This document shows positions 1 through 64,000 of a stretch of DNA of 64,000 bases, piece after piece (positions within the stretch are counted from its first letter, which is position 1; each line of letters opens with the position of its first letter). Source of the stretch: Candidatus Roslinia caecavium. GTDB lineage: Bacteria > Bacillota > Clostridia > Monoglobales > Monoglobaceae. Under the pieces are notes generated by a model that worked only from the letters and a program-made list of their open reading frames with translations, ran no database searches and had not been told where the DNA came from. The position numbers and the translations under genes are program-made. The stretch is from contig CAJFTO010000005.1 of the NCBI GenBank assembly GCA_904419955.1, forward strand, positions 1 through 64,000, read 5' to 3'.

Positions 1-1
1 A

Positions 2-2563
2 AGCCTAACGCCCGACCTATCCGACACAATGGCCAAGTGCCGGATAGGAACGGCAAAATTTTTTACACTTCTATTACTTCTTTATCGCACATCAGCAAAT
101 ATCCTGCTCATGAAGGACGTAGAGCCTGAAATAGCTTATGACGCGGAACTCACGGTAGGCGCGGATAAAGAGTACCCGTCTATCAGCGAGGCTATCGCGG
201 CTGTAAGACGTATGGAGAAGAGCAGAAACGACCAGACTGTAACGATAGTTATCGATCCTGGAACATATGAGGAACAGCTCTATGTAGACGAAAACAACAT
301 TGTGCTGAAAGCGGCGAATCCTGAAGACAGACCTATGATACAGTGGTACTATGGAATAGGTTACGTATACTATTCGGCGGATCCGAGCGGATGGTATGAC
401 GCAGACTGGGCAGCTCAGAAGACCGAACAGAGAACGGTTTCCAACTGGGGAGCTACGATCAGAACATACGGCGCGGGATTCTTGGCGGAGAACCTTGACG
501 TTCAGAATACCTTTAATAAATTTATAGTTCAGGCAGAGCTCGACGACGGCGTAAAGCCGGGCGGCGGCGACGCTAAAAACTATGACAGAGACAGCCTTGA
601 CGTAGAAGTTAAGAATAAGGACAAAGCGACTGAGAGAGCCGCGGCTATCTTTGCAGGCGGATCTGAGATAGAGTTGTATCGTTGCTCGTTCTCATCAAGC
701 CAGGATACGTTTGGTACGGGCGCAACTTCAATGTATGTAAAGGAATGCGATATCTCGGGTAACACCGACTATATCTGCGGAGGTAATAACGTATACTTTG
801 AAAACTGTAACCTTATCTGGACCGGATACAGCGACCATTCGGCAGGCGGCTACATAACCGCATCCAAGACAAGCAATGAGTCTGGATTAGTCGGAAGCGA
901 TCTCGGTTACTACTTCAAGGATTGTACGGTCAAGAACAGCAACGAATCCGGCATGCACTTCGCTAATGGCGACTGGGGTCGTAACTGGGGCGGCAAAAAC
1001 TGCCAGACCATATTTGACAACACCACGATCGCAAGCGGAACCGGAACCCCCGGAAAATGGGGTAACATGGGCGGCGACCCTGCGAAGATGTCAGTTCTCT
1101 ATGTTGTAAACGGCGTATGGGCTGAAAACGATACTGGTCATACGAAAGACCTCACAAATTCCGATGATAATCCGCGCGGTACGGTTGAGAGTAATAGCTA
1201 CATTCTCCCCGAGGCGACCGATTTCTTCGGCGATTGGACTCCGGTTCACTACGTAGACGATTCGAGCAGATTGAATATCGAAGCGGCGCCGGCTGAGAAC
1301 GGAAGCATAAACTTCAGCGTAGACGGCAGACTTACCACAAGAGCGGCCAAAGGCGAAGTAGTTACGATAGTTCCGAATCCGGATCCTAACTACCAACTCG
1401 ATACAGTATCGGTTAAAGGCGCGGTAAGCGAAACTGACGTTGAAGTCACGAATAACACGTTCGTTATGCCGGACGAGAACGTTATCGTAACGGCTACCTT
1501 TAAGGCGACTGAGGCGCAGCCGACGACCGATCCGGCCACCATGGTGGGCGACGTAGAATGGTATTTCGGAATAAGCAATAATTCCGGAAAGATCGACATA
1601 AACGGTACGAAAGGTCAGATAGGAAGCAGAGCGTCGGCGTCCGGCGACGACGGAGCCACTAAGTATCTTGAGATAGACGCGACCGCCGAAGGCGCAAGGA
1701 TAGACAATAAGGACAACAACGACACAACGGGTTACAGAAGAGACGAATGGGCGGCTATCACGACCGGAACAAAGATCTCGATACCCGTAATGCAGGGCAG
1801 CGTCGTAACAGTAAGAGGCTACGGCGACGGAGCCGAGGGCGGTAAGAATCTTGCGTATACTATAAACGGAGAAGCAAAAGAACATGTGTCGCAGGGCGAT
1901 CAGACCTACGTCTACACCGGCGAAGCAGGATTTATTGATCTTATCGTTACATACGGCAGATATATCAGTTATATCAAGGTCAATACTCCTAAACCTCTCG
2001 AAGGTCAGTACTCCGACTGGAACGTAGGCCACGCTAACGATAGCCGCGACGGCGAGCTTCAGGTTGTGACATACGAAGGTCAAGAATCTCTGTATATAGC
2101 GAACAGAAACGCTTATAAGGTCATAGAGAATCCCATATCATCAGGCGTAGCAACGTTCGATTTCGACCTGTATATCGACACGGCTGTTGACAGGAACTTC
2201 AGAGTATATCTGGAGAACGAGGTCGGCGATATCGTAAATCAGGATAACGTATTTGCCGAAGTTATCAACAACAGAGGCTCCGGCGTAAACTACGGCCCCG
2301 ATCTGGATGCTCAGACAACCAAGCTGTTTAGCTACAGCGATCTGACGCAAGGATCCGGTTGGGTACACTTTACAATAAAGCTGGATTATAACAACGCGGC
2401 GCCAGACCAGTTCATCACGGTAACGGCGACTAACGAAGCGGGACTCAGCGCTACTCAGACCATGGGCGCGATAAGCGGTAAGGATACGACTTTAAAACAG
2501 ATCAGACTTGTCGCTACGGCTCAGTCTCCGTATTTCGCTAATATGAAATTGACGACCGAATAG
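2..2563 (+). CDS. Secreted pectinesterase (CE8), multidomain, 5'-truncated
   Basis: Pectin methylesterase that would remove methyl esters from homogalacturonan outside the cell. The frame is open to the window edge, so the true start is probably upstream. The first ATG (position 29) precedes a hydrophobic stretch but has no Shine-Dalgarno sequence. Counting from that ATG, the right-handed beta-helix starts near residue 45 and carries the family landmarks DPGTYEE (about 76), SSQDTF (about 222, catalytic QD), NTDYICG (about 245, catalytic Asp) and WGRNWG (about 315, where most homologues have LGRPW). A bacterial-repeat module follows at about 420-495, then two probable beta-sandwich modules to residue 844. 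No cell-wall anchor motif is visible at the C-terminus. Family assignment is firm. The roles of the trailing modules are inferred; they are probably carbohydrate-binding. Confidence 0.85.
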   Translation, partial: SLTPDLSDTMAKCRIGTAKFFTLLLLLYRTSANILLMKDVEPEIAYDAELTVGADKEYPSISEAIAAVRRMEKSRNDQTVTIVIDPGTYEEQLYVDENNIVLKAANPEDRPMIQWYYGIGYVYYSADPSGWYDADWAAQKTEQRTVSNWGATIRTYGAGFLAENLDVQNTFNKFIVQAELDDGVKPGGGDAKNYDRDSLDVEVKNKDKATERAAAIFAGGSEIELYRCSFSSSQDTFGTGATSMYVKECDISGNTDYICGGNNVYFENCNLIWTGYSDHSAGGYITASKTSNESGLVGSDLGYYFKDCTVKNSNESGMHFANGDWGRNWGGKNCQTIFDNTTIASGTGTPGKWGNMGGDPAKMSVLYVVNGVWAENDTGHTKDLTNSDDNPRGTVESNSYILPEATDFFGDWTPVHYVDDSSRLNIEAAPAENGSINFSVDGRLTTRAAKGEVVTIVPNPDPNYQLDTVSVKGAVSETDVEVTNNTFVMPDENVIVTATFKATEAQPTTDPATMVGDVEWYFGISNNSGKIDINGTKGQIGSRASASGDDGATKYLEIDATAEGARIDNKDNNDTTGYRRDEWAAITTGTKISIPVMQGSVVTVRGYGDGAEGGKNLAYTINGEAKEHVSQGDQTYVYTGEAGFIDLIVTYGRYISYIKVNTPKPLEGQYSDWNVGHANDSRDGELQVVTYEGQESLYIANRNAYKVIENPISSGVATFDFDLYIDTAVDRNFRVYLENEVGDIVNQDNVFAEVINNRGSGVNYGPDLDAQTTKLFSYSDLTQGSGWVHFTIKLDYNNAAPDQFITVTATNEAGLSATQTMGAISGKDTTLKQIRLVATAQSPYFANMKLTTE

Positions 2564-2590
2564 AGCTTGACGGCTTAGAATATCAAAAAA

Positions 2591-2625
2591 GGGCAGACCG
2601 AAAGGTTTGCCCTTAATTAATTTTG
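2591..2625. terminator. Bidirectional intrinsic terminator
   Basis: A 9-bp stem (GGGCAGACC / GGTTTGCCC, one wobble) with a GAAA loop lies between two convergent genes. On the minus strand it runs directly into six Ts. On the plus strand it is followed by an AT-rich tail. It can end both the pectinesterase and the enolase-like transcript. Confidence 0.8.
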
Positions 2626-2692
2626 CAGAAACGATATCGGAACGCGGTAAACGTCGATGATTATTTAGTTATGGCATTATAGTTATAGTTAA

Positions 2693-3901
2693 TCAACCCT
2701 TTTCTATCTCAAGCAGACGGTTATATTTTGCCGCGTTACCCCCGCCGGACAAAGCTCCTATCTTTATCTGTCCCGAATTGGCCGCGACGGCTAAATCTGC
2801 GATAAACGTTTCGTCAAGGGCGTCTCCGTCCGAGGAGAACACGGTCTTAAATCCGCTTCTCACCGCTTTGGCGGAGAAGTCGAGTATATCCGTGACCGTA
2901 CCTATCCGATAGGGCGATACGATCACTGAATTATAATCGTCAAACGAGGAGCTAAGATCGGTCTTAAACCCGGCGAGCTGGATACGCGACCCGAGCTTAT
3001 CATACGCGGCCGCCAGCCCGCGCTCGTCCGAATACGATACGACGTTTTCCGCCGAAATTATCGGGTATTTGCCGCAGTAGGAAACAAGATCGGAGATAAG
3101 CCTGTCCGCGTCCGCCATGCGGTTCTGCTTGGGAAAATAATACATATTCTCTTCTTCAAAGCTCCGCGCATGGCGCCAAGCGTTCTCCGCTCCGCAGTCG
3201 ACGGCGAGACAGAAATCTTCGGTCAGCCTAAAGCCGCAGCGAGTTATCGCCCGGCAAACATAATCGAAAGCTTCCCGTTCGTTTTTCATATTCGGCGCGA
3301 AGCTCCCGTCCGGCGCCGCTAAAACGCTGTATCCTTTATCGGCCAAATCGGCTTTTAAACGATCGCAGACGGCCGCGCAGTTTCTTACGCCCTCCGAAAA
3401 CGACGATGAGCCTACCGGGATCATCATTATTTTTTCGTAGTTTAACGGACTTTTCTCGTCCGCGCCGCCGCTGATAACGTTCATCATGGGCAGAGGCAGT
3501 TTTACGGATCCCGCGCCGCCCAGGTATCTGTACGTTTCAAGTCCGACGGCCGCCGCGGCCGCCTTCGCGCAAGCCGCGGACAGCGCTAATATTATATTGG
3601 AGCCAAGCCCGCCGCTTACCTCCGGTTCATTGAGCTTTCGGTCGATCTTGGTTTGATCTATTATATTCATGCCTGCCAGATTATCGCAGACGGCGCCGTT
3701 TATCTTGCCCGCGCATCCGCCGGCCGTATATTCGCTTTCCCTTTCGTTCGTTTCTCCGCGGCTTTTAAGAGTTCGCGTTGAAACGGCGGCGCTTCCCGCG
3801 TATCCGCCCTCGGCGAAGACCTCGACCTTTAGAGCGGGCGAACCATATGCGTCCACGATCTCCATAGCGTAGACGTCTTCAATACCTATATATGCTTTCA
3901 A
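2693..3901 (-). CDS. Enolase-like protein lacking the catalytic residues
   Basis: A 402-residue enolase-superfamily protein whose fold landmarks align over the whole length (DAYGSP for DSRGNP, PMMNVISGG, APN, AVDC, ETFIADLAV, QIKIGAL, AAKYNRLLEIE). Judged against E. coli enolase, most active-site positions are changed: the SGAST loop is lost, H159 becomes D, E168 K, D316/D317 F/K, K341 S, H369/R370 S/D, and E208 D. D246, E290 and K392 are kept. It is therefore very unlikely to convert 2-phosphoglycerate. The start is TTG at 3901, chosen because GGAGG lies 7 bases upstream; a longer frame beginning at another TTG (3922) would include that ribosome binding site. The gene stands alone between terminators. 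Whether it has another activity or a structural role cannot be told from the sequence. Confidence 0.8.
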   Translation of the reverse strand: MKAYIGIEDVYAMEIVDAYGSPALKVEVFAEGGYAGSAAVSTRTLKSRGETNERESEYTAGGCAGKINGAVCDNLAGMNIIDQTKIDRKLNEPEVSGGLGSNIILALSAACAKAAAAAVGLETYRYLGGAGSVKLPLPMMNVISGGADEKSPLNYEKIMMIPVGSSSFSEGVRNCAAVCDRLKADLADKGYSVLAAPDGSFAPNMKNEREAFDYVCRAITRCGFRLTEDFCLAVDCGAENAWRHARSFEEENMYYFPKQNRMADADRLISDLVSYCGKYPIISAENVVSYSDERGLAAAYDKLGSRIQLAGFKTDLSSSFDDYNSVIVSPYRIGTVTDILDFSAKAVRSGFKTVFSSDGDALDETFIADLAVAANSGQIKIGALSGGGNAAKYNRLLEIEKG

Positions 3902-4141
3902 ATCTATTCCTCCAATTATCAAAATTACTAAATATTAAATCAATACGGCCGCGCGTATAATATATAAATCTTCTATATCTTTGCCATTACTGGCACAGTC
4001 GAACTTAGGCGACCTAAATTAATTTCGCCGGTATGTTTATACGTCGTCCGCCGCGTTGCGCTAATGATCGCGCCGCGGATTTTAATACATTATAGCGCTA
4101 TGCGGCGGCGGCGCGCAAGAGGAATTTAAAAATTACGGGGA
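3902..4141. other. Intergenic, no gene seen
   Basis: AT-rich near 3925-3985, then GC-rich. It should hold the minus-strand promoter of the enolase-like gene, but I found no convincing -35/-10 pair. A small inverted repeat TGCCA..TGGCA lies at about 3982-3995. Confidence 0.4.
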
Positions 4142-4172
4142 TAAAAAAAGAACCCCTATCGCCGGGATTCTT
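4142..4172 (-). terminator. rpsT terminator
   Basis: On the minus strand an AGAATCCC / GGGGTTCT stem with a 7-base loop is followed by a run of seven Ts, about 70 bases after the rpsT stop codon. Confidence 0.8.
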
Positions 4173-4239
4173 GTAATGTAGGATTTTTTCTTTAGTAAGT
4201 GTAAAGTTTAAAGTTGATTAAAATTAAATAAAACCGGAG

Positions 4240-4500
4240 TTAGGCGATCTTATTTAACATTGCCGCGTACTGACTCTTTCTGCGAGCGGCCGTATTCTTG
4301 TGAAGTACGCCCTTAGCGACAGCCTGGTCAGTCTTTTTAACAACATACTTATACGCGTCAGAGGCAGCAGCCTTGCCCTCTTTGAGAGAAGCTTCGAACT
4401 TCTTTATAGCAGTTTTAAGCTGGGATTTAACCATTTTGTTCTGCAACGTCTTAGTCTTGATAACCTTAACGCGCTTTTTAGCTGACTTGATGTTAGGCAT
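4240..4500 (-). CDS. rpsT: 30S ribosomal protein S20
   Basis: An 86-residue basic protein beginning [10 protein letters not shown], the diagnostic N-terminus of S20, with the usual helical Lys/Ala-rich body and the [10 protein letters not shown] tail. S20 binds 16S rRNA early in 30S assembly. The ATG at 4500 is preceded by GGAGGTGAATCC, which fixes the start; a longer frame from 4518 would swallow the ribosome binding site. It is a single-gene transcript with its own promoters and terminator. The leader contains a perfect hairpin (4575-4595). S20 is autoregulated at translation in E. coli; whether that hairpin plays such a role here is unknown. Confidence 0.97.
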
Positions 4501-4556
4501 GGATTCACCTCCAAACAATAATAAACTAATTCTTGATTTTTACATCAGTAAAAAAT

Positions 4557-4585
4557 ATTATAGCGCTTTTTGAGGCAAAATGCAA
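4557..4585 (-). promoter_or_regulatory. rpsT proximal promoter candidate
   Basis: On the minus strand TTGCAT, 17 bases, TATAAT. This gives a leader of about 50 nt. It overlaps the perfect inverted repeat GCAAAATG/CATTTTGC at 4575-4595, so the -35 lies within the hairpin arm. Confidence 0.55.
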
Positions 4586-4659
4586 GCCATTTTGCAAAAT
4601 TTTATAGTTTCGAGCCATAAAATCAAGCAATGGCTGATCCTGCCAGAAAAACCTTATAT

Positions 4660-4688
4660 ATAATAAGACATTTCATATTTAAAGTCAA
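4660..4688 (-). promoter_or_regulatory. rpsT distal promoter candidate
   Basis: On the minus strand TTGACT, 17 bases, TATTAT. It would give a leader of about 150 nt carrying the 4575-4595 hairpin. Two stacked promoters are common for ribosomal protein genes. Confidence 0.55.
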
Positions 4689-4840
4689 GTATAAATTTTA
4701 AATTAACGCCTTTTTTGTAAATTTTAAATATTTAACCCGCTCAGGAAGAGAACGTTTTTGATATATGCTCCGATAGGCGCGCGGCTTTATTCGTTCCTGC
4801 TAACCGTTCTGCGGATACGCCGTGAAGATAGGCAAAACAA

Positions 4841-4869
4841 ATCCCGGACGGCAAAATAGCGCCGTCCGG
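4841..4869 (-). terminator. Terminator of the aldo/keto reductase operon
   Basis: CCGGACGGC / GCCGTCCGG, a perfect 9-bp stem with an 8-base loop. On the minus strand it is followed by a T-rich tail (GATTTGTTTT). It lies about 40 bases after the reductase stop codon. Confidence 0.65.
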
Positions 4870-4907
4870 ATAAAAGTTATAGCGGTTAAGCTAAGGGTTT
4901 CTTAAGT

Positions 4908-5750
4908 CTATTTACCGAGTCCGGTCAAAAATTCTACCGTATTCGGGTCGTAGTGCGAGAAGAATAAGCTCTCGCCGCCGTCAAGCGCGGTTATTTTCTT
5001 CATATCCTCTTCGCTCAGCTCGAAATCGAATACGTTGAAGTTTTCTTCCATTCTCTCCTTGTGCGTAGATTTCGGGATAACGACGACGTCGTTTTGTATC
5101 AGGAATCTGAGTATTACCTGCGCCGCGGACTTGCCGTATTTAGCGCCGATCTCATTTAAAACTTCGTTGCCGAAGATATTGTTTTTACCCTCGGCGAACG
5201 GTCCCCAAGACATGATCTGGACGCCGTACTTTTTCATTATTTTATTAGCCTCTATCTGTTGGTTGAACGGATGCGTCTCCACCTGATTTATCGCTGGAAC
5301 GACTTCCTGGAATTTGCATATATCTATCAACCTGTCGGGATAGAAGTTGCTTACTCCGATCGCGCGGAGCTTGCCTTCCTTGTATGCCTCCGTCATAGCG
5401 CGGTATGTTCCGTAATAGTCGCCGAAAGGCTGATGTATAAGCATCAGATCGATATAATCCGATTTCAGCTTTTTCAGAGATTCGTCGATCGAAGCCTTAG
5501 CCTTTTCGTATCCTGCGTTCGAGATCCATACCTTTGAAACTATGAACAGTTCGTCTCTGGGAACGCCGCATTTTTCGATCGCGGCGCCTACGCCCTCTTC
5601 GTTGTTATACGCCTGTGCGGTATCGATCAGACGATAGCCGACCGATATGGCGTCGAGCACGCATCTTTCGCACTCGGCGGGATCTACCTGATATACTCCA
5701 TAGCCGAGGATCGGCATTTTAACTCCATTGTTTAACGTTACGTATTGCAT
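4908..5750 (-). CDS. Aldo/keto reductase
   Basis: A 280-residue NADPH-dependent aldo/keto reductase, presumably cytoplasmic, that would reduce small aldehydes or ketones. The full catalytic tetrad is present: D43 and Y48 in LIDTAQAY, K73 in SKVW, H106 in LIHQP. The cofactor-loop signature IPKSTH lies near the C-terminus. The start is ATG at 5750 behind GGAGGACCAAAT. It sits 27 bases downstream of a flavodoxin gene in the same direction, so the two are probably one operon. A LysR regulator is transcribed divergently, an arrangement often seen when the regulator controls the pair. The true substrate cannot be inferred. Confidence 0.92.
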   Translation of the reverse strand: MQYVTLNNGVKMPILGYGVYQVDPAECERCVLDAISVGYRLIDTAQAYNNEEGVGAAIEKCGVPRDELFIVSKVWISNAGYEKAKASIDESLKKLKSDYIDLMLIHQPFGDYYGTYRAMTEAYKEGKLRAIGVSNFYPDRLIDICKFQEVVPAINQVETHPFNQQIEANKIMKKYGVQIMSWGPFAEGKNNIFGNEVLNEIGAKYGKSAAQVILRFLIQNDVVVIPKSTHKERMEENFNVFDFELSEEDMKKITALDGGESLFFSHYDPNTVEFLTGLGK

Positions 5751-5777
5751 ATTTGGTCCTCCTTGTTTTATATAATA

Positions 5778-6290
5778 TTATTGTTCGTCGATCCATGCAG
5801 AAATTTGGGCCTTCGCGTCTTTGACGTTTGCGCCGCGTATCGCGAGTCCCTTTTTCACGATAGAATTCGGACAAAGCTTCTTTATATCCTGTTCGCTTTT
5901 CCCCATGCCGCCGCCCTCGTGGGTGCAGAACGGTTTTATAGTCTTGCCTGAAAGATCGCAGCGTTCAAGCAGAGAAAATACCGCGACCGGAGCCGTTCCC
6001 CAGTAGTTGGGATAGCCGAGATATACCGTTTTGTATCCGTCGAGATTTTCTGGATACGCTTTAAGCTCGGGGCGAAAACCCCTCTGCTGGTCGAGCTTGG
6101 CCTCTTCGATACATTCCGAATAATCGTCGGAATACGGATTTTCCTGTTCGATCTTAAACAGCTCGGCGCCCGTTATCTCGCTTATGGTCTTCGCCGTAAT
6201 TTCCGTATTGCCGACCGGAAGATTTTTTATAACGCCGTTTACATAATTATTTCCGGCTCTTGAATAATAAATTATAATTGCATCCGACAT
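5778..6290 (-). CDS. Flavodoxin-like protein
   Basis: A 170-residue flavodoxin of the flavodoxin_4 type. The N-terminal strand and phosphate-binding loop read IIIYYSRAGN (residues 5-14). The FMN-contact loops LGYPNYWGTAP and CTHEGGGMG follow. Such proteins carry electrons or act as small NAD(P)H:quinone-type reductases in the cytoplasm. The start is ATG at 6290 after GGAGGACGGATAT. It is first gene of a two-gene operon with the aldo/keto reductase and diverges from a LysR gene only about 50 bases from that gene's promoter, so joint control by LysR is likely (inference). Confidence 0.88.
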   Translation of the reverse strand: MSDAIIIYYSRAGNNYVNGVIKNLPVGNTEITAKTISEITGAELFKIEQENPYSDDYSECIEEAKLDQQRGFRPELKAYPENLDGYKTVYLGYPNYWGTAPVAVFSLLERCDLSGKTIKPFCTHEGGGMGKSEQDIKKLCPNSIVKKGLAIRGANVKDAKAQISAWIDEQ

Positions 6291-6325
6291 ATATCCGTCC
6301 TCCTGTATTCTTTGTTTGTATCTTT

Positions 6326-6354
6326 ATTATACACATGATTTCCTTGACCGGGAA
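6326..6354 (-). promoter_or_regulatory. Flavodoxin operon promoter candidate
   Basis: On the minus strand a perfect TATAAT (6326-6331) 35 bases upstream of the flavodoxin start, with only a poor -35 (TTCCCG at 17 bases). A weak -35 is typical of activator-dependent promoters, and it overlaps the divergent lysR promoter. Confidence 0.55.
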
Positions 6355-6372
6355 GAATAAAAATGTTAAAAT
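6344..6372 (+). promoter_or_regulatory. lysR promoter
   Basis: TTGACC, 17 bases, TAAAAT. Transcription would begin near 6379. That puts the lysR ATG (6597) about 220 nt downstream and makes the whole 6411-6596 repeat part of the mRNA leader. Confidence 0.7.
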
Positions 6373-6410
6373 GGTATCAACTTAAAGTTAATGCGAAACG
6401 AGGGGAAATT

Positions 6411-6596
6411 AACGTGAAAGGCACTTTCACGTTAGCCTCCGACAGGATTAAAGCGCTCGCGCGAGATTTTTTCTTCGCGTATAGCGCATTCAAAAGCGCG
6501 TATAGGCGTAATAATCTCTTATCATTCCTTGCCCTGCGGATAAGAGAGATTTCATTATTATCTACGCCGAAGCAGGGCGGCGGAATGGAGATTATT
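6411..6596 (+). repeat. Structured RBS-carrying repeat, copy A
   Basis: A 186-bp element that also occurs twice at 58073-58431 on the other strand. It opens with a perfect hairpin (AACGTGAAAG / CTTTCACGTT, 3-base loop, 6411-6433), then a conserved CCTCCGACAGGAT, a GC-rich central arm with variable loop, a TCTCTTATC / GATAAGAGA stem (6515-6549 area), and ends GCAGGGCGGCGGAATGGAG-ATTATT directly before the ATG. The loop of the third stem contains CATTCC and GCCCTG, complementary to GGAATG and CAGGGC beside the Shine-Dalgarno sequence. The frame is open through this copy, but the ribosome binding site points to the downstream ATG. Confidence 0.85.
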
Positions 6597-7502
6597 ATGT
6601 ACAACCCGCAGCTTGACGTATTCATAAAGACCGCCGACGAAGGAAGTTTCACAAAGGCGGCGGATGAACTATACATATCGCCGACAGCGGTGATGAAACA
6701 GATAAATTCGCTCGAAAGCCGGATAGGCGTAAAACTCATAGAACGGACGAACCGCGGGATCAGTCTGACAGAGGCGGGGAAAGCGTTTTATAAGGAAGCG
6801 AAGCTGTTTATAGAGTATTCGAACAACGCTATAAGCAGAATAAAACGCGCCGCCGAGGACGACAGGTTCGTTATCCGCGTTGGGACGTCTATGCTCAATC
6901 CGTGCAAGCCGCTTATGGAACTGCTGAAATATTCGGACGACGTATATGATAAGTTCAGGATAAACATAATTCCTTTTGAGGACGAGCATACGAATATCCT
7001 GACGGTAATCGAGAGTATAGGGTCAAAATTTGATTTTATTTTCGCCGCCTGCAATTCGCCGCAGTGGCTGAGCCGCTGTAACTTTTTCAAGATAGGAGAC
7101 TACGACGTCTGCTGCGCGGTACCCGGTTTTCATCGTTTGGCGTCTAAGCGCAGACTTTCGGTAAGCGATCTGAGAGGAGAAGCGCTTATTATGATGGAGA
7201 GGGGCGGCAGTTATATCCTCGACGATCTTCGAGACAGATTATCAGCTCAGGAGCTCATGATAAAGATCGAGGACGCCTCGTTTTACGATATCGACGTGTT
7301 TAACCGCTGCGAACGAACCGGCGGCGTATTGCTTACCCTAAGCGGCTGGAGCGATATACATCCGTCTTTGATTACGATACCTGTCGACTGGGATTATAAG
7401 ATGCCTTACGGTTTGCTGTATCCGCTCAATCCTAACGAGCATATCTTGAGTTTTTTGGAGATTATAAAGGCCGCCGCCGATAAGGCCGAATATATAAAAT
7501 AA
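6597..7502 (+). CDS. LysR-family transcriptional regulator
   Basis: A 301-residue LysR-type regulator. The winged helix-turn-helix occupies residues 1-60 (GSFTKAADELYISPTAVMKQ, then LESRIGVKLIERTNRG). The rest is the periplasmic-binding-protein-like effector domain. The start is ATG at 6597, matching the usual family length and preceded by GGAATGGAG. A 78-codon in-frame extension upstream is the repeat element, not protein. It is divergent from the flavodoxin-reductase operon, its likely target. Its translation start region is supplied entirely by repeat copy A, so that element probably influences its expression. The inducer is unknown. Confidence 0.92.
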   Translation: MYNPQLDVFIKTADEGSFTKAADELYISPTAVMKQINSLESRIGVKLIERTNRGISLTEAGKAFYKEAKLFIEYSNNAISRIKRAAEDDRFVIRVGTSMLNPCKPLMELLKYSDDVYDKFRINIIPFEDEHTNILTVIESIGSKFDFIFAACNSPQWLSRCNFFKIGDYDVCCAVPGFHRLASKRRLSVSDLRGEALIMMERGGSYILDDLRDRLSAQELMIKIEDASFYDIDVFNRCERTGGVLLTLSGWSDIHPSLITIPVDWDYKMPYGLLYPLNPNEHILSFLEIIKAAADKAEYIK

Positions 7503-7508
7503 CGCCGG

Positions 7509-7532
7509 GCCGCAGTTTTGCGCGGCTTTTTA
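7509..7532 (+). terminator. lysR terminator
   Basis: GCCGC / GCGGC stem with an 8-base loop followed by TTTTTAATT, immediately after the lysR stop. Confidence 0.75.
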
Positions 7533-7705
7533 ATTATGAACGCGGCTTTCGCTCAATTTAAATATTTGACGGCTTCGACGCCCTGTATAAATCATACTTT
7601 GATGTAAATAATATTTATATCGCCGCGCGCGATGAATGTAAAGTTAAAATATCAATTTTGATTATTAAAGTTTACAAAGTTAGATTTACGGCAAGGAGCG
7701 TTAAA

Positions 7706-8824
7706 ATGAATAATAAAGAAGACAATAAAAAAAGACCTAAATATATGCTGAAGGCGGCCGAATACGGACTAACCGAGGGCGAGGAGCGACGGGAAGGCGG
7801 AGACGCTTCCGCGAGGTGCGATCTTGCGGTCGAGGCGAGAGAGTTGTATTTGGGAGCGCGGCGTGAAGAGACGCGCGATAATGGTAATGACGTTAAGGCG
7901 GATAAAGAGGATTTTGGGGTCGAGATGGAGACCGAGAAAGCGGAGGAGCATATTGAGATAACCCGCGTCAAGGTAGTTGACGAGAGAGGCGAGAAGAACA
8001 TAGGCAAGCCCAAAGGGAATTATATAACGATAGAGACGCCGGCCAGGTTTTTCGGCGAGCAGTCGGCGTACGAGGGAATGTGCCGAGTGTGCGCAAAGGA
8101 GATAAAAGCGCTTGCCGATAATTTCCTGGAGTCGGAGGACGACGCGGTCTTGGTTGTTGGACTGGGAAACTGGAATATAACCGCCGACGCGCTCGGACCC
8201 AAGGCGGTGTCTTCGCTTATGGTGACGCGGCATCTTAAGGAATACGTTCCTGAGGAGATAGACGAGGGGATCAGACCGGTATGCGCGGTCTCGCCCGGAG
8301 TGCTGGGACTTACCGGGGTGGAGACCGGAGAGATCGTTTTGGGGATAGTAGATAGGATAAAGCCGAAGCTCGTTATCGCGATCGACGCGCTGTGTTCGCG
8401 CAGGATAGAGAGGATAAACGCCACGATACAGATAGCGGACACCGGGATAACTCCGGGCGAGGGAGTGGGAAATAAGCGCAGGGCTCTGAATCTTGAGACG
8501 CTCGGCGTTCCTGTGATAGCCATAGGCGTTCCGACGGTTGTGGACGCGGCGACGATAGCGGGGGATACGTTAGAGCTTATCGTAAGCGAACTTGAAAGCG
8601 CGGTCGAGCGAGACGAACCGCTTTATAAACTGCTGAGCCTGCTCAAAAACGAGGACAGATACGAACTGATAAGGCAGGTCATAGGCCCGAAGTTCGGAAA
8701 TTTCGTCGTCGCGCCGAAGGAAGTCGATTCCATAATCGACGACATAGCTTCAGTGGTGGCGAACGGGATAAACATAGCGCTCCACCGCGGGATCGAACTC
8801 GAGGATATCGACAGGTATGTATAG
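7706..8824 (+). CDS. gpr: Spore germination protease GPR
   Basis: A 372-residue GPR endopeptidase (family A25), which degrades small acid-soluble spore proteins at germination and is made in the forespore as a zymogen. The CDLAVEA motif near residue 33 resembles the autoprocessing and substrate site. D161 (NITADALGP) and D227 (VIAIDAL) are 66 residues apart, exactly as for catalytic D127/D193 of the B. megaterium enzyme. SPGVLGLTGVETGE is also conserved. The ATG at 7706 follows AAGGAG at 7 bases. Residues 40-90, rich in Glu/Lys, are an insertion compared with Bacillus. Its presence marks an endospore former. No convincing sigma-F/G promoter was found. Confidence 0.93.
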   Translation: MNNKEDNKKRPKYMLKAAEYGLTEGEERREGGDASARCDLAVEARELYLGARREETRDNGNDVKADKEDFGVEMETEKAEEHIEITRVKVVDERGEKNIGKPKGNYITIETPARFFGEQSAYEGMCRVCAKEIKALADNFLESEDDAVLVVGLGNWNITADALGPKAVSSLMVTRHLKEYVPEEIDEGIRPVCAVSPGVLGLTGVETGEIVLGIVDRIKPKLVIAIDALCSRRIERINATIQIADTGITPGEGVGNKRRALNLETLGVPVIAIGVPTVVDAATIAGDTLELIVSELESAVERDEPLYKLLSLLKNEDRYELIRQVIGPKFGNFVVAPKEVDSIIDDIASVVANGINIALHRGIELEDIDRYV

Positions 8825-8856
8825 CCCGCCGCCCGCGGCGCCGCTTAAATTAGATG

Positions 8857-8885
8857 TTGTATTTGGATAAATTATGTGTTAGAAT
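8857..8885 (+). promoter_or_regulatory. lepA promoter
   Basis: TTGTAT, 17 bases, TAGAAT with a TGT extended -10. It lies between gpr and lepA. Confidence 0.6.
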
Positions 8886-8936
8886 ACAATATGATATTTT
8901 GATTTTAATACCTTGATTATGGAGGAATTGAAACGG

Positions 8937-10742
8937 ATGAGTAATCGACAGGAATATATAAGAAATTTTTCAATAATAGCGCATATAGATCACGGTAAGA
9001 GCACGCTGGCCGACAGGCTTTTAGAGGCCACGGACGCGCTCAGCCAGCGCGAGATGCAGGCTCAGGTGCTGGATAATATGGAACTTGAGCGCGAAAGAGG
9101 AATAACGATCAAGGCGAGAGCCGTTAAGCTGAACTATAAGGCCAAGGACGGGAACGAGTACGAACTCAACCTTATAGACACTCCCGGACACGTGGATTTT
9201 AACTACGAGGTGTCCCGTTCTCTCGCCGCGTGCGAGGGGGCGGTTCTTGTCGTGGACGCCGCTCAGGGGATCGAGGCTCAGACGCTTGCGAATACATATC
9301 TTGCGCTCGATCACGACCTGGAACTTGTTCCGGTCATAAATAAGATAGATCTGCCGAGCGCGAGACCGGACGAGGTCAAGAAGGAGATAGAGGACGTAAT
9401 AGGTATAGACGGAGAGGACGCGCCGCTGATCTCGGCCAAAAACGGCGTCAATATCGACGCGGTCCTTGAAAAGATAGTGGAGCTTGTGCCGCCGCCGTCG
9501 GGCGACGAGGACGCGCCGCTCAAGGCCTTGATATTCGATTCGTATTACGACGCATACAAGGGCGTCATAGTATATGTGAGAATAGTGGACGGAAAGCTCA
9601 AGTCGGGGCAGAGGATAAGGATGATGGCCTCGGGCAGCGAGTTCGACGTGGTAGACGTGGGGTACCTAAAGCCGATAGGCATGGAGAGCTCGGACGAACT
9701 GCTTGCAGGCGAGGTCGGCTATATAACCGCGAGCATAAAAAACGTCAGAGACGTGCGCGTCGGCGATACGGTGACGACGGCCGACGATCCGGCAGACGAG
9801 GCTCTGCCCGGTTATAAGGAAGTTAAATCGATGGTATACTGCGGTATCTATCCGGCCGACGGCGCGAGATACGACGACCTCAGGGAAGCGCTCGAAAAGC
9901 TTCAGCTCAACGACGCGTCGCTGAATTTTGAGGCGGAGACTTCGGTAGCTCTCGGTTTCGGATTCAGATGCGGGTTCCTCGGACTCTTGCATATGGAGAT
10001 AATCCAGGAGCGGTTGGAACGCGAATATAATCTCGATCTGGTGACGACGGCTCCGTCGGTCGAATACAGAGTCGTAAAAACCGACGGCGAGGTGGTCATG
10101 ATAGATAACCCTACCAATATGCCGGATCCGTCTACGATCGACTACATGGAGGAGCCTATCGTAAAAGCGTCTATTCTCACGCCAAAGGATTATGTGGGAA
10201 GTATAATGGAGCTGTGCCAGGACAGGAGAGGTACGTATATAAATATGGAATACCTCGACGAGACCCGAGTTCAGCTCAACTACGACTTGCCGCTAAACGA
10301 GATAATTTACGACTTTTTCGACGCGCTTAAGTCGAGGACAAGAGGTTACGCGTCCTTCGACTACGAATTTTCCAGATATGAGAGAGCCGAGCTCGTCAAG
10401 ATGGATATGCTCTTAAACGGCGAGATAGTCGACGCGCTCTCGTTTATAGTCCATAAGGACAGGGCGTATACCAGAGGCCGTAGGATAGCCGAGAAGCTGA
10501 AAGAGGCTATACCGAGACAGCTGTTCGAGATACCGATCCAGGCGGCGATAGGCGGCAAGATAATCGCCCGCGAGACGGTCAAGGCTATGCGCAAGGACGT
10601 CCTCGCCAAGTGCTACGGCGGCGATATAAGCCGTAAGAAGAAACTGCTCGAGAAACAGAAAGAGGGTAAAAAGCGTATGCGCCAGGTCGGAAGCGTAGAA
10701 GTTCCGCAAGAGGCGTTTATGTCGGTCCTCAAACTCGATTAG
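8937..10742 (+). CDS. lepA: Elongation factor 4 (LepA)
   Basis: A 601-residue translational GTPase that back-translocates or remodels ribosomes under stress. G1 is AHIDHGKST (residues 15-23). G3 DTPGH is near 81 and G4 NKID near 135. The LepA-specific C-terminal domain is recognisable from [20 protein letters not shown]. The ATG at 8937 is chosen because GGAGG lies upstream and the protein then begins with the usual short [16 protein letters not shown]; an in-frame TTG at 8913 precedes the ribosome binding site. Next comes hemW, 25 bases on, as in many Firmicutes where lepA-hemW heads the hrcA heat-shock cluster. Confidence 0.97.
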
Positions 10743-10767
10743 CAGGGAAGCTGAAAGGTTTTTGATC

Positions 10768-11931
10768 ATGAATAATATTTCTGATATAAAAAATGAAAAC
10801 AGAGACGCAATAGGGATATACGTTCATATCCCTTTTTGTGTGCAAAAATGTCTGTACTGCGACTTCAACTCCTATGCCGGAGCGGAGAAAAGATATGACG
10901 AATATGTCCGCGCTCTGCTCGGCGAGATAAGAGCGACGGCGGACAGATCCGGGGTTGGCGGCGTAAGAGCGGATTCGGTATATATAGGCGGAGGAACGCC
11001 GACGACCATCGATCCGCAATATATAAATACGATACTGAGCGAACTAAGAGATCGGTTCGATATCGCGGATAATGCGGAGATAACCATCGAATGCAATCCG
11101 AAGACCGCGGAAAAGGCGGATTTTGAAAAACTGCTGCGCGCGGGAGTAAACAGGCTCAGCATAGGCCTTCAGAGCGACGACGACGCTTTGCTTAAAAAGC
11201 TCGGGCGCATACACGTATACGAGGATTTCTTAAAATGTTTGAGCGACGCTAAAGAGGCGGGGTTTGAGAATATCTCCGCCGATCTGATGTTCGGTATACC
11301 GGGACAAACGCTTGAGATATGGGAAAAAACTCTCAGGAACGTAAGCGGTCTCGGACTTAAGCATCTGTCATGCTACTCGCTTAAGATAGAAGAGGGAACG
11401 CCGTTTTACGAGATATACGGCGAAGGCGATAATAAGGATCTGCCGGACGACGACGAGAACAGGGATATGTACGACGCGTGCGTGAATATCCTGCGTGAAA
11501 ACGGCTGCGAGCGTTATGAAATATCCAACTTCGCCCTGCCCGGATACGAATCGAGACATAACCTGAAATATTGGGATATGTCCGAGTTTTTGGGATTCGG
11601 CGCCGGAGCATATTCATATTTTGACCATTACAGATATAATAATATATCAGGGCTCGGCGAGTATATAACCGCAAGCGATAAGGTCGAAAATTCAGTAAAG
11701 CTTTCGATTGCCGACGAGATGAGCGAATTCGTCTTTCTCGGCCTCAGACGCGACTCCGGCATATCCGCCGGAGCGTTTCTAAGGAGGTTCGGGTCGGATA
11801 TATTTAATATTTATGCGAAGCCGCTCGAAAAATATATAAAAAACGGGATCCTTTTATTCGACGGAGATAATATAAAGATAAGAGAAGATATGGTCTTTGT
11901 CAGTAATTACATACTCAGCGATTTTGTGTGA
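10768..11931 (+). CDS. hemW: Heme chaperone HemW (radical SAM)
   Basis: A 387-residue radical-SAM protein of the HemW/HemN-like family. The iron-sulfur cysteines are C24, C28 and C31 (PFCVQKCLYCDF). YIGGGTPT, GLQS, DLMFGIPGQT and CYSLKIEEGTPF are all family landmarks. It lacks the extra cysteine of true HemN just after the cluster motif (CDF rather than CxC), which supports the heme-chaperone assignment over coproporphyrinogen oxidase. The ATG at 10768 is preceded by GAAAGG. It follows lepA closely and precedes hrcA, from which it is separated by a promoter and CIRCE. Confidence 0.93.
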   Translation: MNNISDIKNENRDAIGIYVHIPFCVQKCLYCDFNSYAGAEKRYDEYVRALLGEIRATADRSGVGGVRADSVYIGGGTPTTIDPQYINTILSELRDRFDIADNAEITIECNPKTAEKADFEKLLRAGVNRLSIGLQSDDDALLKKLGRIHVYEDFLKCLSDAKEAGFENISADLMFGIPGQTLEIWEKTLRNVSGLGLKHLSCYSLKIEEGTPFYEIYGEGDNKDLPDDDENRDMYDACVNILRENGCERYEISNFALPGYESRHNLKYWDMSEFLGFGAGAYSYFDHYRYNNISGLGEYITASDKVENSVKLSIADEMSEFVFLGLRRDSGISAGAFLRRFGSDIFNIYAKPLEKYIKNGILLFDGDNIKIREDMVFVSNYILSDFV

Positions 11932-11976
11932 CCGGCGAGGGGCGTCCAAACGCGGATATGATCGCCGGCGCCGGTC
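11930..11976 (+). terminator. Hairpin after hemW
   Basis: GACCGGCG / CGCCGGTC, a perfect 8-bp stem beginning at the hemW stop, with a 31-base loop. There is no T-run, so it may stabilise or weakly terminate the lepA-hemW transcript. Confidence 0.35.
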
Positions 11977-12071
11977 GAATTCATACGAATACGCGGGGCT
12001 ATTGGATATTTTACACATAGACGTCCGGTGTGAATTTGAGCGTCTTTATTTAATATTAATTTAAAAAACTA

Positions 12072-12100
12072 TTGACAAATTTTTGGGTCGGTGTTAATAT
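12072..12100 (+). promoter_or_regulatory. hrcA-operon promoter
   Basis: A consensus TTGACA, 17 bases, TAATAT, with TGT extended -10. The start site would fall just before the CIRCE operator. Confidence 0.85.
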
Positions 12101-12111
12101 ATAACCAAGAG

Positions 12112-12138
12112 TTAGCGCTCAGGTCTGTTGAGCGCTAA
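12112..12138 (+). promoter_or_regulatory. CIRCE operator (HrcA binding site)
   Basis: TTAGCGCTC, 9 bases, GAGCGCTAA: a perfect inverted repeat differing from the classical TTAGCACTC-N9-GAGTGCTAA by one symmetric pair. It overlaps the expected transcription start of hrcA-grpE-dnaK. HrcA represses here and GroEL modulates HrcA in Bacillus. Confidence 0.95.
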
Positions 12139-12260
12139 CAGAAAACTTGGAGGATATGAGCTTTACATAACTTAAGTAAATCAGAGAAACAATACGGATA
12201 TTTGCATTATAAATTTATCATGATGATATGCGTTTGTTGTAAGCAAGGAGGCGGGACGGC

Positions 12261-13367
12261 ATGTCATTAGACGATAGAAAGAAATTGATACTGAGGGCTA
12301 TCGTCGAGGATTATATAAAGAACGCGGAGCCGGTCGGTTCGCGCAGTTTGTCCAAGACGACGGGCCTGAATTTAAGTCCTGCGACGATCCGTAACGAGAT
12401 GGGCGATCTGGAGGATATGGGACTGCTTGCTCAGCCGCATACGTCTGCGGGAAGGATACCGACCGGACTCGGTTTTAGGTATTACGTAGACAGCTTGATG
12501 AAGCAGTATGAGATGACCACCGGGGAGATCGCCGATATGAAGCGGATAATGGTCGGTAAAATGCGCGAGCTTGACGATATCGTCAGAGAGGTCTCGGCGG
12601 CGTTTTCGTCCATTACAAATCTTCCGACGTTCGGGCTTATCCCGGTAGACGAGTACGGAACGGTGAAGAACATAAAGATCGTAGGGATCGATAACCGGAC
12701 CATAATGGTGATAGTTTCGGACAGTTCGGGACTTATTAAAAATAAACTGCTCAGATTGAGGCAGGATATCGACGACGAATGTATAAACGAGCTGACGCAG
12801 GTCTTAAACGATAACCTTGTCGGCGTAAAACGCAAGGATATAAACCTTGACAGGATAGTAAAGATACAGTCGGCGGTAGGCGATAACCTCGAAATAATGA
12901 CTTCGGTCCTTCAACTTGTTCACGAAGCGATGGACGAGATGGAGAAGAACGAGGTGTATATGGAAGGAGCCTCGAATATACTGAGATTCCCGGAATACAA
13001 TTCGGTCGAGAAGATCAAGGAGATACTCGAGGTCTTTGACGATAAAAATACGATCGGGTCGATGGCGGATATGGTTCCCAAGGATATGAAAAAGGGAATA
13101 AATATCTATATCGGCGACGAGAATCCTATGCCGCAGCTTAAGAGTAACAGCGTGATATTCTCAAGCTACAGCATGGGCGGGAACATGACCGGTATAATAG
13201 GAGTTATCGGGCCGGTCAGAATGGACTACGCCAAGGTGGTCTCGGGAATGAAATTTTTCTCGGAGCAGCTGAGTCGTCTGTTCGACGAAACAGAAACGGA
13301 CGATAAACGCTTAGAGAGCGCGGACGAGAAGCCGGACGCGGATGAAAAGGACGAGAAGGAGACGTAG
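12261..13367 (+). CDS. hrcA: Heat-inducible transcription repressor HrcA
   Basis: A 368-residue HrcA, which represses class I heat-shock genes by binding CIRCE. The N-terminal winged helix covers residues 1-70, with EPVGSRSLS, SPATIRNEMGDLE and PHTSAGRIPT all highly conserved. The GAF-like core and inserted dimerisation region follow. The last 25 residues are an acidic, charged tail (ETETDDKR... region) that makes the protein somewhat longer than the roughly 340 residues of Bacillus HrcA. The start at 12261 follows AGGAGG. It is first gene of hrcA-grpE-dnaK-dnaJ and lies 120 bases downstream of its own operator, so it is autoregulated. Confidence 0.97.
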   Translation: MSLDDRKKLILRAIVEDYIKNAEPVGSRSLSKTTGLNLSPATIRNEMGDLEDMGLLAQPHTSAGRIPTGLGFRYYVDSLMKQYEMTTGEIADMKRIMVGKMRELDDIVREVSAAFSSITNLPTFGLIPVDEYGTVKNIKIVGIDNRTIMVIVSDSSGLIKNKLLRLRQDIDDECINELTQVLNDNLVGVKRKDINLDRIVKIQSAVGDNLEIMTSVLQLVHEAMDEMEKNEVYMEGASNILRFPEYNSVEKIKEILEVFDDKNTIGSMADMVPKDMKKGINIYIGDENPMPQLKSNSVIFSSYSMGGNMTGIIGVIGPVRMDYAKVVSGMKFFSEQLSRLFDETETDDKRLESADEKPDADEKDEKET

Positions 13368-13443
13368 CGATACGAAACGTAAATTATAAGTTTTACTCAG
13401 GTAAAATCAATAATAGATAATCAGTAACGGAGAATGTGATAAT

Positions 13444-14037
13444 ATGCTTAAAAAAGATAAAGCTAAGAATAATGAAGAGAAGGCGGAGACCAAGGTAGAA
13501 GATACCGAGGTCCGGCAGGAAGAGACAAAGGCGGAGCAGAACGCGGCGAGCGGCGCCGAAACGGACGCGGAACCGGTCGAAGCCGAGGCTCCGAGCGCGG
13601 AAGAGCTTCTTAAAGCGGAGCTTGACGAGACGAAGGATAAACTGCTCAGGAAGGCCGCGGAATTTGATAATTTCAAAAAGCGCACCGCAAGGGAAAAAGA
13701 GGACTTCTATAAATTTGCCGTGTGCGATACTGTAGAAAAGCTGTTGCCGGTCTTGGATAACCTGGACAGAGCCATAGCTTCCGGAGAGCAGAACGAGGAT
13801 AAAGAGGCGCTGCTCGAAGGTATAAAGATGGTCAGGAAGCAGTTTTCTGATTCGCTTACGGGCATAGGCGTCGAGGAGATCGAGGCTTTAGGAAAAGAAT
13901 TCGATCCCGAAGTGCATAACGCTATTATGACCGAGGAGAGCGATAAGGACGCGAATACGATCCTCGAGGAGTTTGCCAAGGGCTATAAGTACAAGGATAA
14001 GGTCATAAGACATTCCATGGTCAAGGTGAGCAGTTAG
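13444..14037 (+). CDS. grpE: Nucleotide exchange factor GrpE
   Basis: A 197-residue GrpE, the ADP/ATP exchange factor of DnaK. Residues 1-60 are highly acidic and low in complexity, then a long dimerisation helix (KLLRKAAEFDNFKKRTAREKE region, about 62-85). The beta-domain signature GVEEIEALGKEFDPEVHNAI and VIRHSMVKV end the protein. The start is ATG at 13444 with GGAG upstream. It lies 76 bases after hrcA and 112 bases before dnaK in the CIRCE-controlled operon. Confidence 0.96.
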   Translation: MLKKDKAKNNEEKAETKVEDTEVRQEETKAEQNAASGAETDAEPVEAEAPSAEELLKAELDETKDKLLRKAAEFDNFKKRTAREKEDFYKFAVCDTVEKLLPVLDNLDRAIASGEQNEDKEALLEGIKMVRKQFSDSLTGIGVEEIEALGKEFDPEVHNAIMTEESDKDANTILEEFAKGYKYKDKVIRHSMVKVSS

Positions 14038-14134
14038 CGCTTATAACTTAAGATAACAAGCGTTTAAGATCAAGTTGAAAACGAGAATGAGATCCGAACT
14101 TATTCTCTGAACCATATATTAGATTATTATTTGA

Positions 14135-16000
<1,866 letters not shown>

Positions 16001-16038
16001 GCTCGGCTATCGGAATATAAAGTTTTATATTGACAAAA

Positions 16039-16070
16039 AAGACCGCTCTTTGGCGACATTGGGCGGTCTT
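16039..16070. other. Hairpin between dnaK and dnaJ
   Basis: AAGACCGCTC / GGGCGGTCTT, a 10-bp stem with one wobble and a 12-base loop. On the plus strand no T-run follows, so it looks like an mRNA-processing or stabilising element. On the minus strand it is followed by a run of six Ts and would be a good intrinsic terminator. Confidence 0.6.
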
Positions 16071-16149
16071 AAAGGATTATTGGATAAAAAACAGAGATTT
16101 TGTTTAAGTCGGTATACGACCGGGTTCGGTCGCGAAAGGATGGTTGTTT

Positions 16150-17322
16150 ATGGCAGATAAAAGAGACTACTACGAGGTGCTTGGGGTTGGCAGAAACGCG
16201 ACTCCCGAAGAGATAAAAAAAGCATACCGCAAACTTGCGAAGCAAAATCATCCGGATTTGAACCCGAATGATAAAGAGGGCGCGGAGAAGAGATTTAAAG
16301 AGGCGACCGAGGCTTACGAGGTGCTCAGCGATCCTGAGAAAAAGTCGAGGTACGATCAGTTCGGTCACGCGGGAGTCGACCCGAGAGCGGCGGCCGGCGG
16401 CGGAGGCGGAGGCGGCTACGGCGGTTTTGGCGGCGGAGTATACGACGATATCGATTTCGGCGATATATTCAGCAGCTTCTTCGGCGGCGGTTTCGGAGGC
16501 GGCGGCCGCTCGCGCAGCCGCGCTAACGCGCCTATTCAGGGCGCCGATATCAGGATGAACGTCGATCTGACGTTTGAGGAAGCCTGCTTCGGTACGACCA
16601 GGGAGATAACGGTAAACCATTTAGAGAAATGCGGCGCCTGCGGCGGAAGCGGCGCGAAGCCGGGCACCGAGCCGGTTACATGTTCGGCCTGCGGCGGTAC
16701 CGGGCAGGAGACGGTAAGACAGTCTACGCCGTTCGGCATGGTGCAGACTACCAGAACCTGTACGGCCTGCGGCGGACGCGGTAAGATCATAAAGGAACCC
16801 TGCGCCGCTTGCCGGGGCGAGGGCAGAGCGAGACGCGCAAAGAAGATAAAGGTCAATATCCCTGCGGGCGTGGATTCGGGACGTCAGGTGTACGTAAGAG
16901 GCGAAGGCGACGCGGGCAAGAACGGCGGACCGAACGGCGACGTTATATTGTTTGTAAACGTCAAGCCACATAAAATATTCAAACGCGAGGGCGCAGATAT
17001 ATACAGCGAGTTTCATATAACCTTCGTACAGGCGACGCTCGGCTGCGAGGTCGTAGTCCCCACCTTAGACGGCGACGTCAAATATACGATACCGGAGGGT
17101 ACGCAGCCCGGAACGGTGTTTAAGCTTAAGGACCGCGGAGCGTATAAGCTCGGTTCGACCAACAGGGGCGACCAGTACGTCAAAATGATAGTTGAGATCC
17201 CGAAGGGAATAACCGATAAACAGAAGGAGATCTTGCGTCAGTTTGACAATAGCGTCGATCCGTCGAAGTATAAGACGAAGAAGAGCTTTGGAGAAAAATT
17301 TAAGGATTTTATGAACGGTTAA
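16150..17322 (+). CDS. dnaJ: Chaperone DnaJ (Hsp40)
   Basis: A 390-residue type I DnaJ. The J domain covers residues 1-70 with HPD in NHPDLNPN. A Gly-rich linker (about 80-125) follows. Four zinc motifs then occur in order: [24 protein letters not shown] and CAACRGEG. The C-terminal substrate-binding domains complete the protein. The start is ATG at 16150, because the upstream in-frame TTG at 16144 lies within the spacer behind AAAGGATGG. It stimulates DnaK ATPase. It lies 150 bases after dnaK and ends the heat-shock unit at a terminator. Confidence 0.98.
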
Positions 17323-17337
17323 TCTTTATATGTTATG

Positions 17338-17388
17338 CCGGGCTATCGATATGGGTTTTATATCCCGATCGGAGCCCGGTTCTTTTTT
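17338..17388 (+). terminator. Terminator of the hrcA operon
   Basis: A long nested stem beginning CCGGGCT and closing AGCCCGG, followed by TTCTTTTTT. Confidence 0.9.
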
Positions 17389-17465
17389 GCGGATTTGATA
17401 TTTTCCGGGAAATCAATTTTGGATCGTTAGTTTCTATTATTTAAACCAAATTCATATTTAAGCGA

Positions 17466-17494
17466 TTGAATAAATGATAATAATCTGTTATAAT
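17466..17494 (+). promoter_or_regulatory. prmA promoter
   Basis: TTGAAT, 17 bases, TATAAT with TGT extended -10. It separates prmA-rsmE transcription from the CIRCE-controlled genes. Confidence 0.8.
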
Positions 17495-17557
17495 GAAACA
17501 GATCCGCCGGAACGGGCGATAATATATGAATATTATTTAGAGATTTGAGGTAAATAT

Positions 17558-18514
17558 ATGGAATGGAAAAAAGTTAAGATCATTACTAACCGGGAGAGCT
17601 TGGACGCGCTGAGCGACGAGCTTGCGGGTATCGGGATATATGGAATAGAAATAACCGATAAGGACGATTTTAAGGAATTTCTGGAGAACAATACAAAATA
17701 CTGGGACTACGTTGATGAAAAGCTTGAGGAGTTGAAAAACGCAGATACGGCGATCACTCTATATCTCAGCGAGGACGAGGAAGGCGAGGAACAGTTTAAG
17801 GCTTTGCAGACTATGCTTGAGAGGCTAAAATCGAAAGGCGGTTTCGGCTCGCTGGAGATTATAACGGAAGACGTGCGCGACGAGGATTGGTCGGAGAACT
17901 GGAAACAGTATTTTAAACCGCTCGAGGTAGGCGAAAAAATACTTATCCAGCCCGAGTGGCAGCCCGCCGAGAAGACGGACAGGATAGTGTTCGTTATAAA
18001 TCCGGGGATGAGTTTCGGCACCGGGACCCATGACAGCACACGTTTTTGCATAGAAGAAGTCGAAAAATGTCTGAAAAAGGGAGATTCTGTTTTAGACTTA
18101 GGCTGCGGCAGCGGGATTTTGTCGATAATCGCCCTGCTGCTTGGAGCCGAGAGGGCGGACGCGGTGGATATCGATCCTAACTGTATAGATACCGCGTATT
18201 CAAATTTAGAACTTAACCGCATAGACAGAAGCCGGTATAGCGTAGTCGCCGGAGATATAACTGCGGACGCGGAGTTGAGGGCGAGTTTTGGGAAGTATGA
18301 TTTAGTTCTGGCGAATATCGTCGCCGACGTTATAATAGCCCTTGCGCCATATGTTAGGGATTTTATGAAGCCGGACGGCAAATTTATCTGTTCGGGTATA
18401 ATAAACGAAAGGCGCGCCGAGGTCGAAAAAGCGCTTGAAAGAAGCGGTCTGCTTATAGAGGAGGAGCGCAGCTCGGACGAATGGACGGTAATCAGAGCCT
18501 CGGCGAAGGAATAG
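17558..18514 (+). CDS. prmA: Ribosomal protein L11 methyltransferase
   Basis: A 318-residue PrmA, which trimethylates ribosomal protein L11 using S-adenosylmethionine. The N-terminal L11-recognition region (1-100) is followed by the linker and PGMSFGTGTHDSTR (about 150). The SAM-binding motif I is VLDLGCGSGILSI (about 178-190), with DIDPN as the acidic loop and LANIVADVI as motif IV. ATG at 17558 follows TGAGGT. prmA after dnaJ, followed by rsmE, is a widespread Firmicutes order. Confidence 0.95.
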   Translation: MEWKKVKIITNRESLDALSDELAGIGIYGIEITDKDDFKEFLENNTKYWDYVDEKLEELKNADTAITLYLSEDEEGEEQFKALQTMLERLKSKGGFGSLEIITEDVRDEDWSENWKQYFKPLEVGEKILIQPEWQPAEKTDRIVFVINPGMSFGTGTHDSTRFCIEEVEKCLKKGDSVLDLGCGSGILSIIALLLGAERADAVDIDPNCIDTAYSNLELNRIDRSRYSVVAGDITADAELRASFGKYDLVLANIVADVIIALAPYVRDFMKPDGKFICSGIINERRAEVEKALERSGLLIEEERSSDEWTVIRASAKE

Positions 18515-18583
18515 TTTTTGGGTTAGAGACCATAGAGCGCATGGCGGATATTATTAAAATCAGATTACAAAATACTTGTTCGC

Positions 18584-18612
18584 TTGAAAAGAATAACGGA
18601 AAATGATATACT
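18584..18612 (+). promoter_or_regulatory. rsmE promoter
   Basis: TTGAAA, 17 bases, TATACT with TGA extended -10, in the 124-base gap after prmA. Confidence 0.7.
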
Positions 18613-18638
18613 AATGCATATGTAAGAGGAGAATGGAT

Positions 18639-19382
18639 ATGCGCAGGTTTTTTACCGAACCCGAGAATATCTCGGACGGAATGATAGAGATAATCGACGA
18701 CGCGAGACATATTACTAACGTACTCAGAATGGAGCCGGGAGATCTGATCGAGGTCTTCGACGGCGGCGGGTACGATTATACCGCGGAGCTTGTGGAGATC
18801 GACAGCCGCAGGTGCGCGGCCAAGATCGTCGGATCTAAGCGGTCGGAGCTTGAACCTGAGATTAAGGCGACGCTGTATCAAGGGATACCGAAATCTGATA
18901 AGCTGGATACGATAATCCAAAAAGCGGTCGAGCTCGGCGTGTATGAGATCGTTCCGGTGCGGACGGCGAGATCGGTGGCTAAGATCTCTGACGATAAGCG
19001 CGGCGCTCAGAAGATAAGCCGGTATAATAAGATCTCGGTCGAGGCGGCTAAGCAGTGTGGCAGAGGGATCGTTCCCAAGGTGCGTATGCCTATCAATTTT
19101 GAAGAAGCGCTGGCCGAACTTAAGGAGTTCGATCTGAGTATAATGCCGTACGAGATCTTGGGACACGACGGAGATAAAGGTCTGAGAGGGGTCTTAAAAG
19201 CGAATCCTTCCGCAAAGAATATCGCGGTGATAATAGGTCCCGAGGGCGGTTTTGCCGACAGCGAGGCCGAAAGTCTAAAGGACGTCGCCGAGCGGGTAGG
19301 TTTGGGCAAAAGGATACTTCGAACCGAGACCGCCGGGAGCGCGCTGCTTGCAATAATAATGTACGAGTACGGCGAAATTTGA
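18639..19382 (+). CDS. rsmE: 16S rRNA m3U1498 methyltransferase RsmE
   Basis: A 247-residue SPOUT methyltransferase that methylates N3 of U1498 in 16S rRNA. It begins MRRFFTEPENIS, followed by a PUA-like RNA-binding domain to about residue 70. The knotted SAM site is IIGPEGGFADSE and RILRTETAGSALLAI near the C-terminus. The second ATG (18639) is chosen: the first (18633) sits only one base after the AGGAG sequence. It has its own promoter but follows prmA, as is common. Confidence 0.94.
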   Translation: MRRFFTEPENISDGMIEIIDDARHITNVLRMEPGDLIEVFDGGGYDYTAELVEIDSRRCAAKIVGSKRSELEPEIKATLYQGIPKSDKLDTIIQKAVELGVYEIVPVRTARSVAKISDDKRGAQKISRYNKISVEAAKQCGRGIVPKVRMPINFEEALAELKEFDLSIMPYEILGHDGDKGLRGVLKANPSAKNIAVIIGPEGGFADSEAESLKDVAERVGLGKRILRTETAGSALLAIIMYEYGEI

Positions 19383-19466
19383 TATTTTCTTCGGAAGTTA
19401 TTAAAAAGAAGTCGTAAGGAATTAAATAATGCAGGATTGACGAAAAAGAGAAAGAAGGGAATTTGT

Positions 19467-19958
19467 ATGGCTGGAAATAAAAAGAAGAACGGCGAAAAAC
19501 TTCGCAGGATGGAGGAGAGGCATAACGAGAAAGACAGGCTCACCAACTGGTATATGATAAACCTGACTTGGGGCGCCGTGGCTATGGGCGTGTTGATCTA
19601 TCTGCAAAATTGTTACAAGACCGCGTCGATAGTAGTTCATATGCAACTCGTCACCTGGATAATGACCGCGGTATTCGCGGCTGCGGCTATAGCTGTATTT
19701 ACGCTCGGTAAAACTAAGGTTATAAAGAATTACTCGAGAGCTAAGAATTATTCGATATTTTTGGCGGTCTGCGCTTTAGCGTCGCTGTGGCTGTCGGTAT
19801 ATAATCCGATCCGCGCGTTCGTAGAGTCTATTATAAATAAATTCGATCCGCTGTTTATGATCAATTCTCACTGGAATATATGGATCCTTATGCTGGGCGT
19901 AGGAATCTATCTCGTGGCCGCGTTTATTTATTATCTGATAAAGCTTTATAAGGATTAA
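19467..19958 (+). CDS. Small four-helix membrane protein, function unknown
   Basis: A 163-residue protein not assigned to a family. The first 33 residues are very basic (GNKKKNGEKLRRMEERHNEK region) and should stay in the cytoplasm. Four hydrophobic segments follow, at about 35-52, 60-80, 95-112 and 138-156, with the short C-terminus (IKLYKD) also basic. No catalytic or transport motif is visible. ATG at 19467 follows AAGAAGGG; an upstream in-frame start at 19437 has no ribosome binding site. It lies 84 bases after rsmE and ends at a strong bidirectional terminator, so it may share the rsmE transcript. Confidence 0.75.
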   Translation: MAGNKKKNGEKLRRMEERHNEKDRLTNWYMINLTWGAVAMGVLIYLQNCYKTASIVVHMQLVTWIMTAVFAAAAIAVFTLGKTKVIKNYSRAKNYSIFLAVCALASLWLSVYNPIRAFVESIINKFDPLFMINSHWNIWILMLGVGIYLVAAFIYYLIKLYKD

Positions 19959-19975
19959 CGATCCACAAAATAATA

Positions 19976-20010
19976 AAAGGGAGTCCGTAGATCGGATTCC
20001 CTTTATTTTA
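19976..20010. terminator. Bidirectional terminator
   Basis: AAAGGGAGTCCG / CGGATTCCCTTT, a 12-bp stem with one wobble and a 5-base loop, followed by ATTTTATT on the plus strand and TTATTATTTT on the minus strand. It separates convergent genes. Confidence 0.85.
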
Positions 20011-20844
20011 TTAAAACGTATAATTATTCTTTCTGTACTTGCTGGGGGAGACTCCCATCAGCTTTTTGAACACGTCGCCGAAGTAGTTGCTGTCTTTGTA
20101 TCCGCAGAACCTCGCTATCTCGGTCACTGAATATTGCGTCTCGGCAAGCATACTCGCGGCCATCTTTATTCGAACGTTGTTTAAGTACTCGTTAAAGCCG
20201 AATCCGGTAACCTTTTTGAATTTCTTTGAAAAGTATGTAGGGCTCATGTACGCCATTTTTGATATATCGGCCAACGTTATCTGTTGGTTGTAGTAGTTAG
20301 TGATATATTTGCATACATGCTGGATACGCTCTTCATGGACGCTTATATCTTCAAACGGCACGATCTTATGGTTTATGCACCTGTCTAAAAATATTATCAG
20401 CTCGCTCATATGCGAATACGAAAGGTATTTGGAGTAAGCGTCGTCGCGGTTGTGTTCTGCGTTAAGCTTATGTAGCAGCGCCTCGAACGCATATCTTTTA
20501 GATACCGGAATACGTATCTTTTTGACGTTAAAACATTCCAAAAACGTCTTTTTGTCCATGTTGTGAGAACATACGATATCCACAAACTCGTCGTTGAAGG
20601 TCATGAGATAACGCTCATGATACTTCTCGTTGGACACGGTCGTGGTCAAATGAAGGTCTCCTTTGTTAACAAGTACGACGTCGCCCGCTTCAAGATTATA
20701 AAGAGTATGGTTGATAAAATATCTTCTCGTACCGGTCATTAAGTAGTATATTTCGTAATAATCGTGCATATGCGAGTTTTTCATCGCATACGGAGTGTTA
20801 TATTCGCTTCTCTCGATGTTTATGCAATCGGATTCTAAACCCAT
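20011..20844 (-). CDS. AraC-family transcriptional regulator
   Basis: A 277-residue regulator. The N-terminal cupin ligand domain covers about 10-150 (MHDYYEIYYLMTG, LEAGDVVLVNKGDLH). The two helix-turn-helix motifs lie in about 180-277: ITLADISKMAYMSPTYFSKKFKKV, then VTEIARFCGYKDSNYFGDVFKK with GVSPSKYR. ATG at 20844 follows AAGGAGGTAAGAG. It is encoded directly upstream of and divergent from uxaC, at the head of the pectin region, so it is the best candidate in the window for a pectin or galacturonate activator. This is inference from position; the ligand is not evident. Confidence 0.92.
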   Translation of the reverse strand: MGLESDCINIERSEYNTPYAMKNSHMHDYYEIYYLMTGTRRYFINHTLYNLEAGDVVLVNKGDLHLTTTVSNEKYHERYLMTFNDEFVDIVCSHNMDKKTFLECFNVKKIRIPVSKRYAFEALLHKLNAEHNRDDAYSKYLSYSHMSELIIFLDRCINHKIVPFEDISVHEERIQHVCKYITNYYNQQITLADISKMAYMSPTYFSKKFKKVTGFGFNEYLNNVRIKMAASMLAETQYSVTEIARFCGYKDSNYFGDVFKKLMGVSPSKYRKNNYTF

Positions 20845-20970
20845 TCTCTTACCTCCTTGGAGCCGTTAATCGGAAAAAATCATCACAGCAGCGTTTCATA
20901 ATCAATATGTCAAAATATCTTTATAATCAAAGATGTCGGTAACGTCGGCGAATACCCTACGTTTTTATTA

Positions 20971-20999
20971 ATTATAACACATACGTGGCAAAATATCAA
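20971..20999 (-). promoter_or_regulatory. araC promoter
   Basis: On the minus strand TTGATA, 17 bases, TATAAT with TGT extended -10. The leader would be about 120 nt. Confidence 0.75.
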
Positions 21000-21120
21000 T
21001 AGTTTTTGCAAAAATTACAGTATTATTGCTAAGGGGTGTGGAATTAACGTATTTACATGGTTTTTGACGGATTTTAAAGAGTTTTAGTTAAATTAACTGT
21101 AAATACTCTTAAAAAAACAT

Positions 21121-21150
21121 TTGCAAAATAGATGTACTTTAGTGTATAAT
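21121..21150 (+). promoter_or_regulatory. uxaC promoter
   Basis: TTGCAA, 18 bases, TATAAT. The leader would be about 215 nt and contains the 21-bp palindrome at 21249-21269. The rest of the 20845-21372 gap is AT-rich with no gene. Confidence 0.6.
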
Positions 21151-21248
21151 AGACAATAGGTTTATTATGTTTTAGTTGAATTGAATTGTTATATACACAG
21201 ACAATTTAATAAGCGATAAATTAATACCCGGGCGAGTTGTAGGAGCGG

Positions 21249-21269
21249 ACAGGAATTTATAATTCCTGT
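21249..21269. promoter_or_regulatory. 21-bp perfect palindrome upstream of uxaC
   Basis: ACAGGAATT, TAT, AATTCCTGT: perfect 9-bp arms, 104 bases before the uxaC start and about 90 bases inside the predicted transcript. It could be a repressor operator or an mRNA hairpin. It has no T-run for termination. The half-site ACAGGAAT recurs at about 34868 just before the GH28 gene. Confidence 0.6.
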
Positions 21270-21372
21270 AAAATTATGCATGGACCAAAAGTATTTTCGA
21301 CAGCGCGCCGAGCGTTTCGGGAGAAATGAGTAAATTAATTATTTGGAATATATATATTTGGAGGAATTTAAA

Positions 21373-22779
21373 ATGAAAGATTTTATGGACAAAGACTTCA
21401 TGCTGACCAACGACACCGCGGTAAAGCTCTACCATGAGTTCGCGGCGGATATGCCGATATTCGACTATCATTGCCACCTAAGTCCGCAGATGATGTATGA
21501 GGATAAGCCGTTTGACAATATTACGCAGATATTTTTGGGCGGCGATCACTATAAATGGCGTTATATGCGTTCGTTCGGTTTGGATGAGAAATATATGACC
21601 GGCGACGCTCCGGATAAGGACAAGTTTAAAATGTTCTGCAAGGTTCTCCAGTACGCGATAGGCAACCCGCTTTATCACTGGACGCATTTGGAACTTAAGA
21701 CTTATTTCGGTATAGATACGATAGTGAGAGAGGATACCGCCGACGAGATATGGGAAAAGGCCAACGCCGTCATCAAGGATACCCGGATGAGCCCGGCCAA
21801 GCTGATAAACCAGTCGAACGTCGCCGTGATCTGCACGACCGACGATCCGATAGACAGCCTCGAGTGGCATAAGAAAATAGCGGAAAAGGGACATATCAAG
21901 GCGAAGGTTCTTCCGGCGTTCAGGCCCGATTTCATGATCAATATCGACAAGCCTACTTTTGCGGGATACATAGACAAGCTTGCGGCGGTTGCCGGTATGG
22001 ATATATCAAGTTACGCGGACTTGATCGAAGCGGTATATAAGAGGATAGACTTCTTCCACGAAGCGGGATGCAGGATCTCAGACCACGCTTTGGACAGCGT
22101 TCCATACGAGGACGCTACGGAAGCGGAAGTGGACGCGGTATTCAAAAAGGCGATGAGCGGCGAGAAGCTGTCGCAGTACGAGACCGACGCTTATAAGAGT
22201 ATGACGCTCAGAAAACTGGCTGAGAAATATCACGAGCTCGATTGGGCGTTCCAGCTGCATATAGGAGCTCTCAGAAATAACAATACGAGAATGTTTGCAA
22301 AGCTCGGAGCGGATACCGGATTCGATTCGATAAGCGATTACTGCATAGCGGCTCCGCTCTCAAAACTGCTCAATTCCATGGAAGAGAGCGGCAAACTGCC
22401 CAAGACGATACTTTATACCTTAAACCCGAAGGACAACTACGTGCTTGGCACGATGCTGGGCAACTTCCAGGGAACCGAGGTTCCGGGAAAGATACAGTTC
22501 GGCTCCGGCTGGTGGTTCAACGATCAGAGAGACGGCATGACAGAGCAGATGAAAGCGCTGGCGAATCTCGGCGCGCTCGCAAGATTCGTCGGAATGCTCA
22601 CTGATTCGAGAAGCTTCCTTTCTTATACAAGACATGAATACTTTAGAAGGATCATGTGTAACATATTGGGCGGCTGGGTTGAAAACGGCGAATTCCCGGC
22701 GGATATGGACACTCTTGAGACGATAGTCAAGGGGATCTGCTTCAATAACGCAAAAGAATATTTCGGCATAGAGATTTAG
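21373..22779 (+). CDS. uxaC: Glucuronate/galacturonate isomerase
   Basis: A 468-residue uronate isomerase of the amidohydrolase superfamily. It converts D-galacturonate to D-tagaturonate (and D-glucuronate to D-fructuronate) in the cytoplasm. The metal-binding HCHLSP motif (residues 28-33) and IFLGGDHYKWRYMRSFG are diagnostic, as are QLHIGALRNNN and the C-terminal GSGWWFND and LTDSRSFLSYTRHEYFRR. The ATG at 21373 follows GGAGGAATTTAAA; an upstream frame from 21343 includes the ribosome binding site. It is the first enzyme of the galacturonate pathway completed here by uxaB, uxaA and kdgK. Confidence 0.96.
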   Translation: MKDFMDKDFMLTNDTAVKLYHEFAADMPIFDYHCHLSPQMMYEDKPFDNITQIFLGGDHYKWRYMRSFGLDEKYMTGDAPDKDKFKMFCKVLQYAIGNPLYHWTHLELKTYFGIDTIVREDTADEIWEKANAVIKDTRMSPAKLINQSNVAVICTTDDPIDSLEWHKKIAEKGHIKAKVLPAFRPDFMINIDKPTFAGYIDKLAAVAGMDISSYADLIEAVYKRIDFFHEAGCRISDHALDSVPYEDATEAEVDAVFKKAMSGEKLSQYETDAYKSMTLRKLAEKYHELDWAFQLHIGALRNNNTRMFAKLGADTGFDSISDYCIAAPLSKLLNSMEESGKLPKTILYTLNPKDNYVLGTMLGNFQGTEVPGKIQFGSGWWFNDQRDGMTEQMKALANLGALARFVGMLTDSRSFLSYTRHEYFRRIMCNILGGWVENGEFPADMDTLETIVKGICFNNAKEYFGIEI

Positions 22780-23081
22780 GCGCCGTTATTCAGATATCGA
22801 GCGCGTAGAGCCGTTATTTCAAACGAAACAGGTGACGGCGCGGTTTAGCCGTAAGCGAGCGGCGCGTATCATCGGCCGATATATCGGAGCGCTTGACCGG
22901 CGTTAAAAGTCCGTCGGAATAGATCGTATAAAGATTTAACATAGATATGATAAAATTTGAATATAAGCGTTAAATGAAATATGTAATATAAAATTGCCGT
23001 GCGCGGCCGATCGGGCGCGTTCGTCGGTCGGCGGGCGCGGTACGGATATCTAAAAATATAATGAAATGCGAGGAAAAAGCC
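22780..23081. other. Intergenic between uxaC and kdgK
   Basis: About 300 bases, GC-rich with imperfect inverted repeats near 22999-23040. A possible TGA-TAAAAT extended -10 at 22948-22956 lacks a good -35. No gene is seen. Confidence 0.4.
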
Positions 23082-24110
23082 ATGGACTTTATTCAACCTA
23101 AAAACGAATATGATCTGATAACAATGGGCGAGGTTATGCTCAGGCTTTCGCCGCCCGGAACGGACAAGATCTCTCAGAGTTATTCGTTCGATAAAAAGGC
23201 GGGCGGCGCGGAGCTGAACGTGGCGTCCGGTTCGGCGCTGCTTGGAATACGCAGCGCGCTGATAACTAAGATCCCCGAGAGCAAGATCGGACATTTTGTC
23301 AGGAATATGATCCGTTACGGAAACGTCAGCGACGATTACATAGTGTACGACCACTCCAAGCAGGCGAGACTGGGGATATATTACTATGAGACCGGCGCGT
23401 ATCCGAGAAAGTCGTCGGTCATTTACGACAGAGCCAACGCTTCTTTCACAACGCTGACGCTCGACGAGATAGATCCGTCTGTATACGGGAAGACGCGAGC
23501 TTTCCATGTCAGCGGTATTACGCTGGCTCTCGGCGAAGGGATAAGAAAAACTACGATCGAAGTGATCAAGAAGTTCAAGGAGGCCGGAGCGGCTATATCG
23601 TTCGATATAAATTACCGCGCTTCTCTGTGGGACGAGGAGACGGCGCGTTCGGTCGTCGAATCTATCTTCCCTTACGTGGACATCTTGTTTGTGTCGGAGG
23701 AAACGTCGCGCAGGATGCTCAGGAAGACCGGCGAGCTTGAAGACATAATGAAGAGCTATTGTACGGACTACGGTTGTAAGGTGGTTGCTACGACGAGACG
23801 CGAGGCTATCAGTCCCAAGATACATAACTTCAGCTCGAAGATATACTACGACGGTAATTTTTATGAAGAAAAGCCGTATGAGAATATCGAGGTAGTCGAT
23901 CGCGTCGGCAGCGGAGACGCATATCTTGCCGGAACCTTATTCGGTATGCTTAAATACGGCGATATACAAAGAGCGCTCGAATACGGAAACGCAATGTCTT
24001 CGGTCAAAAACACCGTGCTCGGCGATATGTCCTGCAGCAGCCTGAGCGAGATCGACGGCATAATCAAGGCTCATAAAGCCGAGGGCGTGCAGGATGAGAT
24101 GAACAGATAA
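23082..24110 (+). CDS. kdgK: 2-keto-3-deoxygluconate kinase (PfkB family)
   Basis: A 342-residue ribokinase/PfkB-family sugar kinase. The substrate end reads MGEVMLRLSPPG and AGGAELNVASGSALLG. The catalytic anion hole with the Asp base is DRVGSGDAYLAG near residue 275. The DLITMGEVMLRL opening and the neighbouring uronate genes point to 2-keto-3-deoxygluconate as substrate, giving 6-phospho-2-keto-3-deoxygluconate; the family alone would not distinguish other sugars. The ATG at 23082 follows GCGAGG at 9 bases; another in-frame ATG at 23061 has no ribosome binding site. It is encoded 302 bases after uxaC on the same strand. Confidence 0.85.
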   Translation: MDFIQPKNEYDLITMGEVMLRLSPPGTDKISQSYSFDKKAGGAELNVASGSALLGIRSALITKIPESKIGHFVRNMIRYGNVSDDYIVYDHSKQARLGIYYYETGAYPRKSSVIYDRANASFTTLTLDEIDPSVYGKTRAFHVSGITLALGEGIRKTTIEVIKKFKEAGAAISFDINYRASLWDEETARSVVESIFPYVDILFVSEETSRRMLRKTGELEDIMKSYCTDYGCKVVATTRREAISPKIHNFSSKIYYDGNFYEEKPYENIEVVDRVGSGDAYLAGTLFGMLKYGDIQRALEYGNAMSSVKNTVLGDMSCSSLSEIDGIIKAHKAEGVQDEMNR

Positions 24111-24154
24111 AATTCGTAAGGTTATTTTGGGGGAATCTAAAAAAGATATTTTTA

Positions 24155-24189
24155 CCGGACGTTCGGCCTTATTGCGGCTCTGCGTCCGG
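24155..24189 (+). terminator. Hairpin after kdgK
   Basis: CCGGACG / CGTCCGG enclosing GCC..GGC, 45 bases after the kdgK stop. The T-run is poor, so termination is only likely. Confidence 0.5.
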
Positions 24190-24251
24190 GCTCCGTTATT
24201 ATAGACGGGATTAAAACTATAATATAAGGTTTTGATTTATTATTTGAATAC

Positions 24252-24280
24252 TTGTTTGTTTGGATAAACGTTTGTATCAT
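24252..24280 (+). promoter_or_regulatory. Pectate lyase promoter candidate
   Basis: TTGTTT, 17 bases, TATCAT, 100 bases before the lyase start. Moderate match only. Confidence 0.4.
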
Positions 24281-24379
24281 GATTGAAATCGATATTCAGG
24301 GGATTGGGAGTTTTTGAGACCGTATATAAAATGGCGATGCAAGTTTGTTGTTTACGTAATAAAAAAAGAGGTGAAAAGT

Positions 24380-27300
24380 ATGAAGAAAAAGCTGGTAAGC
24401 TTAGCCGTATCGGCGGCTATGTTGGTTACGAGCCTGTCCGTTCCGGCTTTTGCGAGCGATAGCGCGGCCGTTGCGGCGACGTCGTCCGATACCGGCGCCG
24501 TAATAGCGTTCGAGGGCGCCGAAGGCGGCGGAATGTACACCGAGGGCGCGAGGGGCGCTTTAAACAGTGGAGAAAAGATAGAGGTCTATCACGTAACCAG
24601 TCTGGCCGATAGCGGAGAGGGAACGTTCAGAGACGCGGTGTCTAAAGGGAACCGTATAGTCGTATTCGACGTTTCAGGTTACATAGATTTAAATAGTAAC
24701 GTATCCATATCGCACGATAATATGACTATTTTAGGTCAAACCGCGCCGGGCGACGGGGTTTGCTTCAGAGGCAATAACATTAAAGTAGGCGCGGATAACG
24801 TTATACTCAGATACTTAAGGTTCAGGGTCGGCGATAAGTTGGCTAACGGCGACGATACAAGAGCGCAGGACGGTCTTGAGATTACCGACGACTGTCAGAA
24901 CGTGATAATCGACCATTGCAGCGTGACTTGGGGAACAGACGAAAACCTTTCTGCGTATGCGGTTAAGGACGTAACGGTTCAATGGAGCCTTATAGCCGAG
25001 GCTCTTAATATGTCGGTTCACGCTAAGGGCGAACACAGCTACGCGGGCATCTGGGGCGGAGTGAACTTAAGCGTGCATCATAACCTGATAGCTACGCATA
25101 AGAGCAGAAATCCTAAGGTCGGAACGTCCGAGACTGTGGCGATGACCGAAGGCTACACAGACGATCAGACGCTGGTAGATATGCGCAACAACGTTATATA
25201 TAACTGGGGCGATAAGGCCGGTTACGGATCGGAGAACGGAGCTAAGACCTATATAATAAATAACGTGTATAAGCCGGGTCCTTCGACTCCTTCAGGAAAA
25301 CGCGCGAGAATATTCGAGCTTAGCGTCGGTAACAAGTACCAGACAGACTATCTCGGCAGCGTGTACGCGATCGGCAATCAGATAATGGTAGACGCGGACG
25401 ATCCGGATTATTCGGACGCGCAGATGGTAAATCAAGATAACTGGCAGGACGACAGGCATACAGGCGTATATGTAGATACCGGTATCTATAACAGGTATAA
25501 CGGCAATTACAGCTATGATATAAAGATCGATGAACCGGACGCTCAGTACCGTGAATATGAAAGGAACTACCCGATCGATACCGACGAGACGAGCGAGGTA
25601 TTCGACGAGGTTGTAGAAGGCGTCGGAGCGACGCTGCCGGTTAGAGACGACGTTGATACGAGAATAATAAACGACGTAATAAACGGAACGGCTCCGAATA
25701 TGGATGGCGACGGCGAGAAAAAAAGCAAAGGTTTGTTAGATTCTCCGACCGACGTTACGGATGAATACGAAAGCGGAGTAGAGTGCGACTCGAGAGGGTA
25801 TCCGGCAATTGAAGAAGTTACCAGAAACCCTGCGGACGACTCAGACAACGACGGTATACCAAACGTTTGGGAGGATAGAATGGGTCTTGACAGCGGGAAC
25901 CCAAACGATTCCACAAATATTTCTCCCAGGGGCTATACTTGGCTCGAAGAATATGTGGAAGAGGTCATAAATAAGCAGAACAGCGACGCGTTCTCCGCTG
26001 CGGTCGACGCGACCGACGATTATGTTGCGGCCGGCTCCACAGTGGAAGTATCGGTACAGAATATGCCGGCCGACGTAGTGAAGGCGGAGTTGTATTCGGA
26101 CGTTGACGGCTATCTCGGCGACGTCGAAATAAACGGCGGAGGAGGAACGTCTATAACCGATTACAGCGGCGGCGTAGTCACGGTAGAGCGCGGCGGTTAC
26201 GATGGCGAGATGACGGCGGTAGTCGCAGGATATAACTCCGACGGAACATTGGCCGATATGAAATATGCGGAAATACCGAGCGATCAAAACAGCGTCCAGG
26301 TAGGCGAGGTCGCGGCCGATCAGGTAAGAGTTTTCCTGTGGAATAACATCGCCGATATGATACCTTTGTGCGACGAGTACAAGAGCGATATAACGCTCAG
26401 CGCGGGCGAGAATAATATCATAGCGAAGCTCATAAAATCAGACGGCTCGTATGAACTTTCGGCCAACAAGACTATATACGTGACCGGGAACACGACCGAC
26501 CCGAATTGGACGGGCGCCGAGAACACATACGATGGAAATGAATACGCTCTCGTTCCGGGACAGGAGCTGACGCAGAGCGCGGACGGAGATTTCCAGTATT
26601 TCGCTCAGATCAGTTCTATGAGCAATACGGATACCGGAGTGACCGCATATCTCGGTTACGGAGATCTTGGAGTAGGACTCAGATATAACCAGAGTCATCA
26701 AGCCGAGGTTGTTTATAAGACCGGAGCCGGCGACGGATATCAGGCGGCGGTCGAACTGCCGTACGGCGCCGACGAATATAGAATGTTTAGAATAGTCAAG
26801 AGCGGAGTGAACGTTAAGCTTTACGCAGGAAGAAGTCTTGCAGAATGGACCGAGATCGCCGATCTGGCGTATTCGGGCGGAAGCGCCGCGGTAGTCGGCG
26901 TAAGCTCGGAAGATGAGAGCGAGATGGCGGTCGTTAAATTTGACAGCCTTAAGATAGTTACGGAGGAGAGTAATCCTTCGATTAATATCACGAATGTGGA
27001 GAACAACTCGAGACTCGATTTCAATACTTCCCTAAGCGTCGACGTAACTCCGGATATAGGCGGTATAACTGAGATCTGGGTTTACTTAAACGACGACGTT
27101 ATAGAGAGTATAACATATGACGAGCCTATAACGTCGGCGCAGACGATAGAGATCCCCCTTTCATTCGCGACGGTTGACGCGGGAACCTTAAGGGTTATGT
27201 GCTTTGATGAAAATCTTGGTTCGGCCGAGGATTCAAGAGAGGTCTCGATATCCCAGGATATCGCTCCGTGGCGGATCACCGATATAGGTATGTCCGAGTC

Positions 27301-28936
27301 GGATACAAAAACGTATGTTTCGATGACTCAGGATTACACGGCTAAGATATATACCGCAGACGGAGAGATCGGCGGAACGAGCGACAAATTCGGTTATATG
27401 TATCAGCGCTTCAGCGGCGACGCAAGAATGTATTACAGAGTTAGACTGAGCGCAAGTTCGCAGATAGGAGCGGTTATAAAACCCGATCTCGAGGCGGATG
27501 GAATAACTTATTATTTCGGAGTGAATGCGGACGGAGATTCGAGAAGGTACCAGCTGATGGCGAGAGAGAACGTCGGCGGCGAGATGCGGGTGATCCAGGA
27601 CTTCACCGACCAAATAGGAGTATCGGACAACAAGCTGTTCATATTTGAAAAGGCCGGAGATACTGTAAATATTTATCAGTCTCAGAATAATAATGCCGGC
27701 TACTACAAAGAAAACGAACTGCTGTACTCGTTTAACTGCCAAGGGATAGGCGATACGTATTATATGGGCTTTGGAGCGGTCAATACGAACGGTATCAACA
27801 GCGGAGTAAACGCAGGCGACGTCGGCTGGTTAGTATTGGACGAGTTCAGCGCCGATAATATGGACGCATACGATTGGAGTATAGATCACGGTCTCGATTT
27901 CGGATGGCAGTCGCAGAATTCAAATATGCTCATGCCCGAGTGGACCGACGAGGCGATAGGCGGCAACGGCACGGGTAAGTTGATGATAAGTCCGGACAGC
28001 GATTATTCGACGGATACATATATTTTCCGCGAATATCTGCCCGCTGAAGATATGACGCCTATAATAGATTATTCATACGATATATTTATTAGCGGCGACG
28101 ACAGCGGCGTCAACACGTATCTGCAAACCAAATCGGGAGATACTACGTTCAAGGTAAGTTTCGAGGACGAGGGAGACGACGGAAGAAACATATATATTGC
28201 CAATCAAAAAATCGAGAACGCGTCTTTTGAGACAGGTAAATGGTACACCGTGAGAATTGTCAGCGATCAGGGCGTAGACGCGGCTTTAGCTGATATAACG
28301 ATAAGCGAGACCGGCGGAGAGACTATAGCCGAGATCGAAGATTGCGCGAACGTTACGTTTAGAACTCAGAATAATATCGAAAAGAAAGTTCCGGTAACAA
28401 ACGGTATGTTCTTCGAGGCAATGTCGGGTAAGTCCGGAACCTACTATATAGATAATATAAGCGTAAGTCAGACTCCGTCCGATTATAAGATAGAGACCGT
28501 CGGCTCGGATATGTGGAAATTCGACAGTTTGTTCGGAGCTCCAGCAGACAGCTCCGTGATCGGACAACTGAGCGGCGAGACGATGACCACGATAGGAAGC
28601 ATCACAACGCAGGAGGATAATAAAACGATCGACGGCGAGAGCTTTAACTATTGCATCAGACCAAAAAATGGAAGCGTAAACTCGAACTGTCTTAAATTCA
28701 AAGTCCCGGCGGGAGATACGACAATACGCGTATATGCCGCGTCGGCAAGTTCCTCACAGGCGAGAACGCTTGTGGTAAACGACGCTGGCGTCGAGAACAA
28801 CCTGTCTATCCAGGAGCGAGCCGTTTACGAATATAACAGAAGCGGCGGCGAGGGAGAGATAACGATCTACGTCTTGGACGGAATAAGGATATACGGCGTG
28901 GCCTATGAGACTACTCAAATGGCAGGTCAAGATTAA
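24380..28936 (+). CDS. Secreted multidomain pectate lyase (PL1-like)
   Basis: A 1518-residue exported lyase that would cleave polygalacturonate by beta-elimination. Residues 1-26 are a typical signal peptide (KKK, hydrophobic core, VPAFAS). The catalytic beta-helix spans about 35-440, with TILGQTAPGDG, VILRYLRFRVGD, QDGLEI, IIDHCSVTWGTDEN (calcium-binding and substrate-facing strand) and NPKVG. At about 487 comes a calcium-type DSDNDGIPNVWEDRMG repeat, and from 540 onward several beta-sandwich modules, probably carbohydrate-binding. There is no S-layer, sortase or dockerin signature at the C-terminus, so how it stays near the cell is unclear. ATG at 24380 follows GAGGTG; the 22 codons upstream are not translated. 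The PL1 family call is by motif only. Confidence 0.85.
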   Translation: MKKKLVSLAVSAAMLVTSLSVPAFASDSAAVAATSSDTGAVIAFEGAEGGGMYTEGARGALNSGEKIEVYHVTSLADSGEGTFRDAVSKGNRIVVFDVSGYIDLNSNVSISHDNMTILGQTAPGDGVCFRGNNIKVGADNVILRYLRFRVGDKLANGDDTRAQDGLEITDDCQNVIIDHCSVTWGTDENLSAYAVKDVTVQWSLIAEALNMSVHAKGEHSYAGIWGGVNLSVHHNLIATHKSRNPKVGTSETVAMTEGYTDDQTLVDMRNNVIYNWGDKAGYGSENGAKTYIINNVYKPGPSTPSGKRARIFELSVGNKYQTDYLGSVYAIGNQIMVDADDPDYSDAQMVNQDNWQDDRHTGVYVDTGIYNRYNGNYSYDIKIDEPDAQYREYERNYPIDTDETSEVFDEVVEGVGATLPVRDDVDTRIINDVINGTAPNMDGDGEKKSKGLLDSPTDVTDEYESGVECDSRGYPAIEEVTRNPADDSDNDGIPNVWEDRMGLDSGNPNDSTNISPRGYTWLEEYVEEVINKQNSDAFSAAVDATDDYVAAGSTVEVSVQNMPADVVKAELYSDVDGYLGDVEINGGGGTSITDYSGGVVTVERGGYDGEMTAVVAGYNSDGTLADMKYAEIPSDQNSVQVGEVAADQVRVFLWNNIADMIPLCDEYKSDITLSAGENNIIAKLIKSDGSYELSANKTIYVTGNTTDPNWTGAENTYDGNEYALVPGQELTQSADGDFQYFAQISSMSNTDTGVTAYLGYGDLGVGLRYNQSHQAEVVYKTGAGDGYQAAVELPYGADEYRMFRIVKSGVNVKLYAGRSLAEWTEIADLAYSGGSAAVVGVSSEDESEMAVVKFDSLKIVTEESNPSINITNVENNSRLDFNTSLSVDVTPDIGGITEIWVYLNDDVIESITYDEPITSAQTIEIPLSFATVDAGTLRVMCFDENLGSAEDSREVSISQDIAPWRITDIGMSESDTKTYVSMTQDYTAKIYTADGEIGGTSDKFGYMYQRFSGDARMYYRVRLSASSQIGAVIKPDLEADGITYYFGVNADGDSRRYQLMARENVGGEMRVIQDFTDQIGVSDNKLFIFEKAGDTVNIYQSQNNNAGYYKENELLYSFNCQGIGDTYYMGFGAVNTNGINSGVNAGDVGWLVLDEFSADNMDAYDWSIDHGLDFGWQSQNSNMLMPEWTDEAIGGNGTGKLMISPDSDYSTDTYIFREYLPAEDMTPIIDYSYDIFISGDDSGVNTYLQTKSGDTTFKVSFEDEGDDGRNIYIANQKIENASFETGKWYTVRIVSDQGVDAALADITISETGGETIAEIEDCANVTFRTQNNIEKKVPVTNGMFFEAMSGKSGTYYIDNISVSQTPSDYKIETVGSDMWKFDSLFGAPADSSVIGQLSGETMTTIGSITTQEDNKTIDGESFNYCIRPKNGSVNSNCLKFKVPAGDTTIRVYAASASSSQARTLVVNDAGVENNLSIQERAVYEYNRSGGEGEITIYVLDGIRIYGVAYETTQMAGQD

Positions 28937-28960
28937 AAGATAAGAAAATTAGGATAATAA

Positions 28961-28991
28961 CCGGGCGGGAGTCTTTTGCGCTCTCGTCCGG
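28961..28991 (+). terminator. Hairpin after pectate lyase
   Basis: CCGGGCGGGAG / CTCTCGTCCGG, an 11-bp stem with two wobbles, 25 bases after the stop codon. There is no clear T-run. Confidence 0.5.
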
Positions 28992-29088
28992 CTTCCGAAA
29001 CTTTACTTTTGGCCGTCGCGTAGCCGCCGGGCAAATATTAATAAGGAAAAATGCATAAAATCTTGCGGTAAAATTTATTTAATATTTT

Positions 29089-29102
29089 TGAAAGCGCTTT
29101 GT
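29089..29102. promoter_or_regulatory. cre-like operator upstream of the ABC importer
   Basis: TGAAAGCGCTTTGT matches 12 of 14 positions of the CcpA/LacI-family palindrome TGAAAGCGCTTTCA. It lies 240-280 bases upstream of the importer promoter, in the 28937-29445 AT-rich gap that carries no gene. It suggests carbon catabolite or LacI-type control. Confidence 0.5.
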
Positions 29103-29189
29103 AATATAAGCGCTATTTAGAAAATATATCTGCAAAGACGCGGTTTTCAGTTAAAAATTTGCGGTGTTTTACATATATTAGGAATTTAA

Positions 29190-29222
29190 TTAAAAATCAA
29201 ACAAGAGTTAAAAATCAAACAA
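29190..29222 (+). repeat. 15-bp direct repeat, two copies
   Basis: TTAAAAATCAAACAA occurs at 29190-29204 and again at 29208-29222, an 18-bp period, upstream of the ABC importer promoter. It could be a tandem regulator site. Confidence 0.6.
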
Positions 29223-29338
29223 AACATTATAAAACTGTAAAGTTGTACAGGTAAATTGCTATGACAGCGCAAAAAATTTGTAAAATGCGAATAAAATAAG
29301 GTTTTATTGTGTTATTAACATAAAATGAATAAAATATA

Positions 29339-29367
29339 TTGATTTTTTTATGCAAAACTAATATAAT
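29339..29367 (+). promoter_or_regulatory. ABC importer promoter
   Basis: TTGATT, 17 bases, TATAAT, with a leader of about 70 nt before the TTG start codon. Confidence 0.75.
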
Positions 29368-29445
29368 ATATGTATAAAATATATTAAAAAATTTGGGCAG
29401 GACAGTTCAAATTATACAAAACCATAAGAATGGGAGGAGATCGAC

Positions 29446-30480
29446 TTGAAAAAAGCTGTTGTTGAGAAAAATACAAAAACCAACAGCGCTCCCGCGCTTG
29501 CTGCGGAGAAGAAAAAAGGCAATTGGTTTTCGAGAGAATGCAGTAAATTTAGAAAAGGAAAATTTTTAGTATTATTGATGATACCCGGAATTATATACTA
29601 TATAATTTTCCATTATGGTCCTATATATGGACTGTTGACGGCGTTTAAAGATTACAAGCCGAGATTAGGTATACTGGGAAGTCCGTGGGCTGATAATTAC
29701 GGGTTTGCGGAATTTATAAGATTTTTCACGATACCTGATGTCTGGAACTACATATGGAACACAATCGTGCTTAGCGTATTGAATATAGTTTGGTTGTTTC
29801 CGTTGGCAATTATCTTGGCTCTGTTTATTAACGAATTGAGAAGCGTAACGTTTAAAAAAGTAGTTCAGACAATATCTTATTTGCCGCACTTTGTGTCGGT
29901 TGCGGCTGTAGCGGGTATGATTACGCTGTTCTGTACGTCTCAGCAGACGTCGGTTGACGCGGGAAGTTATGCAAACGAGGGTATAATCAATCAGTTCTTG
30001 CTTTCACTCGGACTTATTGATCAAGGTATTCCATTTTTGTCGAGAACAGAATGGTTCAGAACTATATATACGGCCTCAGGCGTATGGCAAAGCGTAGGCT
30101 GGAGCGCAATTATATATATAGCTGCTCTTTCGGGCGTTGACCAGGAATTGTACGAAGCCGCTACGATTGACGGCGCAAGCAGAGTTCAGAAGATGTGGCA
30201 TATATCTGTCCAGCTTATAAAACCGACGATAGTAATACTTCTTATCATGCAGATCGGTAAGATAATGTCGCTGGGAGCCGACAAAGCTTTGTTGCTGCAA
30301 CAGCCTGCAACGTATGAACACTCCCAGATACTCAGTACATACATATATAACCAGGGTCTTAACCAAGGTGAGATATCATATTCAACCGCGGTTGGATTGT
30401 TCAACTCATTGCTCAACGTTATACTTGTATGTATAGCAAACTTTATTTCGAGAAAACTTACAGATACAGGTTTATGGTAA
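29446..30480 (+). CDS. ABC sugar importer permease (LplB-type)
   Basis: A 344-residue inner-membrane permease of the carbohydrate-uptake-1 family, LplB/YtcP group. After a basic 35-residue cytoplasmic tail come six hydrophobic segments. The EAA loop that contacts the ATPase reads ELYEAATIDGASRVQKMWHI (about 232-252). The start is TTG at 29446 behind GGGAGGAG. It is the first gene of a permease-permease-lipoprotein operon (20 and 26 bases apart). No ATP-binding subunit is encoded here, so a shared MsmK-like ATPase elsewhere is expected. Context within pectin genes suggests oligogalacturonide uptake (inference). Confidence 0.9.
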   Translation: MKKAVVEKNTKTNSAPALAAEKKKGNWFSRECSKFRKGKFLVLLMIPGIIYYIIFHYGPIYGLLTAFKDYKPRLGILGSPWADNYGFAEFIRFFTIPDVWNYIWNTIVLSVLNIVWLFPLAIILALFINELRSVTFKKVVQTISYLPHFVSVAAVAGMITLFCTSQQTSVDAGSYANEGIINQFLLSLGLIDQGIPFLSRTEWFRTIYTASGVWQSVGWSAIIYIAALSGVDQELYEAATIDGASRVQKMWHISVQLIKPTIVILLIMQIGKIMSLGADKALLLQQPATYEHSQILSTYIYNQGLNQGEISYSTAVGLFNSLLNVILVCIANFISRKLTDTGLW

Positions 30481-30499
30481 GAGAGGAGGATAATTAATA

Positions 30500-31393
30500 A
30501 TGGTAAAAGATACATCAGTTTCATCAGTTATTCTCGATATTGTAATATATGTCGTTTTAATATTATTGATGATTGTAACGCTATATCCTATTATATATAT
30601 ACTATCCGTTTCGCTTTCGAGTCAGGCAGCGTATGAAGCGGGAGAAGTTGTTTTGTGGCCGGTTGGTATCAACCTGGAGGCATATAAAGAGGTCTTGACG
30701 GGTGGAACCGTTCCGATGTCGTTTTTGCAGGCGGTAATTAATACGTTGCTATATACTGTTATTTCACTGTTTATGACAACTACGCTTGCGTATCCGCTTT
30801 CGAGGTCAAAGGATAGGGTGCCGTTTCACGGTTTTATAACAAAGTTGGTCGTGTTCACGATGTTCTTCACAGCCGGCATGATACCTATGTATTTGATAGT
30901 GCAGAAAGTCGGTTTGCTTAACACAAGATGGGCGCTTATAATCCCGGTCGCTATCACGACCTACAACTTGGTCGTCATGAGATCGTTCTTCGAGAGCGTT
31001 CCGGTAGAGCTTGAGGAAGCGGCGTTTATAGACGGCGCTAACGAGATAACGATATTTGCAAAGATAATACTCCCGCTTTCCAAAGCGGCGCTTGCGACGG
31101 TAGGTTTGTTCTACGCGGTCAGCCAGTGGAACCAGTGGTTCAACGCTATGCTGTACCTGAGCGACAGAGTAAGCGAATTATATCCGTTGCAATACATAAT
31201 AAGGCAGATAATCATGGAGAATCAGATCGCGGCGGAGGCTGCGGCTGCCGGAGAGCTTACGCAGGTTCAGACAAGTACCGTACAGCTTAAGTACGCTACG
31301 CTGTTCGTATCGATAGTTCCAATGCTTTGCGTATATCCGTTTATACAAAAATACTTTGTTAAAGGCGTTATGGTTGGTTCTGTTAAGGGTTAA
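30500..31393 (+). CDS. ABC sugar importer permease (YtcP/LplC-type)
   Basis: A 297-residue second permease with about six transmembrane segments (first at 12-32). Its EAA loop is ELEEAAFIDGANEITIFAKI (about 172-192). The C-terminal YPFIQKYFVKGVMVGSVKG is the standard end of this family. ATG at 30500 follows GAGAGGAGG. It would pair with the upstream permease to form the membrane channel of the importer. Confidence 0.92.
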   Translation: MVKDTSVSSVILDIVIYVVLILLMIVTLYPIIYILSVSLSSQAAYEAGEVVLWPVGINLEAYKEVLTGGTVPMSFLQAVINTLLYTVISLFMTTTLAYPLSRSKDRVPFHGFITKLVVFTMFFTAGMIPMYLIVQKVGLLNTRWALIIPVAITTYNLVVMRSFFESVPVELEEAAFIDGANEITIFAKIILPLSKAALATVGLFYAVSQWNQWFNAMLYLSDRVSELYPLQYIIRQIIMENQIAAEAAAAGELTQVQTSTVQLKYATLFVSIVPMLCVYPFIQKYFVKGVMVGSVKG

Positions 31394-31419
31394 TATAATA
31401 TGATAACAGGAGGTAAATC

Positions 31420-33114
31420 ATGAAAAATTTGAAAAGAAAAGGCCTTATGGCCGCTGCGCTCGCGGGAGTTTTCGCCGCTTCAACATTGCTGACGTCGTGC
31501 AGCAGCGTGAACAGAGAATCGTATGTAAACGACGAGGGCGAGACCATCTACACATATTATTTTAATATGTATACTCAGGATAACACGGAGTATAAAGAAG
31601 GTCAGGATACCGTATTCGCGAATCTGCTCAGAGATAAGTTCCATGTAGAGTTCGAATATGAAAGAATCCCGAGAGGCGACTGGGAGACAAAGACAAATTT
31701 GGCTTATGCTACCGGTAACGAGGCGGATGTAACTACGGGCGGTAAAGAGCCGCAGTATAAGAAATGGGCTAACGAGGGCTATCTTGAAGCTATACCTGAG
31801 GAGTACTATACAGGCGACGACGCGATCTTAAAGGATTGGGCAAATCTTTGGACCCCTGACGAATTTGAACGGGTTCTTGAGCTTGCCAAAAGTCCGGACG
31901 GAAATCTTTACTATCTGCCGAGTAAGAGGCAGGAAAAAGTCCAGATGTGTTGGCTTTACAGACAGGATGTATTTGAACAGCTGGGTCTGGAGTTCCCGCA
32001 GACGATTGACGAGTTGTATGATGTTTGTATGCAGCTTAAGCAGGCTTATCCCGACAAGATCATAATTTCGTCTAACGGACAGGAACTTTCATCTCTTACA
32101 GGATTTTTCCAGGCGTATTGGATTCCGGAACTTGTTATGACGGAGCATTCTTATGTTGATCCGGTTACAGGCGAATATGTTCCGTATGCGCTAACGACGG
32201 ACAATGCAAGAGAGATGTATAAGACTATCAAGAAGTTCTCCGACGCCGGTTTGATTGACCGCGAGATACTTACTATGGATAAGGACATGTTTTCTACACG
32301 TCTTGCGCAGGATAACTGTTTTATAACATATAACTATGTATATAATACAGAAGATTTCACCAAGAAGACTAATGCTACGAATGCAAACAAAGGCGGAATT
32401 TGGACTTGGTCCGGCGATATGATAACCGCGTTCCCGGAAAAGGGTACTATCTATAAGAGAGACCCGCTGTATTCTAACTGGGGTCCGGCGTTTAGCGTAG
32501 GTATATCCGATGACAAGGACAGATACGAAGCTCTGCTTAAGACGTTCAACTGGTTTGCAACAGAAGAAGGTCAGATGTTTATGACGTACGGTGTCGAGGG
32601 CGACAGCTTTGAATATGACGAGAACGGTGTTCCTCATATCTTAGACGGCTGGTACGACGAGAGCGACCCCAATTCTGATAAGGATACTGAGAAGAATTTC
32701 TCGACAGAGTACGGTTCGTTCAGCTCGCAGTTTGCTAAGGAAGAGAATATGTTTAACGCAATTAGAGGTGATGTAATAGAAGAATTGTGGGCTGCATACC
32801 AGGCTCATGACAACTATTACTACTTCGAGCAGATCCCGATGAGATACACTGAGGATGAACAGACAAGATATTCAGATTTGGAAGTAGCTCTTAATGCAAA
32901 ACGTAACGAGTATCTGCAGAGATTCTTCTCTGGCGACGTAGATCCTAACAACGACGCCGACTGGAACCAGTATATCAGCGATATGAAGAAAGTCGGTTTG
33001 GACGATTTCTGCGAATTGCAGACGACTGTTTATGAAAGAACTCAGGAGCAAATAGCTGCTGAAGAAAATGATAATTCGCAGGCTGACGCGACTGATACAG
33101 CTGCAGCAGAATAG
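31420..33114 (+). CDS. Extracellular solute-binding lipoprotein of the ABC importer
   Basis: A 564-residue substrate-binding lipoprotein of the family-1 large (LipO-like) type. The signal sequence ends in the lipobox LLTSC, with C27 as the lipidated residue. The mature protein carries aromatic-rich stretches expected for sugar binding and ends in a low-complexity acidic tail (from about 545). ATG at 31420 follows AGGAGG. It is third gene of the importer operon and is closed by a perfect terminator. The ligand is probably a pectin oligomer because of the neighbours, but the sequence does not prove this. Confidence 0.9.
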   Translation: MKNLKRKGLMAAALAGVFAASTLLTSCSSVNRESYVNDEGETIYTYYFNMYTQDNTEYKEGQDTVFANLLRDKFHVEFEYERIPRGDWETKTNLAYATGNEADVTTGGKEPQYKKWANEGYLEAIPEEYYTGDDAILKDWANLWTPDEFERVLELAKSPDGNLYYLPSKRQEKVQMCWLYRQDVFEQLGLEFPQTIDELYDVCMQLKQAYPDKIIISSNGQELSSLTGFFQAYWIPELVMTEHSYVDPVTGEYVPYALTTDNAREMYKTIKKFSDAGLIDREILTMDKDMFSTRLAQDNCFITYNYVYNTEDFTKKTNATNANKGGIWTWSGDMITAFPEKGTIYKRDPLYSNWGPAFSVGISDDKDRYEALLKTFNWFATEEGQMFMTYGVEGDSFEYDENGVPHILDGWYDESDPNSDKDTEKNFSTEYGSFSSQFAKEENMFNAIRGDVIEELWAAYQAHDNYYYFEQIPMRYTEDEQTRYSDLEVALNAKRNEYLQRFFSGDVDPNNDADWNQYISDMKKVGLDDFCELQTTVYERTQEQIAAEENDNSQADATDTAAAE

Positions 33115-33154
33115 AGTCTAAAGTCGTTCGACTTGAAACTGAATATGTGATGTT

Positions 33155-33190
33155 GGCTGCCAAATTTAAATTTGGCAGCCTTTTAATTTT
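33155..33190 (+). terminator. Terminator of the ABC importer operon
   Basis: A perfect palindrome with GGCTGCCAAATT arms, followed by TTTTAATTTT. Confidence 0.93.
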
Positions 33191-33684
33191 ACATATGGAT
33201 TAGAATTTGTGTATTTAGGGATCGAGGATGTCGGGCGAGATAGAGTTCAAAATTTAGATCCGACATAGTGAGATCTAAAATTAACGGGTATTAGGATAGA
33301 ATTGATTGGAAGATGAGCGCGGATTATACGCGTTTCTGATACTTACGTTAATAATTAATATATAAAGCGCAAGAGTTGAGGCGGATATGCTTTGAAGGAT
33401 TATCAGATATCGGCTTCCGCTAAATAAAATTATATCATTAAAACTATGTAAAATTATCATATTACTGAAAATTTGCCATAAATTTTATAAAAGTTTACGA
33501 AATACTGCGATGATAAGACGGCAGGTTAAAAGACGTTTAAGGAATATAAGAGAAAAAATTTTGCTAAAAACGAGAATTATAATTAGAATAATTCGTCGAA
33601 GATTATAAAAAGTAAGCGCGGTTAGCTCAGACATTCATGCAAATACTAAAAAAAGACTAAAAAAAGAACTGCGAGGTAAAATAA
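33191..33684. other. Long intergenic region before the cytoplasmic pectinesterase
   Basis: About 490 AT-rich bases without a gene. It holds an inverted repeat TTTAGATC / GATCTAAA (33253-33279) and a 15-base stretch at 33616-33630 that matches the 5' end and D-stem of a tRNA but has no remaining tRNA body. No strong promoter pair was found. Confidence 0.45.
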
Positions 33685-34593
33685 GTGAATATTTATGTAC
33701 GACAAGACTATAAAACTGTAGCTGAAGCATTGCAATCAGCTCAAGATGGGGATATAATAATTATACCGTCGGGAATTTATTATGAGAAGCTGACGGTAAA
33801 CAAGAAAAACATAAAGCTGATAGGAGAGGGTTTTGTTACGCTGACTTATGACGCGGCGTCAGGCAATATTTCAGTTGCCGGAGAGAAATACGATACCTTT
33901 TCCTCCCCGACGGTTACAATAACCGAAGAGGCAAGCGGATTTGTCGCCGAGAACATAACGTTTGAGAATAGTTACAATCGGATAGATCCGGATAGAAAAG
34001 TGACGCAGGCGGTCGCGGTAAGCTGCGGAGCCGACGCGGTGTTTAATAACTGTAACTTTCTCGGCTGTCAGGATACGCTGTATGTGCATGGCGGATCGAA
34101 GCAGTATTTTTACGATTGCTACATAGAAGGCTCGGTCGATTTTATATTCGGAGACGCGACGGCGTTGTTTGACGAATGCGATATAAATTGTATAAGGAGC
34201 AAATCTTATATTACTGCCGCGTCCACTCCTGAGAATACTCGGGCTGGGTTGGTGTTTTATAACTGTTATATCGCCGCTAATCCGGGCTGCGAGAATATCT
34301 ATCTTGGCAGGCCGTGGCGCGCTCATACCGACGGCGTGAGATCGCATACCGCGTTTATAGAGTGTACGTATAATTTCGACTGCGCGCCGGAAGGCTGGCT
34401 TCCATGGCACGTGGAGCCGGGAGAAGAAACGGATAATATCCGATATGAGGAATACGGTAATACTAATCTGCATGGAGATCCGGTATATGTCGAAAATCGG
34501 GCGCCATGGTCGAAGCAGTTGAGTAAAGACGAGGCGGAAGCTCTTATGGGATATATGGGGAATCTTGTAAAACTTGGAGATTTGGATATATAA
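33685..34593 (+). CDS. Cytoplasmic pectinesterase (CE8)
   Basis: A 302-residue pectin methylesterase with no signal peptide. All catalytic and binding residues are recognisable: Q108 (TQAVAV), Q129-D130 (GCQDTLY), D152 (SVDFIFG) and R209 (LGRPWR). The length is that of a bare catalytic domain. It starts at GTG 33685 behind GAGGT, which leaves no room for a leader. It should therefore demethylate imported oligogalacturonides inside the cell, unlike the secreted enzyme at the start of the window. It is followed, after about 300 bases, by a GH28 enzyme that also lacks a leader. Confidence 0.92.
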   Translation: MNIYVRQDYKTVAEALQSAQDGDIIIIPSGIYYEKLTVNKKNIKLIGEGFVTLTYDAASGNISVAGEKYDTFSSPTVTITEEASGFVAENITFENSYNRIDPDRKVTQAVAVSCGADAVFNNCNFLGCQDTLYVHGGSKQYFYDCYIEGSVDFIFGDATALFDECDINCIRSKSYITAASTPENTRAGLVFYNCYIAANPGCENIYLGRPWRAHTDGVRSHTAFIECTYNFDCAPEGWLPWHVEPGEETDNIRYEEYGNTNLHGDPVYVENRAPWSKQLSKDEAEALMGYMGNLVKLGDLDI

Positions 34594-34778
34594 TTATGGA
34601 ATCGCAGAGAATTTAGGACGTGGATTTATGTAGATTTGCTTAGAGCCGGCGCGTTCCGGAGCAGTAAATAAGTTCTGCGGATTTATACATACGAATCATC
34701 CTCGGATAAAAAGACGATTTGAACGCATACAGCGCTATTTATGATTTAGAAAAATACAGATTGAATTTAAAATTTATA

Positions 34779-34807
34779 TTGCTTAAGCGGCTTTTTAAAG
34801 GTAAAAT
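34779..34807 (+). promoter_or_regulatory. GH28-uxaB-uxaA promoter candidate
   Basis: TTGCTT, 17 bases, TAAAAT, 80 bases before the GH28 start. Confidence 0.4.
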
Positions 34808-34889
34808 ATAAATTAGGAAATATATTGAAATATAAAAAATATATAATAAAAATTTAAAGCGTATAGTACAGGAATAGGGGGAATGACAA

Positions 34890-36368
34890 ATGCAAGGTAT
34901 TTCTACAGTGTTTGACGTTACAAATTATGGGGTTATAGGAGACGGAGTAACTAATAATACTGCAAAGATCGCCGAGGTTATAGCTTTGGCTGAGAGCAAG
35001 AACGGAGGAACGATATACTTCCCTCCCGGCGAATATGTAACGGGCACGATAGAGCTTAAAAGCAATATGACTTTGTATCTCGAAGGCGGCTGCACTATAT
35101 TAGGCAGCGAAAGACCTGAGGATTATCCGATGATAACCAAGGAGATACTGCCCGGGTACAACCGAGAAGGACATTCGGGTCTTGTTAAGGCGTTTAAGGC
35201 GAAGAACGTAACGATAACCGGCCGCGGAACTCTCGACGGCAGAGGCTATAACTGGTGGGATCATCCGGAGAACGAGCATCGTCCGAGAGCCGTTCAGCCG
35301 ATACTTTGCGAAAACGTAAGGATCAGCGGGATCACTATAATCAATTCAGCGATGTGGACCGTTCACCCCATATGCTGCACGAACGTCACGATCGACGGGA
35401 TAACGATTAATAATCCGGCGAACTCGCCGAACACGGACGGCATCAATCCTGAGAGCTGTTCGTTCGTACATATCAGCAATTGCCATGTAGACGTCGGCGA
35501 CGACTGCGTAACAATCAAGTCGGGTACGGAAGACGACGATCTTCAGAAGCAGTATCCGTGCGAGAATATTACGGTCACCAACTGCACCATGTACAGCGGT
35601 CACGGCGGAGTCGTAATAGGCAGCGAGATGTCCGGCGGAGTTAAGAACGTAACGATATCCAACTGCGTGTTTAACGGCACGGACCGCGGTATCCGCATAA
35701 AGACGAGACGTAAGAGGGGCGGCAGCGTCGAGGATATCAGAGTTTGCAACATAATGATGACAAACGTATTTTCCCCGCTGACGATAAACGGCTACTATAA
35801 GTGCGGCGGCACGGATCCCAACGACATGTCGTTGTTCTCGCTCGACCCGCTTCCGGTAAACGACAAGACTCCGGTGTTTAAGAACATATACATCAGTAAT
35901 CTGACCGCAAGAGACGTTAAGTGCGCGGCCGGTTATATCTACGGCATTCCGGAAGCCCCGGTGAAGAGCTTGCATATAGATAACTTCGTATGCGAGATGA
36001 GTCCGAGCGGTCACGATGTAAAGAGACAGCCGATAATGGCGTATCATGTCGAGCCTTGCGCGGGCATGGGTTTCTACTGCGCTAATATGGAGGACGTATG
36101 TTTTAACAATATACATATCAAGGCGTACGACGGTCCCTCGATAATAATAGAGAGATCTAACCTCGTAAAGGTCAGCGGACTTACTTCGGAGGGCGATAAT
36201 ACGGCCGTTAAACTGAGCAGGTCTAAAAATATATTTGTAAATAATTCGATGATAAATCCGGATGCGGAGACGTTTATCGAGACCGACGCGGAGTCAAACG
36301 AGACGCTCCATACCAGCGGTATATCATACGATGAGAGCAGACAGACTGAGGTTAAAGTAGTAGAATAA
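34890..36368 (+). CDS. Cytoplasmic GH28 polygalacturonase
   Basis: A 492-residue glycoside hydrolase family 28 enzyme, probably an exo-acting galacturonidase on oligomers. The four family motifs are present: NTDG (N181-D183), GDD (D204-D205), GHG (H238) and RIK (R269-K271). The N-terminus FDVTNYGVIGDGVTNNT begins directly with the beta-helix cap and has no signal peptide, so the enzyme is cytoplasmic. The ATG at 34890 follows a GGGGG sequence at 9 bases. uxaB begins 59 bases after it, suggesting that hydrolysis and galacturonate catabolism are transcribed together. Confidence 0.92.
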   Translation: MQGISTVFDVTNYGVIGDGVTNNTAKIAEVIALAESKNGGTIYFPPGEYVTGTIELKSNMTLYLEGGCTILGSERPEDYPMITKEILPGYNREGHSGLVKAFKAKNVTITGRGTLDGRGYNWWDHPENEHRPRAVQPILCENVRISGITIINSAMWTVHPICCTNVTIDGITINNPANSPNTDGINPESCSFVHISNCHVDVGDDCVTIKSGTEDDDLQKQYPCENITVTNCTMYSGHGGVVIGSEMSGGVKNVTISNCVFNGTDRGIRIKTRRKRGGSVEDIRVCNIMMTNVFSPLTINGYYKCGGTDPNDMSLFSLDPLPVNDKTPVFKNIYISNLTARDVKCAAGYIYGIPEAPVKSLHIDNFVCEMSPSGHDVKRQPIMAYHVEPCAGMGFYCANMEDVCFNNIHIKAYDGPSIIIERSNLVKVSGLTSEGDNTAVKLSRSKNIFVNNSMINPDAETFIETDAESNETLHTSGISYDESRQTEVKVVE

Positions 36369-36427
36369 ATAAAGTTTATCAATGATTGAGATTTAAGATC
36401 TAACAGAAAGAAAGGGGCTATGTAAAG

Positions 36428-37798
36428 ATGGAAAGATTAAAGAGAACCGAACCGTGTAAGCTCAAGGAGAGAGTGCTTCAATTCGGAGAGGGCAATTTCT
36501 TAAGAGGTTTTGTAGATTGGATGATCGATAAGCTGAATAAGGAAATGGATTGGAACGGCGGAGTAGTACTCGTTCAGCCGTTGGCTCAGGGGCTTATTCC
36601 TATGATCAACGAGCAGGACGGATTGTATACGCTGTATCTGAGAGGTTTGCAAAACGGCGAGAAAGTCGAAGAGACGCGGGTAGTCGAGTGCGTGACGCGC
36701 GGAATAAATCCTTACGAAAACACGGACGAATTCTTTGAATGCGCAAAGAATCCCGATTTAAGATTCATCGTCTCCAATACGACGGAAGCCGGTATCGAAT
36801 ATAAGCCGAACCAGAGCGCGGACGATTTTGCGGGAACGACATTCCCGGGACGTCTCACCATGTTCATGAAAGCAAGATACGACGCGGGTCTTCCGGGATT
36901 TATACTGTTGCCCTGCGAGCTTATAGACAAAAACGGCGACTGCCTTAAGGAATGCGTATTAAAATATGCGGCGGATTTCGGTTATGGTCAGGATTTTGCG
37001 GATTGGGTCGAGAAAGAAAACCACTTTACAAACACCCTGGTCGATCGCATAGTTACGGGCTATCCGAGAGATACCGCCAAGGAGATGGAAGAGCAGTACG
37101 GCTATCTGGACAACGTTATAGATACGGCGGAGATATTCCACCTGTGGGTGATAGAGGGCGATAAGGAGCTTGCGAAGGAGCTCCCGTTCGATAAGATCGG
37201 TCTCAACGTGCTTTGGACGGACGACGTTACGCCTTATAAGAAGAGAAAGGTAAGAATACTTAACGGCGCGCATACGATGATGGTTCTCGCCGCGCATTTG
37301 GCGGGTCTTGAGACCGTTAAAGAGGCGATGGACGACGAGCTCGTATTCTCGTTTATGAAGCAGGGTTTGTTTGAAGAGATAATTCCGACGCTCGATCTTC
37401 CGAAGGACGAGCTGGAACAGTTTGCGAACGACGTTATTGAAAGATTTAAAAATCCTTTCATCAAGCACTACCTGCTCAGCATAGCGCTGAACTCTGTGTC
37501 CAAGTATCAGGTAAGAGTTCTGCCGTCGGTTCTTGAATACATAAAGATGAATAATAAGGAACCGAAACGCCTTGTGTTCTCGCTTGCGGCGCTGATAGCG
37601 TTCTACAGAACCGACGCGGCCAACGATAACCCGGACGTAATGGAGTTCATGAAGACAGCGTCCACAGGCGATATTCTTGCTAAGACCGAGTACTGGGGAA
37701 CCGATCTCACATTCCTCAAGCCGAGTATAGATAAGTATCTCGAGGCTATCGACAGCAAGGGTATCCGAGAAGCTATGAAGGAAGTTGTTGAAGCGTAA
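36428..37798 (+). CDS. uxaB: Tagaturonate reductase (altronate oxidoreductase)
   Basis: A 456-residue member of the mannitol dehydrogenase family. It reduces D-tagaturonate to D-altronate with NADH. The N-terminal LQFGEGNFLRGFVDW contains the nucleotide-binding turn. The catalytic block KVRILNGAHTMMV is near residue 275. UxaB rather than UxuB is chosen from the N-terminus and because the next gene is altronate dehydratase. ATG at 36428 is behind AAAGGGGC. It lies in the GH28-uxaB-uxaA series. Confidence 0.93.
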   Translation: MERLKRTEPCKLKERVLQFGEGNFLRGFVDWMIDKLNKEMDWNGGVVLVQPLAQGLIPMINEQDGLYTLYLRGLQNGEKVEETRVVECVTRGINPYENTDEFFECAKNPDLRFIVSNTTEAGIEYKPNQSADDFAGTTFPGRLTMFMKARYDAGLPGFILLPCELIDKNGDCLKECVLKYAADFGYGQDFADWVEKENHFTNTLVDRIVTGYPRDTAKEMEEQYGYLDNVIDTAEIFHLWVIEGDKELAKELPFDKIGLNVLWTDDVTPYKKRKVRILNGAHTMMVLAAHLAGLETVKEAMDDELVFSFMKQGLFEEIIPTLDLPKDELEQFANDVIERFKNPFIKHYLLSIALNSVSKYQVRVLPSVLEYIKMNNKEPKRLVFSLAALIAFYRTDAANDNPDVMEFMKTASTGDILAKTEYWGTDLTFLKPSIDKYLEAIDSKGIREAMKEVVEA

Positions 37799-37842
37799 TT
37801 AATAGAAGTTAGAAAGGGGAGATCGGCGATCGGGCGTAAGAC

Positions 37843-38045
37843 GGTATTTTAGCCGCGCCGGTTCGACCGCAGAACGGGACGCTTTGTTTATATACGGCTT
37901 TCGAGGCATGGCAAACATGGGCGTTAGGATAATAGGGATTCGGAGTTGCGGAGGAATCTATCGTTTTAACGCCGCAACTTCCGACCATGTAAATACCTTG
38001 TTTTCCTATCGCTGCCGTGAAGCCGTATAAACGACAAAGAGACCG
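37843..38045. repeat. Long imperfect palindrome between uxaB and uxaA
   Basis: About 200 bases that can fold into one long hairpin. The outer arms are CTTTGTTTATATACGGCTT (37880 area) against AAGCCGTATAAACGACAAAG (38021 area). An inner CATGG..CCATG pair follows, and the apex is AGTTGCGG / CCGCAACT. It is flanked by a heptamer array (38056-38078). The outer sequence AACAAAGCGTCC recurs at about 51396-51410 beside another heptamer array, so it may be a member of a repeat family. A 79-codon minus-strand open frame lies inside but has no ribosome binding site. Confidence 0.55.
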
Positions 38046-38055
38046 CATATGTTCT

Positions 38056-38078
38056 TAATCGCTAATCCCTAATCTCTA
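38056..38078. repeat. Heptamer array (GATTAGN)n
   Basis: On the minus strand about three degenerate copies of GATTAGN. Related arrays lie at 41915-41925, 44718-44734, 51111-51146 and 51454-51472. Confidence 0.6.
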
Positions 38079-38095
38079 CTTAAGGAGGAGAGCTA

Positions 38096-39511
38096 ATGAG
38101 ACAATTACAAATACATCCGGACGATAACGTCGTCGTAAACATAGGTGGCGAGTACAACGGACACAAGACCGCTATCAGAGACATCAAGGCCGGCGAGAAT
38201 ATCATAAAATACGGATATCCCATAGGTCATGCGATATGCGATATAAAAAAGGGAGAACATGTACATACTCACAATATCAAGACCAACCTGAGCGGGATAC
38301 TTGAATACAAATACGAGCCGCATCTTAAAGGCGAGATGAAGGCGGAGGATAAGATGTACTTCGACGGCTTTGTGCGCGAGGACGGTTCCGTAGGTATAAG
38401 AAACGAGATCTGGATCGTGAACACCGTCGGCTGTATAAATATGACGTCTAAAAAATTGGCCGAAGAGGCTAATAAGCTGTACGCGGGACGTACGGACGGG
38501 ATATTCAACTTCGTTCATCCGTTCGGCTGTTCTCAGCTTGGCGACGATCAGGCGACCACTCAGCATATATTAAAGGGATTGGTAAATCATCCTAATGCGG
38601 CCGGAGTTTTGGTCCTCGGTCTGGGTTGCGAGAATAACAATATTCCCGTGTTCAAGGAAATTTTGGGCGATTATAATCCTGACAGAGTCAAATTCATGTC
38701 CACTCAGGAGTACGATAACGAGATCGACGAAGGGCTGAAACTCATAGGCGAACTGGTCGAATACGCCGAGCGGTTCAAGAGAGAAAAATGCGACGCGTCA
38801 AAGCTGGTCGTAGGTCTAAAATGCGGCGGCAGCGACGGATTTTCCGGACTCACCGCAAATCCGCTGATCGGACGTTTCTCGGATATACTGATCGCGCACG
38901 GCGGAAGCACGATACTCACCGAGGTTCCCGAGATGTTCGGCGCGGAGACTCTGCTTATGAACAGATGCCGCGACAAGGAGACGTTCGATAAGACCGTCGA
39001 TCTGATAAATAATTTTAAGGATTACTTTATGCGTCACAATCAAGTTGTATACGAAAATCCGTCGCCCGGAAATAAGAAGGGCGGCATAACAACGCTTGAG
39101 GATAAATCGCTCGGCTGCGTCCAAAAGAGCGGAAGCTCGGACGTTGTGGACGTTATCCAAATAGGCGATCACGTCGTCAAACAGGGACTCAATCTGTTGA
39201 CCGGACCCGGAAACGACATAGTGGCGGTCACTAACCTCACGGCTTCCGGCTGTCATATGATACTGTTCTCGACAGGCCGCGGAACGCCGGTCGGCGCGCC
39301 GGTTCCGACCGTTAAGATATCGAGCAACACCGACCTTTACAACCGCAAGCCGCACTGGATAGACTTTAACGCGGGACCGATCGTTGAAGGCGCGGACCTG
39401 AGCGACGATCTGGCGCAGTATGTTCTCGAGGTTGCGAGCGGAAAGCGGACCAACAACGAGAAGAACGGCTACAGAGAGATATCTATATTTAAAGACGGAG
39501 TTGTGCTTTAG
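38096..39511 (+). CDS. uxaA: Altronate dehydratase
   Basis: A 471-residue altronate/galactarate dehydratase. It converts D-altronate to 2-keto-3-deoxy-D-gluconate and needs iron. The N-terminal SAF domain covers residues 1-70 (IHPDDNVVVNI, GHAICDIKKGEHVHTHN). The large domain has HPFGCSQLGDD, GLGCENN, KCGGSDGFSGLTANP and TGRGTP, all typical. ATG at 38096 follows AAGGAGGAG. It is third of GH28-uxaB-uxaA, but separated from uxaB by a 300-base structured repeat. Its product is the substrate of KdgK. Confidence 0.96.
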   Translation: MRQLQIHPDDNVVVNIGGEYNGHKTAIRDIKAGENIIKYGYPIGHAICDIKKGEHVHTHNIKTNLSGILEYKYEPHLKGEMKAEDKMYFDGFVREDGSVGIRNEIWIVNTVGCINMTSKKLAEEANKLYAGRTDGIFNFVHPFGCSQLGDDQATTQHILKGLVNHPNAAGVLVLGLGCENNNIPVFKEILGDYNPDRVKFMSTQEYDNEIDEGLKLIGELVEYAERFKREKCDASKLVVGLKCGGSDGFSGLTANPLIGRFSDILIAHGGSTILTEVPEMFGAETLLMNRCRDKETFDKTVDLINNFKDYFMRHNQVVYENPSPGNKKGGITTLEDKSLGCVQKSGSSDVVDVIQIGDHVVKQGLNLLTGPGNDIVAVTNLTASGCHMILFSTGRGTPVGAPVPTVKISSNTDLYNRKPHWIDFNAGPIVEGADLSDDLAQYVLEVASGKRTNNEKNGYREISIFKDGVVL

Positions 39512-39566
39512 TCGTTTTCGCTAAAGTGAGCGCGGTTATATAAATAGATAATAATATGAGATTTAA

Positions 39567-39608
39567 GCTGCCGGGCGGGGATTGTTCTTCGCATCGGCGG
39601 CTTTTTTA
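39567..39608 (+). terminator. uxaA terminator
   Basis: GCTGCCG / CGGCGGC stem followed by seven Ts. Confidence 0.88.
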
Positions 39609-39712
39609 TCATCGTTTGCAGCCTTAGAGAATGTAAATAAAACGGCGCGGATCCGGGCTTTGGAGCGTGAATTTATTTATTTTATAAACCGTGAAAAAAT
39701 ATATCTATTTCA

Positions 39713-39741
39713 TTGACAAGATTTATCCAAACTGATATACT
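39713..39741 (+). promoter_or_regulatory. GH43 promoter
   Basis: Consensus TTGACA, 17 bases, TATACT with TGA extended -10. Downstream, at about 39789, TTGTACAG matches a sequence upstream of the ABC importer (29244 area). The rest of the 39512-39825 gap holds only the uxaA terminator. Confidence 0.85.
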
Positions 39742-39825
39742 TTATGTAAAAGTTAGATTATAATATAATCGCTTTTATAGCTTAAAATTGTACAGAAAAG
39801 TAGCTAAGAGAAAGGAAGAAGCAAG

Positions 39826-41358
39826 ATGAATAGGAAAGAAGGCAAATGGATAGCTGATTTGGGCGACGGAACGTATAAGAACCCGATACTCTACGCTGAT
39901 TATTCAGATCCCGACGTGGTCAGAGTCGGCGATGATTTTTATATGACAGCGTCCACGTTTACATATGTGCCGGGTTTGCCGATCCTCCATTCCAAGGATC
40001 TGGTAAACTGGGAATTGATCAATTACGCGGTAAAAAAACTTCCGGACAGATATAACGTTCCGGTGCACGGCTGCGGCGTTTGGGCGCCGGCGATAAGATA
40101 TAACGACGGCAAGTTTTATATCTACTTTGGCGACCCGGATATAGGTATATTCATGACCTATACTGACGACATATACGGCGAATGGAGCGACCTGATCCTT
40201 GTTAAGGAAGCGGTGGGTATAATCGACACCTGCCCTATCTGGGACGACGACGGTAAGGCGTATATAGTCCACGGCTATGCGAACAGCCGCTGCGGGATAA
40301 AGAGCCATCTTGCGGTATGCGAAATGACTTGGGACGGAACTAAGACTATAAGCGAGGATAAAATAATATTTAACGGTACGATAAGCCAGCCGACGATAGA
40401 GGGACCGAAGGCGTATAAGAGAGACGGCTACTATTACGTGCTCTCTCCGGCAGGCGGCGTTCCGACCGGCTGGCAGGTGGCGCTGAGGTCTAAGAATATC
40501 TACGGTCCGTACGAAGATCATATTGTTATGCGTCAGGGGCTCACCCAGTTCAACGGTCCTCACCAGGGCGGTATGGTCGAACTTGAAAGCGGCGAGAGCT
40601 GGTTTATACACTTCCAAGACTTAGAGGTTATCGGCAGAATAATCCATCTTCAGCCGGTAGAATGGATAGACGGTTGGCCGGTTATGGGAGAGAATATAGA
40701 CAGCGGTCTGTGCGGACAACCGGTCTACAGACATAAGAAACCGGATGTTGGCGGCGAATATCCGATCGTTACCCCGCCGACCTCGGATGATTTCAGCGGC
40801 GACAAGCTCGCCCTACAGTGGCAGTGGCAGGCGAACCCGCAGGAGAAATGGTATTCGATGACCGAAAATAAGGATAGTCTGAGACTCTACGGTCAGAATG
40901 AGAAGACCGAACAGGACGGCTATTTATGGAATATGCCGAATCTTTTGACCCAGCTTTGGCAGGCGCCCTCGATGGTCACGACCGTCAAGGTAGATATGCC
41001 GAAGGGAACGGGCAAGTGCAGCGCAGGATTGGGCGTAATAGGCCAGAAATACGGCTATCTCGCGCTCAACGACGAGGGTATAGTCGAGTATTACTACGGT
41101 GATTTTAAGAACGGAAACAGCGAGACCAAAGTCCTCGATAAGTGCGTAGGAACAACGAGCGTTTACCTCAGAACGGAAGTAATATCCTGCTCGAACAGTA
41201 AGGAGGCGTTTTGCAGATTGTACTACAGCGTAGACGGAGAAGAGTTCACTCAGCTCGGCGAGTACGAGTGCATGCAGGGCAAATGGGTAGGCGCGAAGCA
41301 CGCAATCTTCTGCAGAGGCGAAGGCTACGCGGATTTCTCGGATTTTCTTGTCGTTTAA
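39826..41358 (+). CDS. GH43 glycosidase (arabinofuranosidase/xylosidase type), cytoplasmic
   Basis: A 510-residue GH43 enzyme. The five-bladed propeller (1-315) has YADYSDPDVVRVGDDFY with D28 as likely base, VWAPAI, IDTCPIWDDDG with the pKa-modulating Asp, and TIEGPKA with the likely acid Glu. A C-terminal beta-sandwich (about 325-510) of the GH43-associated type follows. No signal peptide is present, so it would act on imported arabino- or xylo-oligosaccharides, for example from pectin side chains. ATG at 39826 follows AAAGGAAG. Exact linkage specificity is not readable from sequence. Confidence 0.88.
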   Translation: MNRKEGKWIADLGDGTYKNPILYADYSDPDVVRVGDDFYMTASTFTYVPGLPILHSKDLVNWELINYAVKKLPDRYNVPVHGCGVWAPAIRYNDGKFYIYFGDPDIGIFMTYTDDIYGEWSDLILVKEAVGIIDTCPIWDDDGKAYIVHGYANSRCGIKSHLAVCEMTWDGTKTISEDKIIFNGTISQPTIEGPKAYKRDGYYYVLSPAGGVPTGWQVALRSKNIYGPYEDHIVMRQGLTQFNGPHQGGMVELESGESWFIHFQDLEVIGRIIHLQPVEWIDGWPVMGENIDSGLCGQPVYRHKKPDVGGEYPIVTPPTSDDFSGDKLALQWQWQANPQEKWYSMTENKDSLRLYGQNEKTEQDGYLWNMPNLLTQLWQAPSMVTTVKVDMPKGTGKCSAGLGVIGQKYGYLALNDEGIVEYYYGDFKNGNSETKVLDKCVGTTSVYLRTEVISCSNSKEAFCRLYYSVDGEEFTQLGEYECMQGKWVGAKHAIFCRGEGYADFSDFLVV

Positions 41359-41380
41359 TCAGTTTATAATACGCAGTCGG

Positions 41381-41402
41381 GGCGCGCTTATTCGGGCGCG
41401 CC
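41381..41402 (+). terminator. Hairpin after GH43 gene
   Basis: GGCGCGC / GCGCGCC perfect stem with 8-base loop. No clear T-run follows. Confidence 0.45.
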
Positions 41403-41474
41403 TCGAAGATTTCATGATAATAGATTGTTTTTGGAAAATATATAATTTAAAAATCAAAGGGAGGTCAATAGATC

Positions 41475-41918
41475 ATGTCCGAGCAAAATAATAATCAAAT
41501 AGATACAAGTTGCGCGTATTGCATGGAGGGCGATCTGGTAGCCGCGTTTGGAATAAAGATATGCGAGCTGGAGACGTCTAAGCTGTACCTGTTTAAGGAG
41601 CAGAGTCATCCCGGACGCGTGATCGTGGCGCATAAGAAGCACGTCGGCGATATGACCGAGCTTACGGACGAGGAGAGGAACGCGTATTTTGCGGATATAG
41701 CAAAGGTATCGCGGGCGCTTCAGAAGGCGTTCAAGCCGCAGAAGATCAATTACGGCGCGTACGGCGATACCGGACGGCATCTGCATTTCCATTTGGTTCC
41801 GAAGTATAAAGACGGATACGAATGGGGCGGGGTTTTTGCGATGAACCCGGGCGAAAAGACTTTGAGCGAACCGGAATATCAGAAAATGATCGACGATATT
41901 CTTAAAGAGTTAAATTAG
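41475..41918 (+). CDS. HIT-family protein
   Basis: A 147-residue histidine-triad protein. The triad HLHFHLVP (H102, H104, H106) is complete. Such enzymes hydrolyse or transfer nucleotides from phosphoramidates, adenylated compounds or dinucleoside polyphosphates. N-terminal CAYCMEGD is the common CxxC start of the Hint/Fhit-like bacterial branch, possibly a zinc site with downstream His. ATG at 41475 follows GGGAGGT at 11 bases. Its stop codon lies inside a TTAGCGATTAG motif shared with other gene ends in the window. Substrate unknown. Confidence 0.9.
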   Translation: MSEQNNNQIDTSCAYCMEGDLVAAFGIKICELETSKLYLFKEQSHPGRVIVAHKKHVGDMTELTDEERNAYFADIAKVSRALQKAFKPQKINYGAYGDTGRHLHFHLVPKYKDGYEWGGVFAMNPGEKTLSEPEYQKMIDDILKELN

Positions 41919-41966
41919 CGATTAGAATTTGGCGGACGGGCTGCCGTTTATAGCGGACGGCAGTCC
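41915..41966. repeat. Heptamer motif and hairpin after the HIT gene
   Basis: TTAGCGATTAG (41915-41925) includes the HIT stop codon. A GGGCTGCCGT / ACGGCAGTCC hairpin follows at 41938-41966, between convergent genes. Confidence 0.45.
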
Positions 41967-42064
41967 AACGCAAATAAAACATAGAGTTTTATTAATCGGA
42001 GTTAAGATAATGCCGGCTTGGTAATTCATATTTTTACTTTTGATTTCAGTTGTAGAGTTTAAAT

Positions 42065-42796
42065 CTATTTTCTTAATTTGCTGCGCGAATCTCTCCAATT
42101 TGGATAGTATCTTCCCACAAGCTCCCAAAATTCTTTGCCGTGACCCGGAACAAATATATGCGCGAGTTCGTGGACTACGACATATTCCAGACATTCTTTC
42201 GGATATTTGATAAGATTAAAGTTAACGCTCATAGTTTTGGTATTATAGCTGTACGAGCCCCATCTGCTTTTCATCCGTTTTATTCTAAACGCTTTTGGCG
42301 CCGCGCCGATAATCGGCTCGTATTTTCGGATCAGCGCGTCGACAGCCGTTTCAAGTTCGGACGCTTGCAGTTTTTCGACCGCGGCCGCGAGCCGCTGAGG
42401 TTCGGCGTCCCTATTTGCGTATATCACGACCACGTTGGAATACAGCTTGGCCTCCGGCTCGGCGCCCGCGTATATCCTTCTGACAGCCGCGTTCGTTCCC
42501 CAGATCCTGAGCGTTCCCGACTCGAAACTTAAGTCGGCGCTCAGCTCGAACTTCTCTTCGCGTTTAGCTTTTTCTATCTCCGCCGTCTTCTCTTTTATCC
42601 AGCCGTAATTCGCGTCTATAAATTTTATGACCGCCGCTTCGGACGTTCGCGCCGGCGCGGACACGCTCGCTTTACCCGTCTCCTTGTTCAGCCTGAGATA
42701 CATGTTTTTTATTCTTTTGTACTTGACCTCGACGTTAATGTCGCCTACTGTTATAGAACAGGCGTATTGAACGCCCTCGTCGTTTTTAGTTTTCAT
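42065..42796 (-). CDS. YgjP-like (DUF45) metallopeptidase
   Basis: A 243-residue protein of the YgjP/M48-like zinc peptidase group. The zinc motif is HELAH (209-213) with a third His at 219 in VPGHGKEFW. The upstream block SRWGSYSYNTKTMSVNFNL is the family hallmark. It is cytoplasmic, with no leader or membrane segment. YgjP-type genes are often found near restriction-modification or other defence genes, and here the next gene upstream on the same strand is an AAA-ATPase/DUF4435 protein. Its start (ATG 42796) has only a weak ribosome binding site. Function is not established from sequence. Confidence 0.85.
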   Translation of the reverse strand: MKTKNDEGVQYACSITVGDINVEVKYKRIKNMYLRLNKETGKASVSAPARTSEAAVIKFIDANYGWIKEKTAEIEKAKREEKFELSADLSFESGTLRIWGTNAAVRRIYAGAEPEAKLYSNVVVIYANRDAEPQRLAAAVEKLQASELETAVDALIRKYEPIIGAAPKAFRIKRMKSRWGSYSYNTKTMSVNFNLIKYPKECLEYVVVHELAHIFVPGHGKEFWELVGRYYPNWRDSRSKLRK

Positions 42797-42843
42797 CGTT
42801 TATCATCGTCTTTCAATAATTATCCGCTCCGTTCCGGAACTAC

Positions 42844-42955
42844 GAGTTCTGCGAGAGCTGCGAGCTCTGCGTGAATTGCGAATTCTGCGAGACCTGCGAG
42901 TTCCGCAGGAGCTTCGATCTCGTCGGGCGTTGCGAACGCGGCGGGCGTTACAAAC
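42844..42955. repeat. Degenerate 9-bp tandem repeat
   Basis: About a dozen imperfect 9-base units of the type GAGNNCTGC, running into the 3' end of the neighbouring ATPase gene (stop at 42948). On the minus strand the +1 frame after that stop is open for about 43 codons and reads as an Ala/Leu/Glu-rich tail (APAELAGLAEFA part). Confidence 0.7.
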
Positions 42956-44384
42956 GCTTATCGGACTGCGCGTAGTCGCCAAACTCCGGCAGATACGGCG
43001 CGATAGCCGATATTATTTTTTCTCTCGCTCCGCTGTCGTTTTTCAGCAGATTGATCACCCGCTTAGGATAATCGCCTCCGTCAAGCCCGAACTTTGAGCC
43101 TATTCTCTTGCTCAGATCCTTATAGTTGAATATTTTGAGGACGTCGTCTATAGTTTTTGCATCCGAATAGAGCCGCTTTTTTGATTCAAACAGCGAGCGT
43201 ATCTTTTCCTCTGAAAATTCGCTGTATATATATTCTTCGACGTCCTTCGAGCCGAGTTTTCCGTCTATAAAATTGATCTTGCCGATCTTCTTGTTAAGCT
43301 CTATCTTAAACGCTTCCGCCGCCTGTTTCAGGATCTCTGCGCTATAGATACTGTGTATCAGCTCTTCGGCGTTTACCAGCGCGTCGCTTTCGCAGCCGAG
43401 CTGGATCTGCATGATCCGCAGTAGTTCCGGAACTAAAAACAGGTTTTCGACCTCGGCTACTTTAAGGCAAAACACACCGTCTTCACTGAGCTCCGATACC
43501 TCCGCGTCGGTTCTGAAATCGCGGTCTATCACCCCGTATATCTCCATATCGGCGAATATACCGCGCCGCTTTTTAGCCCGCATTATCTTCATGACCTGCT
43601 GGCAGCCGCCGCAGGGGATCACGCTAAAGCCTTTATCGCCGTATATTTCCGAGTAGAGCATATAGTCTAAGCTCTCCTTTGTACCTTCGGACAAAATGAA
43701 TTTTCCGTTCCCGCCAAGTATTTCGTAGAGCGCGGACTTATCGAATTCAGGATAGTCGTCCGTATTTATGAATTCGTATTCCCAGCGTTCGTTTCCGTTT
43801 TCGTCCATCGAATACGATCCTACCTTGAGCGCCGCCGCTGAATTTCTTGAAACGGCGAAGTCCATATCGTGGGTTATATAAATAAACGCCGCGTCCGGTC
43901 TCAGCGCCTCGAGCCTGTCCCACAGCTTGGAGCAGACGCTTCGCCGCATATGCAGCTCCGGCTCGTCCGCTATCAAAACCGATTCGGGTTTTAAAACGAG
44001 CGTCGTATAGGCGTAAAATACCATGGCCTTTTCGCCGTCGCTGAGACGGTTTAGTGGATACAAGATCTCCGCGCCGCCGGATACGTCAGAAACGCATACC
44101 GCTCCGGAGTCAAAAACCAGTTTTTTGTTTATCAGTATCCTCGACAATACGGCGCCCAGCCCGGAGACGAGCGCCTTTATCTCCGTATCGCCGCGCGTCG
44201 ATCTAAGCTCCCGGTTTAGATCGAAATTCTGCGCGTTGTAGCTCGAAACGGCGGTAACCGTGTCCTTATTTGATTCGCATATCTCAAGACAGAGCTTAGT
44301 CTTACCGGATCCGTTGGCGCCCAGAACTATCAGCGGCTGCGACGGATCGATCTCTGCGGTCCCGTTTGGAAAGTTTATCTTCAT
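42948..44384 (-). CDS. AAA ATPase fused to DUF4435 (PARIS-like defence candidate)
   Basis: A 478-residue fusion. Residues 1-190 are an ABC/SMC-type ATPase: Walker A GANGSGKT (22-29), signature LSDGEK (114-119), Walker B VLIADE (136-141) and the switch His in THD (172). Residues 225-330 are a DUF4435/TOPRIM-like domain with the conserved Glu (EGTKESLD, E233), VIDRDF (D287, D289) and EVENLF. The same two domains form AriA and AriB of the phage-defence system PARIS, in which AriB is a TOPRIM effector released from AriA, and fused forms are known. A role here in phage defence is inference. Its start codon (ATG 44384) has no strong Shine-Dalgarno sequence. It has its own promoter and precedes a YgjP-like gene by 150 bases. 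Confidence 0.85.
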   Translation of the reverse strand: MKINFPNGTAEIDPSQPLIVLGANGSGKTKLCLEICESNKDTVTAVSSYNAQNFDLNRELRSTRGDTEIKALVSGLGAVLSRILINKKLVFDSGAVCVSDVSGGAEILYPLNRLSDGEKAMVFYAYTTLVLKPESVLIADEPELHMRRSVCSKLWDRLEALRPDAAFIYITHDMDFAVSRNSAAALKVGSYSMDENGNERWEYEFINTDDYPEFDKSALYEILGGNGKFILSEGTKESLDYMLYSEIYGDKGFSVIPCGGCQQVMKIMRAKKRRGIFADMEIYGVIDRDFRTDAEVSELSEDGVFCLKVAEVENLFLVPELLRIMQIQLGCESDALVNAEELIHSIYSAEILKQAAEAFKIELNKKIGKINFIDGKLGSKDVEEYIYSEFSEEKIRSLFESKKRLYSDAKTIDDVLKIFNYKDLSKRIGSKFGLDGGDYPKRVINLLKNDSGAREKIISAIAPYLPEFGDYAQSDKRL

Positions 44385-44530
44385 TTTATCACATCCGTGC
44401 GTCGGTAATTTTCTTTCGTTTCAATAGCCGTTTCCGTTAATCCGCCTAAACCGCAAAGATTTATAAAACCCGGCGAATTCGGCCAAAACGGCTTATTTTT
44501 TCTCGCGTTATCCGTTCGTTCAATAACTAT

Positions 44531-44559
44531 AATATACCAAAAAATAGCCGCATAGTCAA
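44531..44559 (-). promoter_or_regulatory. Promoter of the ATPase-DUF4435 gene
   Basis: On the minus strand TTGACT, 17 bases, TATATT. It gives a leader of about 140 nt. The rest of the 44385-44724 gap contains a CACGCTtcTGTAGCGTG-type hairpin (about 44678-44696) and a heptamer array at 44718-44734. Confidence 0.65.
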
Positions 44560-44717
44560 CGTAGAGATTATGGATCAGCGAAGGTAGCGGATAGGGGGGT
44601 GAAATTTCTTTCTTTAACGCTTGACGGCTTTGCTTGCGGAAAGGGAATATTTTTTATAAAGCAACAGAAGCCGTTTTCACGCTACAGAAGCGTGGTGAAC
44701 TTACTGTTCGCTATTCT

Positions 44718-44734
44718 CTAATCGTTAATCTCTA
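44718..44734. repeat. Heptamer motif at the NlpC/P60-like gene end
   Basis: On the minus strand AGAGATTAACGATTAG. The first GATTAA contains the TAA stop codon of the upstream gene. Confidence 0.5.
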
Positions 44735-45546
44735 TGTTGTCTGAACTGTGAATAATTCTTTAGATATTCTATTCCTTTGACTTTGCTTCCGTAACGCGCG
44801 TACCATGTCGGATAGAACCTGCTCATCAGATGATCCGCTCTGCGGGCGGCGGCGCTGTCCATATCTCCGTCTGCGCTTACGGTTCCGCTTATTTGGACGC
44901 CGGGCGGCGACGAATGGACGAGCAGTACGCTCCCGTCGGCGTATGAATTTAAGACTATGTAAACATGCCCGTCGCCGCTCATTATATCGCCGAGCCGGTG
45001 GTCCTTTACCGCCGCTTTGTCGGTATACGTACCGAGTCCGAGTTTGCTGAAAAATTCGGCCTGAGCGTTAGCGCTTGCGACGTAGCCTATGTTTTTTGTT
45101 CTCTCGCAGTACAGCGTATTGTACATCGCCCAACCGACAAAGCCGCTGCAATCGAGCCCCAGGCCGCGGCGGTATCTGTAATCGTTATAGTCGTAGTCTT
45201 TATCCTGAGACATGAAAAAGCGGCGCCAGTTTGGGTTTAGTCCAAGGCGCTTTGCGTCCTCGCCCGCTCCGTCGTCGTTTTCGTTCCAGCCGCCGCCCCA
45301 GATATAGAGCGTATACCCGACCGGCAAAAGCGCGTTCGCGGCCAGCCTCTTCGCCGGATCCGGACAGCGGTTCATTCGGCAGCGGTATATATCCGAGCCC
45401 CTCTCGTATCCGGTCTCGGTCGTTCCGCCGCCGGCGCGCCTCAGACTGCGAAGCGAGCGGAGTATGTTTAAGATAAATTCGTCGTTTAAATTTTCCCTGC
45501 GTCCGGCGCCGTTTATGCAGCCGCGGCAGTTATTGTATCCGTTCAT
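44725..45546 (-). CDS. NlpC/P60-like cysteine peptidase domain protein
   Basis: A 273-residue protein with an NlpC/P60 or CHAP-like fold. The nucleophile region is LDCSGFVGW (C133) and the His is in GDGHVYIVL (H194). PVGYTLYIWGGGWN (about 75-88) corresponds to the start of the domain. The first 60 residues are rich in Cys (NNCRGCINGAGRR) and Arg. There is no signal peptide, so it may be released by other means or be spore-associated; this is not shown by sequence. ATG at 45546 follows GGAGGATAAA. Its stop codon falls in a heptamer motif. Confidence 0.75.
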   Translation of the reverse strand: MNGYNNCRGCINGAGRRENLNDEFILNILRSLRSLRRAGGGTTETGYERGSDIYRCRMNRCPDPAKRLAANALLPVGYTLYIWGGGWNENDDGAGEDAKRLGLNPNWRRFFMSQDKDYDYNDYRYRRGLGLDCSGFVGWAMYNTLYCERTKNIGYVASANAQAEFFSKLGLGTYTDKAAVKDHRLGDIMSGDGHVYIVLNSYADGSVLLVHSSPPGVQISGTVSADGDMDSAAARRADHLMSRFYPTWYARYGSKVKGIEYLKNYSQFRQHRD

Positions 45547-45751
45547 TTTATCCTCCGATTTTTATAATATTATTTATAAATTTAACTCAGCCGTTACAAT
45601 TTAAACGTTTTTAGGCCGTTCGCTCAAACTCCGAAGCCGTGATACGCCCCCGGCGCAGAGCAATTTTTCTGTAGTATTCCGGCGCGCCGATCGGGCGAAA
45701 CCGGCGGCGAATATGCTGTTATTATTTTACTAAAAATTAACATAAATCCTG

Positions 45752-45780
45752 TTTACAATATCAAAATTACCGTATATAAT
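45752..45780 (+). promoter_or_regulatory. ppk promoter
   Basis: TTTACA, 17 bases, TATAAT. The leader is about 190 nt and ends in an A/T-rich stretch of TATAT repeats. No other feature is seen in the 45547-45975 gap. Confidence 0.75.
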
Positions 45781-45975
45781 AGAGCTATACAGAATTTTGT
45801 TGAATTACGGCGGTATACGCTGAAAATGTAAAATTTATGTAAAGTCCGCGCGGCGCCTGCGATCGAGGTCTTGGGATTTGATTACGGCTAATTTATATAT
45901 ATTTATATACATGCAAATATATGCGTATAAATATACGCGGCGATACATAATAAAACGTTTGAAAGGAGCGTTGGT

Positions 45976-48114
45976 ATGTCTGAGTCCAAAGAACAACATA
46001 TAAACACTCGCGAGTTTATGCAAAATAGGGAGTTGTCATGGCTGCGTTTTGACGAGCGCGTCCTTGCGGAGGCGCAGTGCGACGAAGTCCCGCTCTACGA
46101 GAAATTAAAATTTATAGCTATTTTCACCAGTAATCTGGACGAATTTTTTATGGTAAGAGTCGGCAGTTTATTCGACCTGTCGATGGAGAACGAAAAGACC
46201 ATAGACAACAAGACTGGCATGACTCCGATCGACCAGCTTGTTAAGATATACGCGGCCGTCGAGCCGTTATATAAGAAAAAGGATCATTTATACGACGAGG
46301 TCAGCAAAAGGCTTAAAAACAACGGCGTGTCTCATCTCAACATAGACGACCTTAAGCCGGACGATCTCAAATACGTAAAGAACTATTTCGAGAACTATAT
46401 ACAGCCGATACTGTCGCCGCAGGTAGTGGACGATCATCATCCGTTCCCGTTTATCTCAAACAAACAGCTCTGCATCGCGGCGAGACTGGCGACCAAGAAG
46501 AAATCCCTGCTTGGGATAATAACCGTTCCGGATAAACTTCCGGCGATCCTTTACCTGCCCGGCGCCGATATTCGTTACGTGCACACCGAGGACATAATCC
46601 TGCATTTTGCGAACGTTTTATTCGAGTTGTACGAAGTAAAGGAAAAGTTGATTTTCTCGCCCACGCGAAACGCGGATATAAACCCGGAGGACGAGGCGTT
46701 CGATATCAACGAGGATTTCAGGAGCAAGATGAAGAAGCTGCTGAAAAAGAGGAAGAGGCTCGCCGTGGTCAGGCTCGAGACCTCTCAGACGCCGACCGAT
46801 TTCCTGCGCGAGAAGTTATGCGAAAAACTTGAGATAACGCAGAACCGCCTCTTTATATCGAGGTCGCCCATAAAAATGGGGCACGTATACGAGCTTGAGG
46901 GAAAATTCAGCGAAAGCCAGAAGAATAGGCTCTGTTACGAGCCGTTCGATCCGCAGCTCACCGTCTCGGGCGTAATGGAGGGCAAGAACATGCAAGACGT
47001 TCTGCTCAGCTATCCGTTCGAGAGCATGGAGCCGTTTTTAAAAATGCTCAAACGCGCTTCTCAGGATCCGGACGTTTTGTCTATAAAGATCACTATATAT
47101 CGTCTCGCCAAAAACGCGAAGCTGATCGAATATCTCTGCGCGGCCGCCGAGAACGGAAAGGACGTGCTTGTCCTGATCGAGCTTAGAGCGCGTTTCGACG
47201 AGCAGAATAATATCGACTGGTCCGAACGCCTTGAGGAGGCCGGCTGCCGGATCCTATACGGTATGGAAAACTTCAAGGTCCACTCCAAGGTCTGCCTTAT
47301 CACTAAGCGCGAGAAAGGCGCGGTCAAATACATTACTCAGATAGGCACGGGAAATTATAACGAGAAGACGGCTAAGCAGTACACAGATCTGTCGCTGATA
47401 ACTTACGACCAGAATATAGGTAAAGACGCGGCGGAATTTTTCAAAAACATGGCCGTGTCGAATCTAAACGGAGAATACGAGCATCTGTGGGTAGCTCCGA
47501 ACTCGATGAAAAATCAGATAATTCACTATATCGAGGAGGAGGCTAAGAAAGGCTCGGACGGCAAGATCATAATTAAGGTAAACTCCGTTACCGACTACGA
47601 CATAATGTGCAAGTTGCAGGAGGCGTCGGCGGCCGGAGTCTCGATCTCGATGATCGTCAGAGGAATATGCTGTCTGCTTCCGGGAATACCGAAACTGACC
47701 GAAAATATCAAGATATATAGTATCGTCGGCAGATACCTTGAGCATTCGAGGATATATTCGTTCGGGAGCGGCGCGGATCAGAAGATGTTTATCGCCTCCG
47801 CGGACATAATGACGCGAAACATGCAGAAGCGCGTTGAGGTAGGGTGTCCGATATACTCGACCGCGATCAAGGATAGGATAAATCATATACTCGACGTCTG
47901 TCTTAAGGATACCGTCAAGGCAAGAGTCCTTCAAAGCGATGGGACCTATGCGATGAAACCAAAAAATCTTGTTAAGCTCAACAGTCAGGAAGTGTTTATG
48001 AAGGAAGCGGTCGAGGAACATATAGACGAAAATAACGAAAAGAAGACCGACGGCTTTTTCAGACGCAAATACAAGGAATTTGTTACCAAGCTGTACAAGG
48101 ATATTCAAAGTTAA
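45976..48114 (+). CDS. ppk: Polyphosphate kinase 1
   Basis: A 712-residue PPK1 that makes and degrades inorganic polyphosphate from ATP. The N domain starts NRELSWLRFDERVL. The head domain and two phospholipase-D-like catalytic domains follow, with NLDEFFMVRV, ARFDEQNNIDWSERLEEAGC, the phospho-accepting His in VHSKVCLI and GTGNYNEKTAKQYTDLSL. Length is normal for the family. ATG at 45976 follows GAAAGGAGC. It is transcribed alone between its own promoter and a terminator. Confidence 0.97.
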   Translation: MSESKEQHINTREFMQNRELSWLRFDERVLAEAQCDEVPLYEKLKFIAIFTSNLDEFFMVRVGSLFDLSMENEKTIDNKTGMTPIDQLVKIYAAVEPLYKKKDHLYDEVSKRLKNNGVSHLNIDDLKPDDLKYVKNYFENYIQPILSPQVVDDHHPFPFISNKQLCIAARLATKKKSLLGIITVPDKLPAILYLPGADIRYVHTEDIILHFANVLFELYEVKEKLIFSPTRNADINPEDEAFDINEDFRSKMKKLLKKRKRLAVVRLETSQTPTDFLREKLCEKLEITQNRLFISRSPIKMGHVYELEGKFSESQKNRLCYEPFDPQLTVSGVMEGKNMQDVLLSYPFESMEPFLKMLKRASQDPDVLSIKITIYRLAKNAKLIEYLCAAAENGKDVLVLIELRARFDEQNNIDWSERLEEAGCRILYGMENFKVHSKVCLITKREKGAVKYITQIGTGNYNEKTAKQYTDLSLITYDQNIGKDAAEFFKNMAVSNLNGEYEHLWVAPNSMKNQIIHYIEEEAKKGSDGKIIIKVNSVTDYDIMCKLQEASAAGVSISMIVRGICCLLPGIPKLTENIKIYSIVGRYLEHSRIYSFGSGADQKMFIASADIMTRNMQKRVEVGCPIYSTAIKDRINHILDVCLKDTVKARVLQSDGTYAMKPKNLVKLNSQEVFMKEAVEEHIDENNEKKTDGFFRRKYKEFVTKLYKDIQS

Positions 48115-48135
48115 ATTACATGTTATTCAAATCGA

Positions 48136-48170
48136 GGCGGCTGTTTATACAAGCCGCCCCGTTGTTTTAT
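48136..48170 (+). terminator. ppk terminator
   Basis: GGCGGCT / AGCCGCC stem followed by CCGTTGTTTTAT, 22 bases after the stop. Confidence 0.75.
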
Positions 48171-48203
48171 ATAAAATTTTATAAGAATTTAACCGGAGAC
48201 GTT

Positions 48204-48232
48204 TTGACAAACGGCCGCCGTGTTGGTATAAT
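48204..48232 (+). promoter_or_regulatory. mgtE promoter
   Basis: A perfect consensus TTGACA, 17 bases, TATAAT with TGG extended -10. The leader to the ATG at 48414 is about 175 nt. I do not see the conserved M-box (Mg riboswitch) core in it. Confidence 0.88.
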
Positions 48233-48413
48233 AATTATTATAGCCGTTCATAAAACGATTCGGTTTGCGTAACGCGGAGTTTCGATACTTGCGCGTCGTA
48301 AGCCGGGATACGGGTCGGAGCAGTCTTTTTTATCGTTTTAGCGGTTTGGCTCGATTAAAACGTTTAACGCAGCATAATAAACGTAATATATATTGGAATT
48401 GCGGGGTGTGAAA

Positions 48414-49862
48414 ATGGAAGAGAAGAAGAACTTGCAAGACGGCGCTACAAAACATACGGCCGTATTGGACAAAGAATACAAAAGTAATTTTGAAAATAAA
48501 GATCTTGAGGGTAAGCTTGACGAGATATCCGAGTTGCTTTTAAACAGGGAGTTCGGTAAGATACGCGAGCTGCTCACGTCCATGGAGCCGGTCGATATCG
48601 GTCTGTTGCTCGGCGAAGCGCCGGAAAAGGATCTTCCGATATTGTTTAGGATCTTGCCTAAGGAGATCGCCGCGGAGACCTTTGTCGAGATGGACTCGGA
48701 CGAGCAGGAACTTCTGATAGACGCGTTCAGCGACAGAGAGCTTAAGGACGTCCTCGACGAGCTGTTTATCGACGATACAGTCGATATAATCGAAGAGATG
48801 CCGGCGAACGTAGTCAAGCGTATCCTCCGTCACACCGATCCGGTCACCAGAAAGGATATAAACCAGATACTCCAGTACCCAAAAGACAGCGCGGGAAGCA
48901 TTATGACGACCGAGTACGTGAGTCTTAAAAAGGGAATGACGGTCGCTCAGGCGTTCGATCGGATACGCAGGACCGGCGTCGATAAGGAGACGATATACAC
49001 CTGTTACGTCACGGATTATAACAGACATCTTATAGGACTCGTCTCCGTGAGAGAGCTCTTGCTTTCCGAATATAACGCGGTAATAAACGATATAATGGAG
49101 ACGAATATTATCAGCGTACAGACGCACGAGGACAGAGAAGCGGTCGCGATAAAGTTCGATAAATACGACTTCATCTCGCTGCCCGTGGTCGATACCGAAA
49201 ACCGACTCGTCGGGATCGTAACCTTCGACGACGCTATAGACGTATTGCAGGAAGAGTATACCGAGGATATCCAGAAGATGAGCGCAGTACAGCCGATCGA
49301 AGAACCGTACCTCAAAACTTCCGTGCTTAAACATGCAAAAAACAGGATACTTTGGCTGTTGTTCTTGATGCTGGCATCGACCATTACAGGAACTATCATA
49401 ACCAACTATGAAAACGCGTTCGTGGACGTTCCTATCCTCGTCGCGTTTATCCCTCTTTTGATGGGCACGGGCGGTAACGCCGGTTCGCAGAGTTCTACTA
49501 TGATAATCCGCGGTCTTGCGATGAACGAGCTTCAGCCTAAAGATATATTAAAAATATTATTTAAGGAATTTAGGATAGGTATCATAGTGGGAATAGTCTT
49601 GGCGGTTGTAAACACGGTTAAGATATTTATCATGTATCCCAACGAAAACTGCGTTTACCTATCGATCGTGACGGGAATAAGCCTTGTTACTACGACGATT
49701 TTAGCGAAACTGCTCGGCTGTTCTTTGCCTATTCTTGCAAAGAAGCTTAAGCTCGATCCGGCTCTTATGGCCGCGCCGCTCATATCGACGATATTGGATA
49801 CCTGTTCGGTGACGATATTCTTCAACGTCGCGATGTGGTTTATGAATATGCCGTTTAATTGA
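48414..49862 (+). CDS. mgtE: Magnesium transporter MgtE
   Basis: A 482-residue Mg2+ channel. The N domain (about 25-140) is built of helical repeats. A CBS pair (about 145-265, with KDSAGSIMTTEYVSL and ITDIM-like INDIMETNI) senses Mg2+. Five transmembrane helices follow from 305, with the selectivity signature GTGGNAGSQSSTMIIRGLA. The ATG at 48414 follows GGGGTG; an in-frame TTG at 48393 lies before the ribosome binding site. Single-gene transcript. Confidence 0.95.
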   Translation: MEEKKNLQDGATKHTAVLDKEYKSNFENKDLEGKLDEISELLLNREFGKIRELLTSMEPVDIGLLLGEAPEKDLPILFRILPKEIAAETFVEMDSDEQELLIDAFSDRELKDVLDELFIDDTVDIIEEMPANVVKRILRHTDPVTRKDINQILQYPKDSAGSIMTTEYVSLKKGMTVAQAFDRIRRTGVDKETIYTCYVTDYNRHLIGLVSVRELLLSEYNAVINDIMETNIISVQTHEDREAVAIKFDKYDFISLPVVDTENRLVGIVTFDDAIDVLQEEYTEDIQKMSAVQPIEEPYLKTSVLKHAKNRILWLLFLMLASTITGTIITNYENAFVDVPILVAFIPLLMGTGGNAGSQSSTMIIRGLAMNELQPKDILKILFKEFRIGIIVGIVLAVVNTVKIFIMYPNENCVYLSIVTGISLVTTTILAKLLGCSLPILAKKLKLDPALMAAPLISTILDTCSVTIFFNVAMWFMNMPFN

Positions 49863-49908
49863 GCCGCCGCGTTAATACGCGCCAGGCGGTAAATATATTG
49901 AAACCAAA

Positions 49909-49944
49909 AAGCCGATCCGTTTTTAGCCCGGGTTCGGCTTTTTT
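49909..49944 (+). terminator. mgtE terminator
   Basis: AAGCCGATCC / GGTTCGGCTT with one mismatch, followed by TTTT. The rest of the 49863-50227 gap has hairpins AATCCATA/TATGGATT (50027-50045) and a palindrome ACAATATATTGT (50071-50082), functions unknown. Confidence 0.8.
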
Positions 49945-50165
49945 GCATAATTGTAAATTATCGGTTATTAAACGGTATAATCGTTTGGTTATTTTTTATC
50001 TAAATGTTACTAACTTTTGACAAGTTAATCCATATTATATGGATTTTCTTATATAAGGAGGTAAGCGACAACAATATATTGTGGTATATGCAAGGCGGGA
50101 ATAATATATTTTGTAGTAGAATGTAACAAAGTTTTAATATTTAGATATAAATATTGTTATAAATG

Positions 50166-50194
50166 CTTTACAATTTGGCAAAAATATGTTATAA
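50166..50194 (+). promoter_or_regulatory. veg promoter
   Basis: TTTACA, 17 bases, TATAAT with TGT extended -10; 33 bases before the start codon. Confidence 0.85.
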
Positions 50195-50227
50195 TAATGA
50201 AAATGTTTGCGAAGAGGTGATTGAGCA

Positions 50228-50677
50228 ATGTACGTTCAAGATGACATAACCAAAATCAAAACCAGCCTTTCTGATAACGTCGGGCATAAGGTTAGACTTA
50301 CGGCTAAGAAGGGCAGAAAGCAAACTGTTACGCGCGAAGGTGTTATCGAGAGCATCTACCCAAGTATTTTTACGATAAAGTTAGACAACAAAAGCGATTA
50401 TCTTGCATCTGAAAGGCGTGTTTCGTATAGTTATGCAGATGTTTTGACCAAATCCGTGGAACTCGTTATCTACGCTCCGGAAAACGAAAGCGGCGATGCT
50501 TCGGAATCTGAAACTGTGATCGGAAATATTGGCGATCATAACACGGCGGATATTGAAGCCCAGGCTGCCGACGAAGGCGACTATGACAGCGACGAATTAT
50601 TCCATCAGATTGAAGCGATTTTCAACATACCGGATATGGACGACGATGATGAAGCCGACGCCCGCGACGGGGAATGA
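50228..50677 (+). CDS. veg: Veg-family protein with long acidic tail
   Basis: A 149-residue protein. Residues 1-82 are a Veg domain (TSLSDNVGHKVRLTAKKGRK, REGVIESIYPSIFTIKLD, YSYADVLTKSVELVI). In B. subtilis Veg is about 86 residues, strongly expressed and linked to biofilm regulation and spore outgrowth. The remaining 65 residues are an acidic Asp/Glu-rich tail (HQIEAIFNIPDMDDDDEAD area) not found in the Bacillus protein, perhaps a disordered interaction region. ATG at 50228 follows AAGAGGTGATT. Strong promoter and perfect terminator make it a monocistronic unit. Confidence 0.9.
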   Translation: MYVQDDITKIKTSLSDNVGHKVRLTAKKGRKQTVTREGVIESIYPSIFTIKLDNKSDYLASERRVSYSYADVLTKSVELVIYAPENESGDASESETVIGNIGDHNTADIEAQAADEGDYDSDELFHQIEAIFNIPDMDDDDEADARDGE

Positions 50678-50747
50678 ACGCCAATAACTTGTCTCGGCTG
50701 ATTGATTTATTGATTTAATAATTTAATATGCGTAGACAAAACGAATT

Positions 50748-50769
50748 CCGCCTTTAAGGCGGTTTTTTT
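50748..50769 (+). terminator. veg terminator
   Basis: The perfect palindrome CCGCCTTTAAGGCGG followed by seven Ts. Confidence 0.93.
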
Positions 50770-50902
50770 ATATTTGTATTAAAATAGTAGGTATTTGGGA
50801 TTAGGCGGTAAAATTTGTCGATTTAACGCTTAACCCCAAGCATATGCAAAAAAGAAATACTCTTTATTCCTATAACATTACAGAGACCGTAAAAACGGAT
50901 AC

Positions 50903-50921
50903 AGGAGCCTTTTGGGCTCCT
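50903..50921. other. Isolated strong hairpin
   Basis: AGGAGCC / GGCTCCT with a 5-base loop, in the gene-poor 50770-50960 stretch. No T-run and no obvious gene. Unknown. Confidence 0.4.
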
Positions 50922-50960
50922 AATCGCTTCTACGTTAATACGTTGTAAAGAAATTGTAAA

Positions 50961-50989
50961 TTGACATAATTTGTCGGATGTTATATAAT
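50961..50989 (+). promoter_or_regulatory. Consensus promoter for a short RNA or toxin transcript
   Basis: Perfect TTGACA, 17 bases, TATAAT, without an adjacent protein gene. A strong terminator lies only about 40 bases after the expected start. Confidence 0.8.
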
Positions 50990-50995
50990 TATCGT

Positions 50996-51050
50996 TAGCA
51001 GATTAGAGGTAATTGAAGAGCGGGCAGGCGTCGCCTGCTTTTTATTTTGG
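50996..51050 (+). ncRNA. Possible short RNA or leader ending in a terminator
   Basis: From the predicted start (about 50996) to the hairpin GCAGGC-GTC-GCCTGC plus TTTTTATTTT (51024-51048). It contains AGAGGT followed by a TTG and 14 further sense codons that run through the hairpin, so it could be a leader-peptide attenuator for the downstream toxin gene or an independent small RNA. Not provable from sequence. Confidence 0.45.
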
Positions 51051-51110
51051 GTTTCTTTAGCGATCATATAATAAAGCCGCATTAAAACATGAGCCTCAGC
51101 GTTTGTTCTC

Positions 51111-51146
51111 AATCCTAATTCCTAATAACTAATCGCTAATCGCTAC
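51111..51146. repeat. Heptamer array (GATTAGN)n
   Basis: On the minus strand AGCGATTAGCGATTAG, then degenerate units, in the gap upstream of the toxin gene. Confidence 0.6.
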
Positions 51147-51184
51147 GTTGGTGTTCATCTCCATTATGTTACATAAGGAGGTGA

Positions 51185-51262
51185 TTGCTGATAAAATTAT
51201 TCTTTCGAGTACTTATACTCGTGATAATATTTCTTGTGGTTTTCACCATAAAAGCAGTATAA
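51185..51262 (+). CDS. Small hydrophobic peptide, probable type I toxin
   Basis: A 25-codon frame reading LIKLFFRVLILVIIFLVV followed by FTIKAV, one transmembrane helix with basic residues at both ends, as in TxpA/BsrG-like type I toxins. A very strong AAGGAGGTGA lies immediately upstream. The first start candidates are TTG (51185) or CTG (51188), with no ATG; weak start codons plus strong Shine-Dalgarno are unusual and lower confidence. A convergent antisense RNA gene overlaps its 3' end, which is the main support for the toxin-antitoxin reading. Confidence 0.5.
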   Translation: MLIKLFFRVLILVIIFLVVFTIKAV

Positions 51263-51337
51263 CCGCCCCATCGCTAAATAGGCGGTTATACTAAAACCAT
51301 CATTTGGCTGACCGAGTATTCGGTTTACCTCTTTTCT
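51248..51337 (-). ncRNA. Antisense RNA, probable type I antitoxin
   Basis: A transcript of about 90 nt from the minus-strand promoter at 51344-51371. It has a small hairpin (ACCGA/TCGGT) and ends in a 12-bp perfect stem (AGTATAACCGCC / GGCGGTTATACT) followed by GCTTTTAT. It overlaps the last codons and 3' untranslated region of the hydrophobic peptide gene, as RatA overlaps txpA. Its first 40 nt resemble the start of a second antisense locus at 53083-53196. Confidence 0.6.
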
Positions 51338-51345
51338 GCTTTTAT
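51311..51345 (+). terminator. Terminator of the toxin transcript
   Basis: ACCGA-GTAT-TCGGT followed by a U-rich tail (TTTACCTCTTTTCTGCTTTT). Confidence 0.5.
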
Positions 51346-51371
51346 TATACACAAATTCTCTCCGCCGTCAA
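51344..51371 (-). promoter_or_regulatory. Antisense RNA promoter
   Basis: On the minus strand TTGACG, 16 bases, TATAAT. Confidence 0.7.
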
Positions 51372-51453
51372 GCAAAATAATCGGCGAAAGTTGGACGCTT
51401 TGTTTTCCTAAACGGCTAAGAGCCGTTTAAACGTTACAGCCGCCTTCCGCGTT

Positions 51454-51472
51454 CCTAATCCCTAATCCCTAC
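51454..51472. repeat. Heptamer array at a gene end
   Basis: On the minus strand CGTAGGGATTAGGGATTAG. The first TAG is the stop codon of the upstream gene. A hairpin AAACGGCT/AGCCGTTT lies at about 51411-51429. Confidence 0.6.
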
Positions 51473-51914
51473 GTTTGTACATCCTTGAGATCATATAATA
51501 TTTTGCGCCTCTTTCCTTGTATGAGACGACGGCGTAAACGGCTTTAAGTTCGTCCATCCTGGCTTCTATCTCTTCTTTGACAGGCGGTTTCATATAAATT
51601 TGGTTAGACTTCAAGCGGTCGCCTCGGTTATAGTAGTTGACCTGCCAATGACTTATGTCGGCTTCGCTCTCCGCCGGGGGAATACAATCCGAATTTTTTT
51701 CGATCCGGCGTATAAGCCAACTGAACGCGCGGAGTTCGGCCAGACATACGACCCCGCGGGAATAGAACGGCGCGTAGCTTGAATCGGTAAAGCTCCGGCG
51801 TATGAAATCCAAGGCTTCGTTTTCGTCGTAAAAAGTTTCGACCCGCGCGACCCGGTCGTTTATTCCGTATAACTTGGCTTGATATATACCGGATGAGCCC
51901 AATATTTTTCTCAT
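51462..51914 (-). CDS. Hypothetical protein
   Basis: A 150-residue soluble protein that I do not recognise. It begins MRKILGSSGIYQAKLYG and has a mixed alpha/beta composition, SRGVVCLAELRAF mid-protein and KEEIEARMDELKAVYAVV, then KYYMISRMYKRRD at the end. No membrane segment or catalytic motif is visible. ATG at 51914 follows AGGAG; a longer frame from 51971 lies upstream of this site. Its last codon and stop are provided by a heptamer array. It is divergent from an XRE regulator, with a 15-bp palindrome between them, so that regulator may control it. Confidence 0.7.
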   Translation of the reverse strand: MRKILGSSGIYQAKLYGINDRVARVETFYDENEALDFIRRSFTDSSYAPFYSRGVVCLAELRAFSWLIRRIEKNSDCIPPAESEADISHWQVNYYNRGDRLKSNQIYMKPPVKEEIEARMDELKAVYAVVSYKERGAKYYMISRMYKRRD

Positions 51915-51991
51915 TGCTATTCTCCTAAAATTATTTTTTATAAATGTAAGAATTTGCAACCATAAGAACATAAAATTTAGTTTATATGATA

Positions 51992-52021
51992 ATTATACTA
52001 TGTAAATAATAGAAATGTAAA
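51992..52021 (-). promoter_or_regulatory. Promoter of the hypothetical gene
   Basis: On the minus strand TTTACA, 18 bases, TATAAT. Confidence 0.6.
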
Positions 52022-52031
52022 TGCGTAAATA

Positions 52032-52046
52032 ATCATTGTCAATGAT
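52032..52046. promoter_or_regulatory. 15-bp palindrome between divergent genes
   Basis: ATCATTG-T-CAATGAT, perfect 7-bp arms, just upstream of the minus-strand -35. Candidate operator for the adjacent XRE protein. Confidence 0.5.
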
Positions 52047-52130
52047 AATTTCTACATTTGGACGCTGTGTTACTTTAAAACTGAATTAATTATAATATTA
52101 TTTGTATAGTTTTGAAGTGATGTGATAAAT

Positions 52131-52388
52131 ATGAAGTATAAAGACAAATTAATTGCGCTTGGATTAAATATAGCGTATTATCGTAAATATAGATTGTTAA
52201 CGCAAGCGGAGTTGGCAGAGAGGGCAAAGGTCAGCGTTTCTACCGTTCAGAAGCTGGAGAACGCAAATTTATATGCGGGCGCGTCTTTTGAAGTGATATG
52301 CAAAATTGCGGAGGCGCTGGGAGTAAACGAGAGCGAACTTTTGGATTTTAAGAAACTGAGAAGCGATTCCGTATTGTTGGATAAGTAA
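52131..52388 (+). CDS. XRE-family DNA-binding protein
   Basis: An 85-residue single-domain helix-turn-helix protein of the Cro/C1 type (about 10-65: LNIAYYRKYRLLTQAELAER, AKVSVSTVQKLENA, FEVICKIAEALGV). ATG at 52131 is preferred; an in-frame GTG at 52122 is possible, and the ribosome binding site is weak for both. It has no effector domain. It diverges from a hypothetical gene across a 15-bp palindrome and is followed by its own terminator. Confidence 0.9.
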   Translation: MKYKDKLIALGLNIAYYRKYRLLTQAELAERAKVSVSTVQKLENANLYAGASFEVICKIAEALGVNESELLDFKKLRSDSVLLDK

Positions 52389-52403
52389 ACTAAACAGAGT
52401 ATC

Positions 52404-52436
52404 GACCATTGGAAGCGGTTCCGATGGTTTTTATTT
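52404..52436 (+). terminator. Terminator after the XRE gene
   Basis: ACCATTGGAA / TTCCGATGGT, one wobble, 4-base loop, then TTTTTATTTT. Confidence 0.9.
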
Positions 52437-52456
52437 TGGGAAAATAGGCGCGCCGA

Positions 52457-52485
52457 TTGATAATTATAATTTAATATGATATAAT
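52457..52485 (+). promoter_or_regulatory. Promoter of the 52543 gene
   Basis: TTGATA, 17 bases, TATAAT with TGA extended -10. Confidence 0.85.
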
Positions 52486-52542
52486 AATCGTAAATCGGGC
52501 GGCGCGTTTGAGCGTTGTAACCGGATCAAAAGGAGAACTGCG

Positions 52543-52929
52543 ATGGAAAAGATATACTATCCCAATTATGAAACGGTCGAAAAGGCTATAAAGGACGACG
52601 ACCCTCTGCTTTTGCTCGTATCGCACGACGGCGGTAGATTTATCGTATCGAATATCGACGACGCGGGAGAGCATATAATTCTGCTCAGGCTCGCCGGATT
52701 TAAAGAGACCGATCTCGACAATTATTTTCGCTTGGTTTTAAACCGCGACGGCGCCGATTGGACGTTTGTATGCCCGAGTAATTATAAAGGGATCGAGGAT
52801 AAGTCTTATCGGATAAGGCAATTTTTCAAAGACGGCTTTGCAATCATACCAAAAGCGCTCGACGAGTTGGGATATTTTTGCGGGATAGATATTCCAAAGA
52901 GATACCGAAGACATTTTGATATGATATAG
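52543..52929 (+). CDS. Hypothetical protein, possibly immunity-like
   Basis: A 128-residue acidic soluble protein not assigned to a family. It starts MEKIYYPNYETVEKAIK, has VSHDGGRFIVSNIDDAGEH and ILLRLAGFKETDLDNYFRLV, and ends GIDIPKRYRRHFDMI. The small size, acidic character and pattern resemble SMI1/KNR4-like or other immunity proteins, but no diagnostic motif is present, so no function is claimed. ATG at 52543 follows AAAAGGAG. It has its own promoter and a terminator at 53033. Confidence 0.75.
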   Translation: MEKIYYPNYETVEKAIKDDDPLLLLVSHDGGRFIVSNIDDAGEHIILLRLAGFKETDLDNYFRLVLNRDGADWTFVCPSNYKGIEDKSYRIRQFFKDGFAIIPKALDELGYFCGIDIPKRYRRHFDMI

Positions 52930-53032
52930 ATTAAGACGTTATTAATGATGAAGATTCTATTTTGCATATGAGAAGCATAAACGGATTTGTTGCGCCGTAT
53001 GTCATATAAGCAAGCGAATATAAGTAATGGAA

Positions 53033-53061
53033 AGCAGGCGCTCAACCTGCTTTTTATTTTT
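53033..53061 (+). terminator. Terminator
   Basis: AGCAGG / CCTGCT stem followed by TTTTATTTTT, closely resembling the hairpin at 51024-51048. Confidence 0.85.
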
Positions 53062-53082
53062 GGATTGATTTTGCAAACTTTT

Positions 53083-53196
53083 CATAAAAATAATATAGCC
53101 GCCTTCCCGGAATCAAGCAACAGGAAAACGACTATATTACAAAGCTCTTTGGTTAACCGCAGGGCGGTTCCCTCTTATCCGCTTTTATTATACACC
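53083..53196 (-). ncRNA. Second antisense-type RNA, partner lost
   Basis: From the minus-strand promoter at 53203-53231 to a 16-bp stem (53092-53107 with 53123-53138, with wobbles) followed by TTATTTTTAT. The beginning (TATAATAAAAGC, AAGAGG, AACCG...GGTTA) matches the antisense RNA at 51248-51337. The opposite strand has no Shine-Dalgarno sequence and only a short broken hydrophobic frame, so the toxin seems decayed. Orphan antitoxin is inference. Confidence 0.5.
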
Positions 53197-53202
53197 GTCG
53201 TT

Positions 53203-53231
53203 ATTATACGATGAATTTAATCTAAAGTCAA
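53203..53231 (-). promoter_or_regulatory. Promoter of the second antisense RNA
   Basis: On the minus strand TTGACT, 17 bases, TATAAT. A second TATAAT lies 16 bases further downstream. No gene is seen in the remainder of 53232-53434. Confidence 0.7.
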
Positions 53232-53434
53232 GGCGTTCGTTAAAAATTTAATGGTTTTGTAACTCATTATTGACGAACCCGTAACCGTAAAATTTTAAAA
53301 GTTAAGGATCGGGCGCCCAAACCGCGAACCTAACGCCTATCGGCGAATCAAGCGGAATATAATACTTATCGCCGGTTTTTGAGCGTCGCGGGCGTTTTGG
53401 ACTTCCCGATCCCTAAATTAGTAACGTCTAATTT

Positions 53435-55555
53435 TTACCTGAACAGTCCGGTTATTATATCGATGAGGTTGAATCTGACGATCAACCCCGCGAATACGAT
53501 ACTTACCATAGACAGCAGTTTGATCAGTATATTGACCGAGGGGCCGGACGTATCCTTGAACGGATCGCCGACGGTGTCGCCTACGACCGCCGCCTTGTGG
53601 TTTTCGGAGCCTTTGCCGCCGTAGTTGCCGGCTTCGATGTACTTTTTAGCGTTGTCCCAGGCTCCGCCGGAGTTGGCCATCATTATCGCGATAGCGAAGC
53701 CGGATACCAGCGAGCCGCCGAGCATGCCGACTACGCCGTTGACGCCAAGGATAAGACCCACGACGATAGGCGCGAGTATGCCGAGCCCCGCCGGAACGAT
53801 CATCTCTTTGAGCGAGGAGCGCGTGCAGATATCGACGCAGGTCGCGTAATCCGCTTCCGCCTTGCCCTGCATCAGGCCCTTTATCTCTCTAAACTGACGT
53901 CTTACCTCTACGACTATTTTCTGAGCCGCGCGGCCGACCGCCTGCATCGTAAACGCCGAGAACAAGAACGGCAGCATCGCGCCGACGAACAAGCCTATGA
54001 GCACGGGCGGATTTGTAAGCGAGAGCTGAAGATTGCCGCCCAGTTCGGTGATTTTATCGGTATACGAAACGATCAGCGCCAAAGCCGTGAGCGCCGCGCT
54101 GCCTATAGCGAAGCCCTTGCCGGTAGCCGCGGTCGTGTTGCCGAGCGAGTCGAGCGCGTCCGTTCTATCCCTTACGCTCTCGTCCATTCCGGCCATCTCC
54201 GCTATGCCGCCCGCGTTGTCCGCGACGGGACCGTAAGCGTCGGTAGCGAGAGTTATTCCGAGCGTCGCGAGCATACCTACCGCCGAGATACCGACTCCGT
54301 AGAGTCCGCTTGCAAAGCTGTCCGCGTTACCGGTTGCGATGAAGTCCGCGCCGCCCGCCGCGAAGAAGCTGATCAATACGGATATGCCTACGATCACGAC
54401 CGGGATCGCGGTCGAGAGCATACCGAGCGCTATGCCGTTGATGATTATCGTAGCGCTGCCTGTCTCCGACGACTTAGCCAGCTTTCTGGTCGGCTTATAT
54501 GAATCGGACGTATAGTATTCGGTAAAGAAGCCTATGAGCACGCCGGCTACGAGTCCGGATATAACAGCCCAGAACACGCCGGTGTTTTCGGGCAGGAATA
54601 CGAATATCAAGACCGCCGAAGCGATAGCCGATATTATCGCCGAAATGTATGTGCCGCGTCTTAGCGAACCGAGCAGGCTCTTTTGATCGGCGCCCTCTTT
54701 TGTGCTTACGAAGAACGTGCCGAAGATCGAGGCTATTATACCTATCGCCGCGATGAGCATAGGCACGACGATACCCTCGAAATTGAGTCCCGCCGCGGTG
54801 GCGAGCGCTCCGGTCGAGATTATCGAACCTACGTAAGATTCGTACAGGTCGGCGCCCATTCCGGCGACGTCGCCCACGTTATCGCCTACGTTGTCCGCTA
54901 TGACCGCAGGATTACGCGGGTCGTCCTCGGGGATACCCGCCTCTACCTTACCAACGAGGTCGGCGCCTACGTCCGCCGCCTTGGTGAATATACCGCCGCC
55001 TACGCGGGCGAACAGAGCCATGGAGCTTGCGCCCATACCGAAGGTGAGCATGGCGGACATAATCTCCGTCGGATCGTTTAAGATAGCTTTAAGGATCAGG
55101 AACCATACCGATATATCCAAAAGTCCCAGTCCGACCACCGTAAGCCCCATAACCGTACCGCTCGAAAAGGCTATCTTAAGACCCTTGTTAAGGCTGTCCT
55201 TAGCGCCGTTCGCGGTTCTGGTGTTAGCGTAAGTAGCTATGTTCATGCCGATAAAACCGGACAGTCCCGAGAAGAAACCGCCGGAGAGAAACGCGAACGG
55301 AACGAACCAGGTAAGCAGACCCGCCGCCGCCATACAGGCGATTATCACGATCATTATAACGAAGAATACCGCGACCGTCTTGTACTGACGTTTAAGGTAC
55401 GCCATCGCGCCCTTGCGGATCTTCGAAGCTATGTCCGACATCTTGGCCGAGCCCTCGGGCTGAGCCTTTACCCAGTAAAACTTGTACGCCGCGAATGCGA
55501 GTCCGAGTATAGCGCAGGCCAATACGACCCACGGCGCTACGTCAACAAAATTCAT
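53435..55555 (-). CDS. hppA: Membrane-bound ion-pumping pyrophosphatase
   Basis: A 706-residue integral-membrane pyrophosphatase with about 16 helices that couples PPi hydrolysis to Na+ or H+ export. The PPi site includes [22 protein letters not shown] and [20 protein letters not shown], and the later conserved block [18 protein letters not shown]. Position [11 protein letters not shown] has Ala where K+-independent enzymes have Lys, so it is predicted to be K+-dependent, which is usually associated with Na+ pumping. ATG at 55555 follows GGGAGGT. It is transcribed alone from its own promoter. Confidence 0.96.
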
Positions 55556-55694
55556 GATTTTTACCTCCCTTGAATTAAGTTTGTTTTTTAGTATATTGAT
55601 ATTATTATTTATTTTTTCGATAATAATTAAACTGTAAGCGACAGTTTTTTATAAATTCTTTTTTGAATATCGACCAAATTTTTACATTATATAT

Positions 55695-55723
55695 ATTATA
55701 TAAAATAATCGCGTCTAAGTCAA
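55695..55723 (-). promoter_or_regulatory. hppA promoter
   Basis: On the minus strand TTGACT, 17 bases, TATAAT, with a leader of about 130 nt. The rest of 55556-55914 is AT-rich with no gene. Confidence 0.8.
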
Positions 55724-55914
55724 TATGTTTAATACAAATGTAACAAATGATAATCTGGAATATACATTTTGCGGGATATGTTAATATTTAAAGACGTAAG
55801 CGTTAAAAATAATGCGTAGAAGAACATAAAGCGGTCAAAAATATAAAGAGATAGTTTCGCTTAGACGGAAAAGGGCGCGTAAAAACCGCCGCGCGGGATA
55901 TTTAAAAAAGATAC

Positions 55915-56448
55915 TCAGCGCAGCGTGATATGATTTTTTATTATTGAAAAAAATTCGCGGACGTAATTTCTGAGTTTATATTTTTGAGGATTCTCCGCGG
56001 GCAGAGGGTAAGCGGTCAGGCCGAGAAGTCTCGCGGTGCGTCCGGAGCGGTAGACGTGATAGCGGTTCGTCGCAAAATAGACCGTATATCCGTTCTCGCC
56101 GAATAGATCGTCCAGCAGCCGCTTGGAGAACTTAAAGTTGTCGTACGTGCTGTGCGAACGGTCTTCCTTGAGCAGTTTGGATTCGGGAACGCCGTTTTGG
56201 ATAAAATACCTTCGCATCGCTTCCGCCTCGGAGATAGTCTCGTTAGAGCCTTGCCCGCCCGAGCAGACGACTATATCGCAGCCGTTTTCAGCGATAAATT
56301 CGAGCGCCGCGTCCATGCGCGCGTACAGGCTCTTACACGGAGTTTCGCCGTAGAGGCGGCAGCCGAGCGTCACGACCGCGGTTTTGTTAGCGCCGGATTT
56401 TGGCGGCCGATCGTTTGAATGATTATTTTTATATCCCTTATTTGTCAT
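55915..56448 (-). CDS. YdcF-family (DUF218) protein
   Basis: A 177-residue protein of the YdcF/SanA group. AVVTLGCRLYGETPCKSLYARMDAA (about 24-48), CSGGQGSNETISEAEAMRRY and EDRSHSTYDNFKFS are the family landmarks. These proteins bind nucleotide-like ligands or affect envelope integrity; the reaction is unknown. This member lacks the usual N-terminal membrane anchor and begins with a basic, Asn-rich tail. The ATG at 56448 follows GGAGA at 11 bases. Confidence 0.85.
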   Translation of the reverse strand: MTNKGYKNNHSNDRPPKSGANKTAVVTLGCRLYGETPCKSLYARMDAALEFIAENGCDIVVCSGGQGSNETISEAEAMRRYFIQNGVPESKLLKEDRSHSTYDNFKFSKRLLDDLFGENGYTVYFATNRYHVYRSGRTARLLGLTAYPLPAENPQKYKLRNYVREFFSIIKNHITLR

Positions 56449-56485
56449 ATTTGTTTTGATATTCTCCTTTAACGCAGGATAGGCT

Positions 56486-56517
56486 GCGCTTATAATTTTT
56501 TCAAATTATAAAAGCGC
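56486..56517. terminator. AT-rich hairpin upstream of the YdcF gene
   Basis: GCGCTTATAATTT / AAATTATAAAAGCGC with a 2-base bulge, then GGTTTTT on the plus strand. It also carries TATAAT on both strands, so it may be a promoter rather than a terminator. Confidence 0.4.
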
Positions 56518-56544
56518 GGTTTTTACTAATAATATATATGACGC

Positions 56545-56624
56545 GCAAAGCTCTTGTTACGCAAAGTTTTTGTTACGCAAAGTTTTTGTTACGCAAAATT
56601 TTTGCTATGCAAAGTTTTTGCCGC
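56545..56624 (+). repeat. Five tandem 16-bp repeats
   Basis: Consensus GCAAAGTTTTTGTTAC in five head-to-tail copies (56545, 56561, 56577, 56593, 56609); copies 2 and 3 are identical, the outer ones diverged. They lie between the YdcF gene and the DUF378 gene, with no other gene in the 347-base gap. Confidence 0.9.
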
Positions 56625-56795
56625 GCGTCTTGGATTTTAAGGTCTGTACGAGCGGCGGGGACGCCCGCATAGGTCTTAAGCCGCAGACAGACATGCGGCC
56701 GCGCAGAGTTTTCCGAGCCGAAGGCCTGCGCGCTTATAACACAACGAAAATAGGCGAGCGCGCTTGCTTATTTTTAGGTTTAGGAGGGAAAGAGA

Positions 56796-57014
56796 ATGGA
56801 TGTATTGGCTCTGATACTCGTAATAATCGGCGCCCTGAACTGGGGAAGCATCGGCCTGTTCGGTTTCGATATAGTCGGCGCGCTCTTCGGCGGCACGGGC
56901 AGTTTTATAAGCAGAGCGATATTTACAGTAGTATCTCTGGGAGGACTTTGGGCGATATCATTCTTCTTTAGAGAGAAAATACTCGGAAGATACCGTCACA
57001 GCGCCGAGAGCTGA
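56796..57014 (+). CDS. DUF378 small membrane protein
   Basis: A 72-residue DUF378 protein. It has two transmembrane helices (4-24 and 38-58), with ALNWGSIGLFGFDIVGALFG between, the family hallmark, and a basic C-terminus (REKILGRYRH). Function unknown in the family. ATG at 56796 follows AGGAGGG. A tandem 16-bp repeat array lies about 170 bases upstream and could affect its expression. Confidence 0.9.
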   Translation: MDVLALILVIIGALNWGSIGLFGFDIVGALFGGTGSFISRAIFTVVSLGGLWAISFFFREKILGRYRHSAES

Positions 57015-57137
57015 GTAAAACTTACAAGGCGCTAAGCAAACGCGGGAATATTGCGACGGCGATTCCCCGACGTTTGGGAGCGCATCGTAAAAACTTCGCT
57101 TTTGGCGGTTATGGAAATTAAATTTGAATAAAACCAT

Positions 57138-57170
57138 AAACGGCTGGGCTGGCTTTAGTTTCAGCCGTTT
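57138..57170. terminator. Terminator between convergent genes
   Basis: AAACGGCTG / CAGCCGTTT, perfect 9-bp stem with 15-base loop. T-rich flanks on both strands. Confidence 0.65.
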
Positions 57171-57187
57171 TGGCTTAGTATAGCGGC

Positions 57188-58072
57188 TCAGTCCGCTTTA
57201 AACTCTGCGACGCTTTTTCCGTTTTCGGTAAATATCAGCTTATAAGCTCTGAGCGCCTGATACATATCGCCCTCGCCGCGCTTTGCGCCGTACTTAACGT
57301 CGCCTTTCAAAGGGTGTCCTATGTAGGCGAAAGAGGCGCGGATCTGATGCGTTCTTCCGGTATGCAGTTCGACCTCTAAATCGGTACTGTCGCTTTTTAG
57401 GTCGCAGCGCAGAACGCGGTAGCCGAGCCGGGATGAGCGCGCGCCCGGTTTGGGGGTTTGGGAAAACTCCATAAGATTATTTCCTATCTTATATATATAT
57501 CCGTTTATTTCTCCGCCTTCTTGGATCCGTCCCTCCACGGTAAGACGGTAGAACTTGCGTATCTCGCGGTTCTTGATCTTCTCGTTTATCCGCTTTAGCG
57601 CTCCGGCGTTCTTAGCCATTATTAAAAGGCCGGAGGTGTTACGGTCTATTCTGTGGCAAAGAGAAGGGATAAAGGCCCCCGGCGAGGAAATATCTATCTC
57701 GGACTTATCATACAGATAGCGTCTGGCGCGTCCCTCCGCCGAATCCTTATCCTCCGACTGTGAAAGCAGCCCCGACGGCTTATCTATTATAAGCATGTCG
57801 TCGTCTTCGAATACGACCTTTATATCCGGGCTTAATTTGAGCCATGGGATATCCGTATTTTCGCTTTCGAAAAATTCGTCGTTGATATATGCTTGCACCT
57901 TGTCGGAGGTTTTTAAAACGTATTTGAGGTCGGCGCGCTTTCCGTTTACCTTGACTCGCTTTTTCCTAAAGGCCTTGTAAATCATCCCGGGCGCGGCTTT
58001 CGACGCCTGTTTGAATATGAATTTGTCGAGCCTTTGCCCGGCCTCCTTTTCGGTTATTATAAATTCTTTCAT
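57188..58072 (-). CDS. RluA-family rRNA pseudouridine synthase
   Basis: A 294-residue pseudouridine synthase. An S4 RNA-binding domain (about 11-70) precedes the catalytic domain with HRIDRNTSGLL, where D143 is the nucleophile. ELHTGRTHQIRASFAYIGHP is the RluA-family C-terminal block. It resembles RluC/RluD (23S rRNA), but the target uridine is not readable. The start at 58072 is chosen because the ATG directly follows the GGAATGGAG end of repeat copy B1, as in the lysR gene; 12 further in-frame codons upstream belong to the repeat. Two tandem copies of the repeat precede it. Confidence 0.92.
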   Translation of the reverse strand: MKEFIITEKEAGQRLDKFIFKQASKAAPGMIYKAFRKKRVKVNGKRADLKYVLKTSDKVQAYINDEFFESENTDIPWLKLSPDIKVVFEDDDMLIIDKPSGLLSQSEDKDSAEGRARRYLYDKSEIDISSPGAFIPSLCHRIDRNTSGLLIMAKNAGALKRINEKIKNREIRKFYRLTVEGRIQEGGEINGYIYKIGNNLMEFSQTPKPGARSSRLGYRVLRCDLKSDSTDLEVELHTGRTHQIRASFAYIGHPLKGDVKYGAKRGEGDMYQALRAYKLIFTENGKSVAEFKAD

Positions 58073-58253
58073 AATAATCTCCATTCCGCCGCCCTGCGTC
58101 GGCGTCAATAGGAATGAATTTCTCTTATCTTCAGGGCAAGGAATGATAAGAGATTATTAAGCCCATGCGCGTTTCCGAGAGTTATACGCGAGGAAAATTT
58201 CGCGCGGGCAATCTAATCCTGCCGGAGGCTAACGTGAAAGGAACTTTCACGTT
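58073..58253 (-). repeat. Structured RBS-carrying repeat, copy B1
   Basis: Minus-strand copy immediately before the rluA ATG. It has the same opening hairpin (AACGTGAAAG / CTTTCACGTT, 58231-58253), the same TCTCTTATC / GATAAGAGA stem and the same GGAATGGAG-ATTATT end as copy A. It is about 94% identical by eye to B2, the differences clustering in the apical loop near 58170-58182. The long central arm GCCCGCGCG / CGCGC-AT-GGGC is clearer here than in copy A. Confidence 0.9.
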
Positions 58254-58431
58254 AATCTCCATTCCGCCGCCCTGCGTCGGCGTCAATAGGAACGAATTTC
58301 TCTTATCTTCAGGGCAAGGAATGATAAGAGATTATTAAGCCCATGCGCGTCTTAGAGCATTATACGCGAGGAAAATTTCGCGCGGGCAATATGATCCTGT
58401 CGGAGGCTAACGTGAAAGGAACTTTCACGTT
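58254..58431 (-). repeat. Structured RBS-carrying repeat, copy B2
   Basis: A tandem duplicate of B1 with a 178-bp period. Its GGAATGGAGATT end is fused directly to the AACGTG opening of B1, so no start codon follows it. This junction defines the unit boundaries. Copy A is preceded by a similar GGGGAAATT. Confidence 0.9.
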
Positions 58432-58562
58432 ATTTTCCTAATTTTATCGGGTCCTCCATATATATACCGGCGCGGCGTCTCCCGCTCGATCTGGCGATAT
58501 GTTTCGGCCGCGCGCGTTTATCGTCTTTTGATATAAGTCTATATGCCGGCTTTGCATTCGGC

Positions 58563-60107
58563 TCATCGTTTAAACGTCAGTAAGTCTCGAAGTTGCTGTA
58601 GTCTTGTCTCCGAACCCTGGGGCATTAGCGTGACGCTTATTTCCCTTTTGACCGAATCGTCGCCGCAGGTCAATGTTACGGCTGTGTTGACGGTGATCGG
58701 CTTTTGGAACATGTGCGGCGGATTTATCTTGCCCGAGCCGAGAATGGAGCCGGTCGAACGGCTCGAGGAGATCATATCGGAGATATCCGATATGATCGGG
58801 ATATAGGTATCGCCCGACCAACGTATCATAACTTGTCTGCCGTTAGACGCCTCATATCTGCCGGGGAGGTTGGTATACACTTCGTCAAGACTCGGGTTGT
58901 CGCCCGCGATATTGTCAAAGGCCTCGTATATAGCGACTATATTCGGGTCGTCGGATACGTCTATAGACAGCCCGGGCGCAAAGTTTGAAGGCGCGCCGTT
59001 ATTTGAATACAACAGGACGCTCTCGGTCGATTCTGGATCGTCGCAGGCGAGTATGAACGACGCCGTATACATCTTCTCGCTGAAAAGCCTGCGTATCAGA
59101 GATGTGACGTCGAAACTTATCCCCGATCTGGTATCGTAGCCGGTCACGGTCTCTATCAATTCGGTCTCGCCGGCGGGACGGGAGTTGTAGGTCATGCTTC
59201 CGTTCCAGTCGTTGTTGTTTATATAGTACAGCTGCATCCGCATCGTCGAAGATTTGTTCTTAGGACGGAGCTGGATCTTGGCGTCGGTGATCGCGCCCTG
59301 GATATTTTTGGGGTCTATATTAAATTTAAGATAGGTGGCGGAGCCGTTGTCCACGCAGAGCAGATTGTCGTTGGCCGCAACGGCGTCGTAGCCCGACGCG
59401 TTCGGCGAGGCCTCGGAGACGTAGACGTTCGTGTCCAAGTACGTCTTGTTAAGACCCGGCGGGTCGGTATCGACAGCGTCGTTTACGAGTATTTTCAGAT
59501 ACGGGCGGTAGGACGGATCCTCGTAGCCCGAGCTTGCGAACTGGATCGGCGCCGCTGCGTGATCGGCCGCGCTGAGTCTGAGCGTTATAGTACGGTTCTC
59601 GTTTCCGAGCATTTCTTTTATAGGTTCTGTTAGGTCGATCTCAAGAACGCCGGCGTTCGAGTATGTAACGTACGTAAGGTTGGTCTCGTTTCCCCTCGGT
59701 TTGTTGTTCCATGTCGTTCCGTCGCTCCAGTTATTGTTATCGAGATACGCTACGTTAAAACGCGCCTGATTTGAGCCGTCGGAACCTTTGCCGAGCCATG
59801 TCGCGGCGAGACGCAGTTTTACCGAGGAGATCTCGTTGGGGTTCTTGTTGTCCAGCCTTGAAAGATCGAAAGCTATATACGTATCCCAGTTCGCCCCGAC
59901 TATCATCCGCCTCTCGTCAAGTTCGCGAGACGATTCGTCGTCTTTCAGACTGTATACGAACATATCTTTCTCCGGCTGTATCTTAATAAACTCTCCGTCG
60001 GCGATGACCGGCGTTGCGAGGTATATTATTCCGACCGGAACTATGCCGAGCAGTAATAAAGACAAGAGGATGGAACCGACTATCTTTTTTATAGTATCTC
60101 CCAACAC
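58563..60107 (-). CDS. Surface protein with two DNRLRE domains
   Basis: A 514-residue exported protein. The N-terminal hydrophobic segment (about 8-35) is a signal peptide or membrane anchor. Two DNRLRE/CBM-like beta-sandwiches follow (about 40-210 and 225-395), recognisable from NWDTYIAFDLSRL, LRLAATWLG, NNNWSDGTTWNNKP and, in the second, KFNIDPKNIQGAITDAKIQLRP, NNNDWNGSMTYNSRP. The C-terminal 115 residues are a separate beta-rich module. The start is GTG at 60107 after AAAGGCGG. No catalytic domain is present, so it may bind polysaccharide or contribute to the cell surface; this is inference. Confidence 0.8.
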   Translation of the reverse strand: MLGDTIKKIVGSILLSLLLLGIVPVGIIYLATPVIADGEFIKIQPEKDMFVYSLKDDESSRELDERRMIVGANWDTYIAFDLSRLDNKNPNEISSVKLRLAATWLGKGSDGSNQARFNVAYLDNNNWSDGTTWNNKPRGNETNLTYVTYSNAGVLEIDLTEPIKEMLGNENRTITLRLSAADHAAAPIQFASSGYEDPSYRPYLKILVNDAVDTDPPGLNKTYLDTNVYVSEASPNASGYDAVAANDNLLCVDNGSATYLKFNIDPKNIQGAITDAKIQLRPKNKSSTMRMQLYYINNNDWNGSMTYNSRPAGETELIETVTGYDTRSGISFDVTSLIRRLFSEKMYTASFILACDDPESTESVLLYSNNGAPSNFAPGLSIDVSDDPNIVAIYEAFDNIAGDNPSLDEVYTNLPGRYEASNGRQVMIRWSGDTYIPIISDISDMISSSRSTGSILGSGKINPPHMFQKPITVNTAVTLTCGDDSVKREISVTLMPQGSETRLQQLRDLLTFKR

Positions 60108-60186
60108 GAGCGCCGCCTTTCTGAGTATATTTATTAAATCCGTGTATTATCGTCGTTTGTAAGCGTTATGTAATACGCGCTATTTG

Positions 60187-60220
60187 CCGGATCGGAGCCG
60201 GATAAACTAAACCGATCCGG
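60187..60220. other. Strong hairpin upstream of the DNRLRE gene
   Basis: CCGGATCGG / CCGATCCGG, perfect 9-bp arms with 16-base loop, between cinA and the DNRLRE gene on the minus strand. T-run absent. Confidence 0.45.
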
Positions 60221-60363
60221 ATCCGTCGGCGGCCATGCTCTACGTATTCTGAGCTTAGCCGGAGGCAAGACCGACCCGCCCGCTTTTGCGTATTGCGGAT
60301 CGGGATCCGCCGTCCTATAGTTATTTACATTTACGTTGCTTTTATGGATTTACGGTTCGGTAC

Positions 60364-61635
60364 TTACCATATATATTCCGCGTCCTTATCTAAAATACCG
60401 AGCGCGGCGCGGCGCAGAAGGTCGAGCGCGTACATGGCGCTTCTCTCGCGCACCATGCCCCGGTCTCCGGTAAGGTTGAACTTGTACGCCTTGTGTATAT
60501 CTTTAGCGCAAACGCTTATATATACCAGTCCGACCGGCTTCTCCGCCGTACCGCCGCCGGGTCCGGCTATCCCTGTGATAGAGACCGCCATGTCGGCGCC
60601 GGATACTTTGAGCGCGCCTTTGCTCATCTCGAGCGCGGTCTCGGCGGATACCGCTCCGTATTTTTCGAGGGTCTCGTTCTTAACGCCGAGCAGTTTATGC
60701 TTTATCTCGTTTGAATAGGTCGTGAGTCCGCAGCCGAAACATTCGGACGAGCCGGGTATAGACGTTATTTTCTGCGCCGTAAGCCCGCCTGTGCAGCTCT
60801 CCGCGGTCGCGGCAGTAAGTCCTTTAGCCCTGAGCAGTTCGACCAGCGTTTTCTGCAGCGAGTTGTCGAGTCCGGTTCCGTAGACCTTGTCGCCGAGCGC
60901 CTCCCTGATCTTTTTTTCTACGGGAACGATCATCTCGTCTGCGATCTCGGCGCTCTCAGCTTTTGCGGTGATCCTCAGCTCAACCTCTCCGGTCTTGGCG
61001 TACGGCGCGACCGTTGGATTTGTGGAATTATTTATCAGCTCGCTCAGCCTTTCGTCGACCGACGATTCGCCCAGCCCGAACACCCTCAGCGACTTTGAAC
61101 GGATCACGTCTTTAGATCTTTTCTTAAGATACGGAAAGACGTAGTTGTCAAACATCGGTTTCATCTCGCGCGGCGGTCCCGGGAGCATTATGAAGGTCGT
61201 CGAGTTTTTTTCATATTCGACTATCGCGCCCGGAGCGGTGCCGAAGTCGTTTTTGAGTATTATGCATCCCTCCGGCATCTCAGCCTGTTTTAAGTTGCTC
61301 TCCGGCATATACATTCCGCCCGCGTTAAAACGTTCGATTATGTTTCTCTTGCTCTCATCGTCCATCACGCATTTAAGGCCGCAGTAATTAGCTATGGTCT
61401 CCTTGGTGAGGTCGTCTCCGGTCGGACCCAGACCGCCGGTTGTAATGATCCCGTCGGCTCTGCCCGCGGCCGTCTCAAGCGCCGACTTAAGCCTGCCCGG
61501 ATTGTCGCCCACGACGGTCGTATAGTATACGTCGAAGCCCAGCTCGCTCAGTCTCCGGCTGAGATACTGAGCGTTGGTGTTGACGATCTGCCCGAGCAGC
61601 AGTTCGGTGCCGACTGATATTAATTCAAAAGTCAT
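60364..61635 (-). CDS. cinA: CinA-like nicotinamide-nucleotide amidase
   Basis: A 423-residue CinA. The N-terminal MoaB-like domain (1-170) opens MTFELISVGTELLLGQIVNTNAQ and contains TGGLGPTGDDLTKE. The C-terminal amidase domain (about 265-423) has AESCTGG, GSSECFGCGLTTYSNEIKHKLLGV part, and SITGIAGPGGGT with the catalytic Ser. It hydrolyses NMN and ADP-ribose-type pyrophosphates. The ATG at 61635 follows AAAGG; a longer frame to 61722 has no such site and would add 29 unrelated residues. Confidence 0.95.
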   Translation of the reverse strand: MTFELISVGTELLLGQIVNTNAQYLSRRLSELGFDVYYTTVVGDNPGRLKSALETAAGRADGIITTGGLGPTGDDLTKETIANYCGLKCVMDDESKRNIIERFNAGGMYMPESNLKQAEMPEGCIILKNDFGTAPGAIVEYEKNSTTFIMLPGPPREMKPMFDNYVFPYLKKRSKDVIRSKSLRVFGLGESSVDERLSELINNSTNPTVAPYAKTGEVELRITAKAESAEIADEMIVPVEKKIREALGDKVYGTGLDNSLQKTLVELLRAKGLTAATAESCTGGLTAQKITSIPGSSECFGCGLTTYSNEIKHKLLGVKNETLEKYGAVSAETALEMSKGALKVSGADMAVSITGIAGPGGGTAEKPVGLVYISVCAKDIHKAYKFNLTGDRGMVRERSAMYALDLLRRAALGILDKDAEYIW

Positions 61636-61768
61636 TTTATCCACAGCCTTTCTATAGCTTTCTTGTGTTAGTAAATAAACTTCTCCGCCCGCGGTAAGCG
61701 TTACGAACAGAGCACCGCTCATGCCAAAAGTCCGGCGTTCATATTACGCCGAATCAAAGACTTGCGGC

Positions 61769-62959
61769 TCAGCGCGGAAACTTTACTTCTATTACTTCGG
61801 TATCCGCGATCGCCTTATCGAGCGCCGCCTCGACGTCTCCCAAATTCTCTTCGGCTTTAACTATCTCTCCGAGCGAGGGTTTGGTCTTGGGATGCTTTGG
61901 AACGAATATCGTACAGCAGTCCTCGTACGGCTGGATAGATGTCTCGTACGCGTCTATCTTCTTTGAGATCCGGACGATCTCCTCCTTGTCCATTCCTATA
62001 CAGGGTCTGAATACCGGCATATTCACCGCGGAGTCGGTGCAGTAGAGACTCTCCATCGTCTGGCTCGCCACCTGCCCCACGCTCTCGCCGGTGATCAGCG
62101 CAAGGGAGCCGTTTTGGCGCGCGATTTTTTCGGCTATACGCATCATTAGTCTGCGCATGATTATCGTAAGATATTCTTTAGGGCAGTTCTCGATTATACT
62201 TAGCTGTATATCCGTAAACGGTACGACGTGAAGTTTTATCGCGCCCGCGTATACCGATAATATCTTCGCAAGGTCTACGACCTTTTCCTTGGCGCGCTCG
62301 CTCGTATACGGCGGACTGTGGAAGTATACCGCCTCTATCTTTACGCCGCGCTTTGCGATCATCCAGCCCGCGACCGGACTGTCTATGCCGCCGCTTAGCA
62401 GAAGGGTCGCCTTGCCGCCGGTCCCGACCGGCATACCGCCCGCGCCGCTGAACTTTTCGGCGAACACGTAGGCCTCCTTGCGTATTTCGACCTGCACGAG
62501 GATATCCGGGTCGTGCACGTCCACTTTTAGACCGCCGTCGCCGTAAGCCTTTAAAATTGCGGCTCCGACCTCGCGGCTTATCTGCGGCGAGTTCAGAGGA
62601 AACGTTTTATCCTCCCTTTTCGCTTCTACTTTGAAAGTCTTGCCGCTCAGATCGAGATCCGAGAGACATTCAACCGCGGTCTTGAATATGCTGTCCATGT
62701 CCTTATCGCAGCGCATTACCGGGCAGATATTGACTATGCCGAATATCTTCTGTAGGCGTTCGATCGTCTCGAACATATCTATCCCGTCCTCGAGCGGTTC
62801 GAGATATATCGTAGACTGCGAGTTTCTGATGCTGAACTTCCCGATTTTTGAGACTGCGCTCGCGATGTTGTCTATAAGCTTACGCTCAAATACCGGCCTG
62901 TTAAGACCCTTTAGAGCTATCTCTCCGTACTTTAATAAAATCAAATCTATTCTTTTCAT
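61769..62959 (-). CDS. thiI: tRNA 4-thiouridine synthase ThiI
   Basis: A 396-residue ThiI. The NFLD and THUMP domains occupy about 1-165. The adenylating PP-loop is LLLSGGIDSPVAG (about 187-199). The protein ends without the rhodanese domain of E. coli ThiI, as in Bacillus, so sulfur is delivered by a dedicated desulfurase. YEDCCTIFVPKHPKTKP is the conserved C-terminal block. ATG at 62959. The desulfurase gene lies 42 bases upstream in the same direction. Confidence 0.96.
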   Translation of the reverse strand: MKRIDLILLKYGEIALKGLNRPVFERKLIDNIASAVSKIGKFSIRNSQSTIYLEPLEDGIDMFETIERLQKIFGIVNICPVMRCDKDMDSIFKTAVECLSDLDLSGKTFKVEAKREDKTFPLNSPQISREVGAAILKAYGDGGLKVDVHDPDILVQVEIRKEAYVFAEKFSGAGGMPVGTGGKATLLLSGGIDSPVAGWMIAKRGVKIEAVYFHSPPYTSERAKEKVVDLAKILSVYAGAIKLHVVPFTDIQLSIIENCPKEYLTIIMRRLMMRIAEKIARQNGSLALITGESVGQVASQTMESLYCTDSAVNMPVFRPCIGMDKEEIVRISKKIDAYETSIQPYEDCCTIFVPKHPKTKPSLGEIVKAEENLGDVEAALDKAIADTEVIEVKFPR

Positions 62960-63001
62960 TTGTACACTCCTTGATCCGCGAACCGTGCGCCGCGGTTAAT
63001 A

Positions 63002-64000
63002 TCAAATATTAAGCTTTCTCAGCCGCCTTACTATCTTTGTAAGTTCCTCTATAACGGTATCTATATCCTCGTCGGTAGTAAACTCGCTCAGGCTGAATCT
63101 TATACTGCCGTCGATCATGTTTTTGTCCGCACCGATCTCGGTCAGCACGTAGCTCCGACCCTTTTTATGACTGCTGCACGCGCTGCCGCTGGATACGAAG
63201 ATATCCCGCATCTCGAGCGAATGCAGAAGCACCTCGGAGCGAACGCCTTCGAACGAGACGTTGAGTATATGAGGCGCTTGTCCGGCGGGCGTGTTTACGC
63301 AGATGTTATCGACGTTTTCCTCGATGCCTGAGAGAAGCCTGTTTTTGAGCTGTTCCATTTTGTTGGCTTTCGCCGTAAGATCGTTGTTCGAGAGCTTTGC
63401 TGCGAGTCCGAAGCCGACTATACCGGGCACGTTCTCGGTGCCGGGGCGGATGTTGCCCTGCTGGCCGCCTCCGAAGATTATCGGGGCTATCTTGGTTCCG
63501 CGCCGGATATATAACGCTCCTACGCCCTTGGGACCGTGGATCTTGTGCGAGCTTAGGCTCATAAGGTCCGCCTTTAGGATATTGAGGTTTATAGGCAGTT
63601 TTCCGTATCCCTGTACGGCGTCGACGTGGAATAACGCGCCGCCGTTCTTCCTTTTGAGTATGCTTATCATATCCGCAATAGGTTCGATCGTTCCGATCTC
63701 GTTGTTGACCATCATCGCGGTGACCAGAATGGTGTCGGGTCGGATGAGTCTTTCAAATTCTTTGAGCTTGACTTTGCCGTCCTTGTCCACAGGAACGTAA
63801 TCTACCTTGTATCCGTTTTCGGCCATGTGGCTTAAGGTGTTCATCGTGGCTGGGTGTTCTATAGGCGTAGCTATTATATGCCGCCCTCTCTTAGCGCGGC
63901 ATACGCCCATTATCGCGAGGTTGTTGGATTCGGTTCCGCCCGAGGTGAAGAAGATCTCCCTCGGATCCGCTTTTATGGTGGCGGCGATCCGCTCCCGCGA
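63002..64000 (-). CDS. Cysteine desulfurase (NifS/IscS family), N-terminus outside the window
   Basis: A 333-codon fragment of a PLP-dependent cysteine desulfurase that is open to the window edge; the first in-frame ATG (63910) is internal. Seen are FFTSGGTESNN (PLP phosphate loop), EHPA, HVDAVQ, the PLP lysine in SSHKIHGPKG, RPGTENV and the active-site Cys in SSGSACSS. Position directly upstream of thiI matches NifZ of B. subtilis, which supplies sulfur to ThiI for 4-thiouridine in tRNA, so that role is likely. About 50 N-terminal residues are missing. Confidence 0.95.
   Translation of the reverse strand, partial: SRERIAATIKADPREIFFTSGGTESNNLAIMGVCRAKRGRHIIATPIEHPATMNTLSHMAENGYKVDYVPVDKDGKVKLKEFERLIRPDTILVTAMMVNNEIGTIEPIADMISILKRKNGGALFHVDAVQGYGKLPINLNILKADLMSLSSHKIHGPKGVGALYIRRGTKIAPIIFGGGQQGNIRPGTENVPGIVGFGLAAKLSNNDLTAKANKMEQLKNRLLSGIEENVDNICVNTPAGQAPHILNVSFEGVRSEVLLHSLEMRDIFVSSGSACSSHKKGRSYVLTEIGADKNMIDGSIRFSLSEFTTDEDIDTVIEELTKIVRRLRKLNI

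What the first reader, a model, noticed from the sequence alone, without database searches (positions are those of the whole stretch)
6411..6596. A repeat that supplies the ribosome binding site of unrelated genes
The same element of about 180 bp stands before lysR (6411-6596, plus) and rluA (58073-58253, minus), ending at exactly the same base before the ATG (GGAATGGAG-ATTATT-ATG). The two coding sequences are unrelated. So the element, not the gene, provides the translation start region. It could be a mobile 5' leader, a new cis-regulatory RNA or both. Three copies in 64 kb suggest many per genome.
Basis: seen in the sequence. Interest (0 to 1): 0.85.

Follow-up and report, generated by a model that had tools for sequence, protein, structure and literature searches.

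The report
Mobile element that replaces ribosome-binding sites
A ~180-base mobile DNA element has landed again and again in gut Clostridia exactly between a gene's ribosome-binding site and its start codon, bringing a new ribosome-binding site with it; sister elements with the same core do likewise at promoters and transcription terminators, a kind of signal-rebuilding parasite I could not find described.

Summary
Confirmed and extended. The host genome carries about 26 copies; relatives carry many more. In 153 distinct copies with a right end, 131 run into ATG and 2 into GTG of unrelated genes, 7 into a tandem copy and 2 into a contig end; 8 of the other 11 also abut an ATG on reading, leaving 3 exceptions. 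The left end lies at normal spacing behind an older Shine-Dalgarno (76 of 92; about 10 expected). Filled and empty sites in sister species show insertion between that SD and the start codon, with no target duplication. RNA covariation supports a three-hairpin fold, the last hiding the new SD. There is no Rfam match. A covariance model of the central hairpin reveals sister classes: one sits behind extended -10 boxes and ends in a -10 box; another sits behind host terminators (18 of 24; 0.2 expected) and ends in a terminator. Best read as a superfamily of non-autonomous mobile elements that invade a gene-expression signal and re-supply it. The mobilising enzyme is unknown: Y1/IS200-type and RAYT proteins were not found in the host assembly. 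Effect on expression is untested.

The parts
6400..6409 (+). older Shine-Dalgarno and spacer of lysR (GAGGGGAAAT) left of the element
   Evidence: same arrangement in 76 of 92 copies
6410..6596 (+). element copy before lysR (TAACG...GATTATT)
6410..6434 (+). hairpin H1 (TAACGTGAAAG-gca-CTTTCACGTTA), followed by GCCTCC complementary to an SD
6453..6508 (+). core hairpin H2 (approximate limits), shared by all classes of the superfamily; the lysR copy is a divergent one
   Evidence: covariation (on other copies); model R1
6510..6596 (+). hairpin H3: AATAATCTC / GAGATTATT and CATTCC..GCCCTGC / GCAGGGC..GGAATG, hiding the new SD (GGAG 6587-6590) and the ATG
   Evidence: covariation; unpaired probability about 0
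6597..7502 (+). lysR-type regulator gene whose start codon the element abuts
58073..58254 (-). gene-proximal element copy before rluA
58255..58432 (-). second, head-to-tail tandem copy upstream of rluA; joined as GGAGAT|TAACG
57191..58072 (-). rluA-type pseudouridine synthase gene (start at 58072; 3' end approximate, from 294 codons)

Best explanation
A non-autonomous mobile DNA element of about 180 bp that inserts on the coding strand immediately 5' of a start codon, 4-9 nt behind the gene's own Shine-Dalgarno, and carries at its right end a replacement SD and spacer (GGAGATTATT) joined directly to the ATG, so the split gene keeps a translation start. It is one class of a superfamily with a common core hairpin whose outer ends are fitted to the signal invaded: SD, -10 box or intrinsic terminator. 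Shown: polymorphic insertion, position, re-supply of the signal, conserved fold, several classes. Inferred: the site is chosen by pairing of the sequence 3' of hairpin H1 (TATGCCTCC, or ATTATAC, or A-rich) with the target on its left, and the right end is recognised through the matching arm of H3, in the manner of the guide sequences of IS200/IS605 single-strand transposons; an enzyme acts in trans. Also inferred: in mRNA the H3 stem hides the new SD and ATG and so may lower or condition translation.
For: About 26 copies in the genome before lysR, rluA, ttcA-like, dus, era, eno, atpC-like, spoIIIAA-like, radical-SAM, MocR-like and other genes (names from reading the translations, no family search was run). 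Census: of 153 distinct copies with a right end 133 start a gene by script, 7 run into a tandem copy, 2 into a contig end; 8 of the remaining 11 abut an ATG on reading. Left side: SD at natural spacing in 76 of 92, shuffles mean 9.9, largest 16. Filled/empty pairs: rimM, a glycosyltransferase, HPr and two others, SD-to-start length conserved in 5 of 5. Tandem units. Covariation: 24 of 47 pairs change on both sides, 0 of 500 shuffles. Sister classes: -10 class with TATAAT-type extended -10 boxes on both sides, terminator class with a host terminator stem in 18 of 24 against 0.18 expected and an empty site in L403. Flank-guide pairing exceeds all 1000 permutations of partners and all shuffled flanks. 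IS608 was engineered to pair its target with the 3' base of its left hairpin (PMC5934647), the same geometry.
Against: No enzyme: Y1 transposase (PF01797) and the RAYT query are not found in the host genome, and RAYTs also occur in genomes without the element. In a plain IS608-like insertion the target's last 4 nt should stay on the left; here TAAC is found there instead of the ancestral NNNT, which needs an added step such as hairpin-templated repair. The copy's own pairing advantage over permuted partners is small (4.82 against 4.58 mean run). The host -35 test for the -10 class was not above chance (3 of 12 against 2.7). Nearly all genomes are MAGs.
Confidence: 0.8

Rival explanations
1. 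It is primarily a cis-regulatory RNA (riboswitch-like or protein-bound leader) forming a regulon, spread by recombination because its control is useful.
For: Strong covariation, SD and AUG inside a stem, a conserved alternative helix TCTCTTATC/GATAAGAGA competing with the SD stem (98% paired), tandem copies as in glycine riboswitches (own knowledge).
Against: Genes are unrelated and differ between sister species; a decayed copy keeps the SD but has lost half of H3 (L069); the same core occurs at -10 boxes and terminators; no Rfam match.
Confidence: 0.15
2. The element inserts nearly at random and only insertions that leave a working start survive.
For: Several genes hit are expected to be essential (era, eno); insertion in such coding sequences would be lethal.
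Against: Copies would then also be found in convergent intergenic spaces and pseudogenes; only 3 of 144 non-tandem, untruncated copies are not cleanly at a start codon. The left ends follow an SD with start-codon spacing, which survival does not require. Empty alleles had T before the ATG in 10 of 10 (read) against 122 of 276 genes.
Confidence: 0.04
3. Assembly or binning artefact: collapsed or chimeric repeats at contig joins.
For: Several contigs end inside copies; nearly all are MAGs.
Against: Copies are in mid-contig with intact genes on both sides, differ from each other, and recur in rumen and gut MAGs from several independent projects.
Confidence: 0.01

Closest known systems
IS200/IS605 single-strand transposons and their non-autonomous derivatives (IS608, ISDra2)
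   Same: Hairpins at both ends, insertion without target duplication, strand-specific orientation, end and target sequences read by base pairing with guides inside the element; IS608 has been engineered to pair the 3' side of its left hairpin with the target (PMC5934647).
   Different: No Y1 transposase found in the host assembly; left tetranucleotide appears replaced rather than retained; targets are functional gene signals.
'Mobile attenuators' (Naville and Gautheret 2010, PMC2965389)
   Same: Related mobile sequences immediately upstream of unrelated genes.
   Different: Those are terminators of IS elements left by insertion at nearly random sites; here the insertion point is the start codon and the carried signal is the SD.
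BOX, RUP and SPRITE repeats of Streptococcus pneumoniae (PMC3049150)
   Same: Short, non-coding, structured, dispersed; BOX is modular, SPRITE is terminator-like.
   Different: RUP and BOX have TIRs; no start-codon specificity was found in the passages read; no sequence comparison was made here.
REP/BIME elements and RAYT transposases
   Same: Palindromic dispersed repeats thought to be mobilised in trans by a Y1-type protein.
   Different: No RAYT found in this genome, and RAYTs occur in relatives without the element.
IStrons (group I intron plus IS; PMC4227781)
   Same: A mobile element that makes its insertion harmless.
   Different: IStrons splice out; this element carries a replacement signal. 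No group I or II intron match in Rfam.

Membership tests
MITE (IS-derived miniature element) | terminal inverted repeats | tested here: not met
   first 20 against reverse complement of last 20: best 7-8 matches, ungapped, window copies only
MITE (IS-derived miniature element) | target-site duplication | tested here: not met
   filled/empty pairs show none
MITE (IS-derived miniature element) | small, non-coding, multi-copy, mobile | tested here: met
   178-187 bp in the window; no conserved ORF; about 26 copies; polymorphic between sister species
IS200/IS605-type element | hairpins near both ends, no target duplication | tested here: met
IS200/IS605-type element | insertion 3' of a fixed tetranucleotide that is kept on the left | tested here: inconclusive
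   left flank mostly ends in TAAC, but ancestral 4-mers were TTCT, TAAT, TTAT, TTTT, CATT
IS200/IS605-type element | Y1 TnpA available in the genome | tested here: not met
   PF01797 not found in G000 (94% complete) at E<=0.001
REP/RAYT | RAYT protein present with the repeats | tested here: not met
   one query protein, E<=0.001
known RNA family (Rfam 15, including group I/II introns and riboswitches) | score above gathering threshold | tested here: not met
   nothing credible at relaxed threshold on the lysR copy
riboswitch-like leader | ligand-dependent change of expression | not testable with these tools
   no experiment

The most novel reading that the evidence does not exclude
A superfamily of mobile elements whose ends have evolved into the expression signals they target (Shine-Dalgarno, extended -10 box, intrinsic terminator): site choice by self-encoded pairing with the signal automatically gives each element a copy of that signal, so each insertion splits and rebuilds a promoter, ribosome-binding site or terminator, moved by a still unknown enzyme.
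Probability: 0.55. Interest if true: 0.93.

Novelty: new variant of a known kind. Interest (0 to 1): 0.86.

Why it matters
Mobile elements normally damage the sites they enter or avoid them. Here a family repeatedly enters three of the most important short signals of bacterial genes and carries a copy of each, apparently a general solution to host damage. It would explain how dozens of unrelated genes, some expected to be essential, share one structured leader; give a natural example of the extended target pairing that was engineered into IS608; and make RNA-hidden ribosome-binding sites spread as a by-product of transposition. A search for regulatory RNAs could easily misread such leaders as a riboswitch regulon.

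Tried and rejected
Leader ORF: starting at the GTG at the junction, most copies stop early and at different places, so no coding constraint. Known RNA family: none. RAYT or Y1 transposase as partner: distribution does not fit. IS110-like bridge RNA with a shared core dinucleotide: a TA core fits the tandem junctions but not the empty sites; judged by eye, no search run. Longer autonomous copies: partial hits examined by eye; those seen are truncated, decayed or belong to other classes, and I saw no ORF between the ends. G103 has four copies with about 100 extra identical bases on the left but no ORF there. Solo GGAGATTATTATG as excision scars: 20-23 in G000, G003, G016 and G020 against 1-2 in three genomes without the element, but most lie on elements and some look native, so left open. 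Start-codon specificity by survival only: see rivals. The -35 test for the -10 class gave no excess.

Full report
OBSERVATION. The window holds three copies of one element: 6410-6596 (+) before a lysR-type gene, and a head-to-tail pair at 58073-58254 and 58255-58432 (-) before an rluA-type gene (coordinates from the sequence). The 3' ends are identical up to the start codon (GGAATGGAGATTATT-ATG) although the genes are unrelated. An internal 18-mer is found 3 times exactly, where 0.04 matches (even with 3 mismatches allowed) are expected. Gene names in this report come from reading the translations; no family search was run on them.

COPIES. A BLAST of the whole genome (2.81 Mb, 71 contigs, 94% complete) gives about 26 element places (36 matches including palindromic self-matches) with 78-95% identity to the rluA copy. 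Almost all full copies point at a gene start or a further tandem copy: ttcA-like, a nicotinate-phosphoribosyltransferase-like gene, dus, spoIIIAA-like, a nucleotidyltransferase, enolase, era, a CbiQ-like transporter, an oxidoreductase, an XRE regulator, a radical-SAM gene, atpC-like, AraC, MocR-like and others. One exception (L018) ends ATTATTAGG. Twenty-four of 60 relatives carry matches, again at gene starts (dapF, rlmB, upp, dut, rpe, rimM, gltB, ung by their sequence). An exact-pattern scan of named genomes places the element in Oscillospiraceae, 'uncultured Ruminococcus' and other Clostridia MAGs, several from rumen or animal gut.

POSITION. In the collected loci I found 153 distinct copies with a right end (sister species share some, so they are not all independent). 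A strict script rule (SD, 4-13 nt, start codon, open frame) accepts 133; 7 run into a tandem copy; 2 end at a contig end; of the other 11 (listed), 8 show an ATG within a few bases on reading, and L018, L162 and L307 do not start the gene cleanly. So 141 of 144 usable copies abut a start codon. On the left, counting from the GTG that follows TAAC, 76 of 92 host flanks hold at least 4 nt of the SD consensus with its end 4-9 nt before the junction, mode 7; shuffled flanks give 9.9 on average, at most 16. The junction is therefore where the start codon used to be.

EMPTY SITES. Sister genomes lack some insertions. rimM: empty GATAGGAATTTTTATG, filled GATAGGAAT|TAACG...GGAGATTTTT|ATG. A glycosyltransferase: AAAAGGAGAATTTCTATG, filled AAAAGGAGAAT|TAACG...GGAGATTATT|ATG. 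HPr: AAGGAGCAAAACATTATG, filled AAGGAGCAAAA|TAACG...GGAGATTATT|TATG. Two others behave alike (L083 against L114; L095 against L131). SD-to-junction length (junction taken before GTG) equals SD-to-ATG length in the empty allele in 5 of 5, there is no target duplication, and the last four ancestral bases are replaced by TAAC on the left. Ten empty sites all have T before the ATG, against 122 of 276 other genes with an SD (chance about 3e-4, my arithmetic). Tandem units join as GGAGAT|TAACG or GGAGATA|TAACG.

STRUCTURE. On 36 diverse copies a hand-written structure (H1, core H2, SD hairpin H3) has 96.5% of cells paired, 24 of 47 pairs with changes on both sides, and a covariation score no shuffle reaches; sliding the partner by 1-3 columns destroys it. 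The SD stem itself covaries (for example TTTTAATCTC with GAGATTAAA, AAAAATGCTC with GAGCATTTTT). A competing helix TCTCTTATC/GATAAGAGA is 98% paired but hardly varies, so it is only a candidate switch. In the lysR leader the new SD and the ATG are predicted to be fully paired; in rluA the ATG is paired and the SD partly so. Structure alone does not separate an RNA function from a DNA hairpin function. The copies show no conserved ORF. Rfam 15 has no match.

SUPERFAMILY. A covariance model of the core hairpin (covariation) finds the core in 25 of 60 relatives and 48 of 391 sampled genomes of the class, in 30 genera. Reading the flanks shows other ends on the same core. The -10 class follows TATGGTATAAT-like extended -10 boxes and ends in its own TATGGTATAAT, after which the sequence varies; two- and three-unit tandems occur (L324, L326). 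A -35 box left of it is not more frequent than in shuffles, so 'promoter' rests on the extended -10 alone. The terminator class follows a host stem with T-tract in 18 of 24 copies, 0.18 expected, and ends in its own hairpin plus T-rich tract; an empty site exists (L403 against L366). A second RBS class has another right hairpin (L302, L322, L328, L383).

MECHANISM. In each class the sequence 3' of H1 is complementary to the signal on its left (CCTCC to GGAGG, ATTATA to TATAAT, A-tract to T-tract), and the 5' arm of the right hairpin to the carried signal. Within the RBS class pairing of flank and guide exceeds shuffled flanks (4.82 against 3.53) and, slightly, other copies' guides (4.58; 0 of 1000 permutations reach it). 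IS608 chooses targets by pairing with guides and has been engineered to use pairing at the 3' base of its left hairpin (PMC5934647). This is a resemblance of mode of action. Membership in IS200/IS605 is not claimed: no Y1 protein was found in the host assembly and the left tetranucleotide is not simply kept. RAYTs do not follow the element either. The enzyme, the RNA effect and the replacement of four bases remain open.

NOVELTY. The literature search (one open-access library) gave 'mobile attenuators' (PMC2965389) and BOX/RUP/SPRITE (PMC3049150) as the nearest ideas; neither, in the passages read, has insertion at the start codon with a carried SD, nor one core with three kinds of signal ends. 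I file it as a new variant of small non-autonomous mobile elements; with the enzyme and targeting shown it could deserve more.

Noticed in passing
L324-L331 (G046), L332-L337 (G044), L301 and L347 (G056), L375-L376 (G236), L381 (G375): Sister elements with the same core hairpin placed behind extended -10 boxes and ending in TATGGTATAAT, some in tandem.
   Followed up: partly
L314-L323 (G034), L338-L342, L353, L366-L370, L377-L380, L384: Sister elements placed directly behind intrinsic terminators and ending in a terminator-like hairpin; near-identical copies in G034 and G326 suggest recent movement.
   Followed up: yes
L302 (G009), L322 (G034), L328 (G046), L383 (G205): A second RBS-type class with the same core but another right hairpin (GGGCAGAAAGGCTATGGA..).
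   Followed up: partly
L123, L129, L130; also G000:C8:45780 (L240) and L247: Genes with a solo or decayed right end (GGAGATTATTATG) where a sister species has the element or another SD: possible excision or deletion scars.
   Followed up: partly
L371-L374 (G103): Four copies of a longer element (about 100 extra identical bases on the left, no ORF) sharing the core hairpin.
   Followed up: partly
window 56544-56623: A 16-bp tandem repeat (CGCAAAGCTCTTGTTA, about five units).
   Followed up: no
L332 right flank (G044): Another repeat (CACCATATCCTTCC...GGATATGGTATAAT) that also ends in an extended -10 box, without the core hairpin.
   Followed up: no

What the first reader, a model, noticed from the sequence alone, without database searches (positions are those of the whole stretch)
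58073..58431. The repeat has features of a translation-controlling RNA switch
In all copies the loop of the TCTCTTATC/GATAAGAGA stem carries CATTCC and GCCCTG. These are complementary to GGAATG and CAGGGC, which flank or overlap the Shine-Dalgarno sequence. CGCC..GGCG next to it gives a competing hairpin. The leading CCTCCG could also pair with the GGAG. Differences between B1 and B2 concentrate in one apical loop, and the copy A opening hairpin differs only in the loop, as expected for conserved RNA structure. The ligand, if any, is unknown.
Basis: partly seen in the sequence, partly recalled or inferred. Interest (0 to 1): 0.75.

Follow-up and report, generated by a model that had tools for sequence, protein, structure and literature searches.

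The report
Mobile RNA-like element at start codons
A short, strongly folded DNA repeat has spread through gut-type Clostridia by landing exactly between a gene's ribosome-binding site and its start codon and supplying a new ribosome-binding site of its own, so it looks less like a ligand-sensing switch than like a mobile element that repairs the signal it breaks.

Summary
Two tandem copies (58073-58431, sense on the minus strand) and a third (6411-6596, plus) belong to a family of about 27 copies in this 2.8-Mb genome, found in 63 of 291 genomes of the class. An 84-sequence alignment supports the proposed pairings: the loop CATTCC/GCCCTG with GGAATG/CAGGGC covaries, and a further helix pairs with the spacer between Shine-Dalgarno (SD) and ATG. 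Nearly all copies end exactly at the start codon of unrelated genes (85 of 99 non-redundant copies; 10 more run into a tandem copy) and follow the gene's own SD (84 of 99). Sister species show the same genes without the element, SD-spacer-ATG intact, and old copies shrink to little more than the SD-bearing 3' end. I read it as a structured, probably non-autonomous mobile element that carries a replacement ribosome-binding site; SD gating is structurally plausible but not shown, and no ligand or regulon is apparent. Relatives sharing the core sit behind -10 promoter boxes (rebuilding a -10 at their 3' end) or behind terminators, suggesting a wider superfamily. No transposase partner was found; the mechanism is open.

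The parts
58073..58253 (-). copy B1 of the element (sense AACGTGAAAG...GGAGATTATT), ending directly before the ATG of the pseudouridine synthase gene
   Evidence: junction rule from empty sites (exact left end ambiguous by 1-3 nt)
58254..58431 (-). copy B2, upstream tandem copy; its own SD-spacer is the insertion site of B1 (junction GGAGATT|AACGTG)
6411..6596 (+). copy A, ending directly before the ATG (6597) of a LysR-type gene
58433..58439 (-). native SD-like AGGAAAA upstream of B2, separated from its gene by both copies
   Evidence: sequence; SD-like 4-mer in the 14 nt upstream of 84 of 99 copies vs 1896 of 14716 control windows
6400..6405 (+). native SD-like GAGGGG upstream of copy A
   Evidence: sequence
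58231..58253 (-). P1, left-end hairpin AACGTGAAAG-ttc-CTTTCACGTT (B1)
   Evidence: 94.5% of cells paired, 7 of 11 pairs double-changed
58224..58229 (-). GCCTCC after P1, complementary to the native SD that precedes P1 (could mask the displaced SD)
   Evidence: generic, not copy-specific
58161..58209 (-). P2 core hairpin GCCCGCGCG...CGCGCATGGGC, shared with relatives at promoters and terminators
   Evidence: outer helices 96.7-97.1% paired, double changes in 7 of 9 pairs
58121..58153 (-). P3 stem TCTCTTATC/GATAAGAGA with loop holding CATTCC and GCCCTG
   Evidence: 99.1% paired, no double changes
58140..58145 (-). CATTCC in the P3 loop, partner of GGAATG
58132..58137 (-). GCCCTG in the P3 loop, partner of CAGGGC
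58150..58158 (-). AATAATCTC, partner of the SD-spacer GAGATTATT (P0)
58091..58096 (-). CAGGGC, 3' side of the pseudoknot/long helix
58073..58087 (-). GGAATGGAGATTATT: 3' end of the element with its own SD (GGAG, 58079-58082) 6 nt before the ATG (58070-58072)
   Evidence: 73 of 99 copies have the start codon exactly 6 nt after GGAG
57188..58072 (-). RluD-type pseudouridine synthase gene, translated from the element's SD
   Evidence: Pfam PF00849 E 1.5e-31
6597..7502 (+). LysR-family gene behind copy A
   Evidence: Pfam PF00126 E 3.1e-21

Best explanation
It is a mobile (mobile in the recent past, probably non-autonomous) structured repeat of about 180 nt that enters target genes between their SD and start codon. 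Shown by the data: the element sits immediately 5' of ATG, leaves the native SD upstream, and provides a new GGAG 6 nt before the ATG; orthologous empty sites exist; copies nest in each other's SD-ATG gap; the fold is conserved by compensatory change. Inferred: the left hairpin P1 with its CCTCC masks the displaced native SD so that ribosomes do not start there, while the new SD at the 3' end takes over initiation, which makes insertion tolerable and later loss difficult (only the 3' SD end is then needed, so old copies shrink to it). Whether the P0/CATTCC/GCCCTG helix also tunes translation by opening and closing over the new SD is possible but unproven; the same inverted-repeat design at the right end of promoter-type relatives suggests that its first role may be in mobility (end recognition as folded DNA or RNA) rather than in regulation.
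For: Copies: 30 matches in this genome, about 27 of them full or contig-cut copies. Position: 85 of 99 non-redundant full copies are followed by a start codon with an ORF of 50 or more aa or running off the contig, 9 by a tandem copy in the script's count plus L078 by eye; the other 4 are L017 (ATG mutated to AGG), L106 (contig end), L137 and L127 (ATG present, short frame); control GGAG sites in the same loci 36 of 1314. Native SD upstream 84 of 99 vs 12.9% of control windows. Empty sites in congeners for 8 occupied loci, e.g. occupied CATCAAGGAGTTCA|TAACGTG...GGAGATTATT|ATGAAAAG, empty CATCAAGGAGTTCATAATATGAAAAG in two species; a ninth site, L056/L162 vs L303. Within-genome copies are more alike than between genomes (0.85 own, 0.90 in three close species, 0.79 between). 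Unrelated downstream genes: pseudouridine synthase, PP-loop, enolase, Era-type GTPase, ATP synthase epsilon, LysR, SpoIIIAA, Dus and others. Internally deleted copies keep the 3' end. Covariation: 31 of 51 pairs double-changed, score 0.215 vs 0.080 shuffled.
Against: No transposase or other partner was identified: IS110 DEDD domain in 9 of 21 genomes (7 over the cut-off) and missing from copy-rich G016, G020, G024, G026, G058, G077, G109; Y1 transposase in 11 of 21, missing from G000, G005, G016, G077, G109. No terminal inverted repeats and no clear target-site duplication for the start-codon type. Polarity (insertion vs precise loss) is inferred, not dated. Some sites are old: the dapF copy is shared by at least three congeneric species, so some copies persist, which a regulatory role would also explain. 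Strong covariation across genera shows lasting selection on the fold, whatever its purpose.
Confidence: 0.72

Rival explanations
1. A genuine translation-controlling RNA switch (riboswitch, protein-binding leader or thermometer) that has been duplicated in front of many genes: the P0/PK helix hides the SD, the local P3 stem frees it, and a signal shifts the balance.
For: SD and spacer lie in a covarying helix; two near-isoenergetic folds; nearly always co-directional with and directly before a gene; some copies kept across species.
Against: 20 downstream genes in this genome have no common function; site-by-site presence/absence between sister species; frequent loss of P1/P2/P3 with only the SD end kept; tandem insertions; relatives with the same P1-P2 core outside leaders; no match to any Rfam family.
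Confidence: 0.15
2. A more specific version of the mobile reading: a non-autonomous IS200/IS605-like (single-strand, hairpin-ended) element in which the internal arm CGTTA.GCCTCC acts as a guide for the left cleavage site in the target (SD), and the internal AATAATCTC/CATTCC/GCCCTG segment as a guide for the right end.
For: No inverted termini, hairpins at both ends, internal segments complementary to both junctions, the left one reaching into native DNA; in promoter- and terminator-type relatives the P1 arm follows the native left flank over up to about 20 nt.
Against: Y1 transposase domain in only 11 of 21 genomes and none found in this one; the start-codon type does not show copy-specific arm-flank matching; the guide logic is recalled from IS608, not tested here. 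Template-switch correction of imperfect palindromes could also explain the matching arms.
Confidence: 0.2
3. A bridge-RNA-like element of the IS110 kind, moved in trans.
For: Folded RNA-like interior with segments complementary to both junctions.
Confidence: 0.04
4. A leader-peptide (uORF) attenuator starting at GTGAAAG behind the native SD.
For: SD-spacer-GTG AAA at the left junction; in copy A the frame stays open into the LysR gene.
Against: The frame from GTGAAAG has no conserved length in 73 copies (12 codons in 32, 22 in 6, otherwise scattered); P1 changes keep base pairing.
Confidence: 0.03

Closest known systems
BOX/RUP/SPRITE small interspersed repeats of pneumococcus (PMC3049150; abstract start and passages seen)
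   Same: Mostly under 200 nt, multi-copy, strongly folded, BOX modular, insert into one another, thought parasitic, can sit in transcribed regions
   Different: BOX and RUP have terminal inverted repeats and target duplications; none of the passages seen describes insertion exactly between SD and start codon with a replacement SD
Mobile/repeat sequence candidates of a survey of 50 bacterial genomes, e.g. MRSC-65-2 (PMC11109978; passages seen)
   Same: Covarying structured motif, dozens of copies per genome, judged selfish
   Different: MRSC-65-2 is one long stem with a UYCCGG repeat; ours has three hairpins and a pseudoknot-like long-range helix and is tied to start codons
IS200/IS605 ends and palindrome-associated elements (recalled)
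   Same: Hairpin ends, no inverted termini, internal segments pairing with the cleavage/target sites
   Different: No consistent Y1 partner found; long rather than 4-nt pairings; target is an expression signal
SD-sequestering pseudoknot riboswitches such as the preQ1 classes (PMC11625349, only search listing and abstract start seen; mechanism recalled)
   Same: Pseudoknot-type pairing that can cover the SD
   Different: Not tied to a pathway; no ligand known; multi-copy with empty sites in sister species
c-di-GMP-controlled group I intron between SD and start codon in Clostridioides difficile (recalled, not looked up)
   Same: An inserted RNA element lying between SD and start codon
   Different: That one splices to create the SD context; here the element carries its own SD, and no intron family reached its Rfam threshold in the window

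Membership tests
Riboswitch / cis-regulatory leader | Covarying fold including the SD region | tested here: met
Riboswitch / cis-regulatory leader | Associated with a coherent set of genes | tested here: not met
   20 downstream proteins, 19 with a Pfam match, no shared function
Riboswitch / cis-regulatory leader | Ligand- or signal-dependent change of translation | not testable with these tools
   needs a bench assay
Any Rfam 15 family | cmscan score at or above gathering | tested here: not met
   window 0 matches; 58040-58480 only a sub-threshold match; 18 related loci: only a T-box next to one relative
MITE / non-autonomous mobile repeat | Multi-copy with presence/absence at orthologous sites | tested here: met
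MITE (classical) | Terminal inverted repeats and target-site duplication | tested here: not met
   none seen; left junction 3 nt short of the right one in 6 of 9 occupied/empty pairs (read by eye)
MITE / non-autonomous mobile repeat | A transposase acting on its ends | tested here: inconclusive
   IS110 and Y1 searched, neither consistent; other classes not searched
IS200/IS605-derived | Y1 transposase in hosts | tested here: inconclusive
   11 of 21 genomes; none found in the window's genome, 94% complete
IS200/IS605-derived | Internal guide pairing with target flank | tested here: inconclusive
   generic SD/anti-SD pairing in the start-codon type; flank-specific pairing in promoter/terminator relatives
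IS110-derived (bridge RNA) | DEDD transposase in hosts | tested here: not met
   9 of 21 genomes, absent from 7 copy-rich ones

The most novel reading that the evidence does not exclude
A previously undescribed superfamily of structured mobile elements that target gene-expression signals and rebuild them: one shared P1-P2 core with exchangeable 3' modules, one type entering between SD and start codon and ending in SD-spacer (this finding), a second SD type with another module, one entering behind the -10 box and ending in an extended -10, one entering behind terminators. Target choice would come from base pairing of the left hairpin arm with the signal, so that the element finds and restores the very signal it interrupts.
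Probability: 0.33. Interest if true: 0.92.

Novelty: new variant of a known kind. Interest (0 to 1): 0.77.

Why it matters
If right, ribosome-binding sites of dozens of ordinary genes in gut and rumen Clostridia are not ancestral but carried in by a mobile element, a natural experiment in swapping translation initiation regions. It offers a direct test of how a mobile element can hit essential genes without harm, gives a candidate new targeting mechanism (pairing with a functional signal), and warns that SD-sequestering folds conserved by covariation need not be riboswitches.

Tried and rejected
Leader peptide: frame not conserved. Rfam identity: none. CGCC..GGCG competing hairpin: no covariation. 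Copy-specific matching of the P1 arm to the native SD flank in the start-codon type: not above permutation (67 of 99 copies had a clean enough P1 to score). IS110 and IS200/IS605 partners: not consistent (the loci these calls fetched were not examined further). Phage and plasmid records: no match. Two viral contigs matched a 19-nt pattern, but the stretch around it shows nothing else of the element, so I take both as chance. An autonomous copy with a gene inside was looked for only as split matches in the own genome, none seen; the larger regions of G293, G005 and G012 fetched were not analysed. Literature: eight answered searches listed no paper that by its title or abstract start describes a repeat inserted between SD and start codon; only open-licence PMC papers are covered and I read passages of two papers, so this is weak evidence of absence. 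Empty-site upstream DNA for ung and rlmB was too diverged to place junctions.

Full report
What is there. The finding covers two head-to-tail copies of a 178-nt repeat (58066-58243 and 58244-58421, 93% identical). Read in the sense of the genes they serve they lie on the minus strand: B1 58073-58253, B2 58254-58431. A third copy, A, is at 6411-6596 on the plus strand. B1 ends directly before the ATG (58070-58072) of a pseudouridine synthase gene, A directly before the ATG (6597) of a LysR-type gene.

Family size. The window's genome (2.81 Mb, 71 contigs, 94% complete) gives 30 matches, about 27 of them full or contig-cut copies. By DNA similarity 24 of 60 genomes of the relatives search, the own one counted, have matches; with a covariance model built from 36 copies 63 of 291 genomes of the class, in 44 of 181 genera. 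Records with names that carry an exact 23-nt piece are Ruminococcus, Oscillospiraceae, Clostridia and Bacillota assemblies from metagenomes (54 stretches). No match in phage or plasmid records; two viral hits to a 19-nt pattern look like chance.

Structure. On a MAFFT alignment of 84 copies (one search gave references for 98 of the 99 copies and I dropped 14 of those before aligning: left members of tandems, truncated or shortened copies, one near-duplicate and one second-module copy) 93.7% of 4219 cells pair, 31 of 51 pairs have changes on both sides, covariation score 0.215 against 0.080 for shuffles and at most 0.067 for slid structures. Supported helices: P1 (left hairpin), P2 (core hairpin), the loop-to-downstream helix GCCCTGC/GCAGGGC, the AATAA/TTATT helix covering the spacer between SD and ATG, and ATTCC/GGAAT. 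The local stem TCTCTTATC/GATAAGAGA is nearly always pairable but shows no double change. The CGCC/GGCG hairpin has no support. The tool's caution applies: related sequences inflate shuffle tests, and the structure was drawn from one of the rows; but the counts of double-changed pairs and the slide control agree. A first count on 36 copies gave the same picture. For B1 the 3' half has two nearly equal folds, a long helix that covers the SD (-27.8 kcal/mol) and the local stem (-26.6).

Position. Of 99 non-redundant full copies, 85 are followed by a start codon with an ORF of at least 50 aa or running off the contig, in 73 exactly 6 nt after GGAG; 9 are followed by a tandem copy by the script's test and one more (L078) by eye; L017 has ATG changed to AGG, L106 ends with its contig, L137 and L127 have the ATG but a short frame. 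Other GGAG sites in the same loci behave so, at 6 nt, in 36 of 1314 cases. The models used to find copies include the ATG, but copies reaching only position 160 of 185 were accepted. In the 14 nt before the element an SD-like 4-mer is present in 84 of 99 copies, against 1896 of 14716 control windows. The 20 genes directly behind a copy in this genome (left members of tandems set aside) have nothing in common, and domain matches begin near the N-terminus in many, so the ATG is the ordinary start.

Empty sites. In a group of five congeneric genomes eight occupied loci have an orthologous locus without the element; there the SD-spacer-ATG is intact and in the occupied genome it is split. In two of the eight the empty site itself carries, or may carry, the remnant of an older copy (L183/L184) or a partly deleted one in a further species (L189). 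A ninth (L056 and L162 against L303) shows a full element sitting in the SD of an older remnant. Counting by eye, the distance from SD to the element's AACGTG is 3 nt shorter than the distance from SD to ATG in the empty site in 6 of 9 pairs; L171 and L173 differ and L168 is ambiguous. There is no long target duplication. Against a purely recent origin: the dapF site is occupied in at least three species, so some copies are old.

Decay. Of 20 further 3'-end sites fetched from four genomes, by eye five carry an essentially full element, one an internal duplication, ten have lost internal parts or all but the 3' end, and four show only the 19-nt motif. dapF in G016 lacks the P3 part. What is kept is the SD-bearing end, not the fold.

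Relatives with other modules. Weaker model hits share P1 and the P2 core but carry different 3' halves. Several (e.g. L048, L053, L094-L096, L098, L248, L250, L253) end in AAAGGCTATGGAAATTATTATG or similar at start codons, again with an internal complement. Others sit behind the -10 box of promoters: of 18 aligned rows from one family of genomes 14 have an extended -10 at the left junction and 16 at the right end (two loci appear twice and two rows look like the same insertion), often with the same variant on both sides, and an internal complement of the right one in nearly all. Others follow terminator-like T-runs (L257, L258, L264, L279) or a T-box leader (L099); in these the P1 arm mirrors the native flank over up to about 20 nt. 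In the start-codon type this mirroring is not copy-specific. The mirroring can come from targeting by base pairing, from selection, or from template-switch correction of imperfect palindromes (recalled mechanism); I cannot separate these. No empty sites were examined for these relatives.

Reading. The simplest account of position, empty sites, nesting, decay and mixed gene set is a mobile, structured, probably non-autonomous element that enters between SD and ATG and brings a replacement ribosome-binding site. P1 with CCTCC would silence the displaced SD; the new GGAG takes over. A regulatory effect of the SD-covering helix is possible and would be easy to test, but nothing points to a ligand or regulon. 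No partner enzyme was found: IS110 in 9 of 21 genomes, Y1 in 11 of 21, neither tracking copy number.

Known or new. Nothing in Rfam 15 matches. Literature searches over open-licence papers (passages of PMC11109978 and PMC3049150) found related kinds, small parasitic folded repeats and mobile/repeat candidates, but no element of this placement in what I saw. I file it as a new variant of a known kind, the small mobile repeat; the wider superfamily idea would be more than that if it holds.

Noticed in passing
window 56544-56620: Tandem array of about 4.8 copies of a 16-nt unit CGCAAAGTTTTTGTTA upstream of a small membrane-protein-like ORF.
   Followed up: no
L315, L318, L319, L336-L338, L343 and others: Relatives sharing the P1-P2 core sit directly behind the -10 box of promoter-like TTGAC...TATAAT sequences and end in an extended -10 themselves.
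   Followed up: partly
L257, L258, L264, L265, L275, L279, L283, L285, L099: Other relatives follow terminator-like T-runs or similar flanks; the left hairpin arm mirrors the native flank, up to about 20 nt.
   Followed up: partly
L281, L282 (genome G293): A different element with the same outer ends (TAACGTGAAA... and GGCGGAATGGAGATTAATATG) but an unrelated interior, two near-identical copies before different genes.
   Followed up: no
contigs C16, C39, C46, C56 of the window's genome: Several contigs end inside or next to element copies, so the true copy number is probably higher than counted.
   Followed up: no
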